Below the pieces are notes generated by a model. It made no database searches and was not told the DNA's origin. It worked only from the letters and a program-made list of their open reading frames with translations. The translations under genes and the position numbers were made by a program. Shown here piece after piece: positions 1 through 52,072 of a DNA stretch of 52,072 nt (position 1 is its first letter; each line of letters starts with the position of its first letter). This DNA is from Polaromonas sp. (GTDB taxonomy: Bacteria; Pseudomonadota; Gammaproteobacteria; Burkholderiales; Burkholderiaceae_C), in contig JAPLPS010000070.1 of NCBI GenBank assembly GCA_026400075.1, forward strand, positions 1 to 52,072, in the 5' to 3' direction.

Positions 1-152
1 ACGAGCAGATGTTTGGCCTGAAACTCGCTTTTGACGCCAAGGGGCTGCTCAACCCCGGCAAGGTGATCCCGACGCTGCACCGCTGCGCCGAGTACGGAAA
101 AATGCTGGTGCGCGGCGGGAAGATCGCGCACCCCGATTTGCCGCGCTTTTGA
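1..152 (+). CDS. FAD-linked oxidase C-terminus (GlcD-like), partial
   Basis: The frame starting at base 3 is open from the window edge to a TGA at 150-152 and gives about 49 residues. It contains FDAKGLLNPGKVIP, the ending typical of the C-terminal domain of FAD-linked oxidases such as the glycolate oxidase subunit GlcD and D-lactate dehydrogenases. These enzymes oxidise 2-hydroxyacids to 2-oxoacids with FAD. Only the tail is present, so the substrate cannot be told. The next gene begins 67 bases downstream on the same strand and is functionally unrelated. Confidence 0.75.
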   Translation, partial: EQMFGLKLAFDAKGLLNPGKVIPTLHRCAEYGKMLVRGGKIAHPDLPRF

Positions 153-218
153 CGCGCATGACCCACAGCGTCTGCGCTTTCGGCCTGAAAAGGTCTCATC
201 CATGAGAGGTTTTCTGCC

Positions 219-608
219 ATGAACGGATTGCACGGGCTGGCCTGGCTGCTGGTGTTTCAATCAGTCGGCGAGCTGCTGGCGCGGGGCCTGCATTTGCCGC
301 TGCCCGGCCCGGTTATCGGCATGATGCTGCTGATGGGCGCGCTGCACTGGCGCGTGGTGCGCGAGCCGGTTGCTATATGCGCGGGCTTTTTGCTGTCGCA
401 CCTTTCGTTACTCTTTGTGCCGGTTGGCGTGGGCGTAATGACGCATCTTTCGCTGGTAAGCCAGTACGGCTTGCGCATGCTGGCGGTGCTGGTGCTGTCC
501 ACGCTGGCGGGCCTGGGCGTGACGGCGCTGACGCTGTACGGGCTGCGCGAGCGCCCCGACGTCGCTGGTTCCGGCCAGCCGCCAAAAGACGGAGCGCCCG
601 ATGCCTAA
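219..608 (+). CDS. CidA/LrgA family holin-like membrane protein
   Basis: A protein of 129 residues with about four hydrophobic segments and the LPLPGPVIGMMLL stretch typical of the CidA/LrgA family. Members are small inner-membrane proteins compared with phage holins and linked to control of murein hydrolase activity, cell lysis, or export of small metabolites. The ATG at 219 follows a run of purines and is the first in-frame start. The last bases overlap the next gene (ATG at 601), so the two are translationally coupled, as is usual for LrgA/LrgB pairs. The C-terminus is a short hydrophilic tail. The family call is firm; the physiological role here is inferred. Confidence 0.88.
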   Translation: MNGLHGLAWLLVFQSVGELLARGLHLPLPGPVIGMMLLMGALHWRVVREPVAICAGFLLSHLSLLFVPVGVGVMTHLSLVSQYGLRMLAVLVLSTLAGLGVTALTLYGLRERPDVAGSGQPPKDGAPDA

Positions 609-1326
609 ATTTGTCGAACTGTGGATTTACCTCTCGGCCACGCCGCTGTTCGGTTTGACCGCCACGCTGGTGGTCTATCTGGCGGCGCAGGCGGCTTATA
701 AGCGCAGCGGCTACGCGTCCTGGGCCAATCCGGTGCTGCTGTCGGTGCTGACGCTGGCCTGCACGCTGCTGGCGACGGGCGTGTCGTATCCGACTTATTT
801 TGCCGGCGCGCAGTTTATTCACTTTCTGCTCGGGCCTGCCGTGGTGGCGCTGGGCTGGCCGCTGTGGCTGCGCCGCGCCGAGCTGCGCCAGCGCTGGGGC
901 CGCTTGTTAATCGCGGCGCTGGCGGGCGGCAGCGTGGCTTCCGTCAGCGCGCTGGCGCTGGGCTGGCTGCTGGGCTTGCCGCATGAAGTGATTTTGTCGC
1001 TGGCGCCCAAATCCGTGACTGCGCCGGTGGCGATGGGCATTGCCGAGCAGATCGGCGGCATTCCGGCGCTGGCGGCGGTGTTTGCGGCGATTACCGGCCT
1101 GATTGGCGCGCTGGGCGCCAAATACCTGTTTGCCATTTTGCGCATTCCTGACGATGCCGACGGCCAGGCAGCCAGAGGCTTTGCGCTGGGCACCGCCGCC
1201 CACGGTATCGGCGCAGCCAGCGCGATGCAGGCCAACGCCGACGCGGGCGCTTACGCCGGGCTGGCGCTGGGGCTGCAGGTGGTGCTGGCCTCGCTGCTGC
1301 TGCCGCTGGCGTTCAAGGTGTTTTAA
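601..1326 (+). CDS. LrgB family membrane protein
   Basis: A protein of 241 residues, the normal length for LrgB/CidB, hydrophobic throughout with several membrane-spanning segments. The block PKSVTAPVAMGIAEQIGG (about residue 140) is the family signature. Its start codon lies inside the last codons of the upstream CidA/LrgA gene (8-base overlap), so the two form one operon. LrgB partners LrgA in the inner membrane. The pair has been linked to autolysis control in firmicutes and to glycolate/pyruvate export in plants and some bacteria. The preceding GlcD-like end makes a glycolate link conceivable but unproven. Confidence 0.9.
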   Translation: MPKFVELWIYLSATPLFGLTATLVVYLAAQAAYKRSGYASWANPVLLSVLTLACTLLATGVSYPTYFAGAQFIHFLLGPAVVALGWPLWLRRAELRQRWGRLLIAALAGGSVASVSALALGWLLGLPHEVILSLAPKSVTAPVAMGIAEQIGGIPALAAVFAAITGLIGALGAKYLFAILRIPDDADGQAARGFALGTAAHGIGAASAMQANADAGAYAGLALGLQVVLASLLLPLAFKVF

Positions 1327-1347
1327 GCGCTGAATTTGAAGAAGACT

Positions 1348-1869
1348 TCAGACAACTGGCGGGCCTGGTTTATCCAGCAAGGCCGATTTGGGGCTGGCTC
1401 CCGGCGTGGTCAGCGTGATGTCACCGGCAATCTGGCCGCCGTCTTCGACCACCAGCTTGCCGTAGCGTATCGTTCCCGTCACCTTGCCGGTGGCGTAAAT
1501 CATCAGTTTCTGGCGCACCGTCAGGCTGCCGTCAAATTCACCCCGGATTTCGGCCTGCTCGACTTCGGCCACGCCCTTGAAAGCGCCCTGCTCGGTGATC
1601 TGGATGACGCGTGAATTCATCGTCGCCTCGACCAGGCCTTCAACCATCAGCGTGTCGCAGTCGGTGATTTCGACGCCCTTGAGCTTGATGTTCGGGCCGA
1701 CCATCAGCCGACTGCCGCCTTCTTTGATGGTGCTGCTGAAAGCTGCGGCGTCACCGGCAGATTTGAGCGAGCCTGGGCTGGATAGACCGGAACCACCGTA
1801 ACTATTCACTGCAGCGGGACGGGCAACTGCCTGGGCCTCGTCTCGTTTGCCAAAAAACGGTGTTGCCAT
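1348..1869 (-). CDS. Bactofilin (polymer-forming cytoskeletal protein)
   Basis: A protein of 173 residues. The central region (about residues 50-150) has the repeating short beta-strand pattern of the bactofilin DUF583 domain, with segments such as GPNIKLKGVEITDCDTL and GEFDGSLTVRQKLMIYATG. Bactofilins self-assemble into non-nucleotide filaments that localise cell-wall or envelope functions. The flanks are disordered and rich in Ala, Gly, Ser and Pro, as is usual for the family. I chose the ATG at 1869 (MATPFFGKR) because AGGGA lies about 8 bases upstream; a longer in-frame start at 1947 is less likely. The RRM-like gene lies upstream on the same strand. Confidence 0.88.
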   Translation of the reverse strand: MATPFFGKRDEAQAVARPAAVNSYGGSGLSSPGSLKSAGDAAAFSSTIKEGGSRLMVGPNIKLKGVEITDCDTLMVEGLVEATMNSRVIQITEQGAFKGVAEVEQAEIRGEFDGSLTVRQKLMIYATGKVTGTIRYGKLVVEDGGQIAGDITLTTPGASPKSALLDKPGPPVV

Positions 1870-1977
1870 GTCTGTTTCCCTTGAAAAAATCGGATGGTAC
1901 GTCGCCACTTGCTTAAAAGATGGGCGCCCATGCAAGAGAGGTAACAAAATTAACTGAGCTGGCGCGCGCTGCCACCA

Positions 1978-2313
1978 TCAGCCGTGCAGGCCGCTGGCTG
2001 AGCGCTGCCCGCCCTCCCCGAGCGTGCTCCATTGGGGCGATGGGCTCTCGGCGTGGCTGCTGTCGGCCAGGCCAAGATCAAACACCAGCACGACCTCCCC
2101 GCCAAAGCGCCCGACGCCCAGCGCCCGCATCAGCATCTGCTCCTTTTCCGGGCTGTCCAGCCGCAAAAAACAAATCGCCTGCCGGGTTCCCTCGTGAACG
2201 GAAGTCAGGACATCGAGCCGGGTGATCTTTCCGAATTTTTCACACAAACTGTGCAGCTCGGGCTTGAGCGTGGCGACATCAGGGCAATTCTGGAGCCTGT
2301 CAAGTGGGTTCAT
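1978..2313 (-). CDS. Small RRM-like hypothetical protein
   Basis: A protein of 111 residues starting at MNPLDRLQNCPD, where AGAGGA lies upstream of the ATG at 2313; an in-frame ATG at 2358 is possible but lacks such a site. The segment LCEKFGKITRLDVL followed by QAICFLRLDSPEKE and FGGEVVLVFDL has the beta-alpha-beta spacing of a degenerate RNA recognition motif. That fold assignment is my inference from pattern. The C-terminal 25 residues are low-complexity. It is on the same strand as the bactofilin gene and about 108 bases upstream of it, so the two may be co-transcribed. Function unknown. Confidence 0.6.
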   Translation of the reverse strand: MNPLDRLQNCPDVATLKPELHSLCEKFGKITRLDVLTSVHEGTRQAICFLRLDSPEKEQMLMRALGVGRFGGEVVLVFDLGLADSSHAESPSPQWSTLGEGGQRSASGLHG

Positions 2314-2358
2314 GGTGGATTTCCTCTGTTGGGTGGGAGCTGATTTTTTTGGCGGCAC

Positions 2359-2800
2359 TTTGAGTGTGCGCGGCTGCCATAAGGTATTGCTTACCCCTAG
2401 TTACCCCCGTTGATGTACGGCAACTCAAGCAGCGTTGAAAAAAATGGCCTCTTCCTGCGCCAAAAATGGCCCCGAAAACGCTGCCAATTGCGCTTCCGGC
2501 GGGCACGAAACCCCTTGGGGCTCCGCCCCCCGGACAGCCCAAAATACCGATCAGTTGATATGGCACAACAGCAACCGAACTGACTCCCGCCCGTCCGGCC
2601 CAGCTGGCGCGCAGCGCTTATAGACTGTGCGCATGCAAACCCGCCGCGAACCACAACACCGCGCACGGCGGCGGGTCGCGGTGATTGACTTTTTTACTTC
2701 ATGCAACGATTTTTTTGAGGAAAAAACGATCCCATGAGAAGAAAACTCCCTCTGCTTTTCGCTGTCCGCCCGGCCTGCACACCGGCAAGCGGCCCACACC
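2359..2800. other. Gene-poor interval upstream of the GGDEF-EAL gene
   Basis: About 440 bases with no convincing gene. It holds two tiny plus-strand frames, 2633-2737 (34 codons) and 2734-2856 (40 codons), which overlap by ATGA. The second has a purine-rich stretch (TTGAGGAAAAAA) upstream, but too far away to be a good ribosome site. A GC hairpin (GGGGCTCCGCCCC) lies near 2516-2529. The interval probably contains the promoter of the downstream regulator, but I could not pick out convincing -35/-10 boxes. Confidence 0.4.
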
Positions 2801-5371
2801 TTGGCCCCGGCAGGCCCGCCAGAAACAATTCATGTAACGGTGAGCAGCGTGATTGACGCCCGGTTACAGGTGCTGAAAAATCCTCTGCCATCGGCCGCTG
2901 CCAGCACGACTCTGAGCGGCCAGATGCCTTGCGCGGCGCTGCCGCAGGCCAGCCTGCTGCTCATGACCGAGCGCACAGCGCGCATCGGCAGCTGGAGCCT
3001 GACGCTGGCGCAGCAGCAATTGCAGCATTCGCGCCAATGCGCCGCCATCCTGGCCCTGCCGCCGGGCACGCCGCTGACGCTCAAGGCGCTGGTGGCACGC
3101 TTCACGCCCGAAGCGGGCGAGCGGCTGAGCGCGCTGCTGCAGGCCTGCAGCCACGACGCAGCGCCTTTTGACGAGGAAATGCAGCTGCTCGCCCCGGCCG
3201 GGGATTGCCAGTGGGTGCGCGCCGTGGGCCAGGCCGTGCGCAGCGAGGACGGCCAGATCACCGGCCTGCAAGGCGTGCTGCAGGACATTTCGGCGCAAAA
3301 GCAGGCCCAGAGCGACACCGTGCGCCTGACCATGCGCCTGAGCACCACGCTAGCCAGCATCACCGAGGCCTTTGTCACGCTGGATCGCCAGTGCGCCTTC
3401 ACCTACCTGAACCCGGAAAGCGAGCGCCTGCTGCAGCGCCCGGCGGGCGAACTGCTGGGCCAGAAAGTCTGGAAAGATGCGAACCAGGGCGTCGGCCAGC
3501 GCCTCAAGCAGCAGCTCGAAAACGCCCTGGCCAGCGACCGCCGCACCGAGTTCGAGGATTTTTACCCGCACCTGGGCCGCTGGCTCGAAGTGCGCGCCTA
3601 CCCGTTCGCCGAAGGCCTGGCGGTGTACCTGCGCGATGTCACGAAGCGACGCAGGGCGCAGGAGCAGCAAATGCTGCTGGAGACCTGCGTGTCCCGGCTC
3701 AACGACATCGTGCTGGTCGCCGAAGTCCGCAGCGCCAGCCTGCCCCACATCGTGTTTGTCAACCACGCCTTTGAACACCACACCGGCTACAAGCGCCACG
3801 AGGTGCTCGGCCAGACGCCGCAGCTGCTGTTCAACCCCGACACCGCGCCCGGCGAGCTCGAACGCATGGCCGCCACGTTGCAGCACCAGCGCCATATTCA
3901 CCGCGAGGTGCTGATTTACCGAAAAAACGCCAGCAGCTTCTGGCTGGAGCTGGAAATCGTGCGCGTGCGCGCCCCGACCGGCGAGCTGACCCACTGGGTC
4001 GCCGTGGGCCGCGACATCACCCAGCGCAAGAACGCCGCCGACGCCATCCACCACATGGCTTTTTACGATGCACTCACGTCGCTGCCGAACCGCCTGCTGC
4101 TGCTCCAGCGGCTCGAACACCTGCTGACCCAGAACGCCCAGACCCGCACCCAGGGCGCGCTGATGTTCATCGACGTGGACAAGCTCAAGGTGCTCAACGA
4201 CACGCTGGGCCACGCGCATGGCGACCGGCTGCTGCAGCAGGTGGCCATTCGCCTGAGCAGCTGCGTTCCCAAGACCGACACCGTGGCGCGTCTGGGCGGC
4301 GACGAGTTCGTCATCATGCTCAACAACCTGGGCGACGATCCCGGCGCCGCCGCCCGCCGGGCGCGCAGCCTGGCCGACAGGGTGCTGATGCAGCTGCGCG
4401 AACCCTTCGATCTGATTGGCCACCAGCACTACACAACTTCCAGCATTGGCGTGACGCTGCTCAATGGCCAGCACGACAACGTCGGCGATGTGCTCAAGCA
4501 GGCCGATCTGGCGATGTACCAGGCCAAGGCCAGCGGGCGCAACGCCGTGTGCTTTTTTGATCCCGAAATGCAGCAGGCGATCAACGCCAGCGCCGCCGTC
4601 AGCACCGAGCTGCATATCGCCCTGCGCGAACACCAGTTCCGGCTGCACTACCAGCCCCAGGTGAACCGCCAGGGCCGCCTCGTCGGCGTCGAGGCGCTGC
4701 TGCGCTGGCAGCACCCGACGCGCGGACTGCTGGCACCGGATGCCTTCATCCCGATGGCCGAAGAAAGCGGCCTGATCCTGCCGCTGGGCCACTGGGCGCT
4801 GAAGACGGCCTGCGAACAGCTGGCCGCCTGGTCGCGCTGGCCGCTGGCCTCCAGCCTGAGCATGGCAGTCAATGTCAGCGTCTGCCAGTTCCGCCACCCC
4901 GAGTTTGTCGAGCGGGTGATGGCCGAAATCGAGCGCACCGGCATCCGCCCGCAGCGCCTCAAGCTCGAACTGACCGAAAGCGTGCTGGCCGACGGCATGG
5001 AGATCACGCTGGCCAAAATGGGCACGCTCAAGGCAATGGGCGTGACGCTGGCGCTGGACGATTTCGGCATGGGCTACTCGTCGCTGTCGCTGCTCAAGCG
5101 GCTGCCGCTGGATCAGCTGAAGATCGACCGCAGCTTTGTCAGCGATGTGCTCAGCGACCGCAACGACGCAGCCATCTCGCGCACCATCATCACGCTGGCG
5201 CACAGCCTGAACCTGCAAGTCGTCGCCGAAGGCGTGGAAACCCAGGCCCAGCGCGACTTTCTGCTCAACGAAGGCTGCGACCTGTTCCAGGGCTTTTTGT
5301 TTGCCGAGCCGCTGACGCTGCAGGCGCTGGAGGCCTATCTGGTGGCGCAGGCGGCGCGCAGCCACCACTGA
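2801..5371 (+). CDS. PAS-GGDEF-EAL cyclic-di-GMP signalling protein
   Basis: Up to 856 residues with no clear membrane segment, so probably cytosolic. Three PAS/PAC-like domains span about residues 45-165, 175-285 and 290-410, followed by a GGDEF domain and an EAL domain. The cyclase signature GGDEF is intact (499-503) and preceded by ARL. The phosphodiesterase side keeps EAL (631-633), ELTES, DDFGMGYSS, KIDRSFV and EGVET, so both activities (c-di-GMP synthesis and breakdown) look possible. The product-inhibition I-site would be RxxD five residues before GGDEF; here it reads PKTD, so the arginine is missing. The start is uncertain: TTG 2801 is the earliest, GTG 2849 and ATG 2924 are alternatives. 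Confidence 0.9.
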   Translation: MAPAGPPETIHVTVSSVIDARLQVLKNPLPSAAASTTLSGQMPCAALPQASLLLMTERTARIGSWSLTLAQQQLQHSRQCAAILALPPGTPLTLKALVARFTPEAGERLSALLQACSHDAAPFDEEMQLLAPAGDCQWVRAVGQAVRSEDGQITGLQGVLQDISAQKQAQSDTVRLTMRLSTTLASITEAFVTLDRQCAFTYLNPESERLLQRPAGELLGQKVWKDANQGVGQRLKQQLENALASDRRTEFEDFYPHLGRWLEVRAYPFAEGLAVYLRDVTKRRRAQEQQMLLETCVSRLNDIVLVAEVRSASLPHIVFVNHAFEHHTGYKRHEVLGQTPQLLFNPDTAPGELERMAATLQHQRHIHREVLIYRKNASSFWLELEIVRVRAPTGELTHWVAVGRDITQRKNAADAIHHMAFYDALTSLPNRLLLLQRLEHLLTQNAQTRTQGALMFIDVDKLKVLNDTLGHAHGDRLLQQVAIRLSSCVPKTDTVARLGGDEFVIMLNNLGDDPGAAARRARSLADRVLMQLREPFDLIGHQHYTTSSIGVTLLNGQHDNVGDVLKQADLAMYQAKASGRNAVCFFDPEMQQAINASAAVSTELHIALREHQFRLHYQPQVNRQGRLVGVEALLRWQHPTRGLLAPDAFIPMAEESGLILPLGHWALKTACEQLAAWSRWPLASSLSMAVNVSVCQFRHPEFVERVMAEIERTGIRPQRLKLELTESVLADGMEITLAKMGTLKAMGVTLALDDFGMGYSSLSLLKRLPLDQLKIDRSFVSDVLSDRNDAAISRTIITLAHSLNLQVVAEGVETQAQRDFLLNEGCDLFQGFLFAEPLTLQALEAYLVAQAARSHH

Positions 5372-5441
5372 GTGGCCGAAAGGCGACGTATTCAGCCACC
5401 TTGTGGAATTCGGCTCAAGTACCTGATGGGTATTACTTTTT

Positions 5442-5457
5442 TCTACACATACGTAGA
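5442..5457. promoter_or_regulatory. Short inverted repeat, possible operator upstream of the three-gene cassette
   Basis: TCTAC (5442-5446) and GTAGA (5453-5457) form a perfect 5-base inverted repeat with a 6-base spacer, in an AT-rich stretch 57 bases before the first cassette gene. Size and place suit a dimeric repressor site or a promoter element, but it is short enough to be chance. Confidence 0.3.
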
Positions 5458-5513
5458 TATTTCAACCCAACATCCATCAGTTACGATAGTTGAGCAACAC
5501 CCACAGGATCGGA

Positions 5514-5906
5514 ATGGCATTTTCACCAAACATGAAGGCAGCAGCCCAAAGACACTTGAACGCTGCAGAAGAATTGAACGCAGGGCATCGTCGTGATGTT
5601 GCTGGCTACTTATACGGAATAGCGGATGAATGTGCTATCAAGGCCATGATGATTGACGTGGGCTTTCGACCTACCGGTGCTCGTGGCGACCCTTTTTATC
5701 TGCACTTTCCTCATTTACGTACTGCACTTCTTGACAGTCTGGAAGGCAGGAGAGCAGCTCCGCTGAGCCACTTCGCCATGGACGCTTCATTTTTTAGCCA
5801 TTGGGCCATTGATATGCGCTACTGCAAAGGCGATGAAATATTGGCTGCATGGGTGGAAAGCTGGGCAGGCCAAGCGCGACAAACGGTTGCTTCAATCGGA
5901 ACTTAA
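5514..5906 (+). CDS. HEPN-like small protein, first gene of an accessory cassette
   Basis: A protein of 130 residues from ATG 5514, which has AGGA five bases upstream; a TTG at 5490 would add eight residues. It is predicted all-helical. The segment AAAQRHLNAAEELN followed by VAGYLYGIADECAIKAMM matches the HEPN helix pattern (A..L...g...A.yl.G.a.E..lKa). A later aromatic/arginine stretch (HWAIDMRYCKGDEI) and a C-terminal helix complete the usual layout. I do not see a clean RxxxxH ribonuclease motif; RYCKGD sits where it would be expected, so catalytic activity is doubtful. The stop lies nine bases before the ATPase gene, so the two are in one operon. HEPN proteins are frequent in toxin and phage-defence loci. 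The family call is my inference. Confidence 0.6.
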   Translation: MAFSPNMKAAAQRHLNAAEELNAGHRRDVAGYLYGIADECAIKAMMIDVGFRPTGARGDPFYLHFPHLRTALLDSLEGRRAAPLSHFAMDASFFSHWAIDMRYCKGDEILAAWVESWAGQARQTVASIGT

Positions 5907-5915
5907 AGGACTTTT

Positions 5916-7295
5916 ATGACTGTTCGATTTGACGACAGCCTTCCCGCACTTGTATCAGTTATTGAAGCTGGATTTGGTAGCGCTGCACTTGCGGACGGTG
6001 TTGCTGTGCGTGACATCACGGGCCGCCTTGCATTCGTGCTTCCTACCGAGTTTGACGCTGAACTTGTCGAGCGTATCGGGAAACTTCTGCAAGAAGCGCT
6101 AGGCCCCTATGCGCGCAGTGATCGCCTGCTAGTGGCCTCCACCGACTTCGGCGCAGAAGCGTTGCTGACAGCGCCATCGGTTTTATCAGTCAGCGTCACC
6201 GGCCGAAGCATACGGTTGATAGATCGACGGCTGGTTGGCGCAGACTGGCTGCGCACACCCGCAAAGAAGGCGTTGCCGCCACCCCGTTTCGTTTTTGCAA
6301 GTCTGAAGGGCGGCGTTGGCAGATCAACAGCCTTGGCCATAACGGCCGCTCATTTAGCATCTACCGGGAAACGCGTATTGACCATAGACCTTGATATGGA
6401 GGCGCCGGGACTCGGTTCATTGTTACTCGACGATGGCACTTTGCCCGAGTTTGGACTCATTGATGCGCTCGTCGAAAATGGACTGGCACCATTGGATGAA
6501 ACATTCTTAGCCGACCTTGTCGGCCCTTCTGATCTCGCAGACCGGCGTGGACAAATAGACGTTATTCCTGCGTTTGGGCGGCGCTCTATCAACAATCCGG
6601 GCGACGTGCTTTCAAAGATTTCCCGTGCGTACACGGAAGATATCCGACCAGATGGCAGTATGGCGTCAATTCTTGATCAGATAAGCGATCTGGTTGACCG
6701 CTTTTCCGACCCTATGCGCTATGACGCCATTCTTATCGATGCACGCGCTGGATTGCATGAAACCACTGCAACGGCAATTCTTGGTTTAGGTGCAGAGGTC
6801 TTTCTCTTTGGTTTGGATGAGCGTCAAACCTTTCAAGGCTACGCAGCATTACTTGGTCATTTGGGGCGTTTTGCTAAATCTTCTACAGACGAAGTTCCAG
6901 AATGGTTGGGCAGGTTGTCCATGATTCAAGGCAAGGCTCCTGCTGATGCCAGTGCCAGAGATGCGTTTGCGGAAAAATGCAAACAGCTATTTATTGACAC
7001 TGGACTAGAACCGCTCAGTTCACCACCAACTATTGAACCTCGCCCTGCCGCCGGATCTTTTAGTAATGTTCCATGGGACGACGAACAGAACGATGAGGAT
7101 GTTTTACCCAAGGAACTTCGCGTTTTTCGAGAGCCAGTGGCAATTTTGAATAACGAGCAATTCATGCAGTTTGATCCTCGACAAAAAAGAAATTTACTTT
7201 CGGCAGAGGTTTATCGATCCTCCTACAGCATGTTTTTAGATCGTGTGAATGAATCGTTCCCTGAGTCGAAGAAAATTGATCATGCTGCAAACTGA
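5916..7295 (+). CDS. KGGVGR-motif ParA/MinD-like ATPase
   Basis: A protein of 459 residues, preceded by AAAGGA six bases before the ATG. An N-terminal region of about 125 residues precedes a SIMIBI-type P-loop ATPase domain. The deviant Walker A reads KGGVGRST (131-138), with arginine where ParA and MinD have lysine, and is followed by LTIDLDMEAPG, the switch region. Downstream, DAILIDARAGLHETT matches the Walker B region. The KGGVGR variant is a recognised subgroup of ParA-like ATPases found in accessory contexts. There is no partner ParB or parS-like site, so partitioning is unlikely. The 3' end overlaps the next gene. Codon use is more AT-rich than that of the flanking genes. Confidence 0.75.
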   Translation: MTVRFDDSLPALVSVIEAGFGSAALADGVAVRDITGRLAFVLPTEFDAELVERIGKLLQEALGPYARSDRLLVASTDFGAEALLTAPSVLSVSVTGRSIRLIDRRLVGADWLRTPAKKALPPPRFVFASLKGGVGRSTALAITAAHLASTGKRVLTIDLDMEAPGLGSLLLDDGTLPEFGLIDALVENGLAPLDETFLADLVGPSDLADRRGQIDVIPAFGRRSINNPGDVLSKISRAYTEDIRPDGSMASILDQISDLVDRFSDPMRYDAILIDARAGLHETTATAILGLGAEVFLFGLDERQTFQGYAALLGHLGRFAKSSTDEVPEWLGRLSMIQGKAPADASARDAFAEKCKQLFIDTGLEPLSSPPTIEPRPAAGSFSNVPWDDEQNDEDVLPKELRVFREPVAILNNEQFMQFDPRQKRNLLSAEVYRSSYSMFLDRVNESFPESKKIDHAAN

Positions 7296-8745
7296 TTTCA
7301 AAGCCTTACGCGATGCAATTTCCTCCATTCCTGCTGATGTATCGAATGATGCTGTAGGTGAATATGCGCCAAAATTGCAAGATATCTTTGCACCAGAAAC
7401 GCATGCAGCCGCCCTCGCCCCTGGAGTACCGATTGTGGTTGGATCACGAGGGGCTGGCAAAAGCTTCTGGTCAGGCGTTTTGGGTCAGGACGAAACACGC
7501 CATGCAGCAGCCACAGCCTATCCGAATCTTGGCCTAGATCGAGTTCAGGTAGGTTTTGGTTTCACAGGTGCTGTCGGTGGCAGCGAAGGCGTCACGCCTG
7601 AAATGCTCAATTCATACGTCGGGACTAATGCGACGCCAGACGAAGCAAAGGGTTTTTGGTGGGCCACGATACTGCGCGCAGCCATCAAAGGAGCAGGCGA
7701 GACGCCCCTCAGTTTCAAGGACGCTGTACGAATGGCTTTCGACTGGGAGGAACGAAACAAGTCACTGGATAGATTAGAAAAACATTATCAAGATCAAAAC
7801 ACAACATTTCTAGTTGTTTATGACGCCTTGGACACGGTAGCTACTACATGGCCAAGGAGGCGACTCCTGACCGAGGCACTACTGGAAATCGTTTGGGCCA
7901 TGCGCGCCTATCGCCGGATCAAGGTCAAGTTATTTCTTCGGCCAGATCAAATTGATGATGATGCGCTGCGATTCGTCGAATTACCTAAATTACGTAGTGG
8001 CGCCATTCTTCTAAAATGGTCTGGCGCAGATTTATATGGACTTCTTTATTCCCGGTTGATTTTATCGCAGCTTGACCCGACCAAAAATGCATTCGATCAG
8101 CTACTGCGAAGTCTCAACATACCAAGCGCTAATCAAGAAATGATCCTAGCCCGACAATGGGCGCTTGCTCATAACATTGAAAACCAATCGCGTGTCATGG
8201 CTGTTCTGGCAAGTCCGTTCATGGGAGATGGTCCGAATGGTTTTAAAAAAGGCAAGACATACGGTTGGCCGATAGAACATCTTGCCGATGCTTTTTCCGA
8301 AGTAACACCGAGAAGCTTTTTAGGACTAATGATTGCAGCATCAAAATTTGGAGGTATTCCTGAGGATCGGGCCATTACATCCGAGGGTATTCGTCATGGA
8401 TTGAGAGCAGCTTCAAAAACCCGTGTAGATCAACTACATCAAGAATTTCTCTGGATTAAGGGAGTACTCGCCCCGTTGGCAGGCTTACTGCTTCCACAGG
8501 CCGAAGAAGAAGTTTTTAAAGCATGGCGCAAGACAAATACATTGGCTCAATTAATTATGGACGCCGAGAATAACAAATACCTTCCACCCTTTGAGATCAC
8601 CAAATCAAACAGTGAGCGAGATATATTTTTAGCATTGGAAAGAATTGGCGTAATGTTCAGTCGCAAAGATGGACGCCTAGACATGCCCGACTTATTTCGA
8701 GTAGCTGCCAAGCTTCTAAAAAAAGGGGGGACGGCACCCGCCTGA
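7282..8745 (+). CDS. Large P-loop ATPase of unknown family
   Basis: A protein of 487 residues from ATG 7282 (14-base overlap with the upstream gene; an earlier ATG at 7249 would overlap more). GSRGAGKS at 54-61 is a Walker A motif and FLVVYDALD at about 176-184 a Walker B; after that RRRLLTEALLEIVWAMRAY could carry a sensor/arginine finger. The rest is mostly helical, ending in a basic tail. This resembles STAND/AAA-type ATPases used as sensors or motors in accessory systems, but I do not recognise the family. It is the last gene of the three-gene cassette. Base composition is clearly lower in GC than yggS, 85 bases downstream. Confidence 0.7.
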   Translation: MLQTDFKALRDAISSIPADVSNDAVGEYAPKLQDIFAPETHAAALAPGVPIVVGSRGAGKSFWSGVLGQDETRHAAATAYPNLGLDRVQVGFGFTGAVGGSEGVTPEMLNSYVGTNATPDEAKGFWWATILRAAIKGAGETPLSFKDAVRMAFDWEERNKSLDRLEKHYQDQNTTFLVVYDALDTVATTWPRRRLLTEALLEIVWAMRAYRRIKVKLFLRPDQIDDDALRFVELPKLRSGAILLKWSGADLYGLLYSRLILSQLDPTKNAFDQLLRSLNIPSANQEMILARQWALAHNIENQSRVMAVLASPFMGDGPNGFKKGKTYGWPIEHLADAFSEVTPRSFLGLMIAASKFGGIPEDRAITSEGIRHGLRAASKTRVDQLHQEFLWIKGVLAPLAGLLLPQAEEEVFKAWRKTNTLAQLIMDAENNKYLPPFEITKSNSERDIFLALERIGVMFSRKDGRLDMPDLFRVAAKLLKKGGTAPA

Positions 8746-8830
8746 CGCGTTTAGTTACATCAATCAAATTCTCCTGCGAACTGATTGTTCGCCACAAGCG
8801 GCAAGCGGCAGGCGCCTAATTTCTGGCGCC

Positions 8831-9571
8831 TCAAGCCTTCACGCCGCGCCCGCCAAAAATCGCCGTCCCGACTCGCACCATCGTGCTGCCTGCCTGCACC
8901 GCCGCGTCCAGATCCCCCGTCATGCCCATCGACAGCGTATCGAGCGGCGCGGGCAGCAGGCCGCTGGCGTTGAGCTGGTCAAACAGGGCTTTGGTGCGCG
9001 CGTGAACCGCGCAGGCGGCGGCAAAATCGGCCGACGGTTCGGGAATCGCCATCAGCCCGCGCAGCACCAGGCGCGGCAGACGGGCCACTTGCTGCGCCAG
9101 CGCCAGCGCGTTTTCGGGCGCCAGGCCCGATTTGTTCGCGCCGCCGTCGATGTTGACCTGCAGGCAGACCTGCAGCGGCGGCAAATCCGGCGGGCGCTGC
9201 TCGCTCAGGCGCTCGGCGATTTTCAGCCGGTCTAGCGACTGCACCCAGTCGAAGTTTTCCGCCACCAGCCGCGTCTTGTTGCTCTGAATCGGGCCGATGC
9301 AGTGCCACTCCAGCGTCGGCGCGGCCACGCCGGTGCGCGCTGTTTCAGCGTCCTGCCAGCGGCGTAGTTCCGCGATTTTTTCGACGCCTTCGGCGATGTA
9401 GTTTTCGCCAAAAGCGCGCTGCCCGGCGGCGATGGCTTCGATGACGGCGTCGGCGCCAAAAGTTTTGGAAACCGCCAGCAGGCGCACGCCCGCCGGGTCG
9501 CGCCCGGCGGCCCGGCAGGCGGCATGGATTCGGTCATGGACAAGGCAAAGTTGGTGCGCAATCGTGGTCAT
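8831..9571 (-). CDS. yggS: YggS family pyridoxal-phosphate-binding protein
   Basis: A protein of 246 residues, normal for the YggS/PLPBP family. It has the alanine-racemase-like fold I barrel, with LLAVSKTFGADAV supplying the PLP lysine, AFGENYIAEG, WHCIGPIQSNKTRLV, and LSMGMTGDLDAAVQAGSTMVR near the end binding the phosphate. The family is non-catalytic and controls intracellular PLP and amino-acid balance. I chose ATG 9571 (MTTIAHQ); upstream in-frame codons extend into the pilT promoter region. It is divergent from pilT, a common arrangement in proteobacteria. A weak hairpin (GGCGCC repeated at 8810-8830) follows the stop. Confidence 0.93.
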   Translation of the reverse strand: MTTIAHQLCLVHDRIHAACRAAGRDPAGVRLLAVSKTFGADAVIEAIAAGQRAFGENYIAEGVEKIAELRRWQDAETARTGVAAPTLEWHCIGPIQSNKTRLVAENFDWVQSLDRLKIAERLSEQRPPDLPPLQVCLQVNIDGGANKSGLAPENALALAQQVARLPRLVLRGLMAIPEPSADFAAACAVHARTKALFDQLNASGLLPAPLDTLSMGMTGDLDAAVQAGSTMVRVGTAIFGGRGVKA

Positions 9572-9615
9572 AATCCTGACTGTAAACTCAGATTCAACTT
9601 CCAAGGATTTGCCGG

Positions 9616-10659
9616 ATGGACATTACCCAATTGCTGGCCTTCAGCGTCAAGAACAAGGCCTCCGATTTGCACCTCTCGGCCGGCCTGCCGCCGATGATCC
9701 GCGTTCACGGCGACGTGCGGCGCATCAACATCGAGCCGCTAGACCACAAACAGGTTCACGCGATGGTGTACGACATCATGAACGACACCCAGCGCAAGAA
9801 CTACGAAGAATTCCTGGAGGTCGATTTCTCGTTTGAAATTGAGGGGCTGGCGCGCTTTCGGGTCAATGCCTTCAACCACAACCGGGGCGCGGGCGCGGTG
9901 CTGCGAACGATTCCGTCAAAAATCCTGTCGCTGGAGCAGCTGAACGCGCCGAAGATTCTGGCCGAGCTGGCCATGAAGCCGCGCGGCATGGTGCTGGTGA
10001 CCGGCCCGACCGGCTCGGGCAAATCGACCACGCTGGCCGCGATGGTCAACTTCCTGAACGAAAACGAATACGGCCACATCCTGACCGTCGAAGACCCGAT
10101 TGAATTCGTCCACGAATCGAAAAAATGTCTGATCAACCAACGCGAAGTCGGCCCGCACACGCTGAGCTTTAACGCAGCGCTCAAATCCGCGCTGCGCGAG
10201 GATCCGGACGCGATTCTGGTCGGCGAAATGCGCGATCTGGAAACCATCCGCCTGGCCATGTCGGCCGCTGAAACCGGCCACCTGGTGTTCGGCACGCTGC
10301 ACACGTCGAGCGCGGCCAAAACGGTTGACCGGATCATTGACGTGTTCCCGGCCGCCGAAAAGGAAATGATCCGCGCCATGCTGTCCGAGTCGCTGCAGGC
10401 GGTCATTTCGCAGATGCTGTGCAAGACCAAGGACGGCCAGGGCCGGGTCGCGGTGCATGAAATCATGCTCGGCACCCCGGCGATTCGTAATCTGATCCGC
10501 GAAGCCAAGGTGGCGCAGATGTACTCGGCCATCCAGACCGGCAGCGGCATCGGCATGCAGACGCTGGATCAGAACCTGACGGATCTGGTCAAGCGCAACA
10601 TCATCTCCCCGGCCGAAGCGCGCAGCAAGGCCAAAATCCCGGAAAACTTCCCCGGCTGA
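9616..10659 (+). CDS. pilT: Type IV pilus retraction ATPase PilT
   Basis: A protein of 347 residues, the usual PilT length. It has the Walker A GPTGSGKST (about 130-138), the Asp box TVEDPIEFVHE, the Walker B with ILVGEMRDLETI, the His box GHLVFGTLHTSSA, and the C-terminal AIRNLIREAK motif required for retraction in PilT. It is a hexameric cytoplasmic motor that depolymerises pili for twitching motility, DNA uptake and surface sensing. It starts 45 bases from the divergent yggS start and is followed after 26 bases by the cyclic-nucleotide-binding gene, then by pilU. Confidence 0.97.
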   Translation: MDITQLLAFSVKNKASDLHLSAGLPPMIRVHGDVRRINIEPLDHKQVHAMVYDIMNDTQRKNYEEFLEVDFSFEIEGLARFRVNAFNHNRGAGAVLRTIPSKILSLEQLNAPKILAELAMKPRGMVLVTGPTGSGKSTTLAAMVNFLNENEYGHILTVEDPIEFVHESKKCLINQREVGPHTLSFNAALKSALREDPDAILVGEMRDLETIRLAMSAAETGHLVFGTLHTSSAAKTVDRIIDVFPAAEKEMIRAMLSESLQAVISQMLCKTKDGQGRVAVHEIMLGTPAIRNLIREAKVAQMYSAIQTGSGIGMQTLDQNLTDLVKRNIISPAEARSKAKIPENFPG

Positions 10660-10685
10660 TCGCCCCGGAGGCGCTCGAAACTCGC

Positions 10686-11321
10686 ATGAAAAGCCTGCTC
10701 GGACTCCTTGGGCTCTCGCCCGCCCCGCAGCAGGAGGGCCAGAGCGCCGAGTCGGAGTTTTTCTCGACCGCTTTTGCCGATCAGGGCGTGGATCCGGCCA
10801 TGCTGGTGCCCTGGGAGGCGCGCGCCAACGAGGTGGGCGCCAAGCGCCTGCCGCCCGAGCGCGGCAGCCAGCAGCTCCAGCAGCTGTGGCGCAAGGACAA
10901 ATACATGTCGCGCCTGGCATCGGACTCGGTCGCCGCCCGGCTGGAGCGGTTTTTTGATTTCGCCAGCCTGCCCGCCGGGCGCGACGTGATCCGCCAGGAC
11001 GAATACAGCAACTTCATGATCGTGCTGCTCAGCGGCACCATCGCCGTCGGCCGGGCGCAAGCCTGGGGCGAGCAGCTGCGCCTGAGCCAGGCGCGCCCCG
11101 GCAACATCCTGGGCGAAATGTCGCTGCTCGACAGCGGCAGGCGCTTTTCCGTCTGCACCTCGCTGAGCGAGTGCGACATCGCGGTGCTCAGCGCCCAGTC
11201 GCTTGACGAGATGATGGCCAGCGACCCGGCGCTGGCGGCGCTTTTAATTGCCGTGCTGGCGCGCAAACTGTCGGTGCGGCTGCGCATGGCCAGCACCCGG
11301 TCGGGTGGAAAAAAAGGCTGA
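10686..11321 (+). CDS. Cyclic-nucleotide-binding domain protein between pilT and pilU
   Basis: A protein of 211 residues. The first 80 are low-complexity and acidic; about residues 85-195 form a cNMP-binding beta-roll, with GRDVIRQDEYSNFMIVLLSG and the phosphate-binding-cassette-like PGNILGEMSLLDSGRRFS. In that cassette GEMSLLDSGRR matches the canonical GE(L/M)xL....R pattern, so cyclic AMP or cyclic GMP binding is plausible. There is no helix-turn-helix, so it is not a CRP-type regulator. It sits 26 bases after pilT and 51 before pilU in one operon, which suggests a role in tuning pilus retraction by nucleotide signals (inference). Confidence 0.85.
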   Translation: MKSLLGLLGLSPAPQQEGQSAESEFFSTAFADQGVDPAMLVPWEARANEVGAKRLPPERGSQQLQQLWRKDKYMSRLASDSVAARLERFFDFASLPAGRDVIRQDEYSNFMIVLLSGTIAVGRAQAWGEQLRLSQARPGNILGEMSLLDSGRRFSVCTSLSECDIAVLSAQSLDEMMASDPALAALLIAVLARKLSVRLRMASTRSGGKKG

Positions 11322-11372
11322 AGCGGCGCGCAGGCGCGGCCCCGGCGGATAAATACATAACCAGGAACTCTC

Positions 11373-12509
11373 ATGGAACGCGATCAGGCCAGTAAATTCA
11401 TCAACGATCTTCTCAGGCTGATGGTCAGCCGGGGCGGCAGCGACATGTTCATCACCAGCGACTTCCCGCCCGCCATCAAGGTCAGTGGCCAGATGACCAA
11501 GCTGTCCTCCCAGCCGCTCAACGCGGGTCACACGATGACGCTGGCGCGCGCCATCATGAACGACAAGCAGGCCGCCGAGTTCGAGCGCACCAAGGAATGC
11601 AACTTCGCCATTTCGCCGCCGGGCATCGGCCGTTTCCGGGTCAACGCATTCATCCAGCAGAGCAAGGTCGGCATGGTGATGCGGGTGATTCCGGCCACGC
11701 TGCCGACGCTCGACGGCATGGGCATGCCGCCGGTGCTCAAGGAAGTGGTGATGACCAAGCGCGGTCTGGTGATTCTGGTCGGCTCGACCGGTTCGGGCAA
11801 ATCGACGACGATGGCGGCGATGGTGGACTGGCGCAACGAGCAGTCGCACGGCCACATCATCACGATTGAAGACCCGGTGGAGTTTGTCCATCCGCACAAG
11901 AACTGCGTCATCACCCAGCGCGAAGTCGGCCTGGACACCGACAGCTGGGAAGCGGCGCTGAAAAACACGCTGCGCCAGGCGCCTGACGTGATTTTGATGG
12001 GCGAAATCCGCGACCGCGAGACGATGGAACACGCGCTGGCCTTTGCCGAAACCGGCCACCTGTGCCTGGCCACGCTGCACGCCAACAGCGCGAATCAGGC
12101 ACTAGACCGGGTGATCAACTTCTTCCCCGAAGAGCGCCGCATCCAGCTGCTGATGGACATGTCGCTCAACCTCAAGGCCTTCGTGTCGCAGCGGCTGGTG
12201 CCCAAACAGGACGGTAAAGGCCGTTTTGCCGCCGTCGAGATCCTGCTGAACTCGCCGCTGATTGCCGACCTGATCATCAAGGGCGAAGTCAGCGAGATCA
12301 AGGAGATCATGAAGAAAAGCCGCAACCTGGGCATGCAGACCTTCGACCAGGCGCTGTTTGACGCGTTTGAAAACAACCTGATCCACTACGAAGACGCGCT
12401 GCGCAATGCCGACTCGGTCAATGACCTGCGCCTGCAGATCAAGCTCAATTCCAAGCGCGCCAAGTCCACCGACCTGTCGGCCGGCACCGAGCATTTTGCG
12501 ATTGTTTGA
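11373..12509 (+). CDS. pilU: PilU, PilT-dependent retraction ATPase
   Basis: A protein of 378 residues with AGGAA upstream of ATG 11373. It has Walker A GSTGSGKST (about 137-145), the Asp box TIEDPVEFVHP, Walker B ILMGEIRDRETM and the His box GHLCLATLHANSANQ. The GSTGSGKST variant, the longer C-terminus and the position after pilT mark it as PilU rather than a second PilT. PilU adds force to PilT-driven retraction and normally needs PilT. Last gene of the pilT operon. Confidence 0.95.
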   Translation: MERDQASKFINDLLRLMVSRGGSDMFITSDFPPAIKVSGQMTKLSSQPLNAGHTMTLARAIMNDKQAAEFERTKECNFAISPPGIGRFRVNAFIQQSKVGMVMRVIPATLPTLDGMGMPPVLKEVVMTKRGLVILVGSTGSGKSTTMAAMVDWRNEQSHGHIITIEDPVEFVHPHKNCVITQREVGLDTDSWEAALKNTLRQAPDVILMGEIRDRETMEHALAFAETGHLCLATLHANSANQALDRVINFFPEERRIQLLMDMSLNLKAFVSQRLVPKQDGKGRFAAVEILLNSPLIADLIIKGEVSEIKEIMKKSRNLGMQTFDQALFDAFENNLIHYEDALRNADSVNDLRLQIKLNSKRAKSTDLSAGTEHFAIV

Positions 12510-12579
12510 AGCGCGCAGTCCATGCCTTCGGCCATGAAAATGGCGCGACCCCCTCAACCTTTTCCAGACGCACCTGAAA

Positions 12580-13479
12580 ATGTCCCTCACGCCTAAAACC
12601 TACGCCGCCTGCGCGCCCGCCCCTGTCGCCTTTCTGGGCCTGGGCGTGATGGGCTACCCGATGGCCGGCCACCTGGCGCGCGCCGGTCATGCGGTGACGG
12701 TGTACAACCGCAGCCCGGCCAAAGCGCAAGCCTGGCGCGCTCAATTCGGCCAGTACACGGCGGCCACGCCGCGTGAAGCCGCGCTCGGCGCCGCCATCGT
12801 TTTTTGCTGCGTCGGCAACGACGAGGATCTGCGCTCGGTCACGCTGGGCGCCGACGGCGCTTTTGCCGGCATGGCGCCGGGCGCGGTGTTTGTCGATCAC
12901 ACGACGGCCTCGGCCAGCGTGGCCCGCGAGCTGTACGGCGCGGCGAAAAACATCGGCCTGCAATTTATCGACGCGCCGGTCTCGGGCGGTCAGGCGGGCG
13001 CGCAAAACGGCGCGCTGACGGTGATGTGCGGCGGCCAGGCGGCAGCGTTTGACGCCATCAAACCGGTCGGCATGGCGTTTTCAAAAGCCTTCACGCTGAT
13101 GGGCGAGAGCGGCGCCGGTCAGCTGACCAAAATGGTGAATCAGATCTGCATCGCCGGGCTGCTGCAGGGTTTGAGCGAAGCCGTGGCTTTTGGCCAAAAA
13201 GCCGGACTGGACATGAACCAGGTGCTGGACGTGATCGGCCAGGGCGCCGCCCAGAGCTGGCAGCTGGACAACCGGGGCAAGACGATGGCGGCGGACAAGT
13301 TCGACTTCGGCTTTGCGGTGGACTGGATGCGCAAGGATCTGGGGCTGGTGCTCGACGAGGCCAGGGGCAACGGCGCACGCCTGCCAGTGACGGCGCTGGT
13401 AGACCAGTTTTACGCCGATGTGCAGGCGCTGGGCGGCCAGCGCTGGGACACCTCCAGCCTGATCAAGCGGCTGAAATAG
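12580..13479 (+). CDS. NAD(P)-dependent beta-hydroxyacid dehydrogenase
   Basis: A protein of 299 residues of the 3-hydroxyisobutyrate dehydrogenase / tartronate semialdehyde reductase family. FLGLGVMGYPMAGHLARAGH near the N-terminus is the Rossmann NAD(P) motif, DAPVSGGQAGAQNG is the substrate-binding loop, and the lysine in GAGQLTKMVNQI is the catalytic residue. It oxidises or reduces a short 3-hydroxyacid; the exact substrate cannot be read from sequence. It lies 70 bases after pilU and may be transcribed with it or separately. Confident as to family, not substrate. Confidence 0.9.
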   Translation: MSLTPKTYAACAPAPVAFLGLGVMGYPMAGHLARAGHAVTVYNRSPAKAQAWRAQFGQYTAATPREAALGAAIVFCCVGNDEDLRSVTLGADGAFAGMAPGAVFVDHTTASASVARELYGAAKNIGLQFIDAPVSGGQAGAQNGALTVMCGGQAAAFDAIKPVGMAFSKAFTLMGESGAGQLTKMVNQICIAGLLQGLSEAVAFGQKAGLDMNQVLDVIGQGAAQSWQLDNRGKTMAADKFDFGFAVDWMRKDLGLVLDEARGNGARLPVTALVDQFYADVQALGGQRWDTSSLIKRLK

Positions 13480-13504
13480 GCGGCGCGCCGCCCGCGTGGC
13501 GGCG

Positions 13505-14131
13505 TTACAGCGACGAGCGCAGCCGCGCCAGCTCATCTTCGCTGATGATCTCCAGCACCCGGACGACTTTTTGCACGCCCGGCGTGGCGCGCACCACTTC
13601 GGTGGCGCGGTCTGCCTCGCGCTGCGTGACACGCCCCATCAGGTAAACCGTGCCACGCTCAGTGACCAGCTTGAAGGCGTTCAGCTTCAAATCGGCGGCA
13701 TCAATCAGCATCGCCTTGACGTGGCCACTGAGCAGCACATCCGAAGAGCGCACCGCAAACGAAGGACTGTCGAGCACTTCGAGCTCGTTGACCACCGAGT
13801 TCACGTTCTCCACCTGCGAGACAAGCTGCTCAACCCACTCTTTGTCCTTGAGGCTGGGCACTTCGCCAGTCATCAGCACCTTGCGGTTGTAGCTGGCCAG
13901 ATTGACGCGCACCCGGGTGCCTAGGTTGGCGCGGATCTGGCTGGCTCCGCGCAGCTCTATGCCTTCATCTTCGAGCTGGGTGCCGGAGGTGCGGCGGTCT
14001 GCCACCACCATGCCGCCGCCGACCACGGCGCCGCCAACCAGCAGCGGCCCGACACAGGCGCTGAGCGAGCTGCCCAGCAAAATGGCCGCACCCAGGGCGC
14101 AGACCAATCGGTTCATTGAAGCAAATTTCAT
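13505..14131 (-). CDS. dolP: BON-domain outer-membrane lipoprotein (DolP/YraP-like)
   Basis: A protein of 208 residues. The signal peptide ends in a lipobox LSAC (cysteine about residue 26), so it is a lipoprotein. ADRRTSGTQLEDEGIELR, then two BON domains (about 60-125 and 135-200), match DolP (YraP), an outer-membrane lipoprotein that supports envelope integrity and BAM activity. The order rsmI / yraN / SIS protein / this gene equals the E. coli yraL-yraN-diaA-yraP order without lpoA. Its ATG overlaps the stop of the SIS gene (ATGA), so they are translationally coupled. Confidence 0.85.
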   Translation of the reverse strand: MKFASMNRLVCALGAAILLGSSLSACVGPLLVGGAVVGGGMVVADRRTSGTQLEDEGIELRGASQIRANLGTRVRVNLASYNRKVLMTGEVPSLKDKEWVEQLVSQVENVNSVVNELEVLDSPSFAVRSSDVLLSGHVKAMLIDAADLKLNAFKLVTERGTVYLMGRVTQREADRATEVVRATPGVQKVVRVLEIISEDELARLRSSL

Positions 14132-14724
14132 GAAGACTCCTGATCGCCAAGTAATTGGGTGTCCACGCCATCACAGATGCAGTGGAGCACTAAAAGATGC
14201 ACCTCCTGGATGCGGGCGGTGCGCTCATGCGGCACGCAGATATGCACATCGGTTTCGCGCAGGGCGTCGTTGATCTTGCCGCCACCATGACCGGTCAGCG
14301 CCACGACCGTCATGTCGCGCCCGTGCGCCGCCTCAATCGCGGCCAGCACATTGGCCGAATTGCCGCTGGTGCTGATGGCCAGCAGCACGTCACCCGCGCT
14401 GCCCAGCGCACGCACCTGCTTGGAAAAGATCACGCTGAAGTCGTAATCATTGGCAATGGCGGTGATGATGGAGCTGTCGGTGGTCAGCGCGATGGCGCCG
14501 AGTTCGGGGCGCTCGCGCTCGTAGCGGCCGACAAATTCGGCGGCGAAATGCTGCGCGTCCGCCGCCGAGCCGCCGTTGCCGCAGGCCAGCACCTTGCCGC
14601 CGCTGGTGACGCTGGCCAAAATGGCGTTGACGGCGGCGGCAATCGGCGCCGACAAGACCTGCGCCGCCTGGTATTTCAGGTCGGCGCTGTCGATAAACTG
14701 CTGTTCGATTCGTTGTTCAAGCAT
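14128..14724 (-). CDS. diaA: SIS-domain protein, DiaA / phosphoheptose isomerase family
   Basis: A protein of 198 residues starting at MLEQRIEQQF (ATG 14724). The SIS domain is marked by VLACGNGGSAADAQHFAAEF, AISTSGNSANVL and VALTGHGGG. GmhA makes heptose phosphate for LPS, whereas DiaA, the paralogue in the yraN-dolP cluster, binds DnaA and times initiation. Synteny favours DiaA; residues alone cannot separate the two and GmhA-type activity is not excluded. It overlaps the BON gene by four bases and follows yraN after 17 bases. Confidence 0.8.
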   Translation of the reverse strand: MLEQRIEQQFIDSADLKYQAAQVLSAPIAAAVNAILASVTSGGKVLACGNGGSAADAQHFAAEFVGRYERERPELGAIALTTDSSIITAIANDYDFSVIFSKQVRALGSAGDVLLAISTSGNSANVLAAIEAAHGRDMTVVALTGHGGGKINDALRETDVHICVPHERTARIQEVHLLVLHCICDGVDTQLLGDQESS

Positions 14725-14741
14725 GGGCAGATGATAGCGGG

Positions 14742-15245
14742 TCAGAAAGCATCGAAAGCCGCCTGCAACCACTCGATACAGGCGCCGCAGTCCTCGGGCG
14801 CTGCGCCTGCCAGCGGCGTGCCGTGAATCAGCAGCGCGTCAAAACGGCACGGCGGCGGGCTGGCCAGGCGCATCAGGTAGTGGCGCGCCGCAAAAATGAT
14901 ACGCCGCTGCTTGGTCGCCGTGATGCTGGCGCCCGCGCCGCCGTGGGACTGGCTGGCACGCTGGCGCACCTCGACAAACACCAGCGTGCCGTCGGGCGCG
15001 CGCATGATTAAATCAATCTCGCCGCCGCCGCGCCCCGGCGTGGCGTAATTGGCCTGGATCAGGCGCAAGCCGCGCTGGCGCAGATAGGCCAGCGCAAGGG
15101 CTTCGGCGACATCGCCCTTTGACTTGGTGGTAACCTGCTTCGTTAACTTCGGCGCGGCAACTGCTGCGCCCTGGACGAGCTTTTTGGCAAGGCCCGCTTC
15201 CCCGCCCTGCGGCAGCGGAGCCAGCTGTTTTCTGGACAACGACAT
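14742..15245 (-). CDS. yraN: YraN / UPF0102 nuclease-fold protein
   Basis: A protein of 167 residues from ATG 15245 (MSLSRKQL). The core from about residue 50 has KGDVAEALALAYLRQRG, GGGEIDLIMRAPDGTLVFVEVRQR and TATKQRRI, the conserved UPF0102 pattern. EID...VEVR resembles the PD-(D/E)xK nuclease core. Function is unproven; the family is linked to DNA processing by fold. The first 45 residues are a variable extension. Its start abuts that of rsmI on the other strand, so the two promoters must lie inside each other's coding start. Confidence 0.9.
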   Translation of the reverse strand: MSLSRKQLAPLPQGGEAGLAKKLVQGAAVAAPKLTKQVTTKSKGDVAEALALAYLRQRGLRLIQANYATPGRGGGEIDLIMRAPDGTLVFVEVRQRASQSHGGAGASITATKQRRIIFAARHYLMRLASPPPCRFDALLIHGTPLAGAAPEDCGACIEWLQAAFDAF

Positions 15246-16156
15246 TGAACGCCTCTTTTGACCTGGCACTGGATGCGGCACGCGCCGCCGCCGGCATGCA
15301 AACTTACCCCGAAGCCACGCTGTATGTCGTGGCCACGCCGATTGGCAACCTGGCCGACATCAGCCTGCGCGCACTCTACGTGCTGCAGCGGGTGGACGCC
15401 ATCGCCTGCGAGGACAAGCGCCACACCCAGCCGCTGCTGCGCCAGTATGGCATTGAAAAACCACTGCTGGCCGTGCATCAGCACAACGAGGCCGAGGCCG
15501 CCCAGCTGGTCGTCGAGCGACTCCAGCGCGGCGAGCGCGTGGCCTATGTCAGCGACGCGGGCACGCCCGCCGTCAGCGACCCCGGCGCCCGTCTGGTGGC
15601 CGCCGTGCGCGCCGCCGGGCTGAAAATCATGCCGCTGCCCGGCGCCAGCAGCGTCACCACCGTCTTGAGTGCCGCTGGCGTGACGCGGGCCGAAGGCAGC
15701 GGCGACAGCGGCAGCAGCTTTGTCTTTGCCGGTTTTTTGCCGAGCAAAGCCGCCGAGCGCGACCAGGCGATTGCCGGGCTGCAGCGCGACACCCGCGCCA
15801 TCGTGATTCTGGAAGCGCCGCACCGCATCGAAGCGCTGGCGCGTGCGATGGCCGTGCTGCAGGGCCGCCTGATCACCGTCGGCCGCGAGCTGACCAAGCA
15901 GTTCGAGGAAATCGCCACCATGCCCGCGCAGGATTTTGCCGCCTGGCTGGACGCCGGGCCGCAGCGCACACGCGGCGAATTCGCGCTCGTGCTGCACGCC
16001 ACCAGCGCCTTTGAAGGCCCGGACGACAGCGTGCGCGTGTTGAAACTGCTGCTGGCCGAGCTGCCGCTGAAAACCGCCGTCAAGCTGGCCGCCGACATCA
16101 CCGGCGCGCCCCGCAACGAACTCTACGATACCGCCTTGAAGCTAAAAAACGAATGA
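15245..16156 (+). CDS. rsmI: 16S rRNA 2'-O-ribose C1402 methyltransferase RsmI
   Basis: A protein of 303 residues of the tetrapyrrole-methylase fold. The signature blocks are VVATPIGNLADISLRAL, SDAGTPAVSDPGARLV, LPGASSVTTVLSAAG and FVFAGFLP. It uses S-adenosylmethionine to 2'-O-methylate C1402 of 16S rRNA in the decoding centre. The usual CEDTR motif reads CEDKR here. The TTG at 15245 is the earliest start and gives a 20-residue N-terminal extension; ATG 15296 (MQTYPEA) is the alternative. It overlaps the MFS gene by four bases and is divergent from yraN. Confidence 0.93.
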   Translation: MNASFDLALDAARAAAGMQTYPEATLYVVATPIGNLADISLRALYVLQRVDAIACEDKRHTQPLLRQYGIEKPLLAVHQHNEAEAAQLVVERLQRGERVAYVSDAGTPAVSDPGARLVAAVRAAGLKIMPLPGASSVTTVLSAAGVTRAEGSGDSGSSFVFAGFLPSKAAERDQAIAGLQRDTRAIVILEAPHRIEALARAMAVLQGRLITVGRELTKQFEEIATMPAQDFAAWLDAGPQRTRGEFALVLHATSAFEGPDDSVRVLKLLLAELPLKTAVKLAADITGAPRNELYDTALKLKNE

Positions 16157-17382
16157 ATCCAAACGCCGCTGAACTCTGGCCCGGCCCGCGCTGGGCGCTG
16201 GCCGTGTTGCTGGCGGTGCTCGGCATGCTGGGGCCGTTTTCAATCGACACCTATATTCCGGCCTTTGCCGGGATGACGCAGTCGCTGGGCGCGACGCCGG
16301 TGCAGATGCAGCAAACGCTGTCGGCTTATCTGTTCGGCTTTGCCTTCATGAACCTGTTTCATGGCGCGATGGCCGACAGCTTTGGCCGCCGCCCGGTGGT
16401 GCTGTGGGGCATTGCGATGTTCACGCTGGCCTCGGCGGGCTGCGCGCTGTCGCAAAGCGTTGGCCAGTTGGTGTTTTTTCGGGCCATGCAGGGTTTATCG
16501 ACCGGCGCCGGAATTGTTGTCTCGCGCGCGGTGATCCGCGACCTGTTCCCGCCCGCGCAGGCGCAGCAGGTGATGAGCCAGGTGACAATTTACTTTGGCG
16601 TGGCGCCCGCGCTGGCGCCGATTGTCGGCGGCTGGTTGTTTGTGCATCTGGGCTGGCACAGCATTTTCTGGTTTTTAACCGCAGTGGGCGTGCTGCTGTG
16701 GACGGTCAATTTCAAATTTCTGCCCGAGACGCTGGCGCCCGAGGCGCGCCAGCCTTTCGAGGTGCGCGATCTGCTGCGCGGCTACTGGCAGCTGGTCGGC
16801 TCAAACCCGCGCTTTTTGCTGCTGGCGCTGGCCAGCGGTGTGCCGTTCAACGGCATGTTTTTGTACGTGCTCGCGGCACCGGCTTTTCTCGGCGAGCATC
16901 TGGGCCTGGCGCCGACGCAGTTTTTCTGGTTTTTCGTGCTGACCATTTCCGGCATCATGGCGGGCGCCTGGCTGAGCGGGCGCCTGGCCGGAAAAATCGC
17001 GCCCAAGCGGCAAATTCGCCACGGCTTTGTCATCATGCTGGTGACGGCGCTGCTGAATCTGGCGGCCAATTTGCTGCTGCCCGCGCATGTGTCCTGGGCG
17101 CTGTTTCCGATTGCGCTGTTTGCCTTTGGCTGGGCGCTGATGGTGCCGGTGGTCACGCTGCTGGTGCTCGATTTATATCCCGAGCGGCGCGGCATGGCCT
17201 CGTCGCTGCAGGCTTTTGTCGGCTCGACGGCGAACGGGCTGGTCGCCGGTGTCATTGCGCCGCTGGTGATGCACTCGACGCCCGCGCTGGCCGCCGTGTC
17301 GCTGGGCATGCTGTGCATTGGCCTGTTCGCCTGGCTGTACCTGCACCACCGCTGGCCGGAGATTGGCCGCACGCCGGGCTGA
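16153..17382 (+). CDS. Bcr/CflA-type MFS drug-efflux transporter
   Basis: A protein of 409 residues with about 12 membrane segments. The block FSIDTYIPAFAGM followed by HGAMADSFGRRPVVLWG (MFS motif A, GRRP) and AMQGLSTGAGIVVSRAVIRDLF is typical of the Bcr/CflA (DHA1) family, proton antiporters that expel bicyclomycin, chloramphenicol, sulphonamides or endogenous metabolites. The ATG overlaps the rsmI stop (ATGA), so it is likely translated from the rsmI message. The substrate is unknown. Confidence 0.88.
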   Translation: MNPNAAELWPGPRWALAVLLAVLGMLGPFSIDTYIPAFAGMTQSLGATPVQMQQTLSAYLFGFAFMNLFHGAMADSFGRRPVVLWGIAMFTLASAGCALSQSVGQLVFFRAMQGLSTGAGIVVSRAVIRDLFPPAQAQQVMSQVTIYFGVAPALAPIVGGWLFVHLGWHSIFWFLTAVGVLLWTVNFKFLPETLAPEARQPFEVRDLLRGYWQLVGSNPRFLLLALASGVPFNGMFLYVLAAPAFLGEHLGLAPTQFFWFFVLTISGIMAGAWLSGRLAGKIAPKRQIRHGFVIMLVTALLNLAANLLLPAHVSWALFPIALFAFGWALMVPVVTLLVLDLYPERRGMASSLQAFVGSTANGLVAGVIAPLVMHSTPALAAVSLGMLCIGLFAWLYLHHRWPEIGRTPG

Positions 17383-17395
17383 CGCCAGCACCGCT

Positions 17396-17509
17396 TCAGC
17401 AAAACATCAAGGCGATCAGCGCGGCATCCTCACCGAGGTTGAGCAGCGCATAGCTGGCAGCGCGCAGCAGCAGGTAAGCGGCCGTGTCGAGGTAGGAATC
17501 AAGATTCAT
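17396..17509 (-). CDS. Possible small hydrophobic protein downstream of tRNA-Arg
   Basis: A 37-codon frame, MNLDSYLDTAAYLLL to ALIALMFC, that is amphipathic/hydrophobic in the middle. An in-frame ATG at 17563 would give 55 residues. Neither start has a good Shine-Dalgarno sequence. It lies just beyond the tRNA-Arg gene and its probable terminator on the same strand. I do not recognise it; it may be chance. Confidence 0.25.
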   Translation of the reverse strand: MNLDSYLDTAAYLLLRAASYALLNLGEDAALIALMFC

Positions 17510-17557
17510 CAGGAAAAAAGCTGCGCCCTGTGCGCTTGCCTGCCCAGCGTGGGCAGG
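17510..17557 (-). terminator. Hairpins and T-run after tRNA-Arg
   Basis: On the minus strand a perfect 8-base stem (CCTGCCCA/TGGGCAGG, loop of 3, 17539-17557) comes 23 bases after the tRNA 3' end. A second GC-rich pairing then ends in a run of six T at 17511-17516. It looks like the transcription end of the tRNA gene. Confidence 0.5.
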
Positions 17558-17580
17558 AGACATCTACGGGATGTGTTTGA

Positions 17581-17656
17581 TGGTGCGGCTGGCGGGGATC
17601 GAACCCACGACCCTTGGCTTCGGAGGCCAATACTCTATCCACTGAGCTACAGCCGC
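17581..17656 (-). tRNA. tRNA-Arg (anticodon CCG)
   Basis: The minus strand folds into a full cloverleaf. The acceptor GCGGCTG pairs with CAGCCGC, the D arm holds GCTCAGTGGATAGAGT, the anticodon stem TTGGC/GCCAA closes the loop CTCCGAA (anticodon CCG, reading the Arg codon CGG), and the T arm has GTGGG-TTCGATC-CCCGC. Discriminator A and the 3' CCA are encoded (17581-17584). No integrase or repeat of the tRNA 3' end is seen nearby, so it is not acting as an attachment site here. Confidence 0.97.
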
Positions 17657-17672
17657 AACGCTGGAAGAATGG

Positions 17673-17678
17673 ATTCTA
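17673..17678 (-). promoter_or_regulatory. Possible -10 box of tRNA-Arg
   Basis: TAGAAT on the minus strand, 17 bases before the tRNA 5' end, fits a -10 element with a short leader. No good -35 box is seen at the right distance, so this is tentative. Confidence 0.35.
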
Positions 17679-17719
17679 CCAGCCTGTACAGGCGTCAGTA
17701 TCATTACAGACCCCGTGGC

Positions 17720-17725
17720 TATAAT
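17720..17725 (+). promoter_or_regulatory. Possible -10 box of the cytochrome c gene
   Basis: A perfect TATAAT, 59 bases before the cytochrome ATG, followed by GCGG. It would start a leader of about 50 bases. The -35 region is poor. Confidence 0.45.
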
Positions 17726-17783
17726 GCGGCGACCCTGCAGCAGCCTGCGGCAGCCCCCTGATCTCTCGTTTTTTGAGGAAGCC

Positions 17784-18650
17784 ATGAGCGAAAACGCCCC
17801 CAATACGGCCCACAACGGCCCGATCAAGACACCCAAGCAGTTTCTGTCGGCAGTTGCGCTGTCTTTTATCGTGGCTGTTTTTGCCATTATCGGTCTGGCT
17901 TTTTACGTCGCTTCGGCCAGCAAGCCAATGGCAGGCGCGGACAATTCCGAGCGGGCCATCGCCGGGCGCATCCAAAAAGTCGGCATGGTTCAAATCAAGG
18001 AGGGCAACCGTCCTCTGCGCACCGGCGAAGAGGTCTATAAGGTTCAGTGCTCAGCCTGCCACGCCACCGGCGCAATGGGTTCGCCAAAATTTGGCGATGC
18101 GGCGGCTTGGGCACCGCGTATCGGCACCGGCTTTGCGGCACTGCTCAATTCGGCCCTCAAGGGCAAAAATAACATGACGGCGCAAGGCGGCGGCGACTTC
18201 CAGGATGTCGAAGTGGCCCGCGCCGTCGTTTACATGACAACGGCCGCTGGCGGCAAGTTCCCGGAACCCGCAGTGCCTGCAGGCGCTGGCGCCGCGCCCG
18301 CCGCAGAAGCCGCTGCACCAGCAGCCGCCCCGGCTGCCGCCGTAACCCCAGCCGCTGCTGCAACGCCGCCTGCCGCCGCAGCAGCACCCGCCAAGGTCGC
18401 AGCTGCTGGCGCTGGCGCCGGTGAAGCGCTGTACAAGCAAGTTTGTGTGGCCTGCCATGCAGCTGGCGTGGCTGGCGCGCCCAAGTTTGGCGACAAGGCC
18501 GCCTGGGAGCCACGCATCAAAACCGGCCTGGATATGCTGACGACCAGCGCCATCAAGGGCAAAAATGCCATGCCCGCCAAAGGCGGCTCGGCAGCCTCCG
18601 ATGCCGACATCCGCTCGGCTGTTGAATACATGGTGAGCGCAGCCAAATAA
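17784..18650 (+). CDS. Membrane-anchored di-haem cytochrome c (c5-type)
   Basis: A protein of 288 residues from ATG 17784, which has GAGGAAG upstream. One N-terminal membrane helix (about residues 24-47) anchors it, with the rest periplasmic. Two cytochrome c domains carry CSACH (from residue 89) and CVACH (from 221), each followed by a P-K-F-G-D stretch and later a methionine usable as axial ligand (NNMTAQGG, NAMPAKGG). They are joined by a long Ala/Pro linker. The two domains are near duplicates. It is likely an electron carrier in the respiratory chain. A strong bidirectional terminator follows. Confidence 0.9.
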   Translation: MSENAPNTAHNGPIKTPKQFLSAVALSFIVAVFAIIGLAFYVASASKPMAGADNSERAIAGRIQKVGMVQIKEGNRPLRTGEEVYKVQCSACHATGAMGSPKFGDAAAWAPRIGTGFAALLNSALKGKNNMTAQGGGDFQDVEVARAVVYMTTAAGGKFPEPAVPAGAGAAPAAEAAAPAAAPAAAVTPAAAATPPAAAAAPAKVAAAGAGAGEALYKQVCVACHAAGVAGAPKFGDKAAWEPRIKTGLDMLTTSAIKGKNAMPAKGGSAASDADIRSAVEYMVSAAK

Positions 18651-18670
18651 AAGGCGCGCTGTCTCCCCCC

Positions 18671-18699
18671 AAAAAAGCCGGTCATAGACCGGCTTTTTT
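18671..18699. terminator. Bidirectional rho-independent terminator
   Basis: AAAAAAGCCGGTC-ATA-GACCGGCTTTTTT is a perfect stem with A-run and T-run, placed between the converging cytochrome c and DUF2946-type genes. It should serve both strands. Confidence 0.93.
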
Positions 18700-18754
18700 C
18701 ATGGGTGCCTGCAGCGCCAGAATTCGGGAGGCGCCAGCGCCAGCGGCACAAAAA

Positions 18755-19312
18755 CTATTTTCTCTGCCGCGCCTCGGGGCTGAGCACATAGCCGAAGCGC
18801 GTCGGCAAGTCTGCCGCCAGGCATTCTTCAGGAAGCCACGAGCCCTGCTCGATGGCCTCGGCCGCATAAAGCATGTCCTGCGAGTGAACCAGGCCAAAGC
18901 CCAGATCGGTGTCCAGGTACAGGCGCCCCAGCTCATCAAGCACGCAGCACTGCACGCGGGCGCTGCGGCCGGTGTGGGCGGTGACAGCCCAGCCATAAGC
19001 GGCATCGACGCGCCAGACCAGCGGCGCCGCTTCAAGCTCCACATAGACGCGCTGCGGGCCGTTCTGGAAAAACCACTGGCCGCTGGCGTCGCTCTCGTAA
19101 TTGCGCGCAATGAAGTCGATCAGCTTGTCGTGCAGCAGCAGCGAACCCTTGCTGACCCGGTGGCAGCCATCGGCTGGGGAAGCAAAAGGGCCGGCCGCCT
19201 GGGCCTGGTCGTCGCGCATATACCAGTTGCCACGCGCATCGAGACCAAGCCAGCCACAGCAGGCGGGAACATGCGGCCACTTCGCGATGGCCTGGCGAAC
19301 AATATCATCCAT
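18755..19312 (-). CDS. DUF2946-type conserved protein
   Basis: A protein of 185 residues from ATG 19312 (MDDIVRQAIAKWPHVP). The pattern WLGLDARGNWYMRDD, then FFQNGPQRVYVELEAAPLVWR and LGRLYLDTDLGFGLVHSQDM, is conserved in a betaproteobacterial family that I recall as DUF2946; the family number is from memory. It is soluble and of unknown function. It follows the YheT-type hydrolase gene by 20 bases on the same strand, so the two form an operon. Confidence 0.75.
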   Translation of the reverse strand: MDDIVRQAIAKWPHVPACCGWLGLDARGNWYMRDDQAQAAGPFASPADGCHRVSKGSLLLHDKLIDFIARNYESDASGQWFFQNGPQRVYVELEAAPLVWRVDAAYGWAVTAHTGRSARVQCCVLDELGRLYLDTDLGFGLVHSQDMLYAAEAIEQGSWLPEECLAADLPTRFGYVLSPEARQRK

Positions 19313-19332
19313 GCGGCTATTTTCCGCGAAAA

Positions 19333-20337
19333 CTACAGCTGCGCCGCCAGAAAGGCCGCCACCGCTTCGGGCATCGCCTGCACATGGCCCGGAAAGCAAG
19401 GCCCTTGCGCCGACACAGCCGGAAAGCCGACATGGCCGCCCTGCGCGGGCTGCCACAAACTAACCTGGGCACTGACATCGGCAGGCCGGGGCAGGCTGCC
19501 CGCCGGTATGAAAGGGTCGTTGACCGCATTGAGCACCAGCGCTGGCACGGCAATCTGCGTCAGATGCGGCTTGGCCGAGGCGCGCCGCCAGTAGTCTTCC
19601 ACGCCCTTGAAGCCATGCACCGGCCCGGTGAAAATCTCGTCAAAGGCATAAAGATCGCGGGCTGCCCGCAGCGCGTCGCCGTCAAACAGGCCGGGGTGCT
19701 GGGCCAGTTTTTGCAGCGCCTTGGGCCGCATCGACTGCAAAAACATCCGGGTGTACACCAGCCGGTTAAAACCCCGGCCAATCGCCAGTCCGCTGGCCGC
19801 CAGATCCAGCGGCGCGCAGACCGAGGCGATGGCGGCCACCGCTTGGCCCGCCTGCGCGCCCATTTCACCGGCCCAGCGCATCAGCGCATTGCCGCCCAGC
19901 GAAATGCCGACGACGACGACCGGCCCGGCATGCAAATCGGCAAAGCGCTGCAAAAACCAGTCAATTTCGGCGAAATCGCCCGAATGGTAGGCGCGCGGCG
20001 CCAGGTTGATCTCGCCCGAGCAGCCGCGAAAATGCGGCACCGCGCAGGCCCAGCCGCGCCGACTGGCGACATCGGCAAACGCCTGCGCGTAGTGGCTGCC
20101 AGAAGAACCCTCCAGGCCGTGAAACAGCACCAGCAAGGGCGGCTTGGCGCCAGCGGTTTGGCCCGGTGCGCCGCCAGGGGGCACCAGCCAGTCCACATCG
20201 ACAAAGTCGCGGTCGGGCGTAGTCCAGCGTTCGCGGCGGAACACCGGCGGCAAATTGCTGAAGCGGCGCGCCCGCAGCGCCGCCCAGATGGTTTGCAGAT
20301 TGCCGCCGGGCAGCCACCAAGGGGCTTGGTAATCCAT
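19333..20337 (-). CDS. YheT family alpha/beta hydrolase
   Basis: A protein of 334 residues starting at MDYQAPWWLPGGNLQTIW (ATG 20337), the typical YheT/ABHD1-3 N-terminus. LLVLFHGLEGSSGSHYAQAF is the oxyanion region, HFRGCSGE follows, and VVVVGISLGGNALMRW holds the serine nucleophile (GxSxG). VLNAVNDPFIP supplies the acid, and GGHVGF the catalytic histidine. It is probably an esterase or lipase acting on lipids or thioesters; the substrate is unknown. It lies between an NTF2-like gene and the DUF2946-type gene, all in the same direction. Confidence 0.9.
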   Translation of the reverse strand: MDYQAPWWLPGGNLQTIWAALRARRFSNLPPVFRRERWTTPDRDFVDVDWLVPPGGAPGQTAGAKPPLLVLFHGLEGSSGSHYAQAFADVASRRGWACAVPHFRGCSGEINLAPRAYHSGDFAEIDWFLQRFADLHAGPVVVVGISLGGNALMRWAGEMGAQAGQAVAAIASVCAPLDLAASGLAIGRGFNRLVYTRMFLQSMRPKALQKLAQHPGLFDGDALRAARDLYAFDEIFTGPVHGFKGVEDYWRRASAKPHLTQIAVPALVLNAVNDPFIPAGSLPRPADVSAQVSLWQPAQGGHVGFPAVSAQGPCFPGHVQAMPEAVAAFLAAQL

Positions 20338-20353
20338 CACCACCAAGAGAGTC

Positions 20354-20800
20354 TCAATGCAGCACCAGCGGAGTTGGCGAGACTTCCTGCAGTTCGTGCG
20401 CGCTGCCGGGGCTGGCATGGTGAGCCACCAGGCGCCAGCCCTGCGCCGTCTGATGGTACACATTGGTGGCCATCACATAGACATGGTGCAAGCCTTCCTG
20501 CGTCAGCACCTCGATGCGTTCCAGCACGCTGTGGACGCTGCTGCCCAGACCATCGAGCTTGCGCACCTTGACGGCCTGAATGCGGATCGTGCCATTGGCA
20601 AACATGGCCTCAAATCCCTGGCGAATCGCGGCGGGGCCAACCAGCCAGGCGCCGCCCGGATGTATGCAGACCATCTCGTCCTCGTCGCTCCAGCAGACCA
20701 TCAGCCTGTCGATGTCGCCAGCCTGCAACGCGTCGTAAAACGCCGCTTCAATGTCGTCGGGACTGCCGCTGCTGACAGGAGGAGGTTTTGATTTGAGCAT
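20354..20800 (-). CDS. NTF2-like (SnoaL-type) protein
   Basis: A protein of 148 residues from ATG 20800, which has GAGGG six bases upstream; a GTG at 20827 is an alternative. DIEAAFYDALQAGDIDRLM, WSDEDEMVCIHPGG, IRQGFEAMF and a C-terminal GWRLVAHHAS give the cone-shaped NTF2/SnoaL fold seen in stress-related or calcium/calmodulin kinase association-type proteins. Ligand and function unknown. It lies 16 bases upstream of the hydrolase gene. Confidence 0.8.
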   Translation of the reverse strand: MLKSKPPPVSSGSPDDIEAAFYDALQAGDIDRLMVCWSDEDEMVCIHPGGAWLVGPAAIRQGFEAMFANGTIRIQAVKVRKLDGLGSSVHSVLERIEVLTQEGLHHVYVMATNVYHQTAQGWRLVAHHASPGSAHELQEVSPTPLVLH

Positions 20801-20953
20801 GAGATCCCTCAAGTTTGCGTCAGACACGGGCCGATAAAATCCCGCACAGGATTCACGGCTTGATTTTGTTTCAGATTACACACCCTCATCAAGCCCTGCC
20901 CGGCTAAAACTCGACTATGGTAGTGTTACTGCCTGAATTTTGGAGACTGTTTC

Positions 20954-21553
20954 ATGCACTCACGTTTTTTAAGCTTCGCCTTCGCCGCTATGCTGAGTTT
21001 GCTGCTGACGGGCTGCGGCTACAACCATTTTCAGACGCTGGACGAGCAAACCAGCGCGGCCTGGTCTGAAGTGCTGAACCAGTACCAGCGCCGCGCCGAT
21101 CTGGTGCCCAACATCGTCGCCACCGTCAAGGGCGAGGCGGCTTTCGAGCAGGAAACGCTGACCAAGGTGATTGAAGCGCGCGCCAAGGCCACCTCGATTC
21201 AGGTCACGCCCGCCACGCTGAACGACCCGGCCGCCTTCAGCAAATTCCAGGCCGCGCAAGGCGAGCTCGGCAGCGCCCTGAGCCGCCTGATGGCCGTCAG
21301 CGAACGCTATCCCGACCTGAAGGCGAACCAGGGTTTCCGCGATTTGCGGGTGCAACTCGAAGGCACCGAAAACCGCATCACGGTGGCGCGTAACCGCTAC
21401 ATCAAGACGGTGCTGGAATACAACGTGCTGGCGCGCAGCTTTCCGAGCAACCTGACGGCGATGCTGTTTGGCTACAAGGTCAAGCCCAATTTCACCGTCG
21501 CCAACGAAGCCCAGATTTCTGCGCCGCCGGTGGTTGATTTCAACAAAAAATAG
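20954..21553 (+). CDS. LemA family lipoprotein
   Basis: A protein of 199 residues. The signal sequence ends in the lipobox LTGC (cysteine 21), then YNHFQTLDEQTSAAWSEVLNQYQRRADLVPNIVATVKG is the LemA signature (cited as positions 23-60). The helical bundle is conserved to the C-terminal NYKVKPNF-like region (here GYKVKPNFTVANE). LemA proteins are envelope proteins of unknown function, often beside TPM-domain genes as here: the next gene starts 13 bases on. The three genes (LemA, YgcG-like, TPM) form an operon. Confidence 0.9.
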   Translation: MHSRFLSFAFAAMLSLLLTGCGYNHFQTLDEQTSAAWSEVLNQYQRRADLVPNIVATVKGEAAFEQETLTKVIEARAKATSIQVTPATLNDPAAFSKFQAAQGELGSALSRLMAVSERYPDLKANQGFRDLRVQLEGTENRITVARNRYIKTVLEYNVLARSFPSNLTAMLFGYKVKPNFTVANEAQISAPPVVDFNKK

Positions 21554-21565
21554 GCCTCCTTCCCG

Positions 21566-22507
21566 ATGACGGCAGGCCGTTTTTTTGATCCAGCCATGCT
21601 TGACGGCTGGCGCTGGCAGACGGCCCGGCTGATGAGCGGCCTGCTGCTGGCTTGCTGGTTGCTCTTGGCCGCTTTCGGCGCTTGGGCGCAGGGCGTGCAG
21701 CCCGTCCCGGCGTTGACCGCCCATGTGATAGACCAGACCGCCACCCTGACGCCCGCGCAGCAGCAAGCACTGGAGGCCAGACTGACAGCCTTCGAGCAGT
21801 CGCGCGGCGCGCAGCTGGTGTTTCTGATCGTACCCAGCACCCAGCCCGAAGACATTGCCGCCTACGCCCAGCGCATCGGCGACAGCTGGAAAATCGGCCG
21901 CAAAGGCATAGGCGACGGCCTGCTGCTGGTCGTCGCCAAAAATGAGCGCAAGGTGCGTATCGAAACCACCAAGGCACTCGAAGGCGCGATTCCCGACCTG
22001 GCGGCGCGCCAGATCATCGAGAGCGCCCTCACCCCGCGCTTCAAGCAGGGCGATTTTGCCGGGGGGCTTGACGCCGCCGCCAGCCAGCTGATGGCCCGCA
22101 TCAGCGGGGAAAACCTGCCGCTGCCCGACAAGCGCCCGGCGGACAAGCCAGGCTTTGACTGGGGCAATCTGGCCATCTTTCTATTTTTCGCGGTGCCGAT
22201 TGGCGGGCGAATTTTGTCGGGCTTGCTGGGGCGCAAGCTCGGTTCTGTGGCGACCGGCGGCGCTGTCGGCGCGCTGGCCTGGCTGGTGAGCAGCAGCCTG
22301 CTGATTGGCGTTATCGCCGCGCTGGCGGGTCTGCTGCTGGCGCTGATTAGCAGCCTGGACCGAAGCCGCAACGGCCACTCGTCAGGCTGGGGCGGGGCGG
22401 GCGGTTTTGGCGGCGGCTTGGGGGGAAACGATGGCGGCGGCAGCGGCGGCTTTAGCAGCGGCGGCGGTGGCAATTTCGGCGGCGGCGGCGCTTCCGGGGA
22501 CTGGTAG
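21566..22507 (+). CDS. YgcG-type TPM-domain membrane protein
   Basis: A protein of 313 residues. An N-terminal signal/anchor (about residues 22-41) is followed by a TPM domain (about 45-175) with VIDQTATLTPAQQQALEARL and WKIGRKGIGDGLLLVVAKNERKVRIE. Then come two membrane helices (about 190-265) and a glycine/serine-rich tail, the normal YgcG/Psb32 layout. The TPM domain acts as a phosphatase-like or assembly domain in photosystem repair in plants; its bacterial role is unclear. It is coupled to LemA upstream and to a soluble TPM gene two bases downstream. Confidence 0.88.
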   Translation: MTAGRFFDPAMLDGWRWQTARLMSGLLLACWLLLAAFGAWAQGVQPVPALTAHVIDQTATLTPAQQQALEARLTAFEQSRGAQLVFLIVPSTQPEDIAAYAQRIGDSWKIGRKGIGDGLLLVVAKNERKVRIETTKALEGAIPDLAARQIIESALTPRFKQGDFAGGLDAAASQLMARISGENLPLPDKRPADKPGFDWGNLAIFLFFAVPIGGRILSGLLGRKLGSVATGGAVGALAWLVSSSLLIGVIAALAGLLLALISSLDRSRNGHSSGWGGAGGFGGGLGGNDGGGSGGFSSGGGGNFGGGGASGDW

Positions 22508-22509
22508 GC

Positions 22510-23052
22510 ATGTTGAACAAGCTCGAACTCCTGCTCAGGCATTTGTGGCTGGACGCCTCCGACACCCGGCGCGCCATCGCGCCCGACATGCTGGAGCGCC
22601 TGGCCGCCAGAGTGGCCGCCAGCGAGCGCCACCATAGCGGGCAGATCCGCATTTGCATAGAAGCCGCCCTGCCCGCCAGCTATCTCTGGCGGCTCAACAG
22701 CCAAAACCCCCTCAACGAGCTGATTCGACAGCGGGCCATTACCTTGTTCGGCAAGCTGCGCGTCTGGGACACCGAGCACAACAATGGCGTGCTGATTTAC
22801 CTGCTGCTGGCCGAGCAGGCGATTGAAATCGTCGCCGACCGGGGCTTGATGCAGCATGTCAACGCACAGCAATGGCAGGCGATGATTGCCCGGATGAGCA
22901 ACGCTTTCCATGAAAACCGCTACGAAGACGGCCTGGCCCAGGCACTGGAAGAAACCTCCGCCATCCTGATGACGCATTTTGCAAGGCCGGACGACCTGGA
23001 AAACGGCCAGACACCCCCCAACGAGCTGCCCGACTTGCCAATGCTGCAATAA
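22510..23052 (+). CDS. Soluble TPM-domain protein
   Basis: A protein of 180 residues without signal or membrane segment. The N-terminal LDASDTRRAIAPDMLERLAARVAASE and the TPM core HSGQIRICIEAALP, LRVWDTEHNNGVLIYLLLAEQAIEIVADRG mark a second TPM family member. It starts two bases after the YgcG-type gene and ends the operon. Being cytoplasmic it differs from its neighbour, so it may act on the inner face of the membrane as a partner. Confidence 0.82.
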   Translation: MLNKLELLLRHLWLDASDTRRAIAPDMLERLAARVAASERHHSGQIRICIEAALPASYLWRLNSQNPLNELIRQRAITLFGKLRVWDTEHNNGVLIYLLLAEQAIEIVADRGLMQHVNAQQWQAMIARMSNAFHENRYEDGLAQALEETSAILMTHFARPDDLENGQTPPNELPDLPMLQ

Positions 23053-23093
23053 GTCCGGGCGCAACCAGCGCTGGCACCGCTCGCGCCAGCCTG

Positions 23094-23127
23094 AAAAAGA
23101 AAAAGCCCCTGGCTTGCGGCAGGGGCT
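23094..23127 (-). terminator. Rho-independent terminator of the atp operon
   Basis: On the minus strand AGCCCCTG-CCGCAAGC-CAGGGGCT is followed by TTTTTCTTTTT. It lies 60 bases after the atpC stop and ends the ATP synthase transcript. On the plus strand it follows the TPM gene but has no T-run. Confidence 0.9.
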
Positions 23128-23188
23128 GGAGGCAGCCTCCCTTGCGGGAGTGACTGCAATGGCGAACCGGAGTCCGCTGGGCTTGCTG

Positions 23189-23608
23189 TTATTTTTTCTG
23201 GCGGTATTTGCGCAGCGCGGCAATCTGGGCCGCCATGACGACCAGCTCGGACTGGGCCATGGCAATGTCAATATCGCTTTTGGCGTTCTTGAGGGTTTCT
23301 TCAGCCTGTGCCCTGGCAGCCGTGGCCTTGGCCTCGTCCAGATCCTTGCCGCGAATGGCGGTGTCGCTCAGCACCGTCACGCAGTTGGGCTGCACTTCGA
23401 GCAGGCCGCCAGCAACGAAGACAAACTCTTCCGTGCCATCGGCTTTTTCAATGCGCACAGCACCGGGCCGGATGCGGGTAATCAGCGGCGTGTGGCGCGG
23501 GTAAATTCCCAGCTCGCCCGCTTCGCCGGGCAAAGCCACAAACCGGGCTTCGCCGGAGAAGATGGACTCTTCTGCGCTGACAACATCGACGTGCATGGTG
23601 GTAGTCAT
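23189..23608 (-). CDS. atpC: F1 ATP synthase epsilon subunit
   Basis: A protein of 139 residues, typical for AtpC. The N-terminal beta-sandwich has [24 protein letters not shown] and [13 protein letters not shown] (both full family signatures), and the C-terminal helical hairpin begins near residue 90. It sits on the central stalk of F1 and inhibits ATP hydrolysis. Last gene of the operon, 12 bases after atpD. Confidence 0.96.
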
Positions 23609-23620
23609 ATCAACCGCCCG

Positions 23621-24887
<1,267 letters not shown>

Positions 24888-24927
24888 GATTGAATCCTTT
24901 TCGTTCTTTAATCTTGGGAATCGCGGC

Positions 24928-25794
24928 TTAAACCGCTGCGGCACCGGCAACGATTTCCGAAAGTTCTTTCGTGATCGCCGCTTGACGCGTTTTGTTGTAA
25001 ATCAGTTTGAGCTCGCCAATCACGCTGCCAGCGTTGTCGGTGGCAGACTTCATGGCAACCATGCGGGCTGACTGCTCGGAGGCCATGTTTTCGGCCACGG
25101 CCTGAAACACCAGCGCTTCGACATAGCGAACCAGCAGATCGTCAATCACGCTCTGCGCGTCGGGCTCATAGATGTAGTCCCAGCCGTGCTGGTTCTTGTC
25201 ACCCTGCATGCGCTCTGCCGTCAAGGGCAGCAGCTGCTCGACCACCGCCTCCTGCTTCATCGTGTTGATGAAGCGGGTGTAGCAGATGTACACGGTCTTG
25301 ATCTTGCCTTCGCTGTACGCGTCGAGCAACACCTTGACCGGGCCGATCAGCTTGTCCAGATGCGGCTTGTCGCCGAGCTGGGTGGCGTGAGCCACCACCT
25401 TGACGCCGACGCGATTGAGAAAACCCAAACCCTTGTTGCCAATGGCAACAGCCTGCGCATCACTGCCAGCAGCCTGAATCTCCTTGAGCCGGGCCGTCAG
25501 AATGCGCAGCACGTTGGTGTTCATGCCGCCGCACAAACCCTTGTCCGTCGTCACCACGATAAACCCGGTGTCCTTGGCGTCGTTGGACTCCATGAACGGA
25601 TGGGTGTATTCGGGATTCGCCTCGCTCAGGTTTGCTGCGATATTGCGGATCTTGTCGCTGTAAGGACGGGCTGCGCGCATCCGGTCCTGCGCCTTGCGCA
25701 TTTTGGAGGCGGCCACCATTTCCATGGCCTTGGTGATCTTCTTGGTGTTTTCCACCGATTTGATCTTGCCCCGTATTTCCTTGCCTGCTGCCAT
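24928..25794 (-). CDS. atpG: F1 ATP synthase gamma subunit
   Basis: A protein of 288 residues. The N-terminal [36 protein letters not shown] and the C-terminal [17 protein letters not shown] region form the coiled-coil rotor shaft; the central Rossmann-like domain includes [15 protein letters not shown]. It rotates inside the alpha/beta ring, coupling proton flow to catalysis. Normal length, intact. It lies 40 bases upstream of atpD and 55 downstream of atpA. Confidence 0.97.
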
Positions 25795-25849
25795 ATGGGT
25801 TCCTAATGGGTTCTAGACACTTGCCAAACTTGAATAAAGCCGGACAAGC

Positions 25850-27403
25850 TTAGGCAAACGACTTCTTGAACGCCGTCACTGCCGCCGTCAACTCAGCCTC
25901 GGAATCCTTGTCCATCGCTTTGTTGGCTTCGAGTTTTGCCATCAAGGCAACGTTCTTGTCCTTGAGCCAGGCGTGCAGGCCGTGCTCGAAAGCCAGCACG
26001 CGCTTGACATCCACATCGTCCATGAAGCCCTTGTTCACTGCGAACAAAGTGGCACCCATGGTGGAGATGGACAGCGGCGAGTACTGAGCCTGCTTGAGCA
26101 GTTCGGTCACGCGGGCGCCACGGTCGAGCTGCTTGCGGGTCGCTTCGTCCAGATCGGAAGCAAACTGCGCAAACGCAGCCAGTTCACGGTACTGGGCCAA
26201 GTCGGTACGGATACCGCCGGACAGGTTCTTGATCAGCTTGGTCTGGGCAGCACCACCGACGCGCGACACCGAGATACCGGCGTTGATCGCAGGACGGATA
26301 CCGGCGTTGAACAGGCTGGTTTCCAGGAAAATCTGGCCGTCCGTGATCGAAATCACGTTGGTTGGCACGAAAGCGGACACGTCGCCAGCTTGCGTTTCAA
26401 TGATCGGCAGCGCCGTCAGTGAGCCGGTCTTGCCTTTGACTTCGCCTTTGGTGAAGTCTTCGACATACTTTTCGTTCACGCGGGCAGCACGTTCCAGCAG
26501 GCGGCTGTGCAGATAGAACACGTCGCCAGGGTAGGCTTCGCGGCCTGGTGGACGGCGCAGCAGCAGCGAGACATGGCGGTAAGCCACGGCCTGTTTGGAC
26601 AGGTCGTCATACACGATCAGCGCGTCTTGACCGCGATCGCGGAAATACTCGCCCATCGTGCAACCGGAGTAGGCGCTGACGTACTGCATCGCAGCCGATT
26701 CGGAAGCCGATGCGGCCACAACGATGGTGTATTCCATCGCGCCAGCTTGCTCCAGCGAGCGCACCACGTTCTTGATCGAGGAAGCCTTCTGGCCAATCGC
26801 AACATAGACGCAGGAAACGCCGGCGCCCTTTTGGTTGATGATGGCGTCGATGGCAACTGCGGTCTTGCCGGTCTGGCGGTCGCCAATGATCAGCTCGCGC
26901 TGGCCACGGCCGACGGGCACCATCGCGTCAATCGACTTCAGGCCGGTCTGCAGCGGCTGGTCGACCGATTTACGGGCGATCACGCCGGGAGCGACTTTTT
27001 CGATCACGTCGGTCAGCTTGGCATTGATCGGGCCTTTGCCGTCAATCGGCTGGCCGAGCGCATTGACCACGCGGCCGAGCAGCTCGGGGCCGATTGGCAC
27101 TTCCAGAATGCGGCCCGTGCATTTGACGGTGTCGCCTTCGGCAATGTGTTCGTACTCGCCCAGAATCACGGAGCCGACCGAGTCGCGCTCCAGATTCAGT
27201 GCCAGACCAAAGGTCGGCGTGCCATCGGCGGTAGCGGGGAATTCCAGCATCTCGCCCTGCATCACATCGGACAGGCCGTGGATGCGCACGATACCGTCGG
27301 CCACCGACACCACGGTGCCCTGGTTACGGATGTCGCTGCTGGCGGCGAGGCCTTCGATACGGCTCTTGATCAGTTCAGAAATTTCTGCGGGATTGAGTTG
27401 CAT
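25850..27403 (-). CDS. atpA: F1 ATP synthase alpha subunit
   Basis: A protein of 517 residues, complete. [19 protein letters not shown] is the usual start, [18 protein letters not shown] the P-loop, and [33 protein letters not shown] the region around the conserved arginine finger. It forms the regulatory/non-catalytic nucleotide sites of F1. In contrast to atpD there is no frame disturbance. Neighbours are atpH (upstream) and atpG (downstream). Confidence 0.97.
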
Positions 27404-27469
27404 GACTCTTTCCTTCTTTCTAGGTTGTTGGCTAAAGACTTGCGTGACAGGGCGCTTGAGCGCGCCGGA

Positions 27470-28009
27470 TCATGAAATCAGCGCCACTTTCATTTGTTCT
27501 AAACGGGCTTTGACCGAGGTATCGAGCACCTCGTCACCCACGACCGCGCGAATCCCGCCAATCAAGGACTGATCGAGCTCCAGCGTGACGTTGAGCTTGC
27601 GCCCAAAACGCTTTTGCAGGGTCGCGGCAACGTCAGCCAGGGCTTGCGCATCAAGCGGAAAAGCACTGTACACGACGGCATCGGTGGAGCCACTGGCCGC
27701 GTTCTTCAGGGAACGAAACTGGTTGGCGATCTCAGGCAGCGCGGACAGGCGATTGTTTTCAATCACGAGGCGCAGGAAATTCCTGGCCGCCTCGGGCAGC
27801 GGGTTGGCCGCATCGCTGGCCACGCCGACCATCACGTCAAACACCTGCGCCACTTCCACCTTGGGGCTGTCAGCGAACTGGAGCAGCTGGGCGTTTTGCG
27901 CCACAGCTGTCAGCCGGTCAAGCCAGAGGGCGGTTGTAGCCAGATCGGAGCCCTGCGCCTTGAACAGCGCATCCGCGTAGGGGCGGGCAATGGTTGCAAG
28001 TTCAGCCAT
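27470..28009 (-). CDS. atpH: ATP synthase delta subunit
   Basis: A protein of 179 residues, usual length. [16 protein letters not shown] at the start and [33 protein letters not shown] at the C-terminus are the AtpH signatures. It is the peripheral-stalk cap joining F1 to subunit b. 22 bases after atpF, 66 before atpA. Confidence 0.96.
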
Positions 28010-28031
28010 AGTGTTGTCTGCCTTGCTTTGC

Positions 28032-28502
28032 TTAGAGCTCGGCTTTGAGGCGGCTCAGCAAATCGGCATGAACCCCGGCATTGACTTCCTTGCGGAGAAT
28101 CTGCTCGGCGCCTTTGACAGCCAGCAGGGCGACCTGCTCGCGCAGCGCCTCACGAGCCTTGACCGTTTGTTGAGCGGCTTCAGCCTGGGCTGCCGCAATG
28201 ATCTTGTTGGCTTCTTCGACGGCGCGGGCCTTGGCATCTTCAACGATGCTTTGACCACGGCGGTCTGCGTCAGCCAGACGGGCGGCCGTTTCGTTGCGCG
28301 AGGTAGCCAGTTCGGACTCGACGCGCTTGTTGGCAGAGGCGAGTTCCGATTTGGCCTTGTCGGCAGCGGCAAGGCCGTCAGAGATTTTCAGTGCCCGCTC
28401 GTCCAGCGCTTTTGTGATTGGTGGCCACACGAACTTCATCGTGAACCAAACCAGGATCGCAAAAACGACAGCCTGCAGGAACAGGGTGGAGTTAATGTTC
28501 AC
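28032..28502 (-). CDS. atpF: ATP synthase subunit b
   Basis: A protein of 156 residues with one N-terminal membrane helix (about 4-22, [20 protein letters not shown]) and a long charged coiled coil rich in Ala, Glu, Lys and Arg. It forms the peripheral stalk as a dimer. [15 protein letters not shown] after the helix is typical. 29 bases upstream of it on this strand lies atpE's stop. Confidence 0.96.
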
Positions 28503-28544
28503 GGCTTATTTCCTTATCCAACTTGCCAGAGGGTTGTCGGGGAA

Positions 28545-28844
<300 letters not shown>

Positions 28845-28859
28845 CTAAGAAAAGAAAGC

Positions 28860-29753
28860 TCAGTGTGAATCGTGGGCCTGTCCCACGTAAATCAGCGTCA
28901 ACATCATGAAGATGAAGGCTTGCAGCGTGATCACCAGAATGTGAAAGATACTCCACACGGTTCCGGCGACAACATGCCCAAATCCCAGCCAGAACATACC
29001 CGAGAGGGGGTTGAACTGCCAGGCCCATGTGCCACCCATCAGGGCGATCAGCATGAAAACCAGTTCACCGGCAAACATGTTGCCGAACAACCGCATACCA
29101 TGAGACATGGTCTTGGCGGCGAATTCAATCATTTGCATCAGGAAGTTGACCGGGTACAAAAACCATTTGTCGCCGAACGGCGCGGCAATCAGCTCGTGCG
29201 CCCAGCCGCCAATGCCCTTGATCTTGATGTTGTACACCAGGCAGACCAGCAGCACGCTCGATGACAGGCCCAGCGTCGTGGACACATCAGCCGTCGGCAC
29301 GACGCGCATGTAATTATTGAAGCCCAGTGCTGGACCGGCGCTGTGCCACAGGGTTGGAATTGCATCGACCGGCAGCATGTCCATCGCGTTCATCAGGAAA
29401 ATCCAGACAAACACGGTCAGTGCCAATGGCGACACCAGCTTGCGGCTGGTAGCGTTGTGAATCACGCCCTTGGCCTGGTTATCGACCATTTCGGACAGAA
29501 TTTCAACGGCAGCCTGAAAGCGGCCGGGTACGCCGGACGTGGCCTTGCTGGCGGCGCGCCAGAGAAAAAAGCAGCCGATCGCGCCAAGCAGAATGGAGTA
29601 AACCAGCGAGTCAAAATTGAACAGGCTGAAGTCAATAATGCCTTTTTGCTCAACGTTCTCAAAGGAGAAGTTTTTCTGCAAATGATGCAGGTGATGCTGG
29701 ATGTACTCTCCAGACGTCGGGGCATGTGTTCCAGCGTTTTCAGCAGCAGACAT
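28860..29753 (-). CDS. atpB: ATP synthase subunit a
   Basis: A protein of 297 residues with five or six membrane helices. MSHGMRLFGNMFAGELVFMLI holds the essential arginine of the proton channel. The 35-40-residue N-terminal leader, EYIQHHLHHLQKNF, is typical of betaproteobacterial AtpB. It forms the proton half-channels next to the c-ring. 66 bases upstream of atpE, 21 after atpI. Confidence 0.97.
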   Translation of the reverse strand: MSAAENAGTHAPTSGEYIQHHLHHLQKNFSFENVEQKGIIDFSLFNFDSLVYSILLGAIGCFFLWRAASKATSGVPGRFQAAVEILSEMVDNQAKGVIHNATSRKLVSPLALTVFVWIFLMNAMDMLPVDAIPTLWHSAGPALGFNNYMRVVPTADVSTTLGLSSSVLLVCLVYNIKIKGIGGWAHELIAAPFGDKWFLYPVNFLMQMIEFAAKTMSHGMRLFGNMFAGELVFMLIALMGGTWAWQFNPLSGMFWLGFGHVVAGTVWSIFHILVITLQAFIFMMLTLIYVGQAHDSH

Positions 29754-29774
29754 AGGTCACCAATTCGTCAATTT

Positions 29775-30359
29775 TCAAAAATTTTTGATCGAGTCTTTGC
29801 GCGCCGAGCGAAACCACATGGCCGCCCAATACACCTTCATCGTCACCACAAAGCCGGCCAATAAAGCCAGCCAACTTAATTCCGCAATCAGCCTTGGCGC
29901 GGCAACCAGCATTGCCACCGTCAAGGCAATCTTGACCAGTTCCCAGACAAAAAATCCAGCCAGCGCAGCATTTCCCTGCATCGCTGACTTCTGGCGCGAC
30001 AGCCCCCGTGCAAACAGGGCCGCAGGAAGCACCACCGCCAGCGCACCGTAGCCCGCCGACCAGGCCATCCGTAGCTGCCCTGTCAAAATCCAGGCCGCCA
30101 GTGTCACAAGGACACCCACGCCCACCTGTCCCGCTACCACTTGCCATAAAGAGACTGAAGGATTCGACTGGCGAATCTTTTCAGCTTCTTCACGCGTCAG
30201 GGGCTTGAACCCTTCATCCTGCGCCTCATCTACCAGATCATCTGCACCGTCCAGTGCCCTTGATGCATTCTGGACGGTTGGGTTTTGGCCCTGTTTCGTT
30301 GATTTCACCGATGCACCGTTTGTTGCATCAGTTGCCGCGTTTGCCATTTTGGACCTCAC
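29775..30359 (-). CDS. atpI: ATP synthase subunit I
   Basis: A protein of 194 residues. The first 75 are hydrophilic (KSTKQGQNPTVQNASRALDG), followed by about four membrane helices beginning SLWQVVAGQVGVGVLVTLAAW. AtpI helps assemble the c-ring and may aid Mg2+ uptake; it is the usual first gene of the operon. The long hydrophilic N-terminus is more than in E. coli AtpI. The operon promoter lies upstream (30404-30409). Confidence 0.88.
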   Translation of the reverse strand: MRSKMANAATDATNGASVKSTKQGQNPTVQNASRALDGADDLVDEAQDEGFKPLTREEAEKIRQSNPSVSLWQVVAGQVGVGVLVTLAAWILTGQLRMAWSAGYGALAVVLPAALFARGLSRQKSAMQGNAALAGFFVWELVKIALTVAMLVAAPRLIAELSWLALLAGFVVTMKVYWAAMWFRSARKDSIKNF

Positions 30360-30403
30360 AAATTACATGAAGGTTACGGGCGCCGTCCTCAGCAAAGCCT
30401 CTA

Positions 30404-30409
30404 ATTATA
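30404..30409 (-). promoter_or_regulatory. Probable -10 box of the atp operon
   Basis: A perfect TATAAT on the minus strand, 45 bases upstream of the atpI ATG, in the only AT-rich stretch between atpI and the divergent membrane-protein gene. The -35 region has no good TTGACA match at 16-18 bases, so an activator may be needed or the true -35 is weak. The 231-base gap 30360-30590 holds no other gene. Confidence 0.5.
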
Positions 30410-30590
30410 CGTAGAAACCCCCATAAATTGATAAAAATTTCCGATGGGCGGATGCTTTGTGCCTGATGAGAATTCGCCAGTGCTGCAGAGCCGACCGGCA
30501 GGCGACAATAGCACCCTCCCGACGCCCTGAATTTTCTGAAATAGCGCGCCTCGGGGGAGCCTGCTCCTTGCTGTTAATGAAAGACGCGCC

Positions 30591-31037
30591 ATGCCCGCCC
30601 TGATGAAATTTCTCCACCTCCTTGCCGCAATCGCTTGGCTCGGCGGCATCGGTTTCATGCTGCTGGCGCTGCGCCCGGCCGCCGCCCAATTACTGGCGCC
30701 ACCACAGCGTATGCCCCTGATAGCGCAGGTTCTGCAGCGGTTTTTTGCGCTGGTGTGGGCCAGTATCGCGCTGTTATTGCTGACCGGCTTGAGCATGCTG
30801 CTGTCCACCGGAATGAAGCAAGCGCCGGTCGGCTGGCACCTGATGCTGGGCCTGGGATTGGTGATGTTTGCCCTGTTCGGCCATCTTTACTTTGGCCCTT
30901 TTCGTCGCCTGAAACAGGCGGTCAGCGCCGCCAACTGGCCCGAAGGCGGACGCCGCGCCGGACAGATTGCCACCCTGGCCGGCATCAATCTGATGCTGGG
31001 CGTGCTGGCCATTGGCGTAGTCATTTTCATAATCTGA
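30591..31037 (+). CDS. CopD-like four-helix membrane protein
   Basis: A protein of 148 residues with about four membrane helices. MKFLHLLAAIAWLGGIGFMLLALRP at the start is typical of CopD/DUF2214-type integral membrane proteins with a conserved histidine and tryptophan that may bind copper or haem. ATG 30591 or ATG 30603 (MKFLHLL) could be the start; neither has a strong ribosome site. It is divergent from the atp operon and followed by the YbeD gene after 60 bases. Function unproven. Confidence 0.7.
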   Translation: MPALMKFLHLLAAIAWLGGIGFMLLALRPAAAQLLAPPQRMPLIAQVLQRFFALVWASIALLLLTGLSMLLSTGMKQAPVGWHLMLGLGLVMFALFGHLYFGPFRRLKQAVSAANWPEGGRRAGQIATLAGINLMLGVLAIGVVIFII

Positions 31038-31097
31038 AATTACCTGCCATCTTATGATTACGAATAAAACCCGGCCAGCCCGCAAAGAACTCTCCCC

Positions 31098-31400
31098 ATG
31101 ACACATCCCACCCTCCCCGGCGCCGCGCCCGAGCCAAGCCGCACCGAGTCGCTGATTGAGTACCCCTCGCTCTTTCCCATCAAGGTCATGGGCCTGAAGG
31201 TTGAGAGCCTGGTCCACACCATCACTCTGATTGCCCACCAGTTCGACCCGACATTCGACGCCAGCACGATCACGCTGCGCGAGAGCAAGGGCGGCAAATA
31301 CCTGAGCGTGACCATCACCGTGACGGCCACCAGCCGCGAGCAGCTCGACGAGCTGTACCGCACGCTGTCCACCCACCCGATGATTAAATACGTGCTGTAA
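31098..31400 (+). CDS. ybeD: YbeD/DUF493 family protein
   Basis: A protein of 100 residues. [53 protein letters not shown] and the ending MIKYVL match YbeD (DUF493), a small ferredoxin-like fold with an ACT-like shape. In E. coli ybeD lies just before lipB; here a UPF0149 gene intervenes. A regulatory role in lipoate metabolism is suggested by synteny only. Confidence 0.9.
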
Positions 31401-31524
31401 GCCAGCCGCACCGACCCAGGCCGTACAAGCCCGCACAAGCCCGCAAACGAGTGGCGCCCGATGGTCAAGCCGCGCAGGCGTTACGCTATCGCCCCATCGG
31501 CATGACTTTTCCTCTTTTATTGCC

Positions 31525-32298
31525 ATGAACGACTTCCTCGACTACACCGCAGCGCATCCTCTGGCGCCGCAAGAAGCCCTCCAGCCGCTGACCCGCGCAG
31601 AATGCGACGAGCTGCTTGGCCTGTTCAATGACGCCGGTCTGCCCGCCAGCGCCATGTCCGCCGAAATGGCCGATGGCTACCTCACCGCCTGCGCGATTGG
31701 CCCTGTTGACGTACCCAGCCACGAGTGGATGACAGCGATTTTTGGCCAGTCCAAATTGCCGGTTTGCGCCGATGAACGCCAGCAACAGCGCCTGCTGCAA
31801 CTGCTGCTGCGCCGCCGGAGCGACATTGAAACCCTCACCTCGGCGGCGCGGGACACCCTCGCGCCCGGCCAGCTGTTCACGCCCTTGACCACAAAAGTGG
31901 ACGACGCAGCGCGCATCACCCCCTACCAGCTCGACAAAAACGAAAAACGCCTGGGCCGCTGGGACTACCAGGACTGGAGCGCAGGCTTTCGCCGCGCCAT
32001 GCTGGCCTATCGGGAATGGAATATCGTCGTCCACAACCTCGACTACTTCAACCTGATCACTCCCATCATTTTGCTCGGCGAGGGCTACAACCCCGACCAG
32101 CCTGCGCTGCAGATCGAACAAGACAGCGAGCTGCCCGGCCAGCTGTCGCAAAGCATCCACGACATCCGCGACTTCTGGCTGGCCCGCAAAAATACGCCCG
32201 CCCCGATGCCCTATCAGCGCGAAGACAGCAAGGTCGGGCGCAACGACCCCTGCCCATGCGGCAGCGGCAAAAAATACAAGAAATGCTGCGGCGCCTGA
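31525..32298 (+). CDS. UPF0149/YecA family protein with SEC-C motif
   Basis: A protein of 257 residues. The N-terminal helical UPF0149 domain (about 20-200) is YecA/YgfB-like, with [22 protein letters not shown]. The C-terminus, [20 protein letters not shown], is a SEC-C zinc-binding motif, as in SecA. A basic stretch precedes it. It is likely to bind zinc and a partner protein or ribosome-associated factor; function unknown. It lies between the YbeD gene and lipB. Confidence 0.9.
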
Positions 32299-32373
32299 CG
32301 CCCCAGGCAGCGCGCAGCCCGACGGCCTTCACGCATGGCCGCCCGGCTGGCGACTTTTGATTGAAGCAAAACT

Positions 32374-33051
32374 GTGATAAGCATTGAGATACACCGGCTA
32401 GGCCGCCTCGATTACCCGGCCACCGTCCAGGCGATGCAGGAGTTCACCGCCGCGCGCGATGAAACGACACCCGATGCGCTATGGATTTGCGAGCACGCCC
32501 CAGTCTATACACAAGGTCTGGCCGGAAAAACCGACCATATCCTGAACCCCGGCGACATCCCCGTCGTGCAGACCAACCGGGGCGGTCAGGTGACGTTTCA
32601 CGGCCCCGGTCAGGTGGTGGCCTATCCGCTGATTGACCTGAAACGGGCTGGCTACTTCGTCAAGGAATATGTCTATCGCATCGAAGAAGCCGTGCTCAAC
32701 ACGCTGGTGCATTTTGGCGTGACCGGCCACCGCGTGAGCGGCTCGCCCGGCATTTACGTGCGGCTGGCCGACCCGTTTTCCCATGCGGCGCTGACCGGCC
32801 CGGCGCACCCGTCCGACCCGTTTCGCGGCCTGGGCAAAATTGCCGCGCTCGGCATCAAGGTCAGCCGCCACTGCACTTACCACGGCGTCGCGCTGAACGT
32901 CGCGATGGATCTTGAACCCTACTCGCGCATCAACCCCTGCGGCTACGCCGGGCTGACGACCACCGATCTTTCTACAATCGGCGTACCCGCCAGCTGGCAG
33001 GAAGCGGCAGACGTGCTGGGCCACAAACTCGCCACCCACCTGTCGCCTTGA
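32374..33051 (+). CDS. lipB: Octanoyl-[ACP]:protein N-octanoyltransferase LipB
   Basis: A protein of 225 residues starting at GTG 32374. [35 protein letters not shown] and [24 protein letters not shown] (lysine and GIKV signature) are LipB motifs, and [14 protein letters not shown] holds the catalytic cysteine. It transfers octanoate from acyl carrier protein to lipoyl domains, the first step of lipoate synthesis. A 40-base gap separates it from lipA. Confidence 0.95.
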
Positions 33052-33086
33052 CTTGGCCAAAACACTCGCAAAAAATACCCCACACC

Positions 33087-34121
33087 ATGAGCCATCCAGA
33101 CGCCCTGCAACCCGCAAATCCTGCCGCCCCCATCAACCCCGTCGTCCGCGAAGCCCAGAGCCAGCAGGACTACAACCCGCTGGCCAAGCAAAAAGCCGCC
33201 GCCAAACTCTCGCGCATTCCGGTCAAGGTCGAGCGCGGCGAGCTGCTGAAAAAACCCGAGTGGATCCGCGTCAAGGCGGGCAGCCCGACCACGCGCTTTT
33301 ACGAGATCAAGGACGTGCTGCGCCAGAACAAGCTGGTGACGGTGTGCGAGGAAGCCAGCTGCCCGAACATTGGCGAATGCTTCGGCAAGGGCACGGCCAC
33401 CTTCATGATCATGGGCGACAAATGCACGCGGCGCTGCCCGTTTTGCGACGTGGGCCACGGCCGCCCGGATCCGCTGGACGTGAATGAGCCGGAAAACCTG
33501 GCCAAGACGATTGCCGCGCTGAAGCTGAAATACGTCGTCATCACCAGCGTGGACCGCGACGACCTGCGCGACGGCGGCGCCCAGCATTTTGTCGATTGCA
33601 TCGCCCGCATCCGCGAACTCTCGCCGACCACGCAGATCGAAGTGCTGGTGCCCGACTTCCGGGGCCGCGACGACCGCGCGCTGGAAATCCTCAAAGCCGC
33701 GCCGCCCGACGTGATGAACCACAATTTAGAGACCGCGCCGCGCCTGTACAAGGAAGCGCGCCCCGGCTCCGACTACCAGTTCTCGCTGAACCTGCTGAAA
33801 AAATTCAAGGCACTGCACCCCGACGTTCCCACCAAGAGCGGCATCATGGTCGGCCTGGGCGAGACCGACGAAGAAATCCTGCAAGTCATGCAGGACATGC
33901 GCGACCACGGCATCAACATGCTGACGATTGGCCAGTACCTAGCGCCTTCGACCAGCCACCTGCCGGTGCGCCGCTACGTCCACCCGGACACCTTCAAGAT
34001 GTTTGAGGAAAAAGCTTACGAGATGGGCTTTAGTCACGCCGCCATCGGTGCAATGGTGCGCTCCAGCTACCACGCAGACCAGCAGGCTGGCCATGTGCTG
34101 GCAGCGGCGCCGGACGCCTGA
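33087..34121 (+). CDS. lipA: Lipoyl synthase LipA
   Basis: A protein of 344 residues from ATG 33087. The auxiliary cluster motif [12 protein letters not shown] begins at residue 87 and the radical-SAM motif CTRRCPFC at 113-120. Later blocks [25 protein letters not shown] and GLGETDEEI complete the family. It inserts two sulphurs into octanoyl domains made by LipB. Last gene of the lipB-lipA pair. A 7-base inverted repeat overlaps the stop. Confidence 0.97.
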
Positions 34122-34135
34122 AGCTGACTCAGGCG
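34115..34135. terminator. Weak inverted repeat between converging lipA and AhpD-like genes
   Basis: CGCCTGA (34115-34121) and TCAGGCG (34129-34135) form a perfect 7-base stem with a 7-base loop that covers both stop codons. There is no T-run on either strand, so it may act only as a structural block or RNA-stability element. Confidence 0.35.
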
Positions 34136-34476
34136 GGCGCGAGTTTTTCCCAGGCTGCGATGGTCTCGGCGGCATACATCAGCGCCGGGCCACCGCCCAT
34201 ATAGACGCACACGGCCAGCATTTCCTCCAGCTCAGCGCGCGTGCATTGCAGCTTGTGCAGCGCCTTGACGTGAAAACCGATGCAGCCCGAGCAGTGCTGC
34301 GTGATGCCTATCGCCAGCGCCATCAGCTCCTTGTGTTTGGCGCTGAGCGCGCCTTCGGCCATCGCCGCGCGGGCCAGTTGCCCAAAGCCAGCCATCGCTT
34401 CAGGCTGGGCCTTGCGCAGCGGCGACAAGCCTGCGCTGATGTCCTGAATCAACGTGGCGTGGTCAAACGTAGTCAT
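34129..34476 (-). CDS. AhpD/carboxymuconolactone decarboxylase-like protein
   Basis: A protein of 115 residues. KHKELMALAIGITQHCSGC is a conserved CMD helix with the redox CxxC (CSGC) followed by a histidine, as in AhpD; LEEMLAVCVYMGGGPALMYA ends the fold. It is likely a peroxidase-related thiol protein or homotrimeric scavenger. ATG 34476 is the start; the ptsI stop lies 36 bases upstream. The specific partner is unknown. Confidence 0.87.
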   Translation of the reverse strand: MTTFDHATLIQDISAGLSPLRKAQPEAMAGFGQLARAAMAEGALSAKHKELMALAIGITQHCSGCIGFHVKALHKLQCTRAELEEMLAVCVYMGGGPALMYAAETIAAWEKLAPA

Positions 34477-34512
34477 GTCAATATCCCCGGATGGCGCCGC
34501 CCGGCGGGCGGC

Positions 34513-36276
34513 TCAAAGCAAAGTGCTGGGCTCGTCGCTGTCGAGCACTTCTTGCGCCCACAGCTTGAGCTTGGCGGTGTCGGCGCGCAAAATCTGCTGC
34601 TTGACCGCGAGAATCTGCGACGGGTGCATCGAAAAACTGCGCAGCCCCAGCCCGAGCAGCAGCCGCGTCATGCCGACATCGCCCGCCATTTCACCGCACA
34701 CGGTGACGCCTTTTCCCTGAACCTGGCACTGGGCAATCGTGTCGGCAATCAGGCGCAGCACCGCCGGGTGGCAGGGATCGTACAGATGCGCCACCGCCTC
34801 GTCGGCCCGGTCAATGGCCAGAACGTACTGAATCAGGTCGTTGGTGCCAATCGACAGGAAATCAAAATGCTTCAAAAATAGCGGCACCGTCAGCGCTGCC
34901 GCCGGTATCTCGATCATCGCGCCCAGCCGCACCGGGCCATAGGGAATGCAATGCTTGTCCAGCTGCTCGCGGGCCAGGGCAATCATCGCCAGGGTCTGGC
35001 GAATTTCACTGACATGCGCCAGCATCGGCACCAGCAAATTGACCCGGCCATGAAAAGCCGCCCGCAAAATGGCGCGCAGCTGCGCCAAGAACATCGGCGG
35101 ATCCGCCAGGCTCCAGCGAATCGCACGCAGCCCCAGCGCCGGATTCAGCTGGCCGTCCTGGGCCTTGCCGGAAAAGCGATCCAGCGGCTTGTCCGAGCCG
35201 ATATCGACCGTGCGTATCGTCACCGGCATGCCCTGCATGCCGTCGATGGCCTTGCGGTAAGCCTGGTACTGCTCGTTTTCGTCAGGCAGCTTGCCTTTGC
35301 GGCCCATGAACAGGAATTCGCTGCGGAACAGCCCCACGCCGACCGCGCCGGCCTGCACCGCGCCCAGCGTGTCCTCGGGCAGTTCAATATTGGCCAGCAG
35401 CTCGATGCGCTGGCCGTCCAGCGTCAGCGAGGGCGTGTTCCTGAGCCGGTTCAGCCGCTGGCGCTCCAGCTCGCCCTGACGCTGTTTAAAACCGTATTCA
35501 GCCAGGATGATCGGCGAAGGATCGACGATCAAGACGCCCGCCTCGCCGTCGATGATGACCCAGTCGTCCTGCTTGATCAGCTGGCTGGCGCTGCGCGCCC
35601 CGACCACCGCCGGAATGTCCATGCTGCGCGCCACAATCGCCGTGTGTGAGGTCTTGCCGCCCACATCGGTGGCAAAACCGGCAAACAGGCTCTGCTTGAA
35701 CTGCAGCATGTCGGCGGGCGAAATATCGTGCGCCACCAGCACCAGCGGCACATCGAGCGTGTCGTCGAGCAGCAGATCCTGCGACTGCTTGCGGCTGCTG
35801 CCAGCGCGCACGCCCGGATGCTGCAGCGGCGAAGCCCCGCCCTTCATGTGGCGCAGGATGCGCTCAACCACCTGCTCCAGATCGGCCTTGCGCTCGCGCA
35901 GGTACTCGTCTTCCATCTCGTCGAACTGGCGCGCAATCAGCTCGTACTGGGTGATCAGCGCCCACTCGGCGTTGTAATGCCGGTCAACAATCCAGTGCTT
36001 GACGCCGCCAATCAGCTGCTCGTCCTGCAGCAGCATCAGATGCACATCAAGCAGGGCGGCGATTTCATGCGGCGCGTCCGTCGGCAGCTCGTGCTGCAGG
36101 CGGGTGATTTCCTCCATCACGGCGTTGCGGGAAAGGCGCACCCGCTCGATTTCGGCCTCGGTTTTTTCGGGCTCGATAAAGTACTGGCCGACATCGGCCC
36201 GGCTGGAGGCCACCAGCACCGCGCGGCCAATCGCCACGCCGCGCGAAACTACCAGACCGTGGACTGAAAAAGTCAT
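34513..36276 (-). CDS. ptsI: Phosphoenolpyruvate-protein phosphotransferase, enzyme I
   Basis: A protein of 587 residues, EI length, without the GAF domain of PtsP. The phosphorylated histidine lies in GGKTSHTAIVARSMDIPAVVG (H211). The PEP site has FRSEFLFMGR, GIRAIRWSLA, IEIPAAAL, and GTNDLIQYVLA, with CGEMAGD near the end. It takes phosphate from PEP to HPr. Together with the HPr and EIIA(Man) genes directly upstream it makes a PTS phosphorelay with no sugar permease in view, as is common in betaproteobacteria, where it regulates rather than transports. Confidence 0.95.
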   Translation of the reverse strand: MTFSVHGLVVSRGVAIGRAVLVASSRADVGQYFIEPEKTEAEIERVRLSRNAVMEEITRLQHELPTDAPHEIAALLDVHLMLLQDEQLIGGVKHWIVDRHYNAEWALITQYELIARQFDEMEDEYLRERKADLEQVVERILRHMKGGASPLQHPGVRAGSSRKQSQDLLLDDTLDVPLVLVAHDISPADMLQFKQSLFAGFATDVGGKTSHTAIVARSMDIPAVVGARSASQLIKQDDWVIIDGEAGVLIVDPSPIILAEYGFKQRQGELERQRLNRLRNTPSLTLDGQRIELLANIELPEDTLGAVQAGAVGVGLFRSEFLFMGRKGKLPDENEQYQAYRKAIDGMQGMPVTIRTVDIGSDKPLDRFSGKAQDGQLNPALGLRAIRWSLADPPMFLAQLRAILRAAFHGRVNLLVPMLAHVSEIRQTLAMIALAREQLDKHCIPYGPVRLGAMIEIPAAALTVPLFLKHFDFLSIGTNDLIQYVLAIDRADEAVAHLYDPCHPAVLRLIADTIAQCQVQGKGVTVCGEMAGDVGMTRLLLGLGLRSFSMHPSQILAVKQQILRADTAKLKLWAQEVLDSDEPSTLL

Positions 36277-36286
36277 ACCGCTGGCC

Positions 36287-36556
36287 TCACTCCCCTTCGC
36301 CGAACTTGTCCGCCACGAGGGCCAGCAAGGCCTCCATTGCGGCCTGCTCGTCGGGCCCGCTGGTTTCGATTTCGACCGTGCTGCCCAGCCCGGCGGCCAG
36401 CATCATCACGCCCATGATGCTTTTGGCGTTGACCCGGCGCTCGCCCTTGCTCATCCAGACTTCGCAGGAAAAGCTGCCCGCGAGCTTGGTGAATTTGGCC
36501 GAGGCTCTGGCGTGCAGGCCGAGTTTATTGCTGATGCTGGTGTGCGTCTTGATCAT
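36287..36556 (-). CDS. ptsH: HPr phosphocarrier
   Basis: A protein of 89 residues. LHARASAKFTKL with histidine 15 as the phosphoacceptor and NAKSIMGVMMLAAG, which carries a serine at the site used for regulation by HprK in other bacteria. It transfers phosphate from EI to the EIIA. Its start lies inside the 3' end of the EIIA gene (32-base overlap) and its stop 10 bases before ptsI, so the three are co-translated. Confidence 0.95.
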   Translation of the reverse strand: MIKTHTSISNKLGLHARASAKFTKLAGSFSCEVWMSKGERRVNAKSIMGVMMLAAGLGSTVEIETSGPDEQAAMEALLALVADKFGEGE

Positions 36557-36968
36557 GATTTTTACGGACTTGATTTTGGGGTGCGGTGATGGCGACCTGC
36601 ATCACGCCCTGGGTGGCGCCGACCAGCGCCCGCGCCACCAGGGCGTCGAGCGGCTCATTGCGGTACGAGACAGCGCGCAGCAGCATCGGCAGATTCAGGC
36701 CGGTGACCAGCTTGACGCTGACGCCATCGACCAGTTTTTGCGCCACATTGCAGGGCGTGGCGCCAAAGATATCGGTCAGGATCAGCGCCTGGGCGCTGCC
36801 CAGCTGCGCCAGCATAATGCGCGCCTGGGCCAGCGTTTCTTCGGGCGGCATGTTCGGCTGCACATCGAGCGCGGCCACATCGGCGGCTTGCTCCGGAAAC
36901 ACATGCAACGCGCCCGCCCGGAAAGCGGAGGCCAAAGGCGCATGGGCGATGATGAAAATGCTGTTCAT
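36525..36968 (-). CDS. PTS EIIA (mannose-family) protein
   Basis: A protein of 147 residues from ATG 36968 (MNSIFIIAHAPLA). The histidine in IIAHAPLA is the phosphorylation site of the EIIA(Man) superfamily. ILTDIFGATPCNVAQKL and LVTGLNLPMLLRAVSYR are the other family motifs. It receives phosphate from HPr; no EIIB/EIIC is nearby, so it is likely a regulatory output. The C-terminus is a short charged tail. The gene overlaps ptsH by 32 bases. Confidence 0.9.
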   Translation of the reverse strand: MNSIFIIAHAPLASAFRAGALHVFPEQAADVAALDVQPNMPPEETLAQARIMLAQLGSAQALILTDIFGATPCNVAQKLVDGVSVKLVTGLNLPMLLRAVSYRNEPLDALVARALVGATQGVMQVAITAPQNQVRKNHDQDAHQHQQ

Positions 36969-37058
36969 TGCGATCAATTATCAGCGTTTAAGCGGGTGCC
37001 AATCGATGTACCGCGATGCCGTGCCCTGGAAAACAACGCAAAGCCCCCGCCTCGGCCG

Positions 37059-37964
37059 TCAAGCACTTGCCGTGTGCGGCATACCGCTGGCGCAAACGCG
37101 GCAACTGACCTGCCCGAGCCGACGGTGGTAAGCCACAGTGGTACCGGCGGCAATTTCAGCGCCGCAATGGTCGCAAACGGTGGCGTCCATCAGGGTTTCG
37201 CTGGCAAAACCCTCGATAAAAATTTCTTCCTCGCCGACCCGGCGCGGCCAGACTTCGGTCTTGACCATGTCGGGGCGAAAGTGTTCCTCGATGCGCACCC
37301 AGCGGCTGATCTGCCCAGGGCTCAGCTTCTGTGCCTGCAGGGCCTGCAGCATCAGCGCCTGGCGATGCTCAAACAGGGCCTCGGAAATAATCATCCAGTG
37401 GTGCGCGTTGCGCGGGCGGTCGCCAAAATAGACTTTTTCGCCAGTCACGCACTGCTTCATGAAGGAATACTGCTTGTCAGTCACCCTGTCCTTGGTGACG
37501 CGCCCAAAAAAAGGACTCAGCAAGGGGTCTGCATACACCCGCTCATAAAAATCTTCCAGCACCCGGCGCACAGTCTTGCCGTCTTCGAGCTCCGCCCAGA
37601 GTTCGGGGTCGGGCTCCGGGTAAGGCAATTCCGCAGAGGCAGCGGCGCAAGTGGCGGCGGCGACAGGCTCGTCAAACAGCGCCGGATCGACCAGGTCGGA
37701 CTCCAGCGCAGGCGCAATGCTCATGTCGCTCACGGCTTTGCATTTACAGGGAAGAAAATAGCGCTTTTCCAGCAAATGAGCCGCCAGTCCGCGCTGGGCC
37801 TTCTCGGGAACGTTGCCCTCTATGCACAAGGACAGACAGGTATGGCAAGCCCCGGCCTTGCAGGAAAACGGCACATCAATGCCCGCCCGCAGCAACGCGT
37901 TCAGCACCGTTTCACCGGCCAACGGCGTCACGGCCCGATCACCATAGCGCAGCGTCAGGCTCAT
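37059..37964 (-). CDS. 2Fe-2S ferredoxin-truncated haemoglobin-zinc ribbon fusion
   Basis: A protein of 301 residues from ATG 37964. Residues about 1-80 are a plant-type 2Fe-2S ferredoxin: SCKAGACHTC (C35, C40, C43) and LPCKC (C73). After a linker, about 125-245 are a truncated haemoglobin, with DFYERVYADPLLSPFFGRV, YFGDRPRNAHHWMIISEALF (probable proximal histidine in HHW) and IEEHFRP. The C-terminus has CDHC and CRVC, a zinc-ribbon pattern. Fusing a one-electron donor to a globin suggests a nitric-oxide dioxygenase/reductase or oxygen-sensing role (inference). It lies one base after a roadblock gene. Confidence 0.8.
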   Translation of the reverse strand: MSLTLRYGDRAVTPLAGETVLNALLRAGIDVPFSCKAGACHTCLSLCIEGNVPEKAQRGLAAHLLEKRYFLPCKCKAVSDMSIAPALESDLVDPALFDEPVAAATCAAASAELPYPEPDPELWAELEDGKTVRRVLEDFYERVYADPLLSPFFGRVTKDRVTDKQYSFMKQCVTGEKVYFGDRPRNAHHWMIISEALFEHRQALMLQALQAQKLSPGQISRWVRIEEHFRPDMVKTEVWPRRVGEEEIFIEGFASETLMDATVCDHCGAEIAAGTTVAYHRRLGQVSCRVCASGMPHTASA

Positions 37965-37965
37965 T

Positions 37966-38379
37966 TCAGTCTTTCTGCAACGCGGCCAGTTCGGACAAGG
38001 CCCGCGCCGTATTGCGGGTTTCAAGAATCAGCTGACCGAGTTTGGCCGCCGGACTGGCCGCCACCGCCAGCACGCCGACATCGCCGGCGCGGGTCAGCAG
38101 CATAGGCCCCAGGCTGCCGTCAAGGATGATCTGGCGCAGATCGCCCCGGCTGACCTCCTTGGCCGCGCGATTGGCCAGCGCCAGCAAGGAAGCGCACATC
38201 GCGCCGAACCGGTCGGCATCCACTTCTTGGGACATGACGGAGGCGATGATCAGCCCGTCGTGGGAGACCAGCGCAGTCGCCTCGACGTTTTCCGATGCCG
38301 CGCACAGGCCGCGCAAAGTGGAGCGGGTTTTGCTGGCAAGGACTTCGGCAGAACTTTTTTCAGAATTCTCAAAATTCAT
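37966..38379 (-). CDS. Roadblock/LC7 domain protein, MglB-like
   Basis: A protein of 137 residues. SENVEATALVSHDGLIIASV, FGAMCASLLALANRAAKE and GDVGVLAVAAS follow the roadblock/LC7 pattern; bacterial members such as MglB regulate small Ras-like GTPases. The start ATG 38379 is in the TTCAT target that borders a mobile-element hairpin, so its upstream region was replaced by element A. It abuts the ferredoxin-globin fusion gene downstream. Confidence 0.8.
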   Translation of the reverse strand: MNFENSEKSSAEVLASKTRSTLRGLCAASENVEATALVSHDGLIIASVMSQEVDADRFGAMCASLLALANRAAKEVSRGDLRQIILDGSLGPMLLTRAGDVGVLAVAASPAAKLGQLILETRNTARALSELAALQKD

Positions 38380-38716
38380 CAGTTGACTTCCCGGGAAACC
38401 CCGGCCTTCAGGCTAGGGAGGTAGAGGGCGGCAGCGAAGCTGTCTGGCTGTTGGATTTTCCTTTGGCTTTGTTTGACCATACGTGTCTTTCCTGTGTTTA
38501 AAATCGGCTGCGCTGGACTTTTGCGGTGACGCACCCAGCGCAAAAACTTGTATTTCCCCGTTTTTCCGTTGGCTGCGAGTGCTCTCGTGGTTCCGGCTGG
38601 CAGGTAGTAATACTGGAAGCCAGCGTGAAGTAAGGTGCTTAACAAGTCAAGCGCCGGTTCCGGGCATGGAACCCCGTACCAGGGAATCCCCTTCCTTTCA
38701 GGAGGGGAGGATGTCA
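38380..38716 (+). mobile_element. Element A: transposase-less IS200/IS605-type remnant with tnpB-like 3' end
   Basis: It begins right after TTCAT with a hairpin at 38398-38418 (CCCCGGCC-TTCA-GGCTAGGG, partly degenerate). It ends with CCCCTTCC-TTTCA-GGAGGGG-AGGATGTCAA (38688-38716), the ending characteristic of IS200/IS605 tnpB right ends. Inside, AGCGTGAAG (38622-38630) matches the place where TnpB C-terminal coding overlaps its omega RNA, but the frame is broken. No transposase or intact tnpB remains. It is inserted between the two roadblock genes, on the opposite strand, with no target duplication visible. Confidence 0.6.
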
Positions 38717-38779
38717 AAAAACCCATTCAGTTATAAAACCGCAGATACCGCCTGAACTGCAGCCTTTTTCCAAGACGAC

Positions 38780-38797
38780 TCAGGCGGCCCCGCCTGA
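38780..38797 (-). terminator. Weak hairpin after the second roadblock gene
   Basis: TCAGGCGG-CC-CCGCCTGA directly follows the stop of the 38801-39208 gene. It is a perfect palindrome but lacks a T-run on the minus strand, so termination would be weak. The bases 38717-38779 hold nothing else I can name. Confidence 0.35.
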
Positions 38798-38800
38798 AGC

Positions 38801-39208
38801 TTACAGAGCCCCTTCAATCTCCGGCATAGCCATGCGCGACTTGGTCAGCACCATGCCCAGATTGGCACCCTTGCGGCAGACAAAGCAGGCAACTTGCTGC
38901 TGGCGTTTGCCGCGCAGGAAGATGTGGATCAGGTTGTTGCTGTTGACGATGATTTCCTGGAAATAATGATCGTCATTGTTCTCGGGCAGGCCACGGGCCT
39001 TGCGGAAAATCGCTTCAATCGCCGACACGTTCGGGCCCTGGAACAGGTCGGCCGTTGCAGCGGCCAGCAGGTCAAACACTTCGCCGGGATGCGAATCGAC
39101 CGTTTTCATGCTCAGGATCATGCCGGAAGACAGGTCAACATAGCCAGCAGCGACACATTCAGGAATGCTGGTAACGGCTTTTTGCAATGCGGTGTCAAGA
39201 GTGCTCAT
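38801..39208 (-). CDS. Second roadblock/LC7-like protein
   Basis: A protein of 135 residues. LQKAVTSIPECVAAGYVDLSSGMILSM, VFDLLAAATADLFQGPNVSAIEAIF and QEIIVNSNNLIHIFLRG have the roadblock alternation of helices and strands, but divergent. It is about 26 bases from the ABC-phosphatase gene upstream, and separated from the first roadblock gene by element A. It may form a heterodimer with it on the small GTPase (inference). Confidence 0.65.
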   Translation of the reverse strand: MSTLDTALQKAVTSIPECVAAGYVDLSSGMILSMKTVDSHPGEVFDLLAAATADLFQGPNVSAIEAIFRKARGLPENNDDHYFQEIIVNSNNLIHIFLRGKRQQQVACFVCRKGANLGMVLTKSRMAMPEIEGAL

Positions 39209-39234
39209 AGGGAACTTTCTTTGGAGGGGTTGCT

Positions 39235-40713
39235 TTAAAAATCTGCATCAGGTTCCAGAGAAGGAACTGAAGCTATTGTGCCTGCGGAAAGCTGAGCTAC
39301 CAGCCCCGGAAACTCTTTTAGAAAATTCTCCTGCGCCAGCGACTGAATCATGCCCGCTTCCTGCTGCCTGACGTATTTCATCGCGGCCTCGCCGCTGACC
39401 TGCCCGGCCTGGAGCCAGATCCAGTAGAGACCTAGCACCGTTCCGGTGCGCCCCAGACCGGCTTTGCAATGCACCGCCACCGTTTCTCCATTCTGCAGGT
39501 AGCGGTCTATTGCATGGCACAAAAAACAGGCATCTTCCAGCGAAGGGGCATGCATGTCAGGCATCGGCACAGCCGTGCATTGAATGTCGTAGTTGGCCGC
39601 CAGCGCTGCATCAAAAGGCGTTTCAGTGAGCGAAATAAGGCGCGTAATGCCCGCGTTGCGCAACGCTTGCAGGTCTTGATGCACGCTGCGCAGGATGCCT
39701 GGAAAAGGCGTTCCCGCCACCTTGCCGCCAATCAGCCAGACAAAGCCGCGTGGCCCGCAAAACGCACTTTTTGCTGCCGGGCTGGGCTGCAAATGCTGCA
39801 GGCGCTGCCACGACTCCAGCGCGGGCGCGGGCGCTGGCCCGGCCGTGGACGGCGTCACGGCCACAACCTCCAGCGGCGCCCTTGTTTGTTCGACCGGTGG
39901 CTTTGGCGGCGGCTCGCTGCGAACCGGTGGGACGGCATCCGCATCCGCATCGGTCTCTGTGCTTTGCCCGCTTATGCCTGACTCAGGGCAGGAACCAGTG
40001 CGCACATAGTGCTGCGCGGCGACGGTCTGCGGGCGCAAAAAGAAATCGTCTTTCGCGGCGCTTTCCTGAACTACGCCATCGGCAAGCAGGATCACCTTTC
40101 CGGCGATCTGGCGCGTCTGGGCCAGATGATGGGACACCATCAGCACTGCCCGGCTTCTGGCCAGAATTTCCAGCGTGGCTAAAACGGCCTGCGCACCGTC
40201 AGGCGACATTTTGACGGTCGGTTCATCGACCATCAGCAGGGCTGGCGCTGGCAGCGCCTGCCTCAGAATGGCAATGATGCGCTGCTCGTGCAGCGGCAGA
40301 TCAATCACCGGCATGGTCAGCTTGTCCGCCAAAATTTCCTGTCCGTTTTGCAGCAGAAAATCGCGCACATGCTCAATCTGCAACACCCGCGTCAGGCTGG
40401 AGCGGTGCGGCAATTTGGCAATCATGTTGTCCTGCACCGTAGCCATCAGCAGATACGCTTTTTGCGTCACGATCGCTGGCCTGCGTGCAGGGCACAAAGG
40501 CACGCCCCGGTAAATGGCCCGCCCCCAGTTGCGCATCGAAGAGTTGGCATCGTTCAAGCCCGCCAGCGTGCGAATCAGCGTGGATTTTCCGGTGCCCGAG
40601 GGGCCGAGCAGCACCGTGCAGCCCTGCGCCGGAATGGACAAACTCACATCAAGCAGGATGGTACGTGCAGCAAAAGCGACGCCAAATCCCTCCAGTTCCA
40701 GAACCGGCGTCAC
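39235..40713 (-). CDS. ABC ATPase fused to a dual-specificity phosphatase
   Basis: A protein of 492 residues. Residues about 1-240 are an ABC-type ATPase: GPSGTGKS (37-44), Walker B ALLMVDEPT and the His switch SHH. The signature motif is degenerate (LPLHEQ instead of LSGGQ). A Pro/Ala-rich linker (about 245-310) leads to a tyrosine/dual-specificity phosphatase domain with VHCKAGLGRTG (CX5R, cysteine about 416). No membrane domain is encoded. Such a fusion suggests signalling, with the ABC part as a scaffold or sensor and the phosphatase as output. It overlaps the GTPase gene by four bases (ATGA). Confidence 0.8.
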   Translation of the reverse strand: MTPVLELEGFGVAFAARTILLDVSLSIPAQGCTVLLGPSGTGKSTLIRTLAGLNDANSSMRNWGRAIYRGVPLCPARRPAIVTQKAYLLMATVQDNMIAKLPHRSSLTRVLQIEHVRDFLLQNGQEILADKLTMPVIDLPLHEQRIIAILRQALPAPALLMVDEPTVKMSPDGAQAVLATLEILARSRAVLMVSHHLAQTRQIAGKVILLADGVVQESAAKDDFFLRPQTVAAQHYVRTGSCPESGISGQSTETDADADAVPPVRSEPPPKPPVEQTRAPLEVVAVTPSTAGPAPAPALESWQRLQHLQPSPAAKSAFCGPRGFVWLIGGKVAGTPFPGILRSVHQDLQALRNAGITRLISLTETPFDAALAANYDIQCTAVPMPDMHAPSLEDACFLCHAIDRYLQNGETVAVHCKAGLGRTGTVLGLYWIWLQAGQVSGEAAMKYVRQQEAGMIQSLAQENFLKEFPGLVAQLSAGTIASVPSLEPDADF

Positions 40714-41303
40714 CGGGCAGCGGTCGCCGTCAGCGGGGAGGAGATGGCAGGAAAGCGTGCCGCCATCTCAAACTGGGCCACCATGACCAGCAGCAGGCTG
40801 CGAACATGGCTGGCAACGCGCGCATCGAGCTCAATCACCGGCGGCGTCACGCCGCAAAAGACAATTTTTTTCTTGCGCAGGTAATCGTCGTACAAACCCA
40901 GGGAAACTCCGGGATTCTCATCAAGGTGCGTCACCCCGATGGCCAGGGGCAGGCGATTGCCGGGAACGCGCTCACTGATGGCTTGCAGGTAATGCTCCAG
41001 TTCGGCCAGCGCGTTGGGGCTGGCGTGATTCAGGATCAAGGCCACCCCTTTGGCCTGCTGCAGCAAAATGTCCCACATGAAGTCAAAGCGATCCTGGCCC
41101 GGTGCGCCGTACAGTCGCAGCTTGTCGCTGCCCGACAGGTGCAGCACCCCCACATCCATAGACACCGTCGTGTGCGTCTTGAGGCTGCGGGTTTTATCGG
41201 TAGCCTCTACATCGGTAGAGACAACATCAATGTCCGAAATGCTTTGAATCGCCTGGGTTTTTCCTGCACCCACAGGCCCCATGAATAAAACGCCCCATTC
41301 CAT
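40710..41303 (-). CDS. Small Ras-like GTPase (COG2229/MglA-like)
   Basis: A protein of 197 residues. GPVGAGKT (9-16) is the P-loop; YGAPGQDRF is the G3 motif with glutamine; THLD in GVTHLDEN occupies the G4 place where Ras-like proteins have NKxD. These match bacterial small GTPases of the MglA / SRP-receptor-beta-like group that work with roadblock proteins. It overlaps the ABC-phosphatase gene and lies eight bases after the helical protein gene, in one operon with the two roadblock genes. Its role here may be polarity or motility control (inference). Confidence 0.8.
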   Translation of the reverse strand: MEWGVLFMGPVGAGKTQAIQSISDIDVVSTDVEATDKTRSLKTHTTVSMDVGVLHLSGSDKLRLYGAPGQDRFDFMWDILLQQAKGVALILNHASPNALAELEHYLQAISERVPGNRLPLAIGVTHLDENPGVSLGLYDDYLRKKKIVFCGVTPPVIELDARVASHVRSLLLVMVAQFEMAARFPAISSPLTATAAR

Positions 41304-41310
41304 GCGCTAC

Positions 41311-41685
41311 CTACTTTCTGTCCATCAAACGCGACCATACCTTGCCCAGAAACGAGGCCGTTGCCGCTGGCAGTTCAGGACTTGCGAGTGGATCGGATTT
41401 TGGCAAAGCAGCCTGCTCAGACGTCAACACGGCCCCCACAGGGCTGATATGCCCCTTCGCATACAAGTTTTCCAGCAGCGCATAAGCCACTTGAGGCTGC
41501 ATATCCAGCATGGCTGGAATCAGCATGCCAACCGAAGGTTTTCTGGCTAAAAGCGCGCAGATGCGGGTTAGATTCGGGGCCGTATCCTGCAGCAGTTCGG
41601 ACAAGCCAGGCCAAGAGGTGAGCTGCAACAGGCTCAACTGCAGGTTTTGTTCCAGAAAGGACGACTTGTTAGCGAGAGTTTGCAT
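41311..41685 (-). CDS. Small helical protein, possible winged-helix, of the GTPase module
   Basis: A protein of 124 residues. LTRICALLARKPSVGMLIPAMLD then VAYALLENLYAKGHISPVG has the helix-turn-helix-wing spacing seen in winged-helix domains, though weak. The C-terminal part is disordered. It is the first gene of the minus-strand module and lies directly downstream of element B and of the 136-base stretch 41686-41821. I do not recognise the family. It could be a regulator of the operon or a partner of the GTPase. Confidence 0.5.
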   Translation of the reverse strand: MQTLANKSSFLEQNLQLSLLQLTSWPGLSELLQDTAPNLTRICALLARKPSVGMLIPAMLDMQPQVAYALLENLYAKGHISPVGAVLTSEQAALPKSDPLASPELPAATASFLGKVWSRLMDRK

Positions 41686-41821
41686 ATTTCCCTTGTGGAT
41701 TTTTTGACTGTTTTCATTCGCACCAGTAAGCCTGAAACTGCAGCTATTTGCAACAGGTGTAACACTAGCACTTTATTGTTCCGCTTACAAAGTAAGCAAT
41801 GCAGCTTTCGTGCCCAGTCAT

Positions 41822-42249
41822 CAGTTTGCGCGTGAAACCTCGGCCGTCAGGCCGGGGGGAGGCAGAGCGTGGAACACGAAGTGTTCCTTGGCTAGCGGTG
41901 GCGTACCTGTCGCGTCCGTTCTACCACCCGTTGAAAAAGGTGCAGGCTTCTCACCTGCTCGGCCTTTCGGCTAACCCGTAAGGGTCTTGTGCCCCACGCC
42001 TTGCGGCGTATGTCCCCTCGGGAATGTCAGCAACCGGCTCCTACTCTTGCGAGTAGCGACTAAAACCTTCGCCCCTTTACCTTTGGGCTGCATGATTAAA
42101 GCCTTGCAGAGCAGCAAACTGAGGAAGCATTTGCTGGTGCGTCTGAACGACCTGTGACTAACGTAGCGGACTGGATACCGCTTTCCCTGCTTCAACCTGG
42201 CTTTTTGGATTTCTCCTCAAGCTCCGCCTTTTAGGGCGGGGTAGTTGAC
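41822..42249 (-). mobile_element. Element B: ORF-less IS200/IS605-type element with HEARO/omega-RNA-like RNA
   Basis: Bounded by TCAT at 41818-41821 and ending near GTTGAC at 42249. The left hairpin CCTCGGCC-GTCA-GGCCGGGG (41838-41857) and right hairpin CTCCGCC-TTTTAG-GGCGGGG (42222-42241) are IS200/IS605-like ends. Reading the minus strand, many short hairpins occur, three capped by GNRA loops: CTACTC-GCAA-GAGTAG, ACGCC-GCAA-GGCGT and GCC-GAAA-GGC, plus GGAACAC-TTC-GTGTTCC. This is the texture of a large structured RNA such as the IscB guide (HEARO/omega) RNA. No iscB, tnpB or transposase frame survives. The RNA identity is inferred from pattern. Confidence 0.55.
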
Positions 42250-42448
42250 GATGTGCAATGAATAAGGAAGGCATCGGGAAAATCCCCGAGCCTCATTGGA
42301 CTATATCGCATGCGTATAAATGATTGATTTGGCGCAAACCCTTCTCCGCTTGTCACATTTCCGACTACAAGCTTGCGTCAAATCAAACTTTCCAATGCCA
42401 TACCAGCCCGCAGCTGTTGCATCACAACAACGATACGGGCCGACAGGT
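42250..42448. other. Gene-free stretch between element B and metY
   Basis: About 200 bases with no credible frame. Together with 41686-41821 and element B it makes a gap of about 760 bases without a protein gene. The part 42270-42330 is AT-richer and may hold a promoter or the terminator region of metY, but no convincing signal is visible. Confidence 0.4.
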
Positions 42449-43726
42449 TTACACCGCTGCCAGTGCCTGGGTCAGGTCAGCCAGCAAATCGTCGATATGC
42501 TCGATGCCAACGGACAGCCGCACCATGTCGGCGCTGACGCCGGCTTTGGCCAGTTCCGCCGGGTTCAACTGGCGGTGCGTGGTCGAGGCCGGATGGCAAG
42601 CCAGCGACTTGGCGTCGCCGATGTTGACCAGACGCGTAAACAGCTGCAGCGCGTCCTGAAAACTCGTTCCGGCAGCAATCGCGTCGCTTGACTTCAGGCC
42701 GAAGCTGATGATGCCCGAGGCCTTGCCGCCCATGTATTGCTGCGCCAGCGCGTGGTCGCGGTGCTCGGGCAGGCCCGCGTAGTTGACCCAGGCGACTTTC
42801 GGGTGATCCGCCAAGAAATGCGCGATGGCCAGCGCGTTGTCACAGATGCGATCCATGCGCAGCGCCAGCGTTTCAATGCCCTGCAGAATCTGGAACGCGG
42901 CCATTGCGCTCAGCGCTGCGCCCATGTTGCGCAGCGGCACGACGCGGGCGCGGCCGATGTAGGCCGCCGCGCCCAGCGCCTCGGTATAGACGACGCCGTG
43001 GTAGCTCACGTCCGGCTCGTTCAGGCGCTTGAAACGCGCCTTGTGCTCGGCCCAGGGAAACTTGCCGCTATCGACAATCACGCCGCCCAGCGTCGTGCCG
43101 TGGCCGCCCAGGTATTTGGTCAGCGAATGCACGACGATGTCAGCGCCGTGCTCGAACGGGCGGCACAGGTAAGGCGTGGACACGGTGTTGTCCACAATTA
43201 GCGGCACGCCGCCCGCATGGGCGACGGCGGCCAGCGCAGCGATGTCGGTGACATTGCCCAGCGGGTTGCCGACGGACTCGCAAAACACAGCCTTGGTGCG
43301 CTCGTCGATCAGCGCGGCAAACGAAGCCGGGTCGCGCGGGTCGGCAAAACGCACCTCAATGCCCATTTGCGGGAAAGTGTGGGCCAGCAGGTTGTAGGTG
43401 CCGCCATACAGCGTCGAGCTGGAGACGATGTTGTCGCCGGTCTCGGCAATCGTCTGGATCGCGTAGGCAATCGCCGCCATGCCCGAGGCCACGGCCAGCG
43501 CGCCGATGCCGCCTTCAAGCGCCGCCATGCGCGCTTCCAGCACCGCATTCGTCGGGTTCATGATGCGGCTGTAAATGTTGCCCGCCACCTTCAGGTCGAA
43601 CAGATCGGCGCCGTGCTGGGTGCTGTCAAAGGCGTAGGCGACGGTCTGGTAAATCGGCACCGCGACGGCTTTGGTGGTCGGGTCTGGCGTGTAGCCGCCG
43701 TGAACGGCAATGGTCTCAATTTTCAT
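42449..43726 (-). CDS. metY: O-acetylhomoserine sulfhydrylase (Cys/Met PLP family)
   Basis: A protein of 425 residues, typical for Met[42 protein letters not shown] (split over positions 24-64) is the N-terminal signature; [17 protein letters not shown] holds the PLP lysine; GVVYTEALG is present. It makes homocysteine from O-acetylhomoserine and sulphide in methionine synthesis. AGGAGC precedes the ATG. No SAM riboswitch is seen upstream. Confidence 0.92.
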
Positions 43727-43830
43727 GGGCGCTCCTGGGGAAAAACCACAAGGCTAACAGGCCAATTCGCGCCCGTCCAATACCCAATCGTTGCAAGCGC
43801 ATGCGCGCCCTGAATTTCGACCTCGCCGCC

Positions 43831-44544
43831 TTATTTCAGCGCGCCAAATACCTTCTGCAAAATCGCGCTGCCGGTGCCGACCGGATCCTGGCGGATTTTC
43901 TTTTCCTCCTCGCCAATCATCAGGAACAGGCCGTCCAGCGCCTTGCCGGTGACGTACTGCTGGATGTTGGCATCTTCCTTTTTGACCAGCCCGAAACTGG
44001 CGGCCTTGCCGGCGAATTCGTTGTACTGCCGGGCCAGACCGACTTTTTCCGTCGCCTCAGTCACGACGGGCAGGAATTTGACGCCCAGCGGAACGCGGGT
44101 CTTGTCGGCAAAAAACTTTGTCACCGAGTTGTCGCCGCCGGTCAGAATGCTCTTGGCATCGTTGACATTCATAGACTTGACGGCGCCAACCAGCAGGTCC
44201 TGGCCCATAGGCACGGCCGCTTCAGCCGCCCGGTTCAGGGAAGTGACCAGCTCGTCGATGCGCCGGCCCTGGCCAAAAGTTTTCAGCAGTTTGGAGGCGT
44301 CTTCCAGATAACCCGGCAACGGGATGTGAACTTTCGGATTGGCCAGGAATCCATCGGGCCTGCCCAGCATTGCCACGGCGGCTACAGCGCCTTTTTCCAG
44401 CGCGGTTTTCAGGCCGCTGCTGGCTTCGATGTTGCTGATCCCGCCGAGGTCGCCCAGCGACAGCGCGTGCGCCTGACCGTAAACGGCTGCAATCAGCAGA
44501 CCCAGCGCGCTGGCACCGGCCTGGTTAAAATTTCGACGTTGCAT
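43831..44544 (-). CDS. DUF4197 periplasmic protein
   Basis: A protein of 237 residues with a Tat-like or Sec signal (MQRRNFNQAGASALGLLIA...AHA). LKTALEKGAVAAVAMLGRPDGFLANPKVHIPLP, KSMNVNDAKSILTGGDNSVTKFF and KALDGLFLMIGEEEKKIR are the DUF4197 blocks. It is probably secreted to the periplasm; function unknown. Divergent from the thioredoxin-like gene, starts nearly touching. Confidence 0.85.
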   Translation of the reverse strand: MQRRNFNQAGASALGLLIAAVYGQAHALSLGDLGGISNIEASSGLKTALEKGAVAAVAMLGRPDGFLANPKVHIPLPGYLEDASKLLKTFGQGRRIDELVTSLNRAAEAAVPMGQDLLVGAVKSMNVNDAKSILTGGDNSVTKFFADKTRVPLGVKFLPVVTEATEKVGLARQYNEFAGKAASFGLVKKEDANIQQYVTGKALDGLFLMIGEEEKKIRQDPVGTGSAILQKVFGALK

Positions 44545-44560
44545 GACAAAGGCCTTTCAA

Positions 44561-45076
44561 ATGATACAAATTACTTCCGTGGCAGTATGCCGTATGGTGC
44601 TGACGGGCGCACTGGTACTGGGAGCCACAGTGTTTTTATCGGGTTGCAGCGACGCGCAGTCAGCGCCCGAATCGACCTTTGTGCTGCTTGACGGCAGCCA
44701 GAAAACGACCGCCGACCTCAAGGGCAAGGTGACACTCGTCAACTTCTGGGCCACCAGCTGCGTGACCTGTGTCGCCGAAATGCCTAAGCTCGTGGCCACC
44801 CACCAGAAATACAAAACCCAAGGCTACGACACGCTGGCCGTCGCTATGAGCTACGACCCGCCGAGCTACGTCGTCAATTACGCCCAGACGCGCCAGCTGC
44901 CGTTCCCGGTGGCCATCGACAACACCGGCGCGGCGGCCAAGGCCTGGGGCGATGTGCAGCTGACGCCGACGACCTTCCTGGTCAACAAGCGCGGCCAGAT
45001 CGTCAAGCAGTTCGTCGGCGAGCCCGATTTCACCGCGCTGCACCAGTTGATTGAAAAACTGCTGGCCGAAACCTGA
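44561..45076 (+). CDS. TlpA/ResA-type thioredoxin-like lipoprotein
   Basis: A protein of 171 residues from ATG 44561, preceded by AAAGG; earlier ATG 44543 overlaps the divergent gene start. The signal ends in the lipobox LSGC. A thioredoxin fold follows with LVNFWATSCVTCVAEMPKL (redox CVTC), and TPTTFLVNKRGQIVKQFVG with the cis-proline. It reduces disulphides in the periplasm, for example during cytochrome c maturation. Anchored by lipid. Confidence 0.88.
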   Translation: MIQITSVAVCRMVLTGALVLGATVFLSGCSDAQSAPESTFVLLDGSQKTTADLKGKVTLVNFWATSCVTCVAEMPKLVATHQKYKTQGYDTLAVAMSYDPPSYVVNYAQTRQLPFPVAIDNTGAAAKAWGDVQLTPTTFLVNKRGQIVKQFVGEPDFTALHQLIEKLLAET

Positions 45077-45161
45077 GAAGCCTTGCAGCTGCTGGAAAAC
45101 CCGCCTGACGCCCTTGCGCAAAGCGCGTTAAACTGGCCAGCGTTTCCTCATCGCCGACCCC

Positions 45162-45692
45162 GTGCAACGCCCTTCCATCCAATTCATCACCCCCGACTCG
45201 CCCGAGGAGTTGGCAGCAACGCGCCAGATATTGGCCGAGTATGCAGCGCAGCTCGGCGTTGATCTGTGCTTTCAAAATTTCGAGGCGGAGCTGGCCAATT
45301 TGCCAGGCGAATACGGCCAACCAACGGGCGCGCTGCTGCTGGCGCTGGTCGATGGCGAAGTGGCCGGTTGCTGCGCGCTGCGCGGCCTCGATTCGACCGA
45401 CTACCCGAACGCCGCCGAAATGAAGCGCCTGTATGTGCGCAAGGCTTTTCGCCGCTTCGGCCTGGGCCGCCAGCTGGCCGAGGCCATTCTCGACGCGGCG
45501 CGCATGGCGGGTTACCACAACGTCCTGCTCGACACGCTGAACGACATGGAGTCAGCCCGTGCGCTGTATGCCGAGCTGGGCTTTGTCGATATTCCGCCGT
45601 TTTACTACAACCCGCTTCCCGGCGCGCACTACCTGCGAGTCGATCTGGAGCCGGCCTTTCAATGCGCCACGTCGGCGCGGCATGTTTATTGA
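45162..45692 (+). CDS. GNAT family N-acetyltransferase
   Basis: A protein of 176 residues starting at GTG 45162. AEMKRLYVRKAFRRFGLGRQLAEAIL is the acetyl-CoA-binding motif A (Q/RxxGxG/A here RFGLGR), and LLDTLNDMESARALYAELGFVDIPPFY motif B. It acetylates an unknown amine, amino acid or protein. Followed by a strong bidirectional terminator. Confidence 0.9.
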   Translation: MQRPSIQFITPDSPEELAATRQILAEYAAQLGVDLCFQNFEAELANLPGEYGQPTGALLLALVDGEVAGCCALRGLDSTDYPNAAEMKRLYVRKAFRRFGLGRQLAEAILDAARMAGYHNVLLDTLNDMESARALYAELGFVDIPPFYYNPLPGAHYLRVDLEPAFQCATSARHVY

Positions 45693-45697
45693 AACCA

Positions 45698-45734
45698 TAA
45701 AAAAAGCCGCTGCTCCTGCGAGCAACGGCTTTTT
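45698..45734. terminator. Bidirectional terminator
   Basis: AAAAAAGCCG and CGGCTTTTT with an inner TGCTC/GAGCA stem form a hairpin with one mismatch and A/T runs on both sides, between the converging GNAT and peroxiredoxin genes. Confidence 0.9.
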
Positions 45735-45749
45735 CAGACGCTAAAAGCC

Positions 45750-46256
45750 TCAAGCCTTGGCTTGTGCCAGCAGCGTCTCGGCATCGCTGACTTCAAACTT
45801 GCCCGGACCTTCGTTGTTCAGGCTCACGACCTTGCCATCCTTGACCAGCATCGAATAACGGTTGCTGCGCAGACCCAGACCCTTGCCGGTCAAATCCAGC
45901 GTCAGGCCGGTGGCCTGGGCGAAGGCGGCATCGCCGTCGGCCAGCATGCGCACCTTGCCGTCGGTTTTCTGGTCGCGCGCCCAGGCGCCCATCACAAAGG
46001 TGTCATTGACGCTCAGGCACCAGATTTCATCGACGCCAGCGGCCTTGAATTCGGCAGCCTTCTCGACATAGCCGGGCACATGCTTGGCCGAGCAGGTCGG
46101 CGTGAACGCGCCGGGAACGGCAAACAGCGCAATGGTTTTGCCCGCGCTGGCGGCAATCACATCGACGGGATTGGGGCCGAGGCTGCAGCCGCCGCCTTCA
46201 ACTTCGACATATTCCATCAGCGTGGCTGCGGGAAGGGTGTCGCCTACTTTAATCAT
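45750..46256 (-). CDS. Prx5-type peroxiredoxin
   Basis: A protein of 168 residues. VPGAFTPTCSAKHVPGYVE contains the peroxidatic cysteine (C55) with the T..C and conserved arginine downstream (GLRSNRYSMLV). This is the AhpC/TSA Prx5 group, which reduces hydrogen peroxide, alkyl peroxides or peroxynitrite using thioredoxin or glutathione. ATG 46256; AGGAGC precedes it. It lies between two terminators, so it is a single-gene unit, downstream of the S10 operon on the same strand. Confidence 0.92.
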   Translation of the reverse strand: MIKVGDTLPAATLMEYVEVEGGGCSLGPNPVDVIAASAGKTIALFAVPGAFTPTCSAKHVPGYVEKAAEFKAAGVDEIWCLSVNDTFVMGAWARDQKTDGKVRMLADGDAAFAQATGLTLDLTGKGLGLRSNRYSMLVKDGKVVSLNNEGPGKFEVSDAETLLAQAKA

Positions 46257-46354
46257 GGGTGCTCCTGGTTAGATGTCAGCGAGAAAAACGCTGTGGCCGG
46301 TATTTTGACTGACAGCCAAAGTCATCGGGCAGCCACGGTCTTTACGCCAGAAAC

Positions 46355-46380
46355 AAAAAAGCCCACCGAAGTGGGCTTTT
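46355..46380 (-). terminator. Rho-independent terminator of the S10 operon
   Basis: AAAAAAGCCCAC-CGAA-GTGGGCTTTT is a perfect stem. Reading the minus strand it ends in a T-run 32 bases after rpsQ. Confidence 0.93.
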
Positions 46381-46411
46381 CTGGATGACGTCATGTCAAA
46401 GTCGTGGAGAC

Positions 46412-46681
46412 TTAAACCAGCGCGCCTTTTTGCACCAAACGGGTCACAACCCAGTTCTTGGTCTTGGAGATAGGACGGCTTTCGGTGATCTCGATCACGT
46501 CGCCCATCTTGTACTCGCCCTTTTCGTCATGGGCGTGGTACTTGCTGGACAAAGACACAATCTTGCCGTACAGCGCGTGCTTGACGCGACGCTCAACCAG
46601 AACCGTGACGGTCTTGGCGCGCTTGTCGCTGACAACCTTGCCAATCAAGGTGCGCTTGAGGGATGTTTTAGCTTCCGTCAT
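46412..46681 (-). CDS. rpsQ: 30S ribosomal protein S17
   Basis: A protein of 89 residues. [31 protein letters not shown] and [20 protein letters not shown] are S17 signatures. It binds 16S rRNA early in 30S assembly. Its start overlaps the rpmC stop by one base. In this genome it ends the S10 operon, with a terminator next; rplN, the usual next gene, is absent here. Confidence 0.97.
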
Positions 46682-46884
46682 TATTTGGCTCCTTGCTTGA
46701 CGATGGTTTCGGCCAGGATAGTCTTGGCACGAGCGATGGCACGGCGCGTCGAACGCAGCGTGGCGGTGTTGCTCAGTTGCTGCGTCGCCTTTTGCATGCG
46801 CAGGCCAAAGTGGGCTTTTTGCAGCTCTTTGACTTCAGCTTGCAGGGCGGCAACGTCTTTTTGGCGCAGTTCAGTCGTATTCAT
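46681..46884 (-). CDS. rpmC: 50S ribosomal protein L29
   Basis: A protein of 67 residues: [34 protein letters not shown] and the ending [10 protein letters not shown] are L29. It sits near the exit tunnel and helps dock SRP and trigger factor. Overlaps rpsQ by one base; 16 bases after rplP. Confidence 0.97.
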
Positions 46885-46900
46885 TTCTTCATTCTCCTGA

Positions 46901-47317
46901 TTACTGGCCGATCATGCGGGCCACGAAGGTGGTGCGCAGCGGCAGCTTGGCAGAAGCCAGGCGGAACGCTTCGCGGGCCAGTTCTTCAGTCACGCCGACA
47001 ATTTCAAAAATGATCTTGCCGGGCTGGATTTCAGCCACGTAGTACTCTGGATTGCCCTTACCGTTACCCATACGCACTTCAGCAGGCTTTTGGGAAATTG
47101 GCTTGTCCGGGAAGACACGGATCCAGATACGGCCGCCACGTTTGACGTGACGGGAAATCGCACGACGTGCGGCTTCGAGTTGACGAGCAGTCAGGCGACC
47201 ACGGTCGGTGCATTTGAGACCGAAGTCACCAAACGCCACCGAGTTACCACGGGTGGCAACACCAGTGTTGCGGCCTTTTTGCTCTTTGCGGTATTTTCTG
47301 CGAGCGGGTTGCAGCAT
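46901..47317 (-). CDS. rplP: 50S ribosomal protein L16
   Basis: A protein of 138 residues. [19 protein letters not shown] start, [22 protein letters not shown], and [10 protein letters not shown] are L16. It is part of the peptidyl transferase and A-site region. 24 bases after rpsC. Confidence 0.97.
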
Positions 47318-47341
47318 ATTTATTCTCCGTTATGAGGCCGA

Positions 47342-48226
47342 TTACTCGGCCTTGGCACCGTCAGCTGCTGCAGCTGGCGCGGCTTTGACGCGCTTAACGG
47401 TGTTGTTGTCGGACGCCATTGAAGGCTTGTCGCTGCCATCGGCCGGTGCGGCATTGCCGCGTGGCGCGCGCGGTGCGCCGCGAGGCGCGCCACGGTCAGG
47501 ACGGTCACCACCTGGGCGGCCATCGCGGCGCGGGCCGCGTGGCTTGCGCTCTTCTTCGGACGGTGCGGCATCCAGGCGTGCGCCTGGAGAGTCGCCACGA
47601 CCGAGGTTGTCACCCTTGTAAACCCAGACCTTGACACCGATGATGCCGTAGGTGGTCTGTGCTTCGGAGGTGCCGTAGTCGATGTCGGCGCGCAGCGTGT
47701 GAAGGGGCACGCGACCTTCGCGGTACCACTCGCAACGAGCGATTTCAATGCCATTGAGACGGCCAGACGACATGATCTTGATGCCCAGGGCACCCAGACG
47801 CATGGCGTTTTGCATGGCGCGCTTCATCGCACGGCGGAACATGATGCGCTTTTCGAGCTGCTGGGTGATCGAGTCAGCGATCAGCTTGGCATCGATTTCA
47901 GGCTTGCGCACTTCTTCGATGTTCACAGCAACCGGCACGCCCAGCTGGCGGCTCAGTTCTTTTTTCAGCGCTTCGATGTCTTCGCCCTTTTTGCCGATCA
48001 CGACGCCCGGACGTGCCGAGAAAATCGTGATGCGGGCATTCTTGGCCGGACGCTCGATCAGAACGCGCGACACAGCGGCATTCTTCAGCTTTTTCTTCAG
48101 GTACTCGCGCACCTTGATGTCTTCGGCAAGCATGCCGGCGAAATCACGGTTGCTGGCGTACCAGCGGCTAGACCAGTTACGGCTGATGGCAAGGCGAAAC
48201 CCGGTTGGGTTGATTTTTTGTCCCAT
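47342..48226 (-). CDS. rpsC: 30S ribosomal protein S3 with long C-terminal tail
   Basis: A protein of 294 residues. [20 protein letters not shown] and the KH domain [22 protein letters not shown] are S3, with the C-terminal domain [12 protein letters not shown] ending near residue 215. About 75 further residues are rich in Arg, Gly, Pro and Ala ([16 protein letters not shown]); E. coli S3 has only 233 residues. The tail is common in relatives but its role is unknown. Helps form the mRNA entry channel. Confidence 0.96.
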
Positions 48227-48238
48227 ATCCTGCTGCCT

Positions 48239-48568
48239 TTAGTTACCAACGACCACGTACACATGGCACGTAGGCTTGCTGATGCTGTTGCCACGGCCTT
48301 TGGCGCGCGCGGAGAAACGCTTGAGCGTAGCGCCCTGCTCGACGTAAATGGTCTTGACCATCAGTTCGTCGATGTCGGCACCGTCGTTGTGTTCAGCGTT
48401 GGCGATAGCGGACTCAACCACCTTCTTGATGATTCCAGCAGCTTTTTTCTGCGTGAAATTCAGGATGTTGAGCGCTTGATCCACTTTTTTGCTGCGAATC
48501 AGGTCAGCGACCAGACGGCCTTTGTCGACCGACAGACGAACGCCCCGGAGGGTTGCACGTGTTTCCAT
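48239..48568 (-). CDS. rplV: 50S ribosomal protein L22
   Basis: A protein of 109 residues. [31 protein letters not shown] and [15 protein letters not shown] are L22; its hairpin lines the exit tunnel and binds macrolides. 12 bases before rpsC. Confidence 0.97.
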
Positions 48569-48577
48569 GGTCTTTCC

Positions 48578-48856
48578 TTACTTTCTCACAACTTTTTTGT
48601 CAGCCGGGTGACCTTTGAAAGTCCGGGTGAGTGCGAACTCGCCGAGCTTGTGGCCAACCATTTGATCAGTGATATAGACGGGGACGTGCTGCTTGCCGTT
48701 ATGCACGGCGATGGTCAGGCCGATGAAGTCGGGCAAGATCATGGAGCGACGCGACCAGGTCTTGATCGGCTTTTTGTCTTTATTGGCAACGGCTTTTTCA
48801 GCCTTGGCTACCAAATGAAGGTCGACAAACGGACCTTTTTTGAGTGAACGGGTCAT
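48578..48856 (-). CDS. rpsS: 30S ribosomal protein S19
   Basis: A protein of 92 residues starting [36 protein letters not shown] and [17 protein letters not shown] are S19 signatures. It binds 16S rRNA in the 30S head. 9 bases from rplV and from rplB. Confidence 0.97.
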
Positions 48857-48865
48857 TTCCTGGCC

Positions 48866-49690
48866 TTACTTCTTGCGACGCGAAACAATCATCACTTGCG
48901 TGCGCTTGTTGTTACGGGTGCGGTAGCCCTTGGTCAGGTTACCCCATGGATCGACTGGATGACGGCCTTCGCCGGTCTTGCCTTCGCCGCCACCGTGTGG
49001 GTGATCGACCGGATTCATGACCACACCGCGAACGGTTGGGCGGATACCCATCCAGCGCTTGACACCGGCCTTGCCGAGACGGCGCAGGCTGTGTTCTTCG
49101 TTGGCGACTTCACCCAGGGTAGCGCGGCATTCGATGTGGATCTTGCGAACTTCACCGGAGCGCATACGCACCTGAGCGTAGGTGCCTTCACGGGCCAACA
49201 GCGTCGCGGATGTACCAGCGGAACGTGCAATTTGCGCGCCCTTGCCGATTTGCATCTCGATGCAGTGGATCGTGGAGCCCACGGGGATGTTGCGGATTGG
49301 CAGCGTGTTACCGACGCGAATCGGGGCTTCCGAACCGCTCAGAATCGTGGCGCCAACTTCCAGACCGCGCGGGGCGATGATGTAAGCGCGCTCGCCGTCA
49401 GCGTAGCAGATCAGTGCAATGTGAGCCGTGCGGTTAGGGTCGTACTCGATACGTTCGACCTTGGCCGGAATGGCGTCCTTGTTGCGCTTGAAATCGACCA
49501 CACGGTAGTGGTGCTTGTGACCGCCGCCTTTGTGGCGAACGGTGATGTGCCCGTTGTTGTTACGGCCGGAATGCTGGAACTGGGGTTCGAGCAGCGGCGC
49601 GTAAGGTTCACCCTTGTGCAGGTGATCCCGGGAAATCTTCACCATGCCGCGCATACCCGGCGAGGTGGGTTTCATCTTAATGACGGCCAT
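48866..49690 (-). CDS. rplB: 50S ribosomal protein L2
   Basis: A protein of 274 residues. [22 protein letters not shown] and [23 protein letters not shown] are L2; the latter holds the histidine near the peptidyl transferase centre. It overlaps rplW by one base. Confidence 0.98.
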
Positions 49691-50028
49691 TATGCGGACT
49701 CCCCACCGATGTTCAGCTCTTGACCGGGCTGCAGCGTCACGTAAGCCTTGCGCAGGTTATCGCGGCGGCCGACAGACTTGCCAAAGCGCTTGGTCTTGCC
49801 TTTGATATTCACGACAGCCACTGCCTTGACATCCACCTTGAACATCAATTGCACAGCGGCCTTGATTTCAAATTTGGTAGCGTCCTGCAGGACCTTGAAA
49901 GTCACCGAATTGGATTTCTCGGCGATCATCGTGGCCTTTTCGGACACGATGGGAGCGACCAGCACCTGCATCAGGCGGCCTTCGTCAAATTTGACTCGGG
50001 TGCTATTGAATTTGTTGGCTGCACTCAT
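49690..50028 (-). CDS. rplW: 50S ribosomal protein L23
   Basis: A protein of 112 residues. [27 protein letters not shown] is the L23 start region after a 19-residue N-terminal extension. [21 protein letters not shown] follows. It docks trigger factor and SRP at the tunnel exit. It overlaps rplD by four bases and rplB by one. Confidence 0.96.
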
Positions 50029-50645
50029 GCGAACATCTCCTTGAGTTGGTCCATGGCGGCCTTGGTCACGATCACCTTTTTGTAGTGAACGAGCGACAGC
50101 GGGTCGGCATAGCGGGGCTCAACAACCAGGATGTTGACCAGGTTGCGCGATGCCAGGTACAGGTTTTCATCAACCTGATCAGCAATCACCAGCACCGAGT
50201 TGAGGTTCATGGCCTTGAATTTGTCAGCCAAAACTTTCGTCTTGGGCGAATCCACGGTCAGGGAATCAACCACAGCCAGGCGGCCTTCGCGTGCCAGCTG
50301 CGAGAAGATGGAGGCCATACCGGCGCGGTACATCTTCTTGTTGATTTTGTGCGTGAAGTTTTCATCAGGCATGTTCGGGAAAATACGACCGCCTCCGCGC
50401 CACAGCGGGGAAGATGTCATACCAGCGCGTGCGCGGCCAGTGCCCTTTTGTTTAAAAGGCTTCTTGGTCGAGTGACGAACCTGCTCGCGATCCTTCTGGG
50501 CGCGGGTGCCTTGGCGGGCATTGGCCTGGAAGGCCACGACCACCTGGTGAATCAGGCTTTCGTTGTATTCGCGACCAAATACGGTGTCCGGTGCTTCCAC
50601 GGTGGAAGCAGCCAGACCTTGGTCATTCAGGAGTTCGACCTGCAT
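50025..50645 (-). CDS. rplD: 50S ribosomal protein L4
   Basis: A protein of 206 residues. [31 protein letters not shown] is the conserved L4 loop that enters the exit tunnel. In E. coli L4 also represses its own operon through the S10 leader. It overlaps rplC by one base. Whether the leader at 51407-51431 is its target is unknown. Confidence 0.97.
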
Positions 50646-51325
50646 CAGTTCGCTCCTTTAGCAGCGGTTGCTTTGGCCTTGATGGCGGCACGAACCGTCA
50701 CAAAACCACCTTTGGAACCAGGCACAGCGCCGCGAATCATCAGCAGTTGACGGGCTTCGTCAATGCGCACGATGTCGAGGTTTTGCGTGGTCTTGGTGAC
50801 ATCACCGAGGTGACCCGTCATGCGTTTACCAGGAAACACACGGCCAGGATCCTGCGCCATACCGATGGAGCCGGGAACGTTGTGCGAACGGCTGTTACCG
50901 TGCGACGCGCGCTGCGAGCTCATCTTGTGACGCTTGATGGTGCCGGCAAAGCCTTTACCAATGGAAGTACCCTGCACGTCCACCAGCTGGCCGACAGCAA
51001 AAATATCAGCGGCAGGCACAACAGCGCCAGCAGCATATTTGCCAGCGACGTCAGCCGTCACGCGGAATTCTTTCAGGATTTCACCAGCTTCAACACCTGC
51101 TTTGGCAAGGTGGCCGGCTTCAGGCTTGGTCACGCGCGATGCTTTGCGCGAACCGAATGCCACTTGGAGGGCATCGTAGCCGTCGTTTGCTTGGGTTTTC
51201 ACCTGGGTCACGCGGTTGTTAGACACATCCACCACTGTGACAGGAACTGTGTCCCCATCATCAGTGAACAGACGCATCATGCCCACCTTGCGGCCCAGCA
51301 ACCCGAGGGCGTTGCTCAGACTCAT
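50645..51325 (-). CDS. rplC: 50S ribosomal protein L3
   Basis: A protein of 226 residues. [65 protein letters not shown] are L3. It is one of the first proteins to bind 23S rRNA. Its gene starts 227 bases after rpsJ, with its own promoter and leader hairpin in the gap. Confidence 0.97.
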
Positions 51326-51406
51326 TGGTTTTCTCCGTTACTTTCACCGCTGCGACTTCAATTGGCCACAGACGTTTTGACGTGAAAGAGGGTTAATAAA
51401 ACTTGG

Positions 51407-51431
51407 CCCGGATCTGCATGACAAATCCGGG
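51407..51431 (-). promoter_or_regulatory. Leader hairpin upstream of rplC
   Basis: CCCGGAT and ATCCGGG form a perfect 7-base stem with an 11-base loop near the start of the predicted rplC transcript. It could be a regulatory site for a ribosomal protein such as L4, or an RNA stabiliser. No T-run follows, so it is not a terminator. Confidence 0.45.
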
Positions 51432-51441
51432 ACAGCCAAAA

Positions 51442-51480
51442 AGTATAACGCAGACTGCCATAAATGGCAAATCTGCGTCA
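51442..51480 (-). promoter_or_regulatory. Promoter for rplC with overlapping dyad
   Basis: On the minus strand TTGCCA (-35, 51465-51470), 17 bases, TATACT (-10, 51442-51447): a well-formed sigma-70 promoter. A near-perfect dyad, GCAGA..TGCCAT / ATGGCA..TCTGC (about 51450-51476), overlaps the -35 and spacer, as an operator would. A second possible -35 TTGACG lies at 51476-51481 but is too far from the -10. Confidence 0.65.
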
Positions 51481-51552
51481 AAAACTTCAATGACCAGCAA
51501 ACCTGGGGCGTTGGTTTTTTACACCAGCGCCACCCGGCTTGCCGATTTTTGC

Positions 51553-51867
51553 TTACTGCAGCTTGATTTCGACGTCCACGCCAGCGGGCAGATCGAGCTT
51601 CATCAACGCATCGACAGTCTTGTCGGTGGGGTCAACGATGTCCATCAGACGCTGGTGCGTGCGGATTTCCAGCTGGTCGCGGCTCGTCTTGTTGACGTGG
51701 GGCGAACGCAGGATGTCGAAACGCTTCATGCGCGTTGGCAGGGGCACGTGGCCCTTGACAATCTCTCCGGTGCTCTGGGCGGTGTCCACGATCTCGGCGG
51801 CTGACTGGTCAATCAGTTTGTAGTCAAACGCTTTGAGGCGGATACGGATTTTTTGCTTGGTGGCCAT
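51553..51867 (-). CDS. rpsJ: 30S ribosomal protein S10
   Basis: A protein of 104 residues. [25 protein letters not shown] and [22 protein letters not shown] are S10 (NusE). It works in the ribosome and in transcription antitermination with NusB. It lies 24 bases after tuf and 227 before rplC. A GGCG...CGCC hairpin with loop AAAAAA lies about 30 bases downstream but has no clean T-run. Confidence 0.97.
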
Positions 51868-51891
51868 GTGAATTCCTTTAATGTTCTGGAA

Positions 51892-52072
51892 TTACGCGAG
51901 GATCTTGGCAACGACGCCAGCGCCCACGGTGCGGCCGCCTTCGCGGATAGCGAAACGCAGACCTTCTTCCATAGCGATCGGGTTGATCAGCTTGACGGTG
52001 ATCGACACGTTATCGCCTGGCATGACCATTTCTTTGCCTTCTGGCAACTCAATCGCGCCGGTCACGTCCGTC
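51892..52072 (-). CDS. tuf: Elongation factor Tu, C-terminal part
   Basis: The minus-strand frame ending at 51892 encodes about 59 residues, with [20 protein letters not shown] and [19 protein letters not shown], the C-terminal beta-barrel of EF-Tu. The rest lies beyond the window. EF-Tu brings aminoacyl-tRNA to the ribosome. Directly upstream of rpsJ as in many betaproteobacteria. Confidence 0.97.

Follow-up and report, generated by a model that had tools for sequence, protein, structure and literature searches.

Among the described signalling systems closest to the locus studied here are the MglA systems of Group 3, reported by Wuichet and Sogaard-Andersen in 2014 (PMC4316618). Group 3 is set apart there from Group 1 MglA, its GTPases have a lysine-less G4 motif and a DAR G5 motif, and one or two MglB homologues are encoded adjacently. 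A conserved partner protein has a receiver-like N-terminus and a winged helix-turn-helix (wHTH) C-terminus. These systems are found in many beta- and gamma-proteobacteria, pathogens as well as environmental species, and little is known of the signals they receive or of the outputs they control. Two other systems combine a small GTPase with a roadblock protein. The Group 1 MglA/MglB polarity switch pairs a Ras-like GTPase with a roadblock regulator. Actinobacterial conservons (CvnA-D) contain a roadblock protein, a small GTPase and a small partner in the CvnC position, and several of them are followed by heme proteins (P450).

In the window, the whole 52,072-nucleotide stretch of Polaromonas sp. 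DNA that was analysed, six intact minus-strand open reading frames lie between positions 37059 and 41685. They encode, in this order, WH, a GTPase, ABC-DSP, RB2, RB1 and FdGlb. A gap of 7 bases separates WH from the GTPase, the GTPase and ABC-DSP genes overlap by 4 bases, 26 bases separate ABC-DSP from RB2, and a single base lies between RB1 and the FdGlb ATG (the listed FdGlb frame begins upstream, at an earlier TTG). The 421-base interval between RB2 and RB1 is the sole exception to this tight packing. These reading frames bear out the original prediction of a closely spaced minus-strand set interrupted by an inserted element. Since the same gene order recurs in 30 of 79 homologous loci, under about 20 taxon labels in the beta- and gamma-proteobacteria, the set is not a chance arrangement but a real operon. 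Conservation of the neighbourhood, for which Comamonadaceae had been suggested as the place to look, thus extends well beyond that family. In nearly all full operons, across two classes and with small gaps, ABC-DSP and RB2 are located between the GTPase and RB1.

The RB2-RB1 interval contains a non-autonomous IS200/IS605-type (TnpB-family, IS1341-like) element of ~336 bases (~38385-38720) that ends ~6 bases ahead of the RB1 start codon. A 91% identical copy is present in the same genome (G000:C284), and the termini are common to full TnpB-coding elements at C75 and C288. An Rfam search of the element gave one sub-threshold, chance-like match only. In other operons, the RB2-RB1 interval is about 30-210 bases long. 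The insertion may uncouple RB1 and FdGlb from the rest of the window operon. A second element, of non-autonomous IscB type, is found upstream of the operon (41820-42250, minus strand) and includes a HEARO (omega) RNA at 42006-42249 (RF02033, 85 bits). It has a 95% copy at G000:C211 and shares its ends with an IscB-coding element at C77.

The GTPase (40710-41303, 197 aa) matches PF03029 (E 3e-7). Its G1 (GPVGAGKT), G3 (APGQDRF), G4 (THLD, without Lys) and G5 (DAR) motifs are invariant or nearly so among 23 homologues. P68, G69 and Q70 are invariant in this set and Asp is missing from G3, which corresponds to the MglA-type G3; D160 and R162 are also invariant in the 23 sequences. In a tree built without the published Group 3 MglA reference sequences, the window GTPase is placed apart from CvnD and from the Deinococcus/Thermus GTPases (support 98/97). 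RB1 (37966-38379) is identified as a canonical roadblock/LC7 protein of MglB/CvnB type by sequence alone (Robl_LC7, PF03259, E 4.6e-16), and its homology to CvnB is evident by hhalign (E 4.8e-15). It is encoded in 46 of 50 GTPase-bearing loci versus none of 18 others (p=6e-13), never without the GTPase, and is likely the partner of this GTPase.

The first gene of the operon, WH (41311-41685, 124 aa), was present in 50/50 GTPase-bearing loci versus 0/18 GTPase-less loci. It appears to be the counterpart of the C-terminal part of the Group 3 partner protein. Its relatives are 210-250 aa long, or ~365 aa in other clusters, with the C-terminal domain common to all. For this protein, a possible winged-helix protein in the original prediction, the model has a predicted wHTH-like topology, but a fold search of this model against the PDB gave no significant match. 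Comparison with DUF742 yielded weak scores only, both in Pfam (best E 0.0019, 3/28 members, the window WH being under the cut-off) and in hhalign against CvnC/DUF742 (E 0.0078, probability 5%).

Judged by its motifs, its MglB-like neighbour and its beta/gamma-proteobacterial distribution, the WH-GTPase-RB1 unit matches the Group 3 MglA systems as far as the available part of PMC4316618 describes them. The partner may correspond in its wHTH-like region, WH keeping the C-terminal part only. In contrast to the systems described there, the window operon adds ABC-DSP and a divergent roadblock protein inside the set, and FdGlb after it. The MglA/MglB resemblance noticed in the original prediction therefore holds for the GTPase-roadblock pair, which matches Group 3 and is not a Group 1 polarity pair. 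Unlike Group 1 systems, the locus showed no polarity partners, RomR and SgmX not having been sought individually. It also differs from conservons: a domain search of the six window genes found no CvnA-like sensor histidine kinase, and the GTPase falls in a clade separate from CvnD.

ABC-DSP (39235-40713) consists of a soluble ABC-type ATPase domain (residues ~1-240), a Pro-rich linker and a dual-specificity-type phosphatase (~320-480). Matches to ABC_tran (E 6e-13) and to DSP families (down to 6e-19) agree with the ATPase-CX5R phosphatase fusion that had been predicted. In 21 homologues, Walker A, the Walker B DEP, the H-loop His and the putative phosphatase loop HCxxGxGRTG (HCX5R; HCKAGLGRTG in the window) are conserved, as is the putative acid Asp386. 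The LSGGQ signature is replaced in 21/21 sequences (LPLHEQR in the window). For the ABC domain, the top-scoring matches are PstB-type ATPases, and the closest solved relative of the phosphatase is 25xa (E 1.7e-21).

RB2 (38801-39208, 135 aa) gave no significant Pfam match, and neither Robl_LC7 nor any other family matched significantly in 23 homologues. Its AlphaFold model (pLDDT 88) is a roadblock fold, and the best 50 PDB matches listed are all roadblock, MglB or LAMTOR structures. Both roadblock proteins of the original prediction are hence recovered, RB1 by sequence and RB2 by predicted fold. A sequence relationship of RB2 to RB1 or CvnB was considered and rejected, the sequence comparison being negative and the agreement confined to the fold. 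No other gene of the operon is as well conserved as RB2. It adjoins ABC-DSP in 67 of the 68 loci with enough flank, and both genes occur together in 25 of 27 RB2-bearing genomes among 401. RB2 and ABC-DSP thus form a second, separable pair, kept together also where the GTPase is absent. The two roadblock proteins are not equivalent: RB1 goes with the GTPase and RB2 with ABC-DSP.

FdGlb (37059-37964 from the ATG) contains, from N- to C-terminus, a plant-type 2Fe-2S ferredoxin (Fer2, E 6e-12), a truncated globin (Bac_globin, E 2e-9) and a four-Cys zinc-ribbon-like domain. The predicted ferredoxin-globin fusion is therefore confirmed, with the C-terminal domain as an addition. The cluster cysteines 35/40/43/73, the globin proximal His188 and Tyr140, and the zinc-ribbon cysteines 264/267/288/291 are invariant among 22 homologues. 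Deep relatives (L118, L134) join a complete 2Fe-2S/FAD/NAD reductase chain to the globin, and in this the long forms resemble flavohemoglobin and PRK05713-like ferredoxin reductases. On the other hand, the globin differs from that of flavohemoglobin in being of truncated type, C-terminal and followed by a zinc ribbon, and the FAD and NAD domains are absent from the window FdGlb, as from the Marinobacter and Halospina forms. Compared with these deeper relatives, the window FdGlb has lost its reductase part. Comamonadaceae forms have lost the RxYS flavin motif, and the ligands of globin, cluster and zinc ribbon are invariant throughout. This retention of Fe-S, heme and zinc ligands, despite loss or decay of the FAD/NAD part in the Comamonadaceae and Marinobacter forms, was counted as support for a signalling module.

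FdGlb is present in 12 of the 401 genomes, and all 12 are RB2-positive, although the two genes are unlinked on the chromosome in 8 of them. The co-occurrence has p 3e-11 by genome and 2e-5 for 5 genera, kinship being handled by collapsing to genera only. FdGlb adjoins RB2 and ABC-DSP where the GTPase is absent in Azonexaceae, Gallionella, Acinetobacter junii and Hydrogenophaga. Among the 79 loci, 12 retain WH-GTPase-ABC-DSP-RB2-RB1 with FdGlb not nearby; therefore, the globin is not needed locally.

We propose, at about even confidence, that the six proteins make up a signalling module in the cytoplasm, gated through heme/Fe-S, in which two NTPase-roadblock switches are coupled. One would combine the Group 3 MglA-type GTPase with RB1 as its MglB-like regulator and WH as its wHTH partner; the other would be the ATPase-phosphatase fusion under its own roadblock, RB2. 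FdGlb would provide the input, either by a gas binding to the globin heme or by the redox state that its 2Fe-2S cluster is in. A change in its state would alter its contact with RB2/ABC-DSP and gate the dephosphorylation of a target, and a shared complex could pass the signal on to the GTPase. The output would probably be a c-di-GMP- or type-IV-pilus-linked behaviour. We infer FdGlb's role as a sensor rather than an enzyme, the direction of the signal, the phosphatase target and the output. The gas- or redox-responsive switch of the original prediction is strengthened, by association only, because the FdGlb ligands are intact, the co-occurrence with RB2 is strict even without linkage, and an independent globin-GTPase cluster exists in Thermus.

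Several other readings of the locus were weighed. The set could mainly be a regulator of cell polarity or type IV pili, MglA/MglB-like, with globin and phosphatase as accessory inputs, which we consider possible though on balance unlikely. The GTPase/GAP fold pair is homologous, a Snodgrassella Group 3 mglB allele altered soft-agar spreading and colonisation (PMC11112851), and two T2SSE-family (pilT/pilU-like) ATPase genes are located on the same contig at 9.6-12.2 kb. However, Group 3 is distinct from Group 1 (PMC4316618), the tree parts the GTPase from the Deinococcus/Thermus and CvnD proteins, and no pilus or polarity gene is found in the operon or recurs beside it in related loci. Nothing in the operon itself points to a role in polarity or motility. 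FdGlb might instead be an enzyme, an NO dioxygenase or another O2/NO-consuming electron-transfer protein, in a stress-protection operon whose switches control its use. The rearranged flavohemoglobin-like L118 and L134, with their full reductase chain, favour this view, and globins with an electron donor are commonly NO dioxygenases (PMC3820574). We find it rather doubtful: the missing FAD/NAD domains and RxYS motif, next to invariant ligands, speak against it, and so strict an association with RB2/ABC-DSP is more to be expected of a signalling partner than of an enzyme acting on its own.

That WH-GTPase-RB1 and RB2-ABC-DSP(-FdGlb) are independent modules, sharing an operon with no mechanistic link, appears improbable. 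Each can stand alone, RB2 and ABC-DSP in Stenotrophomonas and in Acidovorax-type and Hydrogenophaga second copies, and WH-GTPase, without the remaining genes, at C368 of the window genome itself. Against this, ABC-DSP and RB2 are nested between the GTPase and RB1 in the full operons. It is very improbable that ABC-DSP serves an ABC transporter or anti-phage defence. Despite the PstB-type scores of its ABC domain, the lost signature motif and the absence of a permease gene among the six speak against a transporter. In PADLOC, the ATPase part of ABC-DSP drew weak cross-matches (mad3, AriA, mad8), and the other five proteins drew none.

If the two-switch module is correct, bacterial roadblock proteins would regulate something besides Ras-like GTPases, and gas or redox sensing would be tied to small-GTPase signalling. 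For the Group 3 MglA systems, the operon puts forward the ferredoxin-globin as a candidate input. It also puts forward a candidate for a second output arm, in which a phosphatase is gated by an ATPase and has a roadblock to itself. No roadblock-globin-GTPase or ABC-phosphatase-roadblock system was found in the literature searched, where the extended six-gene operon seems undescribed and its WH-GTPase-RB1 core seems to be of the known Group 3 kind. Tentatively, and with somewhat less than even confidence, we suggest an undescribed class in which an ABC ATPase-phosphatase with a dedicated RB2, heme/2Fe-2S-gated and wired into a Group 3 GTPase, would convert O2, NO or redox state into protein-phosphorylation state via roadblocks.

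Heme parallels in other systems were counted in favour by analogy. A Thermus cluster encodes a GTPase, a roadblock protein, three globin-family proteins, and EAL and HD-GYP proteins; the globin/small-GTPase pairing seems to have arisen separately there. The P450s after conservons may be comparable to FdGlb in the window operon. HGbRL of Methylacidiphilum, a proposed sensor (PMC4476040), is a globin-roadblock fusion; unlike the window system, it is a direct fusion with another globin type, and has neither ferredoxin nor ABC-phosphatase. As to the output, the window operon, like most related ones, contains no c-di-GMP or pilus gene. Counted in favour of the proposed module as a whole were the Snodgrassella phenotype, another Group 3-like module in which the GTPase is fused to a kinase, and PAS-GGDEF-EAL genes lying directly downstream of the operon in Wenzhouxiangella, Sulfuritalea and Curvibacter.

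The operon consists of six intact minus-strand ORFs, whose coordinates and domains agree with the original prediction. In transcription order, they encode a small wHTH-like protein (WH, 41311-41685), a Ras-like GTPase (40710-41303; PF03029), an ABC ATPase fused to a dual-specificity-type phosphatase (ABC-DSP, 39235-40713; both domains found by Pfam), a divergent roadblock protein (RB2, 38801-39208), a canonical one (RB1, 37966-38379; Pfam roadblock) and FdGlb (37059-37964), in which Pfam identifies a 2Fe-2S ferredoxin and a bacterial globin. The successive gaps are 7, -4, 26, 421 and 1 bases, and are indeed short except where an element is inserted.

Searching 84,980 species genomes for RB2 homologues gave 257 confirmed relatives; the best 79 loci were fetched and annotated with profile models built in this analysis. 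The neighbourhood is conserved: the canonical six-gene order is kept in 30 of the 79 loci, under about 20 taxon labels, a frequency that holds for RB2-bearing loci and not for bacteria at large, since selection was through RB2. Full-order taxa include Polaromonas, Curvibacter, Hydrogenophaga, Diaphorobacter, Acidovorax, Gallionella, Sulfuritalea, Methylotenera, Thiobacillus, Nitrosomonadales, Marinobacter, Halospina, Wenzhouxiangella and Lysobacterales, among others. Many Comamonadaceae operons have extra downstream genes for a WH-roadblock fusion (WHRB) and another roadblock protein (RB4). The window's genome encodes three more GTPase paralogues, one having a WH-like protein as its sole neighbour of this kind (C368), one with roadblock, PAS, phosphonate-binding-type and response-regulator-like/wHTH proteins (C401), and one with WH-like and roadblock-like proteins (C273).

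Other genes accompany some operons. A CxxCxxCC (YkgJ-like, metal-chelating) gene immediately precedes FdGlb in several beta/gamma operons (loci L126 9612-10010, L160 10071-10463 and similar), and Oceanospirillaceae operons without FdGlb have an ABM-domain gene after RB1. In three lineages, a glyoxalase-like protein with a DUF2621/PCP_red-like C-terminus, read by Pfam on the L129 copy, is encoded downstream (L129 11539-12177, L104 10809-11468, L105 10954-11613).

Within the 68 loci having enough flanking sequence, two partnerships emerge. WH is present in 50/50 GTPase loci and RB1 in 46/50 (p=6e-13), versus 0/18 loci without GTPase for each; both therefore belong with the GTPase. ABC-DSP occurs in 67/68 RB2 loci, hence RB2 pairs with ABC-DSP. 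Stenotrophomonas has RB2-ABC-DSP without the rest of the set, and so do Hydrogenophaga and several Comamonadaceae as a second copy.

That FdGlb works together with RB2/ABC-DSP is best supported by genome-level co-occurrence, which sidesteps operon linkage. In one family sample of 401 genomes, RB2 is found in 27 (18/141 genera). The globin/zinc-ribbon part of FdGlb is found in 12, and all 12 are among these 27. In 8 of the 12, FdGlb and RB2 are far apart or on separate contigs (hypergeometric p=3e-11, or 2e-5 when collapsed to 5 genera; taking genomes or genera as independent overstates the significance). In addition, 25 of the 26 genomes with strong phosphatase-domain matches also bear RB2.

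The globin part of FdGlb gives matches to truncated hemoglobins of group 1. Across 22 homologues there is no variation in the four cluster cysteines, the proximal His, the B10-like Tyr140 or the four cysteines of the C-terminus. Nitrosomonadales and Lysobacterales forms hold full FAD- and NAD-binding domains, Polaromonas and Curvibacter forms retain a decayed barrel whose flavin motif is gone, and no reductase barrel is present in the forms from the window, Marinobacter and Halospina. This series suggests that the reductase decayed while the sensor-like parts stayed fixed.

No Pfam model matches RB2 across 23 scanned homologues. However, its predicted structure (pLDDT 88) retrieves roadblock-family proteins in all of the best 50 matches listed, including Streptomyces roadblock 3kye, MglB, MglC and LAMTOR chains, so that two roadblock proteins were rightly counted. 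Conservation in ABC-DSP covers Walker A, Walker B, the H-loop and the phosphatase loop but not the ABC signature, a pattern that argues against an ordinary transporter ATPase. The nearest solved structures of its phosphatase part are DSP-type (25xa, human DUSP23).

The GTPase has a GPVGAGKT P-loop, TTVSMD, APGQDRF without the usual Asp, G4 THLD and G5 DAR. This combination matches that reported for Group 3 MglA, a beta/gamma-proteobacterial group (PMC4316618), and the operon core has most testable features of those systems. As far as the consulted passages of that 2014 survey go, it does not mention an ABC-phosphatase/RB2 pair or a ferredoxin-globin like those of this operon. RB1 is homologous to CvnB of the actinobacterial conservons (E 4.8e-15). 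The operon lacks their histidine kinase and is therefore not a conservon, and a tree separates (98/97) the operon GTPases and Comamonadaceae paralogues from CvnD of Streptomyces and the proteins of Deinococcus/Thermus. The operon is a real, widely conserved extension of a known small-GTPase system class. It is apparently undescribed: a literature search for roadblock proteins with a globin or an ABC-phosphatase, mostly outside subscription papers, found no description, and novelty is provisional.

Most likely, the operon is a gas/redox-fed double switch, in which we infer all steps from partner contact onward. FdGlb would sense gas or redox state and pass the signal to RB2, which would control the ABC ATPase-phosphatase; GTPase, RB1 and WH would form a second switch within the same complex. 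The suggested gas- or redox-responsive switch stands as the best current explanation, on the basis of association rather than biochemistry. Several parallels support it. Thermus brockianus plasmid pTB1 carries an independent heme/small-GTPase/c-di-GMP cluster (L215 4126-11381) of GTPase, roadblock, three protoglobin-family, DUF4388, EAL and HD-GYP proteins; a literature search for roadblock with protoglobin gave no paper. Cytochrome P450 genes follow conservons, and HGbRL is a globin-roadblock fusion (PMC4476040). In another genome, a Ser/Thr kinase domain and a Group 3-like GTPase are fused in one 592-aa frame (L028 8937-10715), adjoining roadblock, PAS and periplasmic-binding-type proteins. 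Ruegeria plasmids encode RB2-like proteins, about 40% identical and annotated only as hypothetical, between dynamin-family GTPase genes (L210 6998-7399, L211 7019-7420), with a Ser/Thr kinase downstream and, in L210, an FHA protein.

As to output, PAS-GGDEF-EAL genes lie directly downstream in Wenzhouxiangella, Sulfuritalea and Curvibacter, a pointer rather than proof for the window operon. In Snodgrassella, soft-agar spreading changed upon mutation of an orphan mglB that was placed in Group 3; the authors of that study took the effect to depend on type IV pili, and it is likewise no proof of output here (PMC11112851).

Two mobile elements flank operon genes without interrupting any coding frame. 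Within the 421-base gap from RB2 to RB1 lies a ~336-base element with a 91% copy at C284, and its ends also occur on TnpB-encoding elements (C75 and C288; TnpB named by C-terminal zinc-finger and DRDVNAAKNI motifs). Without it, the spacing is about 85 bases, similar to relatives (median 90). The element upstream of WH (41820-42250) is of the IscB type, non-autonomous and internally deleted, with HEARO RNA and no IscB gene; a 95% copy lies at C211, and an IscB-coding element at C77 has matching ends. Several related copies and an intact IscB-coding element are present elsewhere in the genome. The TnpB-type element terminates immediately ahead of the RB1 start codon (38371-38400) and contributes GGGAAG, a candidate ribosome-binding site of RB1; the C284 copy lies in an identical sequence context, ahead of another start codon.
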